Part shown: positions 1 to 35,428 of the stretch, in pieces | Numbering within the stretch: the stretch's first letter is position 1 | Layout: every line of letters begins with the position of its first letter | Assembly: GCA_001512495.1 (NCBI GenBank) | Contig: LFRU01000029.1 | Location: forward strand, 1 to 35,428 | Source of the DNA: Syntrophothermus sp. DTU052 | GTDB lineage: Bacteria > Bacillota > Syntrophomonadia > Syntrophomonadales > DTU052 | Reading direction: 5' to 3' | DNA length: 35,428 nucleotides | Notes under the pieces: generated by a model | What the model was told of the DNA's origin: nothing | Databases searched by the model: none | The model's input: the letters and a program-made list of their open reading frames with translations, nothing else | Program-made: the position numbers and the translations under genes

Positions 1-354
1 CTGCTCAGAGGAGTGGACCGTCGTGAAGTTGAGCGGGGGATGGTACTGGCCAAGCCGGGTTCCATCAAGCCGCACACCAAGTTTAACGCCGAGGTATACG
101 TGCTGACCAAGGAGGAAGGCGGGAGGCACACTCCGTTCTTTCCGGGATACCGGCCCCAGTTTTATTTCCGTACCACGGACGTGACCGGTGTAATCAACCT
201 GCCGGAAGGGGTAGAGATGGTAATGCCCGGTGACAACATCCAGATGACGATCGAACTGATAACCCCGATAGCCATAGAAGAGGGTTTAAGGTTTGCGATC
301 CGTGAAGGTGGAAGGACCGTGGGCGCCGGGGTGGTTACCAGCATCAACGAATAA
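1..354 (+). CDS. tuf: Elongation factor Tu, C-terminal part (gene cut by window start)
   Basis: The reading frame is open from the first base and encodes the last 117 residues of EF-Tu, the GTPase that delivers aminoacyl-tRNA to the ribosome. The visible part covers the end of beta-barrel domain II ([20 protein letters not shown]) and all of domain III, including the hallmark HTPFF and [15 protein letters not shown] segments and the terminal [11 protein letters not shown] strand. The GTPase domain lies outside the window. Position directly upstream of rpsJ matches the usual str-S10 junction. The frame ends in TAA with no obvious intrinsic terminator after it. Confidence 0.98.
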
Positions 355-594
355 ACCCGGGGAATGAAGGGCGTACTGTCAGGAGTTCCGGCTCGGGTGA
401 TACGGGTCACGGCGAGGTAACAGCTTGGGCCGGCGAGGCTGGAACGAAGTCAGTACAGCTCTAGGAAAGACCTAAGGTTTCTGGGTTAATTACCTATCAG
501 TCAAAGTTAAGGCTGAGAAGAAGGGGAAGTAGGCCTTTTCTCCTTAGTACGCCCGGGGCCGTGTACACGACAGCACTTAAGGAGGGACCATCAG
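355..594 (+). other. Gene-free, foldable leader region between tuf and rpsJ
   Basis: No credible coding frame is present in these 240 bases. They contain nested complementary segments: GTACTG at 373-378 with CAGTAC at 451-456; GTTCCGGC at 385-392 with GCTGGAAC at 438-445 (one G-U pair), continued by TCG/CGA after a bulge; and GTGA at 397-400 with TCAC at 407-410. A second hairpin spans about 508-546 (TAAG...CTTA outside, GAGAA-AAGG with CCTTTTCTC inside) and has no U-run after it. The SD of rpsJ (AAGGAGGG) closes the region. I infer an mRNA leader, possibly for autoregulation of the S10 operon. I could not place a confident promoter. Confidence 0.5.
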
Positions 595-906
595 GTGAAA
601 GGTCAGCAAAAAGTCAGAATTAGGCTGAAGGCGTTTGATCACAAACTGCTGGACCAGTCAGCCCAAAAGATAGTGGATACCGCGAAAAAGAATGGTTCGA
701 AGGTCTCAGGACCGGTGCCGCTTCCCACCGAGAGAAGTGTTTATACCATTCTCAGGTCACCACATGTGAATAAGGATTCTCGGGAACAGTTTGAAATGAG
801 AACCCACAAACGGTTAATCGATATATTAGATCCCAATCCCAAAACCATAGATGCCCTTATGCACCTGGACCTGCCTTCCGGTGTAGATATAGAGATTAAG
901 CTCTAA
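595..906 (+). CDS. rpsJ: 30S ribosomal protein S10 (NusE)
   Basis: This 103-residue protein matches S10 in length and sequence ([20 protein letters not shown] near the N-terminus, [20 protein letters not shown] in the middle, and [11 protein letters not shown] at the end). S10 sits in the 30S head and also acts as NusE in transcription antitermination. The start is GTG, placed 7 bases after a strong AAGGAGGGA-type SD. It is the first gene of the S10 operon here, preceded by a 240-base untranslated stretch. Confidence 0.98.
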
Positions 907-942
907 ACCAGGGATTAGGAAGCTGATTTAGGAGGGAGAAAG

Positions 943-1581
943 GTGTCAAGAGCAGTCAAAAAGGGGCTGCTGGCCAGGAAGATAGGCATGACTCAGATCT
1001 TTACTGAGGACGGCCAGGCAGTAGCAGTTACTGCAATCGAAGCCGGCCCCTGTGTAGTAGTAAGGAAAAAGACTCCGGAGACAGACGGATACAGTGCAAT
1101 TCAGGTGGGTTTTGCGGGGATTAAGGAACGGAAGGTCAACCGTCCGGACCGGGGACAATTTACCAAGGCCCAACTTAAGCCTACCAGATGGCTGAGAGAG
1201 TTTAAGGTTGAAGATGCCAATCAATATGAGATCGGACAGGAAATCAAGGCCGATGTGTTTCAAGAGGGCGACTTGATTGATGTTACCGGGATCTCCAAAG
1301 GTAAGGGCTTCGCAGGAGGTATTAAGCGCCATAACTTCCACCGTGGTCCTATGGCACACGGTTCCAAATACCACCGCCGTCCCGGTTCGCTGGGGGCCAA
1401 AGGACCGGCACGAGTTTTTAAGGGCAGGAAGATGCCGGGCCGTCTGGGTGGAGAAAGAGTGACGGTGCAGCGACTGAAGATAGTAAAGGTTTACCCGGAG
1501 AAGAATGTCATCCTGGTCAAGGGTGCGGTACCGGGACCTCGCAGGGGGCTTCTTACTATAAGAAACTCGGTGAAGGCATAG
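943..1581 (+). CDS. rplC: 50S ribosomal protein L3
   Basis: The 212-residue product has the L3 N-terminal signature LLARKIGMTQIF and the central loop with KGKGFAGGIKRHNF and GSKYHRRPGSLGA, which reaches toward the peptidyl transferase centre, followed by KGRKMPGRLGGERVT. L3 is an early 23S assembly protein. The start is GTG after AGGAGGGAGAAAG. It is the second gene of the S10 operon, between rpsJ and rplD. Confidence 0.98.
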   Translation: MSRAVKKGLLARKIGMTQIFTEDGQAVAVTAIEAGPCVVVRKKTPETDGYSAIQVGFAGIKERKVNRPDRGQFTKAQLKPTRWLREFKVEDANQYEIGQEIKADVFQEGDLIDVTGISKGKGFAGGIKRHNFHRGPMAHGSKYHRRPGSLGAKGPARVFKGRKMPGRLGGERVTVQRLKIVKVYPEKNVILVKGAVPGPRRGLLTIRNSVKA

Positions 1582-1601
1582 GGTGAAGGAGGTTTACTAT
1601 C

Positions 1602-2225
1602 ATGCCCAAGGTAGCAGTATACAATATGGCAGGAGCCCAGGTCGGTGAAATGGAATTAAGTGACAGCGTTTTTGGGATTGAACCCAACGAGGCTGTAGTT
1701 CACCAGGTTGTCAAGGCTCAACTGGCCAACCGGCGGGTAGGGACCGCCTCCACCAAGACTCGGGGAATGGTCAGAGGTGGTGGAAGAAAGCCCTGGCGCC
1801 AAAAAGGCACCGGCCGCGCACGGGTCGGAAGCCGGCGCTCCCCGATCTGGCGGGGTGGAGGGACGGTATTTGGGCCCCATCCACGCGATTATTCTATCAG
1901 AATACCCAAAAAAGTTCGGAGATTGGCCCTAAAATCAGTGCTATCCGACAAGCTCAACAACGGAGAGATTGTGGTTTTGGAGGCCTTAAGCTTCGAGGAA
2001 CCAAAAACCAAACGTATAATAGAAGTCCTGAATGCCTTGAATGTGTTTGAAAAGGCCCTGGTTGTTACCGCTGACGGAGATATCAATGTTACCAAGTCAG
2101 CTCGGAACATCCCGGGAGTCAAACCGGTTAGAGCCGATTTTATCAATGTCTATGATCTTTTGGCTTACGACAAGCTTGTGATAACTAAAGACGCCGTAGC
2201 CAAGATGGAGGAGGTTTACGGTTGA
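1602..2225 (+). CDS. rplD: 50S ribosomal protein L4
   Basis: This 207-residue protein shows the L4 tunnel-loop sequence [20 protein letters not shown] followed by [17 protein letters not shown], which lines the peptide exit tunnel, and the C-terminal domain ending in [16 protein letters not shown]. In proteobacteria L4 is the S10-operon repressor; whether that applies here is unknown. It starts with ATG after an AAGGAGG SD, and its TGA stop shares one base with the ATG of rplW, so translation is probably coupled. Confidence 0.98.
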
Positions 2226-2515
2226 TGTCCAAAGAAGCTCGCGATATCATAATCAGGCCGGTGATAACCGAAAAAACCATGAGCCTGCTGGCGGAAAACA
2301 AGTATACCTTTCTGGTTGACAAACGCGCCAATAAGGTTGAGATTAAAAAGGCTATTGAAGAGATTTTTAATGTTAAGGTTGACCGGGTAACCACTATGAA
2401 CCTGCAGGGCAAGAAGAAGAGAATGGGGCGCTTTGAAGGCCGTAGGCCCAGTCGTAAAAAGGCTGTGGTCTTCCTGAAGCCCGGCCATAAGATTACGCTC
2501 TTCGAAGGAATGTAG
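2225..2515 (+). CDS. rplW: 50S ribosomal protein L23
   Basis: The 96-residue product matches L23 ([20 protein letters not shown] at the start, [20 protein letters not shown] in the middle, and [16 protein letters not shown] near the end). L23 lies at the tunnel exit and is the docking site for trigger factor and SRP. I chose the ATG that overlaps the rplD stop, about 10 bases after GGAGGAGG. A TTG one codon earlier is also possible. Confidence 0.97.
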
Positions 2516-2544
2516 CCCAATAGGTACCTAAGGAGGAATCGAAA

Positions 2545-3369
2545 GTGGGCATTAAAAAATATAAACCAACATCACCGGGCAAACGGCAGATGACGGTCCT
2601 TAGTTATGAAGAAATAACCAAAAAGGAGCCGGAAAAAAGCCTGCTGGCGCCTCTTACCAAAAGCGCGGGGCGAAATGTGAACGGGCGTATAACCGTACGC
2701 CATCGGGGAGGTGGGCACAAGCGCCGTTACCGGATTATAGACTTCAAACGTACCAAGGATGGGATCCCGGCCAAGGTAGCCGCCATTGAATACGATCCCA
2801 ACCGCTCCGCCAATATAGCTCTGATTCATTACGTAGATGGGGAAAAGAGTTATATACTGGCTCCTAACGGCTTAAAGGTCGGAAGTCAGGTCATGTCGGG
2901 ACCGGAAGCCGATATCAAGGTAGGGAATGCTCTCCCGTTGGCCAATATTCCGGTAGGTACCATGATACACAACATCGAACTCAAACCGGGGAAGGGCGGC
3001 CAGATAGTGCGTTCAGCCGGGGGAGTCGCCCAGCTCATGGCCAAAGAAGGCAACTATGCTCATATCCGGCTCCCTTCCGGCGAGGTGAGGCTGGTTCATG
3101 TTAAATGCCGGGCCACGATTGGTCAGGTGGGCAATCTGGATCACGAAAACGTAAGTATCGGTAAGGCCGGGCGGAACCGCTGGAAAGGTATCAGGCCTGC
3201 AGTTCGGGGATCAGTAATGAACCCGGTGGATCATCCCCACGGTGGAGGGGAAGGCCGGGCTCCAGTCGGCAGAAAATACCCGGTTTCTCCCTGGGGCAAG
3301 ATTGCCATCGGCGGCAAGACCAGGAAGAAGAAACCGTCGGATAATATGATTGTCAAGAAACGCAAGTAG
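2545..3369 (+). CDS. rplB: 50S ribosomal protein L2
   Basis: This 274-residue product is a full-length L2, with the N-terminal [15 protein letters not shown], the RNA-binding OB-fold ([20 protein letters not shown]) and the conserved C-terminal [18 protein letters not shown]. That last segment contains the histidine loop near the peptidyl transferase centre and subunit bridge. GTG start, 6-7 bases after AAGGAGG. Confidence 0.98.
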
Positions 3370-3395
3370 CTCTGAAAGGGAGGTTACAAGCTGGA

Positions 3396-3680
3396 ATGGG
3401 CAGATCTCTTAAAAAAGGCCCCTATTGCGATGAAAAGCTGCTGAAAAAGGTAGAACTCATGAACGATACAGGTGAAAAACGTGTTGTCAAAACCTGGTCG
3501 CGGCGTTCCACCATTATGCCTCAAATGATTGGACACACACTGGCAGTTCATGATGGACGCAAGCACATCCCGGTATATATAACCGAGGACATGGTCGGAC
3601 ACAAGCTGGGAGAGTTTGCTCCCACCAGAACCTACCGGGGACATGCGGGCAAGTCGGAAAGGACCAGTAGAAGAGGATGA
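3396..3680 (+). CDS. rpsS: 30S ribosomal protein S19
   Basis: The 94-residue protein carries the S19 signatures [52 protein letters not shown] and [13 protein letters not shown]19 is in the 30S head next to S13 and contacts A-site tRNA. ATG start, with the GGGAGG SD somewhat distant (about 12 bases). Its stop overlaps the ATGA just upstream of rplV. Confidence 0.98.
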
Positions 3681-3694
3681 GGGGAGGTAATGGT

Positions 3695-4030
3695 GTGCAG
3701 GCACGAGCGACAGCCAGATTTGTTCGAGTATCACCGCTCAAAGCCCGGCAGGTTGTGGATCTGATCCGGGGCAAGGATGTGCGTGAGGCTCGAGCGATCC
3801 TCAAGTATACCAACAAGAAGGCGGCACCGCTGATTGCCAAGGTGATGAATTCCGCGGTAGCCAATGCCGAACACAATTTTGATATGGATTCCGAAGACCT
3901 TTATATAGCAGAAATATATGTTAATGAGGGGCCAAGCCTGAAAAGGATTAAACCCAGGGCCTACGGTCGGGCTGACATAATGAAGCGTCGCACCAGTCAC
4001 ATAACCGTAGTGGTCAAAGAAAGGGCGTGA
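3695..4030 (+). CDS. rplV: 50S ribosomal protein L22
   Basis: This matches L22 from [20 protein letters not shown] through [16 protein letters not shown] to the tunnel beta-hairpin region [20 protein letters not shown]. The frame is open upstream to an ATG at 3677 overlapping the rpsS stop, but GGGGAGGT at 3681-3688 is correctly spaced only for the GTG at 3695. That start gives 111 residues, the usual family length. L22 lines the exit tunnel opposite L4. Confidence 0.96.
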
Positions 4031-4034
4031 TTTA

Positions 4035-4709
4035 GTGGGGCAGAAGGTTCACCCCAAAGGATTTCGATTAGGGATTACCAGAGGATGGGATTCGCGCTGG
4101 TATGCAGACCGTGATTTTACGGAACTCCTCCATGAGGACTACAGAATACGCAAGTATGTCAAGGAAAAGTTTTACGCCGCCGGGATATCTTCCGTGGAGA
4201 TTGAAAGAACCGGCAACCGGGTTAAGGTTTCAATTAATACCGCCAAACCCGGGATCCTCATTGGACGTGGAGGTACTGAGGTAGAAAAACTGAAGGCTGA
4301 TCTGGCAAAGCTTACCGGCAAAAATGTGAGTATCAATATTGTTGAGATTAAACGTCCGGAATTGGATGCCCAGATCGTAGCCGAGAATGTAGCGACCTCT
4401 TTAGAGAGAAGGATTGCCTTTCGGCGGGCGATGCGTCAGGCATTGGGGCGAACCATACGCGCCGGGGCCAAGGGCATGAGGATTGCGGTGTCCGGGCGCC
4501 TCGGTGGGGCTGAGATCGCGCGGACTGAATGGCTGGCTGAGGGCAGGGTCCCCCTTCATACCCTCCGGGCTGATATCGATTTTGGTTTCGCGGAGGCCAA
4601 CACCACTTACGGCAAAATTGGCGTTAAAGTGTGGATCAACCGGGGCGAGGTTATGGCTCAGCCCAAACGCATGACCCCCGTTAAGGCTGGAGGGGAGGAA
4701 CAAGAATAA
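4035..4709 (+). CDS. rpsC: 30S ribosomal protein S3
   Basis: The 224-residue protein begins with the universal [20 protein letters not shown], has a KH type-2 RNA-binding domain with [16 protein letters not shown], and the C-terminal S3 domain ([31 protein letters not shown]). S3 forms part of the mRNA entry site and helicase. GTG start four bases after the rplV stop. The TAA stop shares a base with the ATG of rplP. Confidence 0.98.
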
Positions 4710-5143
4710 TGTTGATTCCGAAGCGAGTTAAGTATAGAAGGCAGCATAGGCCGTTTATAAAAGGGGAAGCCACCAAGGGCAATACCGTGACTTACGGAGA
4801 ATATGGCCTGCAGGCTCTGGATCCCGGTTGGATTACCAACCGCCAGATTGAGGCGGCTAGAATTGCGATTACCCGCTATGTAAAGCGGGGAGGCAAAGTC
4901 TGGATCAAAATCTTCCCGGACCGCCCGTTAACCGCAAAGCCGGCTGAGACCCGTATGGGAAAAGGGAAAGGCGCACCGGAGTACTGGGTGGCCCCGGTCA
5001 AGCCGGGCCGGGTCATGTTTGAACTGGCTGGAGTAAGTGAAGAGGTGGCCAAGGAAGCCATGAGGTTGGCAGCACATAAACTGCCGGTCAGGTGCAGGTT
5101 TATCAAAAGAGATGAAATGGGTGGTGAGGCTGGTGAAGGCTAA
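4709..5143 (+). CDS. rplP: 50S ribosomal protein L16
   Basis: The 144-residue product has the L16 hallmarks [35 protein letters not shown] and [20 protein letters not shown], plus the C-terminal [14 protein letters not shown]16 organises the tRNA-binding side of the 50S near the A site. Its ATG overlaps the rpsC stop by one base, and its own 3' end overlaps rpmC by 11 bases, so the three genes look translationally coupled. Confidence 0.98.
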
Positions 5144-5336
5144 GAAGATGGCGGAACTGACCGATGAGGAACTGCAGAAGAAAGTTCGAGACTATAAAGA
5201 TGAGCTGTTCAATCTTAGGTTTCAATTAGCCACCGGGCAATTGGATAATCCCATGAGGATCGGGGAAGTCCGTAAAAACATTGCCCGGGCCAAGACGGTC
5301 TTGAGGCAGCGACAATTACAGGGACGTAGTGTCTAG
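5133..5336 (+). CDS. rpmC: 50S ribosomal protein L29
   Basis: Residues such as [20 protein letters not shown] and [20 protein letters not shown] identify the two-helix L29. I chose the GTG at 5133 because it gives the standard N-terminus ([13 protein letters not shown]), the usual 67 residues, and follows a GGTGAGG SD. A longer in-frame ATG at 5112 would add atypical residues encoded within rplP. L29 sits near the tunnel exit beside L23. Confidence 0.95.
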
Positions 5337-5346
5337 AGGAGGTTGG

Positions 5347-5619
5347 ATGGTGGCTGAGAACAGGGGACAGCGAAGGGTAAAAATTGGTAAAGTAGTCAGC
5401 AATAAGATGGATAAAACCGTTACGGTGCGCATCGACTCCGTGGTGCAGCACAGTCTATACAGGAAGACCATCAGGCGGAGCAAAAAGTACAAAGCTCACG
5501 ATGAGAACAACCAGTGCAATATTGGGGACCTGGTGAAAATCATGGAAACCCGCCCCTTGAGTAAACACAAAAGGTGGAGAGTAGTCGAGGTGCTGGAGAA
5601 AGCCAAGACCTTACAATAG
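5347..5619 (+). CDS. rpsQ: 30S ribosomal protein S17
   Basis: This is about 90 residues of OB-fold protein S17 with [20 protein letters not shown], the [19 protein letters not shown] loop and [21 protein letters not shown]17 is a primary 16S-binding protein. A GAGGAGG SD at 5336-5342 supports the ATG at 5347 or the adjacent GTG at 5350. The frame is open further upstream into rpmC, but that extension is not S17-like. Confidence 0.96.
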
Positions 5620-5641
5620 TGGCTGAAAGGAGGTTGCCGCA

Positions 5642-6010
5642 GTGATCCAGCCTCAAACGATGCTGCGTGTCGGCGACAATACAGGTGCAAAAAAGATAAT
5701 GTGCATAAAGGTACTGGGGGGCTCCCTCAGAAGATATGCCAGTGTTGGCGATGTTATTGTGGCTTCAGTGAAGGAGGCCGGTGTTGGAGGCGTAGTCAAG
5801 AAGGGTGATGTAGTCAAGGCGGTAATAGTCCGCACCCGCAAAGAGATACGCCGCCCCGACGGTTCCTATATCCGGTTCAGTGAAAATGCAGCGGTGATAA
5901 TCGATGATAACAACAACCCCAAGGGTACTCGAATATTTGGACCGGTAGCGAGGGAACTGAGGGATCGGAATTTTATGAAGATAGTTTCACTGGCCCCCGA
6001 GGTTTTATAA
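5642..6010 (+). CDS. rplN: 50S ribosomal protein L14
   Basis: The 122-residue product is a canonical L14 ([60 protein letters not shown]). L14 forms intersubunit bridges and is the binding site of the silencing factor RsfS. GTG start after AAAGGAGG. It follows rpsQ by 22 bases. Confidence 0.98.
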
Positions 6011-6027
6011 AGCGGAGGTGATTACAC

Positions 6028-6351
6028 TTGGGCCAGAAAGTTCGTTTAAAAAAGGGAGATACCGTTTTAGTTTTAGCCGGCAAGGATGCCGGAAGCAAGG
6101 GTAAAATCCTCAAGGTTACTCCCGATAAAGGGAAAGTGGTAATAGAGGGAGTCAATAGAGTAAGGAAACACCAAAGGCCTACCCGCGCATTGCCGCAGGG
6201 AGGAATCCTCCGCATTGAAGCAGCACTGGATGCCTCCAATGTGATGCTGGTATGCAACAAGTGCGACCGACCGACCAGAATCGGGATCAAGATACTGGAT
6301 AACGGTGATAGGGTTAGATGCTGCAAGAAGTGCGGCGAGATTTTGGAATAA
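6028..6351 (+). CDS. rplX: 50S ribosomal protein L24, zinc-ribbon type
   Basis: This 107-residue L24 carries the KOW motif region (KKGDTVLVLAGKDAGSKGKI) and the IEGVNRVRKHQRPT segment. The C-terminus keeps a four-cysteine ribbon (C76, C79, C98 or C99, C102), as seen in many clostridial L24 proteins and likely to bind zinc. L24 initiates 23S folding. TTG start, with GCGGAGGTGATT upstream as SD. Confidence 0.97.
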   Translation: MGQKVRLKKGDTVLVLAGKDAGSKGKILKVTPDKGKVVIEGVNRVRKHQRPTRALPQGGILRIEAALDASNVMLVCNKCDRPTRIGIKILDNGDRVRCCKKCGEILE

Positions 6352-6369
6352 GGCTGAGGAGGCTTGAGC

Positions 6370-6912
6370 GTGGTACGAATTAAAGAGCAATACTTGAATG
6401 AAATGGTACCAAAACTTATGGAGAAATTCGCGTACCGCAATGCCATGCAGGTACCAAAAATAGAAAAGGTGGTTCTTAACATGGGGGTAGGCGAAGCCAT
6501 CCAGAACCCCAAGAGCCTTGATGGGGCGGTAGCGGATCTCACAGCCATCTCCGGGCAAAAACCGGTAATCACCAAGGCCAAGGCTTCCATCGCCGGATTC
6601 AAATTAAGGGAAGGAATGTCCATCGGCTGTAAAGTAACCCTGCGTGGGGACCGCATGTATGATTTCCTGGATAAGTTGATTAACGTCGCCCTACCCCGGG
6701 TGCGGGATTTCCGGGGAGTGTCGCCCAAGGCCTTTGACGGTCGGGGAAACTACACCCTGGGGATAAAGGAGCAGTTGATATTTCCCGAGATTGACTATGA
6801 TAAGATTGATAAGATTCGGGGGTTGGAGGTGGTTATTGTAACCACCGCCAAGACTGATGAAGAAGCGAGAGAACTTCTGAAATTAATGGGTATGCCCTTT
6901 AGGGAGCAGTAA
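6370..6912 (+). CDS. rplE: 50S ribosomal protein L5
   Basis: The protein is L5 ([76 protein letters not shown]). L5 binds 5S rRNA and forms the bridge to S13. I chose the GTG at 6370, exactly seven bases after AGGAGG. The in-frame TTG at 6364 is too close to the SD. The result is 180 residues, the standard length. Confidence 0.97.
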
Positions 6913-6923
6913 GGAGGGAAGGC

Positions 6924-7109
6924 ATGGCGAAAAAATCGATGATAGCCAAACAGAAGAGAACCCCCAAGTTTAAGGTTCGTGAGTATAATCGATGCCGTGT
7001 TTGTGGGAGACCCAGGGCCTACATGCGCAAGTTTGGGATCTGCCGTATCTGTTTCCGGCAGATGGCCCACCGGGGTGAAATACCAGGCATAACCAAGGCC
7101 AGTTGGTAG
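6924..7109 (+). CDS. rpsN: 30S ribosomal protein S14, short zinc-binding type (S14Z)
   Basis: The 61-residue protein has the zinc ribbon of type Z S14 (C24, C27, C40, C43, in [20 protein letters not shown]), followed by the conserved [17 protein letters not shown] tail. It binds the 30S head with S10 and S3. ATG start after AAGGAGG. The zinc-free longer paralogue found in some Firmicutes is not in this window. Confidence 0.98.
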
Positions 7110-7132
7110 TGGTAATAGAAGGAGGTTGAACT

Positions 7133-7531
7133 ATGGTCACGACAGACCCAATCGCCGATTTTCTGACCCGGATAAGAAATGCAAACATGGTCTCACATCC
7201 CACGGTGGAGATCCCGGGATCGAAGATGAAGTTGGCGATTGCTGCCATACTGAAGGACGAGGGCTATATCAAGGATTTCGAATTCATCGAAGACGGGAGA
7301 CAGGGCATAATTCGTGTCTATCTGAAGTATGGTCCCAACCGTGAAAAAGTCATTACGGGTATTAAGAGAATAAGCAAACCGGGACTCCGGGTGTATGTCA
7401 ATAAGGATAATATACCCAGGGTTCTGGGTGGATTCGGAACAGCAGTCATTTCCACCTCCCGCGGTCTGATGACGGACAAAAGGGCGCGCAAAGAAGGAGT
7501 AGGTGGAGAGGTCGTTTGTTATATCTGGTAA
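7133..7531 (+). CDS. rpsH: 30S ribosomal protein S8
   Basis: The 132-residue product matches S8 from the first residues ([19 protein letters not shown]) to the end ([26 protein letters not shown]). S8 nucleates the 30S central domain and is the spc-operon repressor in E. coli. ATG start seven bases after an AGAAGGAGGTT SD. Confidence 0.98.
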
Positions 7532-7549
7532 CGGAGGAGGCTAAGCAAG

Positions 7550-8089
7550 GTGTCACGCATAGGAAAGCGGCCCATAGACCTTCCCTCTGGTGTCGAGGTA
7601 ACCCTGGATGAAGGGAGTATTACCGTTAAGGGCCCCAGGGGCGTTCTACAACGACAGATTCCAGCTGGTGTCAGCGTGTCTCAGGAAAACGGCCAGCTGA
7701 TAGTCACCAGAGCCAGCGATGTAAGAAAGCACCGTTCACTGCACGGTTTGACCCGAGCCCTGATCGCCAACATGGTCGAGGGTGTTGAAAAAGGTTTTGA
7801 AAAGAGGCTAGAATTAGTCGGTACCGGATATCGGGCCACCGTCCAGGGGAAAAAGCTGGTTTTGAGTGTGGGTTATTCACACCCGGTGGAGTTTGAACCA
7901 CCTGAGGGTATTCAATTTGAAACCCCGGCCGCCAACCGGATAGTCATCAGAGGGATTGACAAGGAAAAGGTGGGCAACATAGCAGCTACCATCAGAGAAG
8001 TCCGCAAGCCGGAACCCTATAAGGGCAAAGGCATTAAATATGAAGATGAGAAGATCAGGCGCAAGGCTGGCAAGGCCGGTAAGAAGTAA
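7550..8089 (+). CDS. rplF: 50S ribosomal protein L6
   Basis: The 179-residue protein has both repeated L6 domains ([28 protein letters not shown], then [20 protein letters not shown]) and the C-terminal [21 protein letters not shown]6 sits near the sarcin-ricin loop at the GTPase centre. GTG start after GGAGGAGG. Note that GTG, not ATG, is the only sensible start here. Confidence 0.98.
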
Positions 8090-8112
8090 AGGGAGAAAGG
8101 AGTGGCACGGAA

Positions 8113-8481
8113 TTGATTAAAAAGCCGAGCCGTAATCGACTGCGGATAGGTAAGCATAAAAGAATACGCCGCAAGGTGTGGGGAACTCCTGAAAAACCGA
8201 GGCTATGCGTCTTTCGCAGCCTGAATCATATTTATGCCCAGGTGATCGATGATGTTAATCATAATACGCTGGTAGCAGCGTCCACCCTGGAACCGGAAGT
8301 GCGGGAGAAAATCAGGGACGGAAACAAAATGGATGCGGCCAAAGCAGTAGGAGCAGCGGTGGCCAACAAAGCTCTGGCTAAAGGTATTACTCAGGTAGTC
8401 TTTGACCGCAACGGTTACAAGTATCACGGGAAAATAGCGGCTCTGGCCGGTGCGGCCAGAGAGGTCGGGCTAAAGTTTTAG
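8113..8481 (+). CDS. rplR: 50S ribosomal protein L18
   Basis: This 122-residue L18 contains [28 protein letters not shown] and the closing [26 protein letters not shown] segment. L18 binds 5S rRNA with L5. The TTG at 8113 is about ten bases after AAAGGAG, and no ATG or GTG in frame is better placed. Confidence 0.97.
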
Positions 8482-8497
8482 CTACAAGGAGGGAACC

Positions 8498-8998
8498 ATG
8501 ATCGAAAAGGAACAAAACGCACCGGAACTTGTTGAAAAGGTAGTAACCGTAAGGCGAGTAGCCAAAGTGGTAAAGGGTGGGCGTCGCTTCAGCTTCAGTG
8601 CCGTAGTCGTGGTTGGCGACGGCGAAGGCCGGGTCGGTGCCGGGCTTGGTAAAGCGGGTGAGGTGCCGGAGGCTATTAGGAAGGGCGTTGAGGACGCCAA
8701 GAAGAACATGATTGAGGTCCCCATGAGGGGAACCACCATCACCCATGATATCATTGGAGTATTCGGCGCCGGTAAGGTTTTACTGAAGGCAGCCGCACCC
8801 GGTACCGGTGTTATTGCCGGGGGTCCGGTCAGAGCCGTACTGGAAGCTGCCGGAATCAAAGACGTTCTGACCAAGTCTTTGGGGTCCTCCAATGCCAACA
8901 ACATGGTACGGGCTACCATGGAAGGTCTGAAATCTTTGAAACGGGCCGAAAACGTAGCCCGGCTGCGAGGCAAAACCATTCAAGAAATCATAGGCTAG
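8498..8998 (+). CDS. rpsE: 30S ribosomal protein S5
   Basis: The 166-residue product shows the S5 double-stranded RNA-binding domain ([20 protein letters not shown]-like region, [20 protein letters not shown]) and the C-terminal domain ([38 protein letters not shown]). S5 acts at the mRNA entry channel and in decoding fidelity. ATG start after AAGGAGGGAACC. Confidence 0.98.
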
Positions 8999-9010
8999 GA
9001 GGTAGTTGCT

Positions 9011-9193
9011 TTGGGTAAAATGCTCAAGATAACCTGGGATAGAAGCACAATTGGACAAGTAAAATCCCAGAGAGCTACTATAAGGAGTTTGGGACTCAAA
9101 AAACTGAACCAAACCGTGATCAAGGAGGATACTCCGCAGATCCGGGGAATGATCAGCAGAGTGCGGCACCTGGTTACGGTGGAAGAGGTTTAG
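9011..9193 (+). CDS. rpmD: 50S ribosomal protein L30
   Basis: The 60-residue protein is L30 ([56 protein letters not shown]). The TTG at 9011 follows AGGAGGTAG by about six bases. The ATG at 9020, three codons later, is the alternative. It lies between rpsE and rplO as in most spc operons. Confidence 0.97.
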
Positions 9194-9209
9194 CTTAAGG
9201 AGGTCAAGG

Positions 9210-9650
9210 ATGAAACTTCATGATTTGCAATCTCCTGCCGGCACGGTCCACAGACGGAAACGGGTTGGGCGGGGTACCGGCTCAGGTCATGGCAAGACAT
9301 CAACCAGAGGTCACAAAGGGCAGAAAGCCCGCTCCGGGGGTGGAGTAAGACCCGGGTTTGAAGGCGGGCAGATGCCTTTACAGAGAAGGATACCCAAGCG
9401 AGGATTCACCAATATATTTAAGAAGAACTACAGCATTGTTAACGTCAAGGACCTGGAAAGGTTTGACGACGACACGGTTGTTACCCCCGCTCTGCTGATA
9501 GAGAGTGGTTTAATAAAATCAGTCCAGGATGGAGTCAAGGTTTTAGGTGACGGGGAACTGACCAAGAGGTTGGTGGTAAAGGCCCACAAGGTCAGCCGGA
9601 CGGCGGAAAGCAAAATTGCCGCCAGGGGTGGCCGGATAGAGGTGATATAA
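9210..9650 (+). CDS. rplO: 50S ribosomal protein L15
   Basis: This 146-residue L15 begins with [20 protein letters not shown], followed by the glycine- and arginine-rich extension ([38 protein letters not shown]) that threads into 23S rRNA, and a compact C-terminal domain ending in [15 protein letters not shown] after AAGGAGGTC. Its TAA stop is immediately followed by the TTG of secY. Confidence 0.98.
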
Positions 9651-10928
9651 TTGCTTGGTTCATTACAGCAAGCGTTTAAAATCGGGGATCTGAAGCAAAA
9701 GGTCTTGTTTACCCTTTTGATGTTTGCGGTGTTTAGACTGGGGGTTCATATACCGGTTCCGGGAATAAACCCGGATGCCCTGAGTGAATTGCTGAAGAAC
9801 CAGTTTCTTGGGTTTTTCGATGTAATCTCCGGGGGGGCGTTCAAACGATTTAGTATCTTTGCCATGAGCATAACCCCTTATATCAACGCGTCCATTATCA
9901 TGCAGCTGTTAACGGTTGTAATTCCCAGGCTGGAGCAGCTCAATAAAGAAGGGGAAGAAGGCCGTAAGAAGATTGCGCAGTACACCCGTTACGGTACGGT
10001 TATTCTGGGATTCATTCAGGCCATCGGGATCGCCATAGCCCTGGGGCGTTATTCGGGACCCAGCGGGGCGGTAGTCCAAAACCCGGGATTTGTATCGTAT
10101 ATGATCATTGCCATATGCCTTACCGCGGGGACGGCCTTGTTGATGTGGATCGGGGAACTGATAACGGAGAGAGGGATCGGCAATGGTATCTCGCTGATAA
10201 TCTTTGCCGGAATAGTGGCCCGGATCCCCAGTGGCGTGACCGGCGTGTTCGAGTATCTGCGGGCTGGAACCGCCAGTTATGCCAGCGTATTGCTGTTTGT
10301 GGTAATCGCCCTGGTAATGATCGCCGCTGTGGTGGCCTTGAACGAAGGCCAGCGCAGACTGCCGGTACAGTATGCCAAAAGGGTTGTGGGCCGGAAAGTA
10401 TACGGTGGACAGAGCACATTTTTACCGCTTAAAGTGAACACCGCCGGAGTTATTCCGATTATTTTTGCTATGTCCATCATGATGTTTCCGGGTACCATCG
10501 CTTCCTGGTTTCAGAACTCAGCCGTTAGCAACTGGATGAATGCATATTTCCATTTTGGAAGTCCTTTGTATAACACGCTCTATGCACTATTGATCGTTTT
10601 CTTTACCTTCTTTTATACGTCAGTTATCTTTAATCCGCTGGATGTGGCGGACAATATTAAGAAATATGGTGGTTTTATACCAGGGATTCGTCCGGGGAGG
10701 CCGACTGCAGAGTACATTGACAGGATATTGGGCAGACTCACGCTGGCAGGAGGTGTGTTTTACGCCTTCGTAGCGATACTGCCGAACGTCGTAATAGCAC
10801 TGACCGGTCTGACCAACATCTGGTTTGGCGGGACTGCACTGTTAATAGTAGTTGGGGTGGCACTAGACACCATGAAACAGATAGAGGCTCACTTGTTGCT
10901 CAGGAGTTACGAAGGGTTTGTTAAGTAA
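9651..10928 (+). CDS. secY: Protein translocase channel subunit SecY
   Basis: SecY is the pore of the Sec translocon in the cytoplasmic membrane. This 425-residue product has the expected ten hydrophobic segments, the N-terminal RLGVHIPVPGINPDAL, the plug-region phenylalanine- and glycine-rich stretch (LGFFDVISGGAFKRFSIFAM), GNGISLIIFAGI, and the C-terminal cytosolic loops (NIKKYGGFIPGIRPGRPT) that bind SecA and ribosomes. The TTG start directly abuts the rplO stop and uses GAGGTGAT inside the end of rplO as SD. The partner SecG is encoded at 27450-27674. Confidence 0.98.
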   Translation: MLGSLQQAFKIGDLKQKVLFTLLMFAVFRLGVHIPVPGINPDALSELLKNQFLGFFDVISGGAFKRFSIFAMSITPYINASIIMQLLTVVIPRLEQLNKEGEEGRKKIAQYTRYGTVILGFIQAIGIAIALGRYSGPSGAVVQNPGFVSYMIIAICLTAGTALLMWIGELITERGIGNGISLIIFAGIVARIPSGVTGVFEYLRAGTASYASVLLFVVIALVMIAAVVALNEGQRRLPVQYAKRVVGRKVYGGQSTFLPLKVNTAGVIPIIFAMSIMMFPGTIASWFQNSAVSNWMNAYFHFGSPLYNTLYALLIVFFTFFYTSVIFNPLDVADNIKKYGGFIPGIRPGRPTAEYIDRILGRLTLAGGVFYAFVAILPNVVIALTGLTNIWFGGTALLIVVGVALDTMKQIEAHLLLRSYEGFVK

Positions 10929-10946
10929 GACAGGAGATGAAACAGT

Positions 10947-11603
10947 ATGAACGTCATTCTAGTAGGACCTCCCGGTGCGGGAAAGGGAACCCAGGCAGAA
11001 ACCATTGTCCAAACCTTCAAGATTCCCCACATCAGTACCGGAGATATGTTCCGGGATGCGGTGCGGCAGGGAACGGAACTGGGGAAAAGAGCTCAGGAAT
11101 ACATGAATGCGGGCAAGCTGGTTCCCGATGAGGTCACCATTGGAATCGTAAAAGAAAGGCTGAGCCAGCCGGATTGTGACCGCGGATTTCTTTTGGACGG
11201 CTTCCCGCGTACCGCAGTACAGGCGGAGGCCCTGGACGGGATTATGGACGGCCTTGGCAAAAGGATCGAAGTTGTTGTGAACATCGCTGTTCCCGATGAG
11301 GTAATTGTCGAGCGCATAGTGGGACGGCGGTCATGCAAGAAATGCAATACTGTCTATCATATTAAGTTTAATCCTCCCAAAACGGAAGGAGTTTGCGACA
11401 GGTGCGGTGAGCCGCTGTTCCAAAGAGCCGATGACCAGGAGGATACGGCGCTCCAGCGGCTTAAGGTATATGCCGAGCAGACCAACCCGGTACTTGACTT
11501 CTATGCCGGAAAAGGCGTCGTCGTTAATATCGACGGCAACCGGAGCCGGTCTGCAGTCTGGGAAGATGTAAAAAAAGCTTTGGGGTCTTATGATAGTAAT
11601 TAA
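10947..11603 (+). CDS. adk: Adenylate kinase, zinc-LID type
   Basis: Adenylate kinase interconverts ATP + AMP and 2 ADP in the cytoplasm. The 218-residue protein has the P-loop GPPGAGKGT (7-15), the AMP-binding segment ([13 protein letters not shown]), [16 protein letters not shown], and a long LID domain with four cysteines (C130, C133, C150, C153), the structural zinc site of Gram-positive Adk. ATG after AGGAGATG. The 3' end overlaps map by 14 bases, consistent with the conserved secY-adk-map order. Confidence 0.98.
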
Positions 11604-12336
11604 AAGTAAAAAAGAAATTGAAATCATGCGACAAGCGGGCCTCGTTGTTGCTGACACCCTGGAGAGGTTAGCCGGGCTGGTTAAGCCCGGCATAACCACT
11701 GCCGCCCTTGACCGTTTTGCTGAAGACTACCTGGCCCGGCAAGGTGCCAAACCCTCTTTTAAGGGATACAATGGTTTTCCGGCATCAATTTGTGCTTCGG
11801 TTAACCGGGAGGTCGTGCACGGGATACCAGGTGAGCGCCGCTTGGAAGAAGGGGACATAATCAGTATTGACCTGGGGGCCATAATCGACGGTTGGCACGG
11901 TGATGCTGCAATTACAGTACCGGTAGGCGAGGTCGATCCTGAGATTATGCGTTTAATAAAGGTTACCGAGGAATCGCTCTACCTGGGTATCAAAGCGGCG
12001 CAGCCCGGGGTCAGGCTGGGTGTGGTCTCCAGTGCCATACAGAACCATGTTGAAAAAGCCGGTTTTTCCGTGGTGAGACAGTATGTGGGACATGGGATCG
12101 GCCGCCAGATGCATGAGGACCCCCCGGTGCCCAATTTTGGGCGGCCGGATCGGGGGCCGCTGCTGGCGGAAGGCATGACCATTGCCATTGAACCCATGGT
12201 CAATGCCGGGGGATATGAAGTCTTGGTTGGACCTGATAAATGGACCGTAATTACTAAAGATGGCAGTTATTCGGCTCATTTTGAGCATACCATAGCCATT
12301 ACCGGTAATGGGCCGGAGATTCTTACCCGCAAGTAA
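11590..12336 (+). CDS. map: Methionine aminopeptidase, type I
   Basis: This enzyme removes the initiator methionine from new proteins. The 248-residue sequence has the full dinuclear metal site of type Ia enzymes: D94, D105, H168, E201 and E232, with the same spacings as the E. coli enzyme, and the substrate-contacting H77 in VVHGIP. There is no N-terminal zinc-finger extension. The ATG lies inside the end of adk, so expression is probably coupled to it. Confidence 0.98.
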
Positions 12337-12353
12337 TGGAGGTGCTTACATGG

Positions 12354-12674
12354 ATGGATGAATTAGTCGGCAGGATTGTTATCTCCAAAGCTGGTCGGGA
12401 TAAGGGAAAGCCATTTGTTATTATTGAAGTTATTAATGACAGGTTTGTCCTGTTGGCGGATGGTGACCTAAGAAAAGTGGATAATCCCAAAATCAAAAAC
12501 ATCAAGCATCTTCAAATTACCAATAGGGGATTACCCGAAGTAGCTGAGACTCTGGAACGAGGAGAAGTCCTGGAAAACCACCGCTTACGGAAACTGTTAC
12601 GATGTTTGTGGTCCGAGTGCCAGGAGGAAAACAGGGAAGGGGGGTCCCTTGGTGACGAAAGAAGATGTCATTGA
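12354..12674 (+). CDS. KOW-domain RNA-binding protein (L14e-like)
   Basis: This small protein of about 106 residues starts with [20 protein letters not shown], a KOW-type motif like that of eukaryotic/archaeal L14e, followed by [20 protein letters not shown]. Related proteins occur at this place, between map and infA, in many clostridia and bacilli; their role is not established but ribosome or RNA binding is likely. The ATG at 12354 lies nine bases after GGAGGTG. The last 23 bases overlap infA, and the C-terminal 25 residues look unconserved in character. Confidence 0.85.
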
Positions 12675-12870
12675 GGTTGAAGGTAAGGTGATTGAGCCGC
12701 TTCCAAACGCCATGTTTACCGTTCAACTTGATAACGGGCATAAGGTGTTAGCTCATATCTCCGGTAAAATGCGGATGCACTTCATCAGAATTCTTCCGGG
12801 AGATAGGGTTACGGTAGAGCTCTCGCCGTACGACTTAAACCGAGGCCGAATCGTATACCGGTTCAAATAA
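12652..12870 (+). CDS. infA: Translation initiation factor IF-1
   Basis: The product is the 72-residue S1/OB-fold factor IF-1 ([66 protein letters not shown]), which occupies the ribosomal A site during initiation. The GTG at 12652 gives the standard length and lies seven bases after an AAGGGGGG SD. The TTG one codon earlier is possible. It begins within the end of the KOW gene. Confidence 0.97.
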
Positions 12871-12885
12871 AAGGAGGACCTGTAA

Positions 12886-12999
12886 ATGAAAGTAAGACCA
12901 TCTGTTAAACCCAGGTGCGAGAAATGCAAAGTCATAAAGCGCAAGGGTAAAGTCATGGTAATTTGTGAAAATCCCAGGCACAAGCAAAGACAAGGTTAG
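12886..12999 (+). CDS. rpmJ: 50S ribosomal protein L36, zinc type
   Basis: A 37-codon frame, [20 protein letters not shown] continuing to [11 protein letters not shown], is unmistakably L36. The zinc ligands C11, C14, C27 and H32 are all present. An AAGGAGG SD precedes the ATG by seven to eight bases. It fits the invariant infA-rpmJ-rpsM order. Confidence 0.97.
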
Positions 13000-13015
13000 G
13001 TGGAGGTGAAATTAT

Positions 13016-13387
13016 TTGGCAAGAATAGCTGGTGTTGACTTGCCCCGTGATAAGAGAATAGAGGTAGCTCTTACCTATATTTACGGGATTGGGAGGCCTT
13101 CAGCCCGTAAGATAGTGGCACAGACGGGTATAAATCCCGATACCCGGGTGAAAGATTTAACCGAGGAAGAGGTTGCCAAGCTAAGAGAAGTAATCAATAA
13201 GAGCTATAAGGTGGAAGGAGACCTGCGCCGCGAAGTCAGCATGAGTATTAAACGGCTTATGGATATCGGCTGTTATCGGGGACTAAGGCACCGCCGCGGG
13301 CTTCCGGTACGCGGGCAGCGCACAAAAACCAATGCCAGGACCCGCAAAGGTCCGCGCCGCATCGTGGCAGCCAAGAGGAAGAAGTAA
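13016..13387 (+). CDS. rpsM: 30S ribosomal protein S13
   Basis: The 123-residue S13 begins [20 protein letters not shown], has [12 protein letters not shown], and ends with the basic tail ([36 protein letters not shown]) that contacts P-site tRNA and the L5 bridge. TTG start after TGGAGGTGA. First gene of the alpha-operon portion of the cluster. Confidence 0.98.
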
Positions 13388-13405
13388 AGGAGGAGCGAGT
13401 GATAA

Positions 13406-13801
13406 ATGGCGCGTCGAGGAGCTACAAGCAGGGTCAAGAGACGGGAAAGAAAAAATGTCGACTACGGCATTGCTCATATCAAGTCTACATTCAACAATAC
13501 GGTAATTACCATTACTGACCGGGAAGGTAATGCGATTTCCTGGGCCAGTGCGGGAACCGTCGGTTTCAAGGGCTCGCGTAAAAGCACTCCATTTGCGGCT
13601 CAACAGGCGGCGGAGCAGGCAGCTCGTGCGGCGATGGAACACGGCATGAAAGAAGTCGAGTGCTATGTTAAAGGGCCCGGTTCCGGCCGGGAGGCCGCTA
13701 TCCGCTCCCTGCAGGCGGCCGGCCTTGAAGTGAGCGTAATTAAAGATGTTACACCTATACCGCACAATGGATGCAGACCACCTAAAAGAAGAAGGGTTTA
13801 A
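13406..13801 (+). CDS. rpsK: 30S ribosomal protein S11
   Basis: This 131-residue S11 contains [57 protein letters not shown] and the C-terminal [19 protein letters not shown]11 is part of the 30S platform and the mRNA exit region. ATG start after AAAGGAGGAG. Confidence 0.98.
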
Positions 13802-13817
13802 AGGGGGTTTTTAATCA

Positions 13818-14447
13818 GTGGGAAGATATACAGGCTCGGTTTGCCGTCAGTGCAGAAGAGAAGGGGAAAAACTTTTTTTGAAAGGCGACAGGTGTTATTC
13901 TCCTAAATGCGCGGTAGACCGTAAGCCCTACGGGCCTGGACAGCATGGACAGGGTAGGCCGAAAAAGCCAACCGAGTATGGGCTGCAGTTACGTGAAAAA
14001 CAAAAAGCCAAAAGGATTTACGGGGTGATGGAGAAGCAGTTTCGCAATTACTTTGAAAAAGCGGAACGCCAGTCCGGCATCACCGGGGAAAACCTTTTAA
14101 TTCTATTGGAGAGACGGCTGGACAATGTTGTATACCGTTTGGGACTGGCCGCCTCCCGCAAAGAAGCGAGGCAGCTGATTAGCCATGGGCATTTTACTGT
14201 GAATGGGAAAAAGGTTAACATTCCTTCTTTCCTGGTTAAACCGGGACAGGAGATAGAAGTAAGAGCCCGCAGTAAAGAATCCCCAAAATTCAAAGATATA
14301 CAGGCACAAGCAGCGTACAAAACTCCTCCGGAGTGGTTGGAGCTTGATGTTGAAAACATGAGGGGCCGGGTGCAGGCCTATCCAAAACGGGAAAACATCG
14401 AGGCAACTATAGCTGAACACCTAATCGTTGAACTTTACTCCCGATAG
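13818..14447 (+). CDS. rpsD: 30S ribosomal protein S4, zinc-binding type
   Basis: The 209-residue S4 has an N-terminal four-cysteine zinc site (C9, C12, C26, C31), matching the arrangement in thermophilic S4, followed by [20 protein letters not shown] and the S4 RNA-binding domain ([38 protein letters not shown]). S4 initiates 30S 5'-domain assembly. GTG start after AAGGGGG. Located inside the alpha operon, unlike the B. subtilis arrangement where rpsD is elsewhere. Confidence 0.98.
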
Positions 14448-14487
14448 GTTCAGGCTGTGTTATATTCCAGCCGAAGGAGGGTGAAAG

Positions 14488-15435
14488 ATGCTTGAAATTG
14501 AAAAGCCAAGGATAGAGTGCATTGAAAGGGATACGGATGCTCACTATGCAAAGTTTGTAGTTGAGCCCCTGGAAAGGGGTTATGGGATTACCCTGGGGAA
14601 TTCACTACGCCGGGTGCTTTTATCATCACTGCCCGGTGCTGCTATCAGTTCCATCAAAATTGACGGCATTCTGCATGAGTTTTCCACGCTGAACGGGGTT
14701 TTAGAAGATATCACCGAGGTGATCCTGAACCTTAAACAGGTGGTTCTCAAATATGAAGGAGAGGAACCCAAAATCCTGCGGCTTGAACAGAAGGGCAAAA
14801 AAGAAGTTCGAGCAGGCGACATTGAGCGGGATGCCGAGGTTGAGATTCTGAATCCCGATCTACTTATTGCCACTTTGAATGAAGACGGTGAGCTGAATAT
14901 GGAGTTGACCATTGAAAGGGGTCGCGGGTATGTAAGTGCCGACCAAAAGAAGAAATCTGACGAGATTATCGGGGTTATTCCCATTGACTCCATCTTTACT
15001 CCGATAAGGAAAGTCAACTTCACGGTGGAGAATGCTCGGGTAGGACGTATTACCGACTACGACCGACTGATGCTTGAGGTGTGGACTAATGGTACTATTA
15101 CGCCGGAAGAAGGCATCAGCCTGGCATCCAAGATCCTGCTCAATTACCTAAAACTGTTCTCGGAGATGGACGACAGCCATCCCGAAATAGAGATATTGGT
15201 TGAGAAAGAGGAAGAGAAAAAGGACAAGATCCCGGATATGCCCATCGAGGAATTGGAATTGTCAGTAAGAGCCTCCAACGGCTTAAAACGGGCTAACATC
15301 AATACTGTAGGAGATTTGGTGGAGAGGACCCGCGAGGAGATGAGCAAAATCCGGAACCTGGGACAGAAATCGCTTGATGAAATAGAGTCGAAGTTAAGAG
15401 AACTAGGACTATCGTTTAAGCAGCCGGAAGACTAG
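14488..15435 (+). CDS. rpoA: DNA-directed RNA polymerase subunit alpha
   Basis: This 315-residue protein has the alpha-NTD dimerisation and assembly elements ([52 protein letters not shown]) and the alpha-CTD with its helix-hairpin-helix ([40 protein letters not shown]), which binds UP elements and regulators. ATG after GAAGGAGGGTGA. A small GGCTG...CAGCC hairpin lies in the 40-base gap after rpsD. Confidence 0.99.
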
Positions 15436-15455
15436 CAGGGAAGGAGGAAATAAAG

Positions 15456-15797
15456 TTGGGATACAGGAAACTGGGAGTAAGAGGTGACCACCGGAGATCC
15501 TTGCTCAGGAATTCGGTTACCTCATTGCTGGCCCATGAAAAGATAACAACCACCGAAACTCGAGCCAAAGAGATCAAACGATTAGCGGACAGGCTTATTA
15601 CTTTGGGCAAGAAGGGGGATCTGCACTCCCGGAGGCAGGCTCTGGCCTATTTGACCGATGAGGCTGTAGTCCGCAAGGTGTTTGATGAACTGGCCGCAAG
15701 ATATGATGACCGGCCGGGGGGTTATACCCGGATTATCAAGTCCGGATTCCGCCGGGGTGACGGTGCACCCATGGCGATAATTGAACTGGTAAAATAA
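15456..15797 (+). CDS. rplQ: 50S ribosomal protein L17
   Basis: The 113-residue product is L17 ([60 protein letters not shown]). It lies near the tunnel exit. TTG start after AAGGAGGAAA. It is the last gene of the ribosomal supercluster; ecfA1 begins three bases after its last base, so transcription probably reads through. Confidence 0.98.
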
Positions 15798-15799
15798 GG

Positions 15800-16630
15800 A
15801 TGATAGAGGTTGCAGGGGTAAGTTTCAGCTACCCCGGGCTGGAATCACCCGTTTTACACGATATAAACTTGGAGATCAGGCCAGGAGAATTCCTGGCCTT
15901 GCTGGGTAGAAACGGCTCGGGGAAATCCACGTTTACCAGGCTGTTGAACGGGTTATTGGTACCTGCAGCCGGTGATGTGATAGTTGATGGTTACAATACC
16001 CGCGACAGCAGCCACCGGCTCCGGATCAGGCAGCAGGTGGGGCTGCTGTTCTCCAACCCGGACAACCAGCTGGTTGCCGGTATTGTTGAAGAGGATGTGG
16101 CCTTTGGTCCGGAAAACCTGGGACTGCCGGCTGCAGAAATCAGGGAACGGGTTAGATGGGCCCTTTCGGTAGTCGGTATGGAGGAGTACCTCAAGTATCC
16201 GCCCCACATGCTGTCGGGCGGGCAGAAGCAGAGAGTAGCCATTGCCGGCGTACTCGCCCTCGGGCCGAGCTACATGGTACTGGACGAACCCACCTCGATG
16301 CTCGATCCTCGAGGGCGGGAAGAGGTGGTGCGTACCCTGACCAAACTCAACCTTGAACAGGGAACCGCCATCATTATGGTCACCCATTTTGTTGAAGAAG
16401 CCGCGGCTGCGGACCGGGTAGTGGTCCTGGATCGGGGCAGAGTGCTGGTGACGGGTTCACCACTTGAGGTCCTGACCAGGATCGATGATCTGGCCGACTG
16501 GGGACTGGAGGCACCGGAGATTGCTCTGCTGTGCCACGAGCTGAGGAAAAGAGGTTACAGCCATTTCCCTATGGCACTCGACAGCCGGCAGGTGGTGGAT
16601 ACGATTAAGCAATTCCCATTCAAGGATTAA
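15800..16630 (+). CDS. ecfA1: ECF transporter ATP-binding subunit EcfA1
   Basis: This is the first of two ABC ATPases that energise energy-coupling-factor vitamin and cofactor uptake. In 276 residues it has Walker A (GRNGSGKST, 36-44), a Q-loop (FSNPDNQL), signature LSGGQKQR (138-145), Walker B YMVLDEP (158-164) and the switch histidine in VTHFVEE (H196). EcfA1, EcfA2 and EcfT form a shared module; the substrate-specific S components are not in this window, typical of group II ECF systems. ATG start two bases after the rplQ stop, with AAAATAAGG as a weak SD. Confidence 0.96.
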   Translation: MIEVAGVSFSYPGLESPVLHDINLEIRPGEFLALLGRNGSGKSTFTRLLNGLLVPAAGDVIVDGYNTRDSSHRLRIRQQVGLLFSNPDNQLVAGIVEEDVAFGPENLGLPAAEIRERVRWALSVVGMEEYLKYPPHMLSGGQKQRVAIAGVLALGPSYMVLDEPTSMLDPRGREEVVRTLTKLNLEQGTAIIMVTHFVEEAAAADRVVVLDRGRVLVTGSPLEVLTRIDDLADWGLEAPEIALLCHELRKRGYSHFPMALDSRQVVDTIKQFPFKD

Positions 16631-16683
16631 AGGGATTATCTTATGAAGGTTGTTTATTCTACCTTTTTAACCCGGGTGAGCAT

Positions 16684-17541
16684 ATGTCGATTCGTTTTTT
16701 GAAGGTGGGATTCCGATACGCCCGGGGACTTCCCTGGGAAACTGAGGCCTTAAAGAACATAAACCTGGAGGTAAGAAAAAACGAGATACTGGGGATAATC
16801 GGGCCCACCGGCTCCGGCAAGACCACCCTTTTGCAGTTGATGAACGGCATTCGACACCCGAGTGAGGGTAAGGTTTTGATTGATGATCAGGATCCCGCCG
16901 TACTTAAAGGCCGGGAAATCACCAGGCTCAGACAGAAGGTTGGCCTGGTTTTTCAATCCCCGGAAGATCAGCTTTTTGCCAACAGCGTGTATGAGGATAT
17001 TGCCTTTGGACCCAAAAATCTGGGGGTTGCCGGTTCCGAACTGGATAACCGGGTCCGGTGGGCCATGGAGGTCCTGGATCTGGGATTTGAGGATCTAAGC
17101 CGGCGTCGACCCCAGAACCTGAGCGGAGGTCAGAAGCGGCGGGTGGCTATTGCTGGCGTGCTGGCTATAAAACCGGAATACCTTGTTCTGGATGAACCGA
17201 CCGCCGGGCTGGACCCGGAAGGCAGAAAAGGCCTCCTTAAGCTGATAAGGAAACTGCGTGAGGACCTGGGAATGGGAGTAGTCATGGTATCCCACCGTTT
17301 GCAGGACATCATGAGTACCTGTGACCGGGTGGTGGTCTTGGAAAAGGGGGAGATTCGAAAAACGGGAACACCCAGGGAGATCATGCGCAGTGGACAGGAA
17401 CTGATAGAACTCGGACTTCATCTCCCGCCGATTAATATGGTGCTGCATGAGCTTAAAGATGTCTTTCCGTACCTGGATACGGCAGCGTTGGGACCGGAAG
17501 AGGCGGCGGGTGAAATCGATCGGGCAATAAGGGGTTTATGA
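16684..17541 (+). CDS. ecfA2: ECF transporter ATP-binding subunit EcfA2
   Basis: The second ABC ATPase of the module has 285 residues, with Walker A GPTGSGKTT (40-48), Q-loop FQSPEDQLF, signature LSGGQKRR (146-153), Walker B YLVLDEP and the switch histidine in VSHRLQDI. The C-terminal extension (LGLHLPPINMVLHELKDVF) resembles the EcfA dimerisation tail. A 53-base gap separates it from ecfA1, and its stop overlaps the start of ecfT (ATGA), indicating coupled synthesis. Confidence 0.96.
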   Translation: MSIRFLKVGFRYARGLPWETEALKNINLEVRKNEILGIIGPTGSGKTTLLQLMNGIRHPSEGKVLIDDQDPAVLKGREITRLRQKVGLVFQSPEDQLFANSVYEDIAFGPKNLGVAGSELDNRVRWAMEVLDLGFEDLSRRRPQNLSGGQKRRVAIAGVLAIKPEYLVLDEPTAGLDPEGRKGLLKLIRKLREDLGMGVVMVSHRLQDIMSTCDRVVVLEKGEIRKTGTPREIMRSGQELIELGLHLPPINMVLHELKDVFPYLDTAALGPEEAAGEIDRAIRGL

Positions 17542-18329
17542 TGAACTCTTTTACCTTTGGACAGTACATACCCGGCATTTCGCTGGTGCACTCTCTGGAT
17601 CCACGAACCAAACTGTTTTTCGTCGTGATTATGATGGCCGCAATCTTCGCGGTCAATACCCTTCCGGGGGTCTTAATTACGGCGCTGTTCACCGGGATTT
17701 TTATCGCGCTCACCAGGGTGCCGTTGACGATTTACTTTCGCGGGATGCGGCCACTGATGGTGTTGGTGGGGATCACCGCCGCCTTCCAGGTATTTTTGAT
17801 TCCCGGAGAGGTGATCTGGCGCTGGTGGGTCTTTTCCATAACCGATACCGGAATCGAGATGGGAGCGCTGATGAGCTATCGCTTGATCATGGTGTTTGTC
17901 CTGGCCCAGCTGCTTACGCTTACCACCTCACCCCTGCAGTTGACCGATGGACTGGAAATGGTTTTGGGACCCCTAACCCGGGTAGGGTTTCCCGCCCATG
18001 AACTGGCCATGATAATGACTATCGCCCTGCGGTTTATTCCGGTTTTTTTCGAAGAAGGTAGCAAGATAATCCTGGCGCAGGTTTCACGTGGGGCTGATTT
18101 CCAGGGAAGTTGGCTCAAAAGTGCGCGCAACCTGGTAGCCATCATGGTTCCCCTTTTCGCGCAGGCCTTCCGCCGGGCGGACGACCTGGCCCTGGCTATG
18201 GAGTCTCGGTGCTATACCGGTGGAGAGGGGCGTACGCAGCTGCATGAAATAACCATGTCGCGCACGGATTACTTGGTGATGGCAGCAACAGCCGCACTGG
18301 TGCCGTTTATATTTGTTTTAAGGACCTAA
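17538..18329 (+). CDS. ecfT: ECF transporter transmembrane subunit EcfT
   Basis: This 263-residue integral membrane protein couples the two ATPases to interchangeable S components. It has the family's N-terminal YIPGISLVHSLDPRTKLFF, several hydrophobic helices, and two cytosolic coupling motifs: QVSRGADFQG (normally ARG) and AMESRCYTGGEGRTQ near the end. The SRG and SRC variants at both coupling motifs are small departures from the usual ARG. The ATG overlaps the ecfA2 stop; the second ATG is three bases on. Confidence 0.95.
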   Translation: MMNSFTFGQYIPGISLVHSLDPRTKLFFVVIMMAAIFAVNTLPGVLITALFTGIFIALTRVPLTIYFRGMRPLMVLVGITAAFQVFLIPGEVIWRWWVFSITDTGIEMGALMSYRLIMVFVLAQLLTLTTSPLQLTDGLEMVLGPLTRVGFPAHELAMIMTIALRFIPVFFEEGSKIILAQVSRGADFQGSWLKSARNLVAIMVPLFAQAFRRADDLALAMESRCYTGGEGRTQLHEITMSRTDYLVMAATAALVPFIFVLRT

Positions 18330-18404
18330 AGACCGGGCTTCAATAATTCAATATGTCGGCCCGCGGACGAAGCCGGTGGCAGCCGGTCTGCAAGGAGTCG
18401 GAAG

Positions 18405-19136
18405 ATGCGTATCAAGTTGGTAGTGGAATATGACGGTACTGATTTTTTCGGCTTTCAAAGACAGCCGGGAAAGAGGACGGTGGACCGGGTGCTGGAGGAA
18501 GCCATTTCTCAAGTTACCGGCGAAGAGGTACGGGTAACCGGCTCGGGAAGGACCGATGCCGGGGTCCATGCCCTGGGCCAGGTGGTGGCTTTTGATACCC
18601 AGGCGGCTATACCTCCTGATAGGTACGGCCCCGCCATCAACACCTTTTTGCCGTCTGATATAAGGATCGTCAGCAGCGAGGAAGCAGCCCCGGATTTTCA
18701 TCCCCGTTATCAGGCGCGGTGGAAAACTTATCGCTATTTGGTCTACCGGACAACGGCGGGGTACACCCTGTACCGAAGACATGCTTACCAGTATACCGGG
18801 AGACTTGACCTGAATCTTATAAAGGAAGGCATCCGCTATACCGCCGGGACACATGATTTCAGGGGGTTTATGGCCGCGGGCAGTGCGGTGCAGGATACGG
18901 TGAGAACGGTTTGCGAGTTTACCGCCGAGGAAAAAACCCCGTGGCTTAAATTCGAGATTACCGGTGATGGTTTCCTTTACAAGATGGTCAGGAACCTGGT
19001 GGGGACGTTGCTAGAGATCGGGAGAGGGGCCATGTCCTTCGAACAACTGGAGGAAGTGATGCGAACCGGCAACCGGACCCTGGCCGGACCCACAGCCCCC
19101 GCCCGCGGTCTATACCTGGTAAACGTCGACTACTAA
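18405..19136 (+). CDS. truA: tRNA pseudouridine(38-40) synthase TruA
   Basis: TruA isomerises uridines 38-40 in the tRNA anticodon arm. The 243-residue protein begins MRIKLVVEYDGTDFFGFQRQ, has the catalytic aspartate D51 in GSGRTDAGVHALGQV, and the later motifs FHPRYQARWKTYRYLV and GDGFLYKMVRNLVGTLLEIG. ATG start after AAGGAG. The 75-base gap after ecfT holds a perfect seven-base complementarity (AGACCGG...CCGGTCT, 18330-18389 region). The ecfA1-ecfA2-ecfT-truA-rplM order is the usual Firmicute arrangement. Confidence 0.97.
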   Translation: MRIKLVVEYDGTDFFGFQRQPGKRTVDRVLEEAISQVTGEEVRVTGSGRTDAGVHALGQVVAFDTQAAIPPDRYGPAINTFLPSDIRIVSSEEAAPDFHPRYQARWKTYRYLVYRTTAGYTLYRRHAYQYTGRLDLNLIKEGIRYTAGTHDFRGFMAAGSAVQDTVRTVCEFTAEEKTPWLKFEITGDGFLYKMVRNLVGTLLEIGRGAMSFEQLEEVMRTGNRTLAGPTAPARGLYLVNVDY

Positions 19137-19140
19137 TAAA

Positions 19141-19202
19141 GTGTCAGGGGGACGGTTCTCATGACACCTTTTTTGGTGTCATGAGAACCGTCCCCCTGAC
19201 AC
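19141..19202. repeat. Perfect 28-bp inverted repeat with T6 loop
   Basis: The left arm (19141-19168, GTGTCAGGGGGACGG then TTCTCATGACACC) is exactly complementary to the right arm (19175-19202), with TTTTTT between. Each arm also starts with GTGTCA and ends with TGACAC(C), so each can fold on its own. There is no U-run after the stem, so it is not a classical terminator. It resembles dispersed REP-like palindromes seen in some Firmicutes and other phyla; that comparison is from memory. Confidence 0.9.
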
Positions 19203-19212
19203 CACCGAACTA

Positions 19213-19241
19213 TTGACAAGCGAACTTTGAACTTGTAACAT
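19213..19241 (+). promoter_or_regulatory. Sigma-A-type promoter for rplM-rpsI
   Basis: TTGACA at 19213-19218 is followed by a 17-base spacer and TAACAT at 19236-19241. Transcription would begin near 19248 and produce a roughly 60-base leader to rplM. It sits just after the inverted repeat, giving rplM-rpsI its own transcript start. Confidence 0.75.
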
Positions 19242-19259
19242 AAATAAATGACGGAAAAT

Positions 19260-19285
19260 CGCCTGACCCCGCCCCGTGTCAGGCG
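19260..19285 (+). promoter_or_regulatory. Leader hairpin upstream of rplM
   Basis: CGCCTGAC (19260-19267) pairs perfectly with GTCAGGCG (19278-19285) around a ten-base C-rich loop. It lies in the predicted 5' leader of rplM. Small L13 leader structures are known in Firmicutes, so this may be an autoregulatory site; I cannot match it to that family with certainty. Confidence 0.5.
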
Positions 19286-19309
19286 TGTTTGAACGTAGGA
19301 GGGAACTGC

Positions 19310-19744
19310 TTGAAAACGTACATGGCTAAACCCCAGGAAATGGAAAGAAAATGGTATGTTATTGATGCTACCGATCAAATACTGGGTAGATTGGCCGCGG
19401 AAGTTGCGGCAATTTTGCGAGGCAAACACAAACCAACGTTTACTCCTCATGTGGATTCCGGGGATTACGTTATAGTTGTTAATGCGGAGAAGATCAGGCT
19501 CACCGGGAAAAAACTTACCGACAAGAAATATACCTATCATACCGGTTATCCGGGAGGCCTGAAACAGGTGGACTACCAGACTATGATGACGAAGAAGCCG
19601 GAAAAGGTACTGGAGATAGCGGTCAAGGGTATGCTTCCCCATAACAGTCTCGGGAGCAAGATGTTCAAAAAGCTCAAGGTCTACAGGGGAGCCGACCATC
19701 CTCACCAGGCCCAGCAACCGGTCAAGTGGGAACTGAGAGGATAG
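19310..19744 (+). CDS. rplM: 50S ribosomal protein L13
   Basis: The 144-residue product has the L13 signatures [60 protein letters not shown] and [21 protein letters not shown] chose the TTG at 19310 because AGGAGGG lies six bases upstream and it gives the standard N-terminus. The in-frame TTG at 19289 lies upstream of that SD and would translate through it. First gene of the rplM-rpsI transcript. Confidence 0.97.
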
Positions 19745-19756
19745 GGGGGTAGAGCG

Positions 19757-20152
19757 GTGGCTACAAAGGTGCAATATTATGGAACTGGACGAAGAAAGAC
19801 AGCCGTTGCTCGGGTAAGGCTTTTACCCGGAGATGGCAACATAACCATTAACGGTAAGACGTTTGAAACTTACTTCCCCAACCGTACGCTGCGGCTTATT
19901 GTCATGCAGCCCCTGGTGTTGACAGAGACGGCCGGCAGATTCGATGTGGTAGCACGGGTTCATGGCGGAGGCGTATCCGGCCAGGCGGGTGCTGTAAGGT
20001 TGGGAATTGCCCGGGCCCTGGTGAAATCTAACCCGGAATTGAGAAAGCAACTACGCCGGGCAGGTTTTATAACCCGGGATCCGCGGATGAAGGAAAGAAA
20101 GAAATACGGCCTGCATAAGGCCCGCAAAGCTCCCCAATACTCCAAGCGTTAA
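19757..20152 (+). CDS. rpsI: 30S ribosomal protein S9
   Basis: This 131-residue S9 carries [40 protein letters not shown] and the C-terminal tail ([17 protein letters not shown]) whose last arginine contacts P-site tRNA. GTG start, with GGGGGGT upstream as SD. It ends the two-gene transcript that stops at the terminator around 20200. Confidence 0.98.
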
Positions 20153-20185
20153 CCTTGGGATTGTGCTTTGAATTTAGTATAATGT

Positions 20186-20216
20186 GAAAAAGGAAGGATC
20201 AACCCTTCCTTTTTTG
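20186..20216 (+). terminator. Intrinsic terminator of rplM-rpsI
   Basis: AAGGAAGG (20190-20197) and CCTTCCTT (20204-20211) form a perfect stem with a six-base loop, flanked by A-rich sequence upstream and a T-run (TTTTTT) downstream. It separates the ribosomal protein transcript from the glycolytic operon. Confidence 0.85.
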
Positions 20217-20299
20217 TATTTTTGTATGTTATTCGCCTCTCAGCCGGTGTCGTTCGCAAAAATAGAAAAACCTGCAGTAGCCAACTATTTAATCAATTG

Positions 20300-20308
20300 T
20301 GTTATAAT
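20300..20308 (+). promoter_or_regulatory. Extended -10 promoter of the cggR-gap operon
   Basis: TGTTATAAT is a perfect extended -10 element (TG-N-TATAAT). No good -35 box is visible at 16-18 bases upstream (the region reads like GTAGCCAAC), which fits an extended -10 promoter. Transcription should begin near 20315, just upstream of the putative CggR operator. Confidence 0.65.
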
Positions 20309-20340
20309 AAATAAAAATTGTGAGTCATTTTTATCGCTTG

Positions 20341-20375
20341 TGGGACTAATTTGTCCTGGTGGGTCGTCTTCTGGG
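20341..20375. promoter_or_regulatory. Putative CggR operator
   Basis: TGGGAC (20341-20346), then TGTC (20352-20355), a four-base gap and TGGGTC (20360-20365) resemble the B. subtilis CggR site, two direct copies of CGGGAC-N6-TGTC separated by N4. The N4 is exact, one internal spacer is five instead of six, and the second TGTC is degenerate. Its position between promoter and cggR start fits roadblock repression relieved by fructose-1,6-bisphosphate. Confidence 0.5.
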
Positions 20376-20387
20376 GGTGAAGAGGTA

Positions 20388-21413
20388 TTGGATAGGCTGA
20401 TGGCCAACCTGGAGAGGCTGATTCCTCAGGCCCTGGCAGAGGCCCGGCTCCGTTATCGGGCATTAAGAGAGATACTTTACAACCAGCCAATCGGGCGTAG
20501 ACAGATCGCCATGCGGCTGGGCTGCTCAGAACGATCAGCCCGCTCTTTGATTGCGGCGTTCAAGGAACAGGGTGTTTTGGAGGTAACACCGGGTGGAATC
20601 GTCTTGACTGATTACGGCCTGGAACTGGTCCATATGGTTGACGAGGTGATTCCCTACCTGGATGGGCTGAACTCGCTGGCGCTTCGCCTGCAGGAGAGGC
20701 TCAACCTGGACATGGTACTGGTGGTGCCGGGTGATTCATATTACGACCCTTACTCCAAAAAGGATCTGGGTAGGGTTGCAGCCCGTTATTTCCGGGATGT
20801 TCTACCAAAGGTCAGGGTTGTGGCGGTTAGTGGCGGCACAACTCTGGCGGAGATGGGCAATGCCATTCCCTCGGGAACGGCCAGACCTGATGTACTGGTA
20901 CTCCCTGCGCGCGGAGGTCTCGGGGAGAAGGTTGAGGAGCAGGCCAATACTATTGCCGCGCATATCGCCGAATCGATCGGCGGGCATTACCGGCTCCTGC
21001 ATGTTCCCGACAACCTGGAAGAAGAGACCATGAAAATACTCCTGGCGAATCACCAGATTGCGGAGATTGTAGCCCAACTCAAGCAATGTGACCTCCTGAT
21101 TCACGGGATAGGGTCAGCCCTGGAAATGGCCAGTCGTCGCGGACTGGTAGAGAGCGCCGTAAAAACACTGGAAGAAAAAAAGGCAGTGGGTGAAGCCTTC
21201 CGCTACTATTTTGATGCCAGCGGAGATATTGTCTACAGTGTCACCGGAATAGGCTTGGAATTGTCGGATCTTAAAAACATCCCCATAGTCGTAGCAGTTG
21301 CTGGAGGAAGCAATAAAGCCCGGGCCATTGAAGCGGTTTTAAGAAACCGAGGGCGCGGAACCCTGATCACAGATGAGGGTGCAGCCCGGGCCATTTTGGA
21401 AGGGAGGCAATGA
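20388..21413 (+). CDS. cggR: Central glycolytic genes regulator CggR
   Basis: CggR is a SorC/DeoR-type repressor of the lower glycolytic operon. From the TTG at 20388 it has 341 residues, the usual length: an N-terminal helix-turn-helix (GRRQIAMRLGCSERSARSLI, about 36-55) and a large sugar-phosphate-binding domain with VVAVSGGTTLAEMGNAIP and LLIHGIGSALEMA. The frame is open upstream to 20184, but that extension crosses the terminator and promoter; GGGGGTGA at 20373-20380 supports the chosen TTG. It shares one to four bases with gap. Confidence 0.93.
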   Translation: MDRLMANLERLIPQALAEARLRYRALREILYNQPIGRRQIAMRLGCSERSARSLIAAFKEQGVLEVTPGGIVLTDYGLELVHMVDEVIPYLDGLNSLALRLQERLNLDMVLVVPGDSYYDPYSKKDLGRVAARYFRDVLPKVRVVAVSGGTTLAEMGNAIPSGTARPDVLVLPARGGLGEKVEEQANTIAAHIAESIGGHYRLLHVPDNLEEETMKILLANHQIAEIVAQLKQCDLLIHGIGSALEMASRRGLVESAVKTLEEKKAVGEAFRYYFDASGDIVYSVTGIGLELSDLKNIPIVVAVAGGSNKARAIEAVLRNRGRGTLITDEGAARAILEGRQ

Positions 21414-22420
21414 TGGTGTTGAAGGTTGGAATCAACGGTTTTGGAAGGATTGGACGGCTGGTTGCCAGGGTCATACAGGAACGTAATGATATTGACCTGG
21501 TAGCCGTCAACGACATCGGGAATGCCAAAACCGCGGCCCACCTACTCAAGTATGATTCGGTACACGGCACCTTTAACCAACCGGTAGAAGCCGGGGAAGG
21601 CTTTATCCAGGTAGGTGAACATCGAATCCGGTTCTTTTCTGAACGGGATCCGTCCATGATAGCCTGGGATGATGAAGGGGTGCAAATAGTAATCGAAGCC
21701 ACCGGGAGGTTTACCAAGGGGCCGCAGGCAAAAGCTCATATTCGCGGTGGGGTTAAAAAGGTGCTGCTCACTGCTCCGGGCAGTGAGGTTGATTTTACCA
21801 TGGTCATGGGGGTTAACCACGACAAGTACGACAAGGATAATCACCATATAGTATCCAACGCGTCCTGTACTACCAACTGCCTGGCGCCGGTGGCCAAGGT
21901 GCTCAACGATAATTTTGGTATTGTTAAAGGGCTTATGACTACTATCCATTCCTATACCAATGACCAGCGGATACTGGATCTCGATCACCGGGACCTGCGC
22001 CGGGCCCGTGCGGGAGCATTATCCATGATACCCACCAGCACTGGAGCCGCCAGGGCTTTGGGGCTGGTCCTGCCGGAGCTTTCCGGGAAGCTTAATGGGA
22101 TGGCTATCCGGGTGCCCACTCCCAACGTATCAATAGTTGACCTGGTGGCGGAGTTGGAAAAACCCGCTACAGCGGAAGCGGTGAACGAGAGCTTCAGGAT
22201 AGCAAGTCAAAGCACTCTGGCCGGTATTCTCGAGTTTTCGGATCTGCCCTTGGTAAGCAAGGATTTCAATGGTAATCCTAACTCGGCAGTGGTCGATGGA
22301 CCTCTAACTATGGCCATGGGCGATAATATGGTGAAGGTAATAGCTTGGTACGATAATGAATGGGCTTACTCCTACCGAGTTGTAGATGCTGTCTGCTATA
22401 TGGCGGCTCAGGGGATATAA
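21413..22420 (+). CDS. gap: Glyceraldehyde-3-phosphate dehydrogenase, type I
   Basis: This enzyme converts glyceraldehyde 3-phosphate to 1,3-bisphosphoglycerate with NAD. The 335-residue protein has the Rossmann GINGFGRIGR, AVNDIGNAKTAAHLLKYDSV HG, the catalytic C152 in SNASCTTNCLAPVAKVL and the activating H179 (TTIHSYTNDQ). AGGGAGG is best spaced for the ATG at 21413; the ATG at 21410 is the alternative. Being linked to cggR suggests the glycolytic form, though direction of flux cannot be read from sequence. Confidence 0.98.
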   Translation: MVLKVGINGFGRIGRLVARVIQERNDIDLVAVNDIGNAKTAAHLLKYDSVHGTFNQPVEAGEGFIQVGEHRIRFFSERDPSMIAWDDEGVQIVIEATGRFTKGPQAKAHIRGGVKKVLLTAPGSEVDFTMVMGVNHDKYDKDNHHIVSNASCTTNCLAPVAKVLNDNFGIVKGLMTTIHSYTNDQRILDLDHRDLRRARAGALSMIPTSTGAARALGLVLPELSGKLNGMAIRVPTPNVSIVDLVAELEKPATAEAVNESFRIASQSTLAGILEFSDLPLVSKDFNGNPNSAVVDGPLTMAMGDNMVKVIAWYDNEWAYSYRVVDAVCYMAAQGI

Positions 22421-22436
22421 TGGAGGTGCATTTCGC

Positions 22437-23630
22437 GTGCAGAGCTTGAGAGAGGTGGATGTTCACGACAAACGCGTCCTGGTGCGGGTTGACTTTAATG
22501 TTCCTATCGATAAAAAAGGCAGCATTATCGATGATACCCGCATAAGAGAATCGTTACCCACTCTGCGTTACCTGGCGGATCAGGGGGCCCGGGTAATAGC
22601 AGTCAGTCATCTGGGAAGGCCGAAAGGAAAACCGGTGGACGAGTTCCGGATGGATAAGGTGGCCGAGCACCTTAGTCTCCTCTTGAAAAAACCGGTACTT
22701 AAGGTGGATGATTGCATAGGCCCTAGGGTTAAAGAGGCGATTGAGGCCATGAAACCGGGAGATATTATAGTCCTGGAAAATGTCCGCTTTCATCCTGGAG
22801 AAGAGGCTAATGACCCTGAGTTCAGCCGGCAATTGGCTGAACTGGCCGATATTTACGTAAATGATGCCTTCGGAGCAGCCCACCGTGCTCATGCGTCCAT
22901 ATCCGGTGTCCCCACCCTTCTGCCTTCGGTCCCCGGATTTCTGCTGGAAAAGGAAGTTACCATGTTGAGCAAGGTAATAAACGGAGCCGAGAAACCCAAG
23001 GTAGCCATTGTTGGGGGAGCCAAGGTAGCCGATAAGCTGAGCCTCTTGAAGAACCTGGTGAAAAACATGGACGTATTAATAATCGGAGGCGCAATGGCGA
23101 ATACTTTCCTCAAAGCTCAGGGGTATAATATCGGCAAATCTGTATATGAGGAGTCCCTATTGGGCAAGGCCTGGGAGATAATAGATTATTCCAGGGAGTG
23201 CAGCACCAAACTGCTGCTGCCGGTAGATGTGGTGGTCGCCGACCATTTTGCGGAAAACGCCGGACACCAGACCGTACCGGTGGATCAGGTCCCCGAGGGC
23301 TGGATGATACTCGATATCGGACCGGAAACAGTCAAGATGTACCAGCATTATATCGACCAAGCCCGGACGGTGTTCTGGAACGGGCCCCTGGGAGTTTACG
23401 AGTTTGAGGCCTTCAGCTCTGGAACCAACGGGGTGGCCCGGGCGATTGCATCCGCTGCGGCGATTAGTGTCGTTGGCGGCGGCGATTCTCTGGCGGTGGT
23501 GTACAATCTGGGGCTGCAGAACGGGATCACCCATGTTTCCACCGGGGGTGGTGCTACCCTTGAATTCCTGGAAGGGAAGCAACTGCCGGGTCTTGAAAGC
23601 TGCGACTTCAGGCAACACATGGTGGGGTGA
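22437..23630 (+). CDS. pgk: Phosphoglycerate kinase
   Basis: Pgk transfers phosphate from 1,3-bisphosphoglycerate to ADP. The GTG at 22437, seven to eight bases after GGAGGTG, yields 397 residues starting MQSLREVDVHDKRVLVRVDF. Motifs include VSHLGRPKGKP, GDIIVLENVRFHPGEE, VNDAFGAAHRAHAS and the C-terminal nucleotide site GGGDSLAVV plus HVSTGGGATLEFLEGK. A longer in-frame start at 22386 lies within gap and is rejected. Confidence 0.98.
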   Translation: MQSLREVDVHDKRVLVRVDFNVPIDKKGSIIDDTRIRESLPTLRYLADQGARVIAVSHLGRPKGKPVDEFRMDKVAEHLSLLLKKPVLKVDDCIGPRVKEAIEAMKPGDIIVLENVRFHPGEEANDPEFSRQLAELADIYVNDAFGAAHRAHASISGVPTLLPSVPGFLLEKEVTMLSKVINGAEKPKVAIVGGAKVADKLSLLKNLVKNMDVLIIGGAMANTFLKAQGYNIGKSVYEESLLGKAWEIIDYSRECSTKLLLPVDVVVADHFAENAGHQTVPVDQVPEGWMILDIGPETVKMYQHYIDQARTVFWNGPLGVYEFEAFSSGTNGVARAIASAAAISVVGGGDSLAVVYNLGLQNGITHVSTGGGATLEFLEGKQLPGLESCDFRQHMVG

Positions 23631-23634
23631 GAAT

Positions 23635-24384
23635 ATGCGTCGGCCGCTTATTGCAGGAAACTGGAAGATGCATAAGAACATCCGGGAAGCCTCTGAATAC
23701 ATAAGAGAGCTGAACGAATTGCCGTGGGACGACAGTGTTGAAGTAGCTGTTATTCCCCCGTTTACCTGCCTTTTTGCTTTCAGGGAGGCCCGGTCCCGCA
23801 GCCGGATACGGTATGGTGCGCAGAATATGTTTTGGGCCCGGGAAGGGGCATTCACCGGGGAGATCTCTCCCCTTATGCTGTTGGATCTGGGGTGTGAATA
23901 TGTATTGATCGGACACTCGGAACGCCGGCAGATTATGGGGGAATCCGATCGGATGATTAACGACAAGCTTAGATTGGCTCTGGAAACGGGGCTCTTTCCA
24001 ATTCTCTGTGTGGGTGAGACCCTGGAGGAACGGGAAAACGGGAATGCCAAAGAGGTAGTCGGAGAGCAGGTCCGGCAGGGATTGCAGGGGGTTATCCCCC
24101 ATCCGGGGGTGGTGATAGCATACGAGCCGGTCTGGGCTATAGGCACCGGTGTAAATGCTACCGCTTCTGACGCCCAGGAGATGATCCATTTTGTTCGTGA
24201 TATCGCTAAAAAGGAGTGGGGATCACAAGTCTCCGACCAGCTGCGTATCCTTTATGGTGGCAGTGTAAAACCGGCCAATATTGGCGAATTTATGTCCCAG
24301 GACGACATAGACGGGGCTCTGGTCGGGGGGGCCAGCCTGGATCCCAAGGTATTTGCAGACATTATCAATTTTAGATCGACATGA
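23635..24384 (+). CDS. tpiA: Triosephosphate isomerase
   Basis: This 249-residue TIM-barrel enzyme interconverts dihydroxyacetone phosphate and glyceraldehyde 3-phosphate. Catalytic residues are K11 (AGNWKMHK), H94 (LIGHSERR) and E164 (AYEPVWAIGTG); the phosphate loop LYGGSVKPAN is intact. The ATG is four bases after the pgk stop, and the SD (GGTGGGGTGAG) lies across the pgk end. The frame is open well upstream into pgk, but only the ATG at 23635 gives a normal N-terminus. Confidence 0.98.
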   Translation: MRRPLIAGNWKMHKNIREASEYIRELNELPWDDSVEVAVIPPFTCLFAFREARSRSRIRYGAQNMFWAREGAFTGEISPLMLLDLGCEYVLIGHSERRQIMGESDRMINDKLRLALETGLFPILCVGETLEERENGNAKEVVGEQVRQGLQGVIPHPGVVIAYEPVWAIGTGVNATASDAQEMIHFVRDIAKKEWGSQVSDQLRILYGGSVKPANIGEFMSQDDIDGALVGGASLDPKVFADIINFRST

Positions 24385-24412
24385 TTTCCCTGATTAGATA
24401 GGAGTAAAATTT

Positions 24413-25954
24413 ATGGTACCAAGACCTTTAACTCTGGTAATTCTTGACGGATGGGGAGATAAGGAATTATGCGACAAGAATGCCATTGCCCTGGCTGATC
24501 CCCCGGTATTTAAGGCCTTAAAGCGAGACTACCCTTACACAGTTTTGGAAGCTTCTGGGTTGGAGGTGGGCCTTCCCCAGGACCAAATGGGGAATTCAGA
24601 GGTGGGCCATCTCAACATCGGAGCAGGCCGGGTAGTATATCAGGAAATCACTCGTATATCCCGGGAAATCCATGAAGGGAGTTTTTTTGAAAACCGGGAG
24701 CTGAAAAAGGCCATGGAATATGCCGGGGCGCACCAGGGTGCGCTGCATCTGATGGGTTTGGTTTCGGATGGCGGGGTTCACAGCCACCTGGAACACATTA
24801 TTGCGCTTCTGGAAATGGCGCACCGCCAGGGCTTGACCAGGGTCTACCTCCATGCCTTTCTTGATGGGCGTGATGTTCCCCCGGCCAGTGCCCTGGAGTA
24901 CATAGAAGTCCTGGAGGATACCATGCTCCGGCTGGGTACCGGAAAGGTTGCCACGGTGATGGGGCGCTACTATGCCATGGACCGTGATAAGCGGTGGGAG
25001 CGAAACCGGCTGGCTTTTGAAGCCATGGTCTTAGGCCGCGGCAAACTGGTTCGCAGTGCCCGGGAGGCCATAGAAAACTCCTACCGGGAGAATATAACCG
25101 ATGAGTTTGTGGAACCGGCGGTGGTGGTTGACGAATCGGGAACGCCGCTCGGCCTGGTTCAGGATGGCGATGGGGTCATATTCTTTAATTTCCGTGCCGA
25201 CCGGGCGCGGCAGATTACCAGAGCCTTGGTAGACCGTGACTTCAAGGGTTTTCATCGGGTTCGCCGTCCCGAGATCTATTATGTGTGTTTCACCCAGTAT
25301 GATGTGAATATCAAAGCCCCGGTAGCCTTCCTGCCGCAGAGCCTGAAAAATACTCTCGGTGAGTATCTCTCCCAGCAGGGTTTGCGTCAACTGAGGATAG
25401 CAGAAACTGAGAAGTATGCGCATGTAACCTTCTTTTTCAACGGTGGGCGGGAACAGCCTTACATAAACGAAGATCGAATCCTAATTCCGTCGCCCCAGGT
25501 AGCCACCTATGATCTGCAGCCGGAAATGAGTGCTTACAAGGTGACGGAACGGGTTATAGAAGAGATCAAAAAAGGGATATATGACGTAGTGATCATGAAC
25601 TATGCAAATCCCGACATGGTTGGTCATACCGGCAACCTGAAAGCAACCATTGCTGCTGTCAAGGCGGTGGACGAGTGTATGGGGCAGGTGGTGGATGCGG
25701 TCCTGTACGCGGGGGGGGTAGCTATTGTAACTGCAGACCACGGTAACGCTGAGACGATGGTAGATGAGGAGAGCTGCCAGCCATGTACAGCCCATACCAC
25801 CAATAAGGTGCCGTTCATTTTGGTGGGCGATGCCTTCCGGGGAAGACGTCTGCGGGAAGGGGGCAGTCTCCGGGATATTGCACCCACCATGCTGAGCATT
25901 TTGGGTTTACCGATTCCCGACGAGATGACCGGGGTAAACCTGATTGTTGATTGA
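24413..25954 (+). CDS. gpmI: 2,3-bisphosphoglycerate-independent phosphoglycerate mutase
   Basis: GpmI converts 3- to 2-phosphoglycerate using a phosphoserine intermediate and Mn2+. The 513-residue protein has LVILDGWG with a metal aspartate, the nucleophile S62 in QMGNSEVGHLNIGAGRVV, GVHSHLEHI, HAFLDGRDVPPASALEYI, NYANPDMVGHTG and TADHGNAETM. ATG after AGGAG at a slightly long spacing. No intrinsic terminator follows. Confidence 0.98.
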   Translation: MVPRPLTLVILDGWGDKELCDKNAIALADPPVFKALKRDYPYTVLEASGLEVGLPQDQMGNSEVGHLNIGAGRVVYQEITRISREIHEGSFFENRELKKAMEYAGAHQGALHLMGLVSDGGVHSHLEHIIALLEMAHRQGLTRVYLHAFLDGRDVPPASALEYIEVLEDTMLRLGTGKVATVMGRYYAMDRDKRWERNRLAFEAMVLGRGKLVRSAREAIENSYRENITDEFVEPAVVVDESGTPLGLVQDGDGVIFFNFRADRARQITRALVDRDFKGFHRVRRPEIYYVCFTQYDVNIKAPVAFLPQSLKNTLGEYLSQQGLRQLRIAETEKYAHVTFFFNGGREQPYINEDRILIPSPQVATYDLQPEMSAYKVTERVIEEIKKGIYDVVIMNYANPDMVGHTGNLKATIAAVKAVDECMGQVVDAVLYAGGVAIVTADHGNAETMVDEESCQPCTAHTTNKVPFILVGDAFRGRRLREGGSLRDIAPTMLSILGLPIPDEMTGVNLIVD

Positions 25955-26007
25955 TATGGGGTAAAAGCTGCGACCAAGACGTAGTCCCCTGTAGACCTAG
26001 TGGGTAG

Positions 26008-27363
<1,356 letters not shown>

Positions 27364-27378
27364 GTGGAAAGGTTATGG

Positions 27379-27407
27379 TTTACTGTATGCGCGGGCTGTG
27401 TTAAAAT
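27379..27407 (+). promoter_or_regulatory. Putative promoter for secG
   Basis: TTTACT at 27379-27384 lies 17 bases before TAAAAT at 27402-27407, and TGT immediately precedes the -10 (extended -10). Transcription would start near 27414, about 35 bases before secG. It would let secG and perhaps hppA be expressed independently of the glycolytic operon. Confidence 0.55.
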
Positions 27408-27449
27408 TTTATGTGGTCTTTAGGGAGATCCCGTGCGGGAGGTGAGGCT

Positions 27450-27674
27450 TTGGTTAAAACTCTGGTCACAATCCTGGACATCTTGGTTGCCTTAGGATTG
27501 ATATCGACCGTGTTGCTGCAGTCGGGCAAAAGTGCTGGTTTATCAGGTAGCATAGCTGGGGGAGCAGAGGCAATATTCGGTAAGAATAAAGCCGCTAATG
27601 AGCTGTTTGAGAAACTATCCACCGTCCTGGCAGTCCTGTTTATGACGCTTACATTGCTTCTCGCCGTGTTATAG
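27450..27674 (+). CDS. secG: Protein translocase subunit SecG
   Basis: The 74-residue product has two hydrophobic helices (TLVTILDILVALGLISTVLL, and LSTVLAVLFMTLTLLLAVL) joined by the SecG loop QSGKSAGLSGSIAGGAEAIF. SecG assists SecYE translocation. I chose the TTG at 27450, about seven bases after GGAGGTGA; an in-frame ATG at 27411 would add residues encoded across that SD. Association of secG with eno upstream and est-rnr-smpB downstream is common in Firmicutes. Confidence 0.93.
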   Translation: MVKTLVTILDILVALGLISTVLLQSGKSAGLSGSIAGGAEAIFGKNKAANELFEKLSTVLAVLFMTLTLLLAVL

Positions 27675-27733
27675 ATTGAGGTAAAACATGCTGTCATAAG
27701 CACATTAATATGGGAGAGGATGATACAAGTACC

Positions 27734-30280
27734 ATGGAACTAAGTATAATGAACTACACCAATGTGGCATCAGTCGGCTTGGTTCTTTTCATCTTGACCT
27801 TTATGGCCTGGTATATTGGACGGCAGTACCGGACTTTGGTCAGGGCGATGCTCAGTGGGATTGCTGGTCTGTCTGTGTTGCTACTGACGCCGGCAGTTGC
27901 GTTGGCCGGTGAGGCAGATCTGGTATTACCGGTATTAACGCAAGACCAGAACACACTACTATATTACGGTATCGGGGTGTGTGTGCTGGGCATGCTGTTT
28001 GGTGTGTACCAGTTCGTAAAGGTTAAACAGAACGTAGCCCATCAATCTATGCTTGATGTGGCAGAAACCATCTATGAAACGTGTAAGACGTACCTAATTC
28101 AACAGGGGAAACTCCTGACGATACTGTTCGTATTTATCGGTGTATGTATTGCCTTCTACTTTGGTTTTCTTTCGGAGATGCCGTTAGGTTCGGTATTGTT
28201 TATCCTGATGTGGACAATAATAGGTATCCTGGGTTCCTACAGTGTTGCCTGGTATGGAATCCGCATGAATACCCTGGCCAACAGCAGGGTGGCATTTTCC
28301 GCTTTGGAAAGAAAACCTCTCAAGATTTTGAACATTGCTCTGGATGCTGGAATGAGCATCGGGATGGTCCTCGTATGTGTTGAGCTCATCATGATGCTGA
28401 TCATCTTAATGTTTGTTCCTCGTGAATTGGCAGGAGCAAGCTTTATTGGATTCGCAATCGGTGAATCCCTTGGTGCCATGGCCCTGCGTATTGCCGGTGG
28501 CATTTTCACCAAGATCGCCGATATCGGGTCTGACCTGATGAAAATCGTCTTTGGTATTAAAGAAGACGACCCGAGAAATCCTGGTGTCATTGCCGACTGT
28601 ACCGGTGACAACGCAGGTGACAGTATAGGACCGACCGCTGATGGTTTCGAGACTTATGGTGTTACTGGTGTTGCAGTTGTTACCTTTATCGTACTGGCGG
28701 TAGGAAATGCTTTCCCGGCCGCGGACCAGATTGCAATGCAAACCAATTTGCTCACCTGGGTATTCGTAATGCGTGTTTTGATGGTTGTTGCTTCTTTCCT
28801 GGCTTTCTTCATCAACCGGGCTGTCAGCCAGGCTAGATTCGGCCAATCGGATGACTTTGATTTTGAGCAGCCTTTGACCAGTCTGGTATGGATTACCTCC
28901 ATACTTTCGATTGCCGGAACATTCGCCGCCAGCTACCTGATGTTAGGACCATCGTCCTCGGCTCCTGCTGAACTACAGTCCATCTGGGCAGTGCTGGCAA
29001 CCATTATCAGTTTGGGGACACTGGGTGCAGCCCTGATACCTGAAGCTACCAAGATATTTACCAGTCCGAACTCGACTCACGTCGCAGAGGTTGTGAAGGC
29101 ATCCCGCGAAGGTGGGCCGTCACTCAACATTCTGTCAGGTCTGGTTGCAGGTAACTTCAGTGCATTCTGGATCGGCCTGATATTTATCGGCCTTATGTTT
29201 GGTGCTTACTATGCAAGTACATTTGGGTTGGATGTCATCATGATTTATCCATCCATCTTTGCATTTGGTCTGGTGGCCTTTGGAATGCTGGGTATGGGAC
29301 CTGTAACCATTGCGGTTGACAGTTACGGTCCGGTTACCGACAATGCCCAGTCCATCTATGAGCTTTCTCTGATCGAAGAAATCAAAGATGTCGACAAGGA
29401 AATCGAAAAGGATTTCAAATTTAAGCCCGATTTCGATAAAGCGAAGTACTATCTGGAAGCTCAAGACGGCGCGGGTAATACCTTTAAAGCGACTGCCAAG
29501 CCGGTGCTGATTGGTACCGCGGTGGTTGGTGCAACCACTATGATATTCTCGTTGATATTGGTTATCCAGAAGGTTTTGGAGGTACAACCGGAAGCAATCC
29601 TCAACCTGCTTAACCCCTACACCCTGCTGGGCTTCATCGCCGGTGGTGCAGTAATCTACTGGTTTACCGGTGCTTCAACCCAGGCGGTTACAACTGGTGC
29701 CCATAGAGCAGTTCAGTTCATTAAGAACAACATCGACCTTGGTGAGGCAGCCAGCGTTAAAGCTAACACGGAGAATTCCAAAGAGGTTGTTAAGATCTGT
29801 ACACAGTATGCTCAAAACGGGATGTTCAACATCTTCTTAGCACTGTTTTCCTTTGCTCTGGCATTGGCATGCCTGTCAGCACCAGCTGGCGGTAACAATA
29901 ATGCGGTTTCCTTCTTTGTGGCTTACCTGATTGCAATCGCCATAGTTGGTCTGTTCCAGGCTGTGTTCATGGCTAATGCTGGTGGCGCATGGGACAACGC
30001 CAAGAAGGTTGTTGAGGTAGATTTGGCAGAAAAGGGCACTCCGCTTCATGAGGCTACCGTTGTTGGTGATACCGTTGGTGACCCGTTCAAGGATACCTCT
30101 TCGGTTGCGTTGAACCCGATCATCAAGTTCACCACCTTGTTTGGCCTGTTGGCTATGGAAATTGCTATCGCCCCGGCTTTCCGGGATATAGCTCCTATCG
30201 TTGGACTGCTATTCCTGGCCATTGCACTGTTCTTTGTTTACCGTTCCTTCTTCGGAATGAGAATTCCGGAAGAAATCTAG
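27734..30280 (+). CDS. hppA: Membrane-bound proton/sodium-translocating pyrophosphatase, divergent form
   Basis: The enzyme hydrolyses PPi and pumps ions across the cytoplasmic membrane. About 848 residues and many transmembrane helices; canonical forms are near 670-770. PPi/Mg sites seen: D263, D267, E277, D288, D292, D296, and the C-terminal GGAWDNAKK and VVGDTVGDPFKDT (D779, D783, K786, D787). Odd points: the usual DxxxDxxxKxE is one residue shorter (DIGSDLMKIVF) and lacks the final Glu; GNTFKATAK has Lys585 where K+-dependent enzymes have Ala; FETY places the gate Glu (E306) as in Na+-pumps; a charged insert lies near 548-577; about 75 extra N-terminal residues. Start is uncertain: ATG 27734 follows a GAGG-TGAT SD at long spacing, ATG 27710 has none. 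Confidence 0.93.
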   Translation: MELSIMNYTNVASVGLVLFILTFMAWYIGRQYRTLVRAMLSGIAGLSVLLLTPAVALAGEADLVLPVLTQDQNTLLYYGIGVCVLGMLFGVYQFVKVKQNVAHQSMLDVAETIYETCKTYLIQQGKLLTILFVFIGVCIAFYFGFLSEMPLGSVLFILMWTIIGILGSYSVAWYGIRMNTLANSRVAFSALERKPLKILNIALDAGMSIGMVLVCVELIMMLIILMFVPRELAGASFIGFAIGESLGAMALRIAGGIFTKIADIGSDLMKIVFGIKEDDPRNPGVIADCTGDNAGDSIGPTADGFETYGVTGVAVVTFIVLAVGNAFPAADQIAMQTNLLTWVFVMRVLMVVASFLAFFINRAVSQARFGQSDDFDFEQPLTSLVWITSILSIAGTFAASYLMLGPSSSAPAELQSIWAVLATIISLGTLGAALIPEATKIFTSPNSTHVAEVVKASREGGPSLNILSGLVAGNFSAFWIGLIFIGLMFGAYYASTFGLDVIMIYPSIFAFGLVAFGMLGMGPVTIAVDSYGPVTDNAQSIYELSLIEEIKDVDKEIEKDFKFKPDFDKAKYYLEAQDGAGNTFKATAKPVLIGTAVVGATTMIFSLILVIQKVLEVQPEAILNLLNPYTLLGFIAGGAVIYWFTGASTQAVTTGAHRAVQFIKNNIDLGEAASVKANTENSKEVVKICTQYAQNGMFNIFLALFSFALALACLSAPAGGNNNAVSFFVAYLIAIAIVGLFQAVFMANAGGAWDNAKKVVEVDLAEKGTPLHEATVVGDTVGDPFKDTSSVALNPIIKFTTLFGLLAMEIAIAPAFRDIAPIVGLLFLAIALFFVYRSFFGMRIPEEI

Positions 30281-30305
30281 CAGTGTAGAATAGCAAAATA
30301 ATATG

Positions 30306-30342
30306 AAAGGTCCTGCGTTCTTAATGAATGCAGGGCCTTTTT
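30306..30342 (+). terminator. Strong intrinsic terminator after hppA
   Basis: AAAGGTCCTGCGTTC and GAATGCAGGGCCTTT form a long stem (one G-T pair, otherwise almost complete) around a five-base loop, ending in TTTTT. It closes the secG-hppA transcript. Confidence 0.9.
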
Positions 30343-30366
30343 GTATGAGGTCTCGGAAGGTTTTAG

Positions 30367-30670
30367 CTCGCGCGGGGGAGGGGGAGGTGTTGAATTCCAC
30401 TTGCTTCCGATTCCTTCGCGGGCAACACCGACTGCTCAAGCTCAGCCTCCGAGCAGTACGCCGCCAAACCCGGCATCCATGCCGGAAGGCGGCCTCGTGA
30501 CGTCGTGTCACTCGCCTGCTCTCCGGCCTCGCCTTCGCAGGGTGTTGCGCCGCTTGTCCCCAACGGTCGCTGCGTTGGAATTCACTACCTCCCTCCCTGC
30601 AGGGGTAGTGAGAATAACACACGTGCGGGGAGGTGTGGTCTGTACCTCGCGCGGGGGGTGGGGGAGAGAG
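30367..30670. repeat. GC-rich, foldable non-coding element with imperfect terminal inverted repeats
   Basis: No convincing gene lies in the 510-base gap after hppA. Left arm 30374-30399 (G/A-rich, then TGAATTCCA) is complementary to 30576-30597 (TGGAATTCA then CTACCTCCCTCCC). Inside, GCAACACC (30422-30429) pairs with GGTGTTGC (30541-30548) and encloses three hairpins: ACTGCTC/GAGCAGT (30431-30457), GCCGCC..CCGGCAT/ATGCCGG..GGCGGC (30460-30493) and GTGAC/GTCAC (30497-30511). CTCGCGCGGGG occurs on both sides (30367 and 30646). It looks like a dispersed repeat or a structured RNA; similar repeats are familiar to me from Peptococcaceae genomes, but I cannot verify it. Confidence 0.6.
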
Positions 30671-30790
30671 TGTGTCTGTTTTGTTTTCAGGGTTCTCGTG
30701 ATTAGTTTTTGCTTATGTAGTAGAATCTGAGTAAGCGCTATCGAATTGATAGTTGTGTGAACCAAAGGAAGTCATGGAGTGTGAGCATAA

Positions 30791-31546
30791 ATGCATGAAG
30801 TGAGTCCAGAGGCCAAGCCCTTTGAGCTGGTCGGAGGCCATATCAACTGTCTTCTCATCCATGGACTGACCGCTTCACCGTCGGAGATGAGACTACTGGG
30901 AGAGTATCTCCACCAGCGGGGGTATTCGGTTTATGCGCCCTTGCTGCCCGGTCATGGAAGAACCCCGAAGCATTTGAACCAAACAGGGTGGCCGGATTGG
31001 TATCAAGAAGTGGAGGCATGGGCGGAAAGACTGCGGCAAGAGCCATATCCGCTGGTGGTGATCGGGCTGTCCATGGGAGCTCTGCTGGCCCTGGAATTGG
31101 GCCTGCGGGTAAAAGGTATACGCGGTTTGGTTTGCATAAACCCCCCGTTGGTGTTGCAGGATTGGAGGAGCAACTGGGCCCGGGTGCTTAAGGTCTTCCG
31201 CAACTATATACCCAAAGCGATAGGTGATGAGGATCGCCAGATGCAGAGCAGGGGCCGATTTGCTTATGACTGCATACCCTTGAAGGCCTTTGTCAGCATG
31301 CAGGCTCTGGTTAAGGACGTCATTAAACAACTGGAGATGATAGACGTTCCCGTTCTTGCGGTTCAGGGAGGCAGAGATGAACTGGTGGACGCCCGGAGTT
31401 ACAAGATAATGTCCCAGCGGTTACCGCCGGAGAGACTGCAGAACCTTTACCTGGAGAGGTCTTCCCATGTAGCGACCATGGGGGAGGAACTGGAGCTGTT
31501 GGGCGCTGCGATTGACAGTTTCGTTTCCGGCTTGCTCGGCGGCTGA
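30791..31546 (+). CDS. Alpha/beta-hydrolase carboxylesterase (Est30-like)
   Basis: A 251-residue alpha/beta hydrolase with LLIHGLTASPSEMRLLGEYL (oxyanion HG), LLPGHGRTP, the nucleophile elbow GLSMG (S94), the acid D196 in VQGGRDELVD and H226 in ERSSHVATM. These positions closely match the monoacylglycerol-lipase-like Est30 of Geobacillus, so hydrolysis of short-to-medium acyl esters is expected. The natural substrate is unknown. The gene commonly sits between secG and rnr in Firmicutes. ATG start, with GGAG about 12 bases upstream. Confidence 0.93.
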   Translation: MHEVSPEAKPFELVGGHINCLLIHGLTASPSEMRLLGEYLHQRGYSVYAPLLPGHGRTPKHLNQTGWPDWYQEVEAWAERLRQEPYPLVVIGLSMGALLALELGLRVKGIRGLVCINPPLVLQDWRSNWARVLKVFRNYIPKAIGDEDRQMQSRGRFAYDCIPLKAFVSMQALVKDVIKQLEMIDVPVLAVQGGRDELVDARSYKIMSQRLPPERLQNLYLERSSHVATMGEELELLGAAIDSFVSGLLGG

Positions 31547-31731
31547 CAGGTATCCTTATTACAAGAACATGTTTGCCCTCTTTGTGCAAACGATTATTGG
31601 TTTATATTTTCAGGGCGGCGGGAAAAATCTTATATATTATGAGAGAGACAGACCTTTACTGCATTCCATTACAAAGCTACCGGTGACCGGTAAGTCTATT
31701 GTGCGAGCTGTTTATTTAGGAAGGTGAATGA

Positions 31732-33879
31732 ATGATACTGAACCGAGAAAGTATCCTGAATTATATGAAACAGGGCTCCTATCGACCCCTTAATTATCAG
31801 GAATTGCTGTCGGCCTTGGAAGTAGAGGATGAAGCCGAATTTGCGGCCTTGCTGGGGCGTATGGAGAAGGACGGGGATATCGTAGTAACCCGTAAACACA
31901 AGTACGGGGTTCCGGAGATGATGAACCTTGTACGAGGGTCCCTGCAGGTCAATGCCAAGGGGTTTGCTTTCCTGTTGCCTGATGACCCCAATCAGCCGGA
32001 AGTGTTCATATACGAGCGAGACCTGAACGGGGCCATGCACCGGGACCGGGTGATGGCGAGGATAAACCAGCGGCATCACTCGGGGCTGAGGCCGGAAGGT
32101 GAAGTTATACGTGCGATCAAACGTGCCAATCATGAGGTGGTAGGCACCTACAGGAAGAGAAAGAACATATCCCAGGTCATCCCGGATGATCCCAGGCTGC
32201 TTTACCCCATCAACGCTCGCAGGAGTACCAAGGTTAAAGTTGACGAAGGGCAGAAGGTTGTAGTCAGGATAACCTCCTGGCCGGAACGGGATAGACTGGC
32301 CGAAGGCAGGATCACAGAGGTCCTGGGCAGCAAGGGAGACCCGAGAGTAGATATCCGGTGTGTTGTCAAGAAATACGGACTTGCTGAAGATTTTCCCAAG
32401 AAGGTGGAAAAAGAGGCCCTGGCCATGCCCTCCACGGTGCAGGCCCATGAAATTGCAGGGCGCCGCGACCTGCGGGACCTGAAAATGGTGACCATTGACG
32501 GGGATGATGCCAAGGACCTGGACGACGCTGTTAGTATCACCCGTTTGGAGAACGGGTATCGCTTGGGGGTCCATATTGCGGATGTATCTCACTATGTCAG
32601 GGAAGGAACCGCCATTGACAAAGAGGCTTACCGGCGCGGAACCAGCGTCTACCTGGTTGACCGGGTGCTGCCCATGCTGCCGGCCCAGCTTTCCAACGGA
32701 ATCTGCAGCCTCAACGCCGGAGAAGACCGCCTGGCGTTGAGCGTTATCATGGATATGGATTCTCAGGGGAACGTAATCGACTACGAGATATGCAAGTCGG
32801 TTATTCGGGTCGACGAGCGCATGACCTATGACCATGTTAATCAGATCCTGAAGGAACAGGAACCGGGACTCTTGGAGCGTTATCGCGATTACATTGAGAT
32901 GTTTACGACCATGCACGAACTGGCGGCCAGCCTCCGCCAGCGCAGATTTGACCGGGGAGCCCTCGATTTTGAGTTTCCGGAGACCAAGGTTATCGTAGAC
33001 GAGCAGGGGATCCCGGTGGCTATCGAGAAACGGTTTCAGGACGTGGCGGAGTCCATAATCGAGGAGTTCATGATCTGTGCCAATGAGGTGGTGGCTCGGC
33101 ACTGCCATGAGATGCAGCTCCCTGTTTTATACCGGGTGCATGAGAAACCGGATGATGAAGACCTGCTCAATGTTGTACGCATCCTGGCCCTGTTTAACCG
33201 TAAAATCAATAATAAAAAGATAACCCCGCAGGTGCTGCAGCAGGTCTTAAACGATGTCAAGGGCAGGCCGGAGCAGCGGATAGTATCCACTATGATTCTT
33301 CGCTCCCTGAAACACGCCCGGTACTCACCGGTTCCCTTGGGACACTACGGCCTGGCATCCCCCTATTACCTGCATTTCACGGCTCCTATTCGTCGATACC
33401 CGGACCTGCTGGTTCACAGGGTCCTTACTCACCTCCTGGAGAAGGGCTCCTTATCCAAGAAAAAGAAGACCGAGTGGGAGAGCCTAATGCCGCCGGCGGG
33501 TGAGCAGTGTACCCTGTGCGAGATACAGGCTGAGGAAGCCGAACGTGAATCGGTGGATATCAAGGCGGCTCAGTACATGAAGCAGTTCCTGGGGGAAGTA
33601 TTTCCCGCCGTGATTTCATCTATAACCGCCTTTGGTTTCTTCGTCGAGCTGGAGAACACGGTGGAGGGACTGGTCCACATATCATCGCTGGTGGATGATT
33701 ACTACGTGTTCGATGACCAGCGGCTAATTCTGACGGGCAAACACACGCGGAAAGTGTACCGGATTGGCGATGAGGTTGAGGTGGAACTGGTAAAGGTAAA
33801 CGAGGAGGAGGCCAAACTGGACTTCGAGCTGACCGAACAGCAGTCCAGGAATGGAGCACGGCCGCGCCGGAGGCACTAA
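31732..33879 (+). CDS. rnr: Ribonuclease R
   Basis: RNase R is a processive 3'-5' exoribonuclease that degrades structured RNA and nonstop mRNA with SmpB-tmRNA. The 715-residue protein has an N-terminal winged-helix region (1-65), two cold-shock domains (about 65-225), the RNB catalytic domain with IDGDDAKDLDDAVSI (acidic residues D256-D265) and HFTAPIRRYPDLLVHRVL, and an S1 domain at about 625-705 (GEVFPAVISSITAFGFFVEL). The short basic tail ends RPRRRH. ATG after AGGAAGGTGA. Adjacent smpB fits the shared task. Confidence 0.98.
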   Translation: MILNRESILNYMKQGSYRPLNYQELLSALEVEDEAEFAALLGRMEKDGDIVVTRKHKYGVPEMMNLVRGSLQVNAKGFAFLLPDDPNQPEVFIYERDLNGAMHRDRVMARINQRHHSGLRPEGEVIRAIKRANHEVVGTYRKRKNISQVIPDDPRLLYPINARRSTKVKVDEGQKVVVRITSWPERDRLAEGRITEVLGSKGDPRVDIRCVVKKYGLAEDFPKKVEKEALAMPSTVQAHEIAGRRDLRDLKMVTIDGDDAKDLDDAVSITRLENGYRLGVHIADVSHYVREGTAIDKEAYRRGTSVYLVDRVLPMLPAQLSNGICSLNAGEDRLALSVIMDMDSQGNVIDYEICKSVIRVDERMTYDHVNQILKEQEPGLLERYRDYIEMFTTMHELAASLRQRRFDRGALDFEFPETKVIVDEQGIPVAIEKRFQDVAESIIEEFMICANEVVARHCHEMQLPVLYRVHEKPDDEDLLNVVRILALFNRKINNKKITPQVLQQVLNDVKGRPEQRIVSTMILRSLKHARYSPVPLGHYGLASPYYLHFTAPIRRYPDLLVHRVLTHLLEKGSLSKKKKTEWESLMPPAGEQCTLCEIQAEEAERESVDIKAAQYMKQFLGEVFPAVISSITAFGFFVELENTVEGLVHISSLVDDYYVFDDQRLILTGKHTRKVYRIGDEVEVELVKVNEEEAKLDFELTEQQSRNGARPRRRH

Positions 33880-33900
33880 AGCTGATGGAGGCGGCGGTTA

Positions 33901-33929
33901 TTGACCGGCTGTACGCCGCGTTATATAAT
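33901..33929 (+). promoter_or_regulatory. Promoter for smpB-ssrA
   Basis: TTGACC at 33901-33906, a 17-base spacer and a consensus TATAAT at 33924-33929 form a near-perfect sigma-A promoter. Transcription would start near 33936, about 85 bases before smpB, and probably runs through into tmRNA because smpB and ssrA have no gap. Confidence 0.8.
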
Positions 33930-34021
33930 AATAGTGACAGTCAAAGATAGCAGGTATCAAACCCTGGCTGCAGGTGGATATTAACCATTGGGGCGAGGGT
34001 TTATTTTTCGGGGTGAACCTG

Positions 34022-34489
34022 ATGAAGGATAGGAACGTCAAAGTAGTAGTTGAGAACCGCAAGGCCCGCCATGAGTATCATATTGATGATACCCTGGAGG
34101 CAGGGCTGGTTCTGCAGGGGACCGAGGTTAAGTCCCTGCGGGCCGGTAAGGCCAACCTTCAGGATGCTTACGGCGAGATTAAAGACGGGGAAGCCTGGAT
34201 CCTCAACTTTCATATAAGCCCGTACGAACAGGGTAACCGTTTCAATCACGAGCCGAAACGGCCGAAAAAACTGCTGTTGCAGCGCCGAGAAATTAACCGG
34301 CTTTACGGTCTTACGCAGCAGCGAGGTTACACCCTGATTCCACTGCGAGTCTACTTTAAGAATGGTTTGGCCAAAATGATAATAGGCGTGGCCCGGGGCA
34401 AGAAGCTGCACGACAAGCGGCAGGATATTGCTGCGCGGGATGCCCAGCGAGACATTGATCGCGCAATTAAGGAAAGAACCTATAAATAA
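34022..34489 (+). CDS. smpB: SsrA-binding protein SmpB
   Basis: SmpB binds tmRNA and guides it into stalled ribosomes. From the ATG at 34022 it has 155 residues, with the OB-barrel (VVVENRKARHEYHIDDTLEA, GLVLQGTEVKSLRAGKANLQ), YEQGNRFNHEPKRPKKLLL, and the C-terminal tail (RGKKLHDKRQDIAARDAQRD) that fills the empty mRNA channel. GGGGTGA upstream is the SD; the frame is open to 33974 but that part is not SmpB-like. The TAA stop is immediately followed by the 5' end of tmRNA. Confidence 0.97.
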   Translation: MKDRNVKVVVENRKARHEYHIDDTLEAGLVLQGTEVKSLRAGKANLQDAYGEIKDGEAWILNFHISPYEQGNRFNHEPKRPKKLLLQRREINRLYGLTQQRGYTLIPLRVYFKNGLAKMIIGVARGKKLHDKRQDIAARDAQRDIDRAIKERTYK

Positions 34490-34839
34490 GGGGGCGTAAT
34501 GGTTTCGACGGGGGAATAGGTGGAAAGAGCAGCGAGCCGAGTTGGTGCCACCTCGTTAAAACGGTACAAAAAAAGTAACTGCAAACGATAATTACGCACT
34601 AGCGGCTTAATGCCGCTCGTCCGGCCAGGTTTCCTAACGGCCTGGTGCAGGGCGTCATCTAGTTAGGGTACCCTTCCAGCCCTTCTCTCTGGGGGCTTTA
34701 AGGGGAAACTAACAGGGATAGCTTGAAGGAAGCCTGTTCGTGGGCGTCCGGATAGCGAAATCCAAAACACGAACTGCGCTCGGAGATACTGTTTCCGTCG
34801 TTCTTTCGGACGGGGGTTCGACTCCCCCCGCCTCCACCA
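34490..34839 (+). ncRNA. ssrA: Transfer-messenger RNA (tmRNA), tag ANDNYALAA
   Basis: The 350-base RNA has the tRNA-like acceptor: GGGGGCG at 34490-34496 pairs with CGCCTCC at 34829-34835 (one G-U), then discriminator A and an encoded CCA. The T arm is GGGGG-TTCGACT-CCCCC (34812-34828). The conserved GTAATGGTTTCGACGGGG follows the 5' stem. The tag frame is GCA AAC GAT AAT TAC GCA CTA GCG GCT TAA (34581-34610), giving ANDNYALAA, with the degradation signal ALAA. One-piece form, pseudoknot regions in between. Confidence 0.97.
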
Positions 34840-34848
34840 GATTATCTA

Positions 34849-34889
34849 CCATCTATTGATAAAAAGAATTTTATCTGTAGGTGGTTTTT
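34849..34889 (+). terminator. Intrinsic terminator of ssrA
   Basis: CCATCT...GATAAAA and TTTTATC...AGGTGG pair on both sides of an AGAA loop (with a short internal mismatch), followed directly by TTTTT. It lies ten bases after the tmRNA CCA. Confidence 0.75.
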
Positions 34890-34913
34890 ATATTGCCTGA
34901 AAGGCCTGTTTTT

Positions 34914-34943
34914 AAGCCGTTCATGCATTTTGCAGAGCGGCTT
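34914..34943. terminator. Second hairpin, possible terminator
   Basis: AAGCCGTTC pairs with GAGCGGCTT (one G-T), with an inner TGCA...TGCA, giving a stable stem. A T-run (TTTTTTT) comes only 27 bases later, so its terminator activity on the plus strand is doubtful. It could serve a minus-strand transcript coming from the right. Confidence 0.35.
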
Positions 34944-35015
34944 TCTCGATTTCTGGCGGGTTTTTTTGTGCTAACGAAATATAATCTTACCGTTTTCCGG
35001 TGGGGTTGGCAGGGA

Positions 35016-35086
35016 TAATCGTTGAAATTTAGCAGGGGTGTGCATCGCCAACAGGTAATCGTTGAAAGATTGGTTAATCGTTAAAA
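35016..35086. repeat. Three direct copies of TAATCGTTGAAA-like repeat
   Basis: TAATCGTTGAAA occurs at 35016-35027 and 35056-35067, and TAATCGTTAAAA at 35075-35086. Copies two and three share the longer core TAATCGTT(G/A)AAAGAT. They lie between tmRNA and the minus-strand gene. Such arrays of short repeats occur at the ends of some IS families (IS21-like) as transposase sites, but no transposase is visible here. Confidence 0.6.
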
Positions 35087-35093
35087 GATACTA

Positions 35094-35354
35094 TTATCTA
35101 CTTTTAAGTGGAGGTCTCCATACCATAGTATTGTAAAGTGGCAGTAAAATCTTCATTATCCTTAGAATCTCCCTACAGATAGAATCTTTAGTTTGAAGTA
35201 CAACATCATCAGGTTGATAATATTTTCGCAAATATGACTCACGTCCATCACGGTCGTTTTCTGTAAAAAAGTCGCAAAATGCTGCAGGCTCTTCTTTGTC
35301 AACTTCAAAAACGAGAGGATCTTCGTTATCGTTATCCAAAATAATCCATTCCAT
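35094..35354 (-). CDS. Hypothetical small acidic protein
   Basis: I do not recognise this protein. From the ATG at 35354 it has 86 residues, starting MEWIILDNDNEDPLVFEVDK; an in-frame ATG at 35384 adds ten residues. AAAAGG lies seven bases before the 35354 ATG, which is why I prefer it. It is acidic in the first half (many D and E), then turns basic and hydrophobic at the end (ICREILRIMKILLPLYNTM). No signal peptide or membrane helix is evident. Its AT-rich codons differ from those of the rest of the window, and it is the only minus-strand gene here, suggesting acquired DNA next to tmRNA. Confidence 0.55.
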   Translation of the reverse strand: MEWIILDNDNEDPLVFEVDKEEPAAFCDFFTENDRDGRESYLRKYYQPDDVVLQTKDSICREILRIMKILLPLYNTMVWRPPLKSR

Positions 35355-35428
35355 CCCATGGCCTTTTAATTGAGAGTTTTGCATAATTGCAAAATTACGT
35401 TCTTTGAAACAGAGAATACGACCTTAAG

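Follow-up and report, generated by a model that had tools for sequence, protein, structure and literature searches.

A multi-branched fold found downstream of the hppA gene in Syntrophothermus sp. DTU052 is probably the remnant of an old non-autonomous mobile element (MITE), whose minus strand would carry a core of the TwoAYGGAY RNA type, which would have been moved by IS1182-type transposases and which is predicted to bind the regulator CsrA. The fold lies in a contig of 35,428 nucleotides (hereafter the window). The first-pass annotation of this DNA had offered two readings of the fold, one as a non-coding RNA and one as a mobile element of the non-autonomous kind; both are supported at once, since a covarying core is found inside a MITE family. 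No strand had been named in that earlier reading; the fold belongs most probably to the minus strand.

The Fold and Its Surroundings

The fold was placed in the window by R1, a covariance model built from an alignment (A1) of 22 copies, with a score of 176.7 bits that is partly due to construction, because the window sequence is one of the 22 copies. Every part described in the first-pass annotation is present in the sequence, namely the long imperfect closing stem, a second and perfect eight-base stem, and three hairpins, one of which is nested (Table 1). The arrangement had been judged unlikely to occur by chance. In agreement with this, comparison with dinucleotide shuffles gave z values of -4.3 for the plus strand and -6.0 for the minus strand, neither of which was reached in any of 200 shuffles; when longer flanks are included (30340-30630) the plus-strand value is only -2.0. 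As had also been stated, no gene accounts for the fold, the overlapping ORFs being only short mechanical ones, and a scan of the segment for a promoter-like site found none.

Table 1. Features of the fold and of its neighbourhood, in window coordinates.
Feature	Position	Strand	Remarks
hppA, upstream neighbour	27710-30280	+	ORF of 856 aa; gene name from the first-pass annotation
21-nt direct repeat, left copy	30364-30384	+	TAGCTCGCGCGGGGGAGGGGG; 86% identity to right copy
Terminal stem, left arm	30382-30399		GGGAGGTGTTGAATTCCA; 18 nt, 89% complementary to 30576-30593
TwoAYGGAY-type structured core	30386-30588	-	R1 matches the plus strand; functional fold most likely on the minus strand
Inner stem, 5' side	30422-30429		GCAACACC (plus strand); perfect 8 bp with 30541-30548
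Hairpin 1	30431-30457		ACTGCTC/GAGCAGT; from reading the sequence
GAGCAG	30451-30456		Long-range with CTGCTC at 30516-30521, or local with 30432-30437
Apical hairpin 2	30460-30493	-	Nested; GCCGCC/GGCGGC around CCGGCATCCATGCCGG at 30470-30485
Apical hairpin 3	30497-30511	-	GTGAC/GTCAC; minus-strand GTGACACGACGTCAC
CTGCTC	30516-30521		Long-range helix partner of GAGCAG in the minimum-energy fold; helix 8 covaries
Inner stem, 3' side	30541-30548		GGTGTTGC; perfect 8 bp with 30422-30429
Terminal stem, right arm	30576-30593		TGGAATTCACTACCTCCC; 18 nt, 89% complementary to 30382-30399
21-nt direct repeat, right copy	30643-30663	+	TACCTCGCGCGGGGGGTGGGG; 86% identity to left copy
Alpha/beta-hydrolase-like gene, downstream neighbour	30791-31546	+	By inspection

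The inner stem falls within helix 6 of the family alignment A3 (see below), in which 95% of cells are paired and every pair covaries. Hairpin 1 competes with the long-range helix between GAGCAG and CTGCTC; the latter is held in the minimum-energy fold, and its position corresponds to helix 8, which covaries across the family. Read on the minus strand, the loop of hairpin 2 (CATGGATG) is a complete CANGGANG motif, whose GGA appears as TCC (30476-30478) in the plus-strand sequence.

A terminator-like hairpin belonging to hppA itself lies behind the gene, at about 30309-30342; it was read in the sequence and was not listed by a consensus scanner. In three congeners (G001, G002, and G003) the element is missing from the junction between hppA and the downstream gene, which fits either an insertion in the lineage of the window or a loss in the others; the orthologous intergenic regions are too diverged for a clean insertion junction of the window copy to be defined. 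Terminal repeats and a target duplication were looked for around the element and none was recognisable, while the 21-nt direct repeat that surrounds it is possibly a degraded target duplication, or a product of chance. The window copy looks like an old, diverged and worn member of its family, immobile and with one intact CsrA-type loop, and its function is doubtful because terminal repeats and target duplication are not recognisable and one GGA loop is lost. Elsewhere in the window, a tmRNA gene (RF00023, 205.9 bits) is located at 34490-34839, directly after an smpB-looking ORF.

Distribution and Covariation of the Family

Within the own genome, a DNA search returned a single strong copy; relatives gave many, including at least 13 copies with 71-76% identity among the matches listed for one genome (G004), and in Syntrophomonas shorter matches are scattered over numerous sites. 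The core pattern was found in named records of Syntrophomonas, other Syntrophomonadaceae and Syntrophothermus sp. UBA1445. When folded, copies from four other genomes share a rod with apical hairpins, although each has a terminal stem of another sequence (GAATTCCA, AAAAGTCC, TATAAATATAC). A covariance-model search, suggested in the first-pass annotation, extended this picture: R1 matches are present in 32 of 61 relatives and, in a phylum-wide sample of 398 genomes, in 89; most of them span the whole model, and a genome often has more than one. Further copies in the own genome were located on contigs C5, C14, C54, and C64, and the model recovers copies that are not among the DNA matches listed (G000:C5, for example). 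Plasmid and phage sequences searched by BLAST with the element, and viral contigs searched with the core pattern, gave nothing relevant.

Alignment A3 comprises 68 distinct copies and was fitted to the structure of R1. Covariation is seen in each of the 11 helices; paired cells make up 90% (34-42% when partners are slid), and the covariation score is 0.715, compared with 0.075-0.113 for slid partners and 0.189 after shuffling; these pair and covariation numbers lean towards the structure because A3 was fitted to R1. The size of the gap, together with the covariation seen beforehand in an alignment made by MAFFT, makes chance untenable. The compensatory changes whose absence, along with free change at paired positions, would have spoken against the fold in the first-pass annotation are present, with 57 of the 59 pairs carrying changes on both sides.

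Individual copies show further variation. Several from S. wolfei, including L078, L081, and L091, contain modules of about 50 nt of the type CCTTAATAGYGAC...GGGAGCATCAG...TGCCCG.AGGG, which occupy three fixed positions of the core (the 5' side, the hairpin-2 region and the 3' side), alone or together. In G004, two copies (L039 and L041) have their 3' end broken by the same insert starting with AAAGAGGAAGTTCAGCGTTCCACGCCGAACC, a nested insertion. Near-identical sequence follows the copies L067 (G003) and L071 (G002), and for this reason some insertions look old and common to species.

Relationship to the TwoAYGGAY RNA

TwoAYGGAY RNA corresponds to RF01731, in clan CL00106 (Weinberg et al., 2010, PMC2864571). 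An Rfam scan of the window reported the tmRNA alone; a loose threshold added chance matches, and RF01731 was not reported, the window lying below its gathering threshold. The threshold is passed by other copies (L249/L276, 54.5 bits; L277, 46.1 bits; L278, 45.4 bits; L268, 43.1 bits). The distant copies L268, L249, L227, and L239 are recognised as RF01731 by the Rfam scan, in the orientation opposite to that of R1, and when 61 relatives were searched with RF01731, all eight loci checked turned out to be R1 matches, on the opposite strand and with matching bounds. The same coincidence was seen at further loci scanned with both models. By homology through R1, the window copy therefore appears to be a diverged and unannotated member of TwoAYGGAY below the Rfam threshold. 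GGA is found in both apical loops in 64 of the 68 family copies; the window, with ATGGAT in hairpin 2 and CGA in hairpin 3, is one of the four exceptions.

The drum RNA (RF02958), which is said to come from Weinberg et al. 2017, gave no match above cutoff in ten genomes with R1 matches. It is mentioned beside TwoAYGGAY in CaCoFold work (PMC7657543).

Mobility

The mobility of the family is well supported. In S. wolfei and its close relatives the core lies about 35 nt inside terminal inverted repeats of the type GAYTCYACTGCAAAA, and exact 6-bp target duplications flank 42 of the 76 copies for which both ends were found, as against 1.5% in shuffles. Identical full-length elements of the S. wolfei type occur at up to six sites. 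The target-site duplications that the first-pass annotation had proposed to look for were found in S. wolfei and related copies and not around the window copy.

From the side of the transposase, two insertion sequences of S. wolfei are informative. The ends of the first, 1920 bp long (L221), match a subset of the MITEs (GATGTCACTGC), exact 6-bp duplications flank four of its five copies, and its transposase resembles IS1182, with a score of 167.1 bits that is below the 270-bit cutoff of NCBIfam NF033551. The transposase of the second (L220) reaches 386.9 bits with the same model, above the cutoff, and is clearly IS1182; the ends of this insertion sequence (GTCCGAAACCACTGAAAAAG) resemble those of the G019 copies. 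The R1 fold was searched for inside both insertion sequences and is absent. As expected of MITEs, the family consists of short, non-coding, dispersed copies, and ends in common with an autonomous element are seen between the S. wolfei copies and the 1920-bp insertion sequence and between the G019 copies and L220; for the window copy none were found. A search of the genus with the pattern ATATGTTGTNAAAAAGTCC revealed no evident autonomous partner.

Of 55 loci from across the phylum, 14 have terminal repeats accompanied by a direct repeat in the flanks (p<=0.012, with swapped flanks as the control), L260, L263, and L275 among them. At the other 41 of the 55 a terminal repeat with duplication was not found, so that mobility by the terminal-repeat route is shown for part of the family only. 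Pairs of terminal inverted repeats flanking a transposase ORF were also considered in the loci then examined, and in the cases read the interval contained ordinary genes between neighbouring elements.

Other observations concern the sites and the ends of these elements. At L260, L263, L275, L220, L232, and L245 elements and an IS1182 appear inside palindromes, and the palindrome or a piece of 8-9 bp (e.g., GGACGGTTC) is repeated on both sides, which suggests hairpin targets. Within a genus or family, one core may be accompanied by differing outer repeats (L044-L049, L226, L278-L282; ATATGTTGTGAAAAAGTCC, AGACCGTGTTAAAAC, and G+C-rich ends), and in sequence these copies look as if their ends had been exchanged. 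A sister MITE of S. wolfei (L183, 130-349; L182, 2189-2433) has the same terminal repeats and a different interior, with a very weak R1 match in L183 only (7.9 bits).

The Folded Strand

Three independent features of the 68 copies point to the strand opposite to the R1 match. At paired positions, mismatches in the R1 orientation are C.T in 192 cases and G.A in 17, and the C.T excess corresponds on the other strand to G.A, a comparatively stable mismatch. The folding energy is lower on that strand in 64 of the 68 copies. GGA, finally, is present there in hairpin 2 of all 68 copies and in hairpin 3 of 64, above stems that occur in more than 20 different sequences each. The window sequence agrees, its z value against shuffles being -6.0 on the minus strand and -4.3 on the plus strand. 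Counts of G.U and A.C (119 and 105) are uninformative for the strand. Taken together, mismatch type, folding energy and near-invariant loops indicate that the RNA strand is the minus strand of the window, on which the modelled functional fold is most likely placed.

The same evidence bears on whether the fold has any role as RNA. In a purely selfish MITE, the arms would be kept symmetric by transposition and repair and the fold would be of no consequence for an RNA, and the terminal repeats, the target duplications, the partner insertion sequence and the intergenic position without orientation bias described here would all suit such an element. This reading is nevertheless unlikely, given the strand-specific conservation (192:17 for mismatches and 64:4 for folding energy), the GGA loops that hardly vary on one strand although the stems beneath them change freely, and the persistence of one core with different terminal repeats across genomes.

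CsrA-Type Loops

A high-affinity CsrA/RsmE site is a hexaloop ANGGAX placed directly on a stem (PMC4005645), and CsrA binding has already been proposed for TwoAYGGAY, without mobility, by a motif study (PMC4333381). On the RNA strand, the pattern CAN?GGANG is found in one apical loop in 64 and in the other in 60 of the 68 copies, and it never occurs on the other strand; in 58 copies both loops carry it, and both fit the high-affinity motif. Each core has two GGA separated by 26-34 nt, the hairpin-3 loops being often one base shorter, and in the window copy only the hairpin-2 loop is of the CsrA type. A csrA gene is present in 84 of the 89 genomes with R1 matches and in 201 of the 309 without, raw counts that ignore relatedness and genome size. 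The own genome encodes CsrA; no CsrA match was obtained in five element-bearing genomes (G193, G194, G237, G317, and G403).

From these loops, we infer that a copy with both of them, when transcribed from the minus strand, gives an RNA to which one CsrA dimer can bind. In the mechanism proposed for the mobile TwoAYGGAY element, IS1182-type transposases would mobilise it in trans, its minus-strand transcript would form a rod ending in two hairpins whose ANGGAX-type loops are about 28 nt apart, and one CsrA dimer would bind the loop pair, so that the element would be a mobile CsrA decoy or would itself be under CsrA control. A more general idea, put forward tentatively, is that TwoAYGGAY RNAs may be transposon-borne CsrA decoys that titrate or borrow the host regulator, the core being kept while the terminal repeats are exchanged between insertion sequences.

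The same structural evidence would be compatible with a functional RNA carried by the MITE and recognised by a host factor other than CsrA, for which the five element-bearing genomes with no CsrA match and the G.A mismatches, suggestive of additional non-canonical structure, can be adduced. Since the loops closely fit the CsrA/RsmE motif, with two per molecule at 26-34 nt, this is quite improbable. Strand-specific folding is equally suited to single-stranded DNA, for example during transposition or replication, and G.A pairs form in DNA too; a role of the fold as DNA is nonetheless very improbable, because the 6-bp duplications and IS1182-type ends indicate ordinary double-strand transposition, the partner insertion sequences have no fold, and the loop motif belongs to an RNA-binding protein.

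Genomic Context

With a simple ORF caller, all 138 copies scored fall outside ORFs. The downstream gene is on the RNA strand in 38 copies and on the opposite one in 38 (25 and 26, respectively, in the phylum-wide set), and copies are fewer in divergent than in convergent intergenic regions. For intergenic copies devoid of orientation bias a cis-regulatory function is not supported, and the leader of a downstream gene implied by the Rfam type label "Cis-reg" of RF01731 is scarcely credible in view of this balance (38/38 and 25/26), of the antisense orientation of the window minus-strand RNA to both hppA and the downstream gene, and of the original listing of the RNA as probably not cis-regulatory (Weinberg et al., 2010, PMC2864571).

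Implications and Comparison with Known Systems

The RNA family and the idea of its binding to CsrA were already known. Judged by the literature searched, the new elements are the recognition of the family as a mobile MITE with IS1182-type partners, the conservation of its interior while the ends change, the assignment of the strand from several independent signals, and a reach far beyond the matches of Rfam. A candidate RNA from 2010, for which no function had been established, is the core of a mobile family found in about one fifth of the sampled genomes of the phylum. The annotation of TwoAYGGAY copies changes accordingly, a cis-regulatory label being unsupported, and the earlier CsrA prediction becomes directly testable. 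If CsrA binding is true, a decoy for a global regulator of the host would here be carried by a transposable element.

With the TwoAYGGAY RNA as described, the family shares the coincident placement of RF01731 and R1 and the two apical hairpins with GGA loops; it differs in that the window copy is beneath the detection of the Rfam model and in that the element is here multi-copy and mobile, with no orientation bias and with terminal repeats that vary outside the core. Bacillaceae-1 RNA (RF01690) matches the apical hairpins weakly, on the R1 strand and with 25.2 bits against a cutoff of 35 bits, and its reverse complement has also been matched to the CsrA motif (PMC4333381); its model, however, is of 67 nt and covers the apical part only, and the likeness is at a sub-cutoff score.

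MITEs mobilised by IS1182 are similar in being short and free of ORFs, with terminal repeats matching an insertion sequence, 6-bp duplications and scattered near-identical copies. Ordinary MITEs have their ends in common with their insertion sequence and do not share a structured interior with each other, whereas here many families of the phylum have a conserved interior in common and the terminal repeats change. The small RNAs CsrB, CsrC, RsmY, and RsmZ likewise present hairpins with GGA loops of the high-affinity CsrA/RsmE type; unlike them, the element described here has two such loops per molecule, its binding is predicted, and it is spread over many scattered mobile copies.
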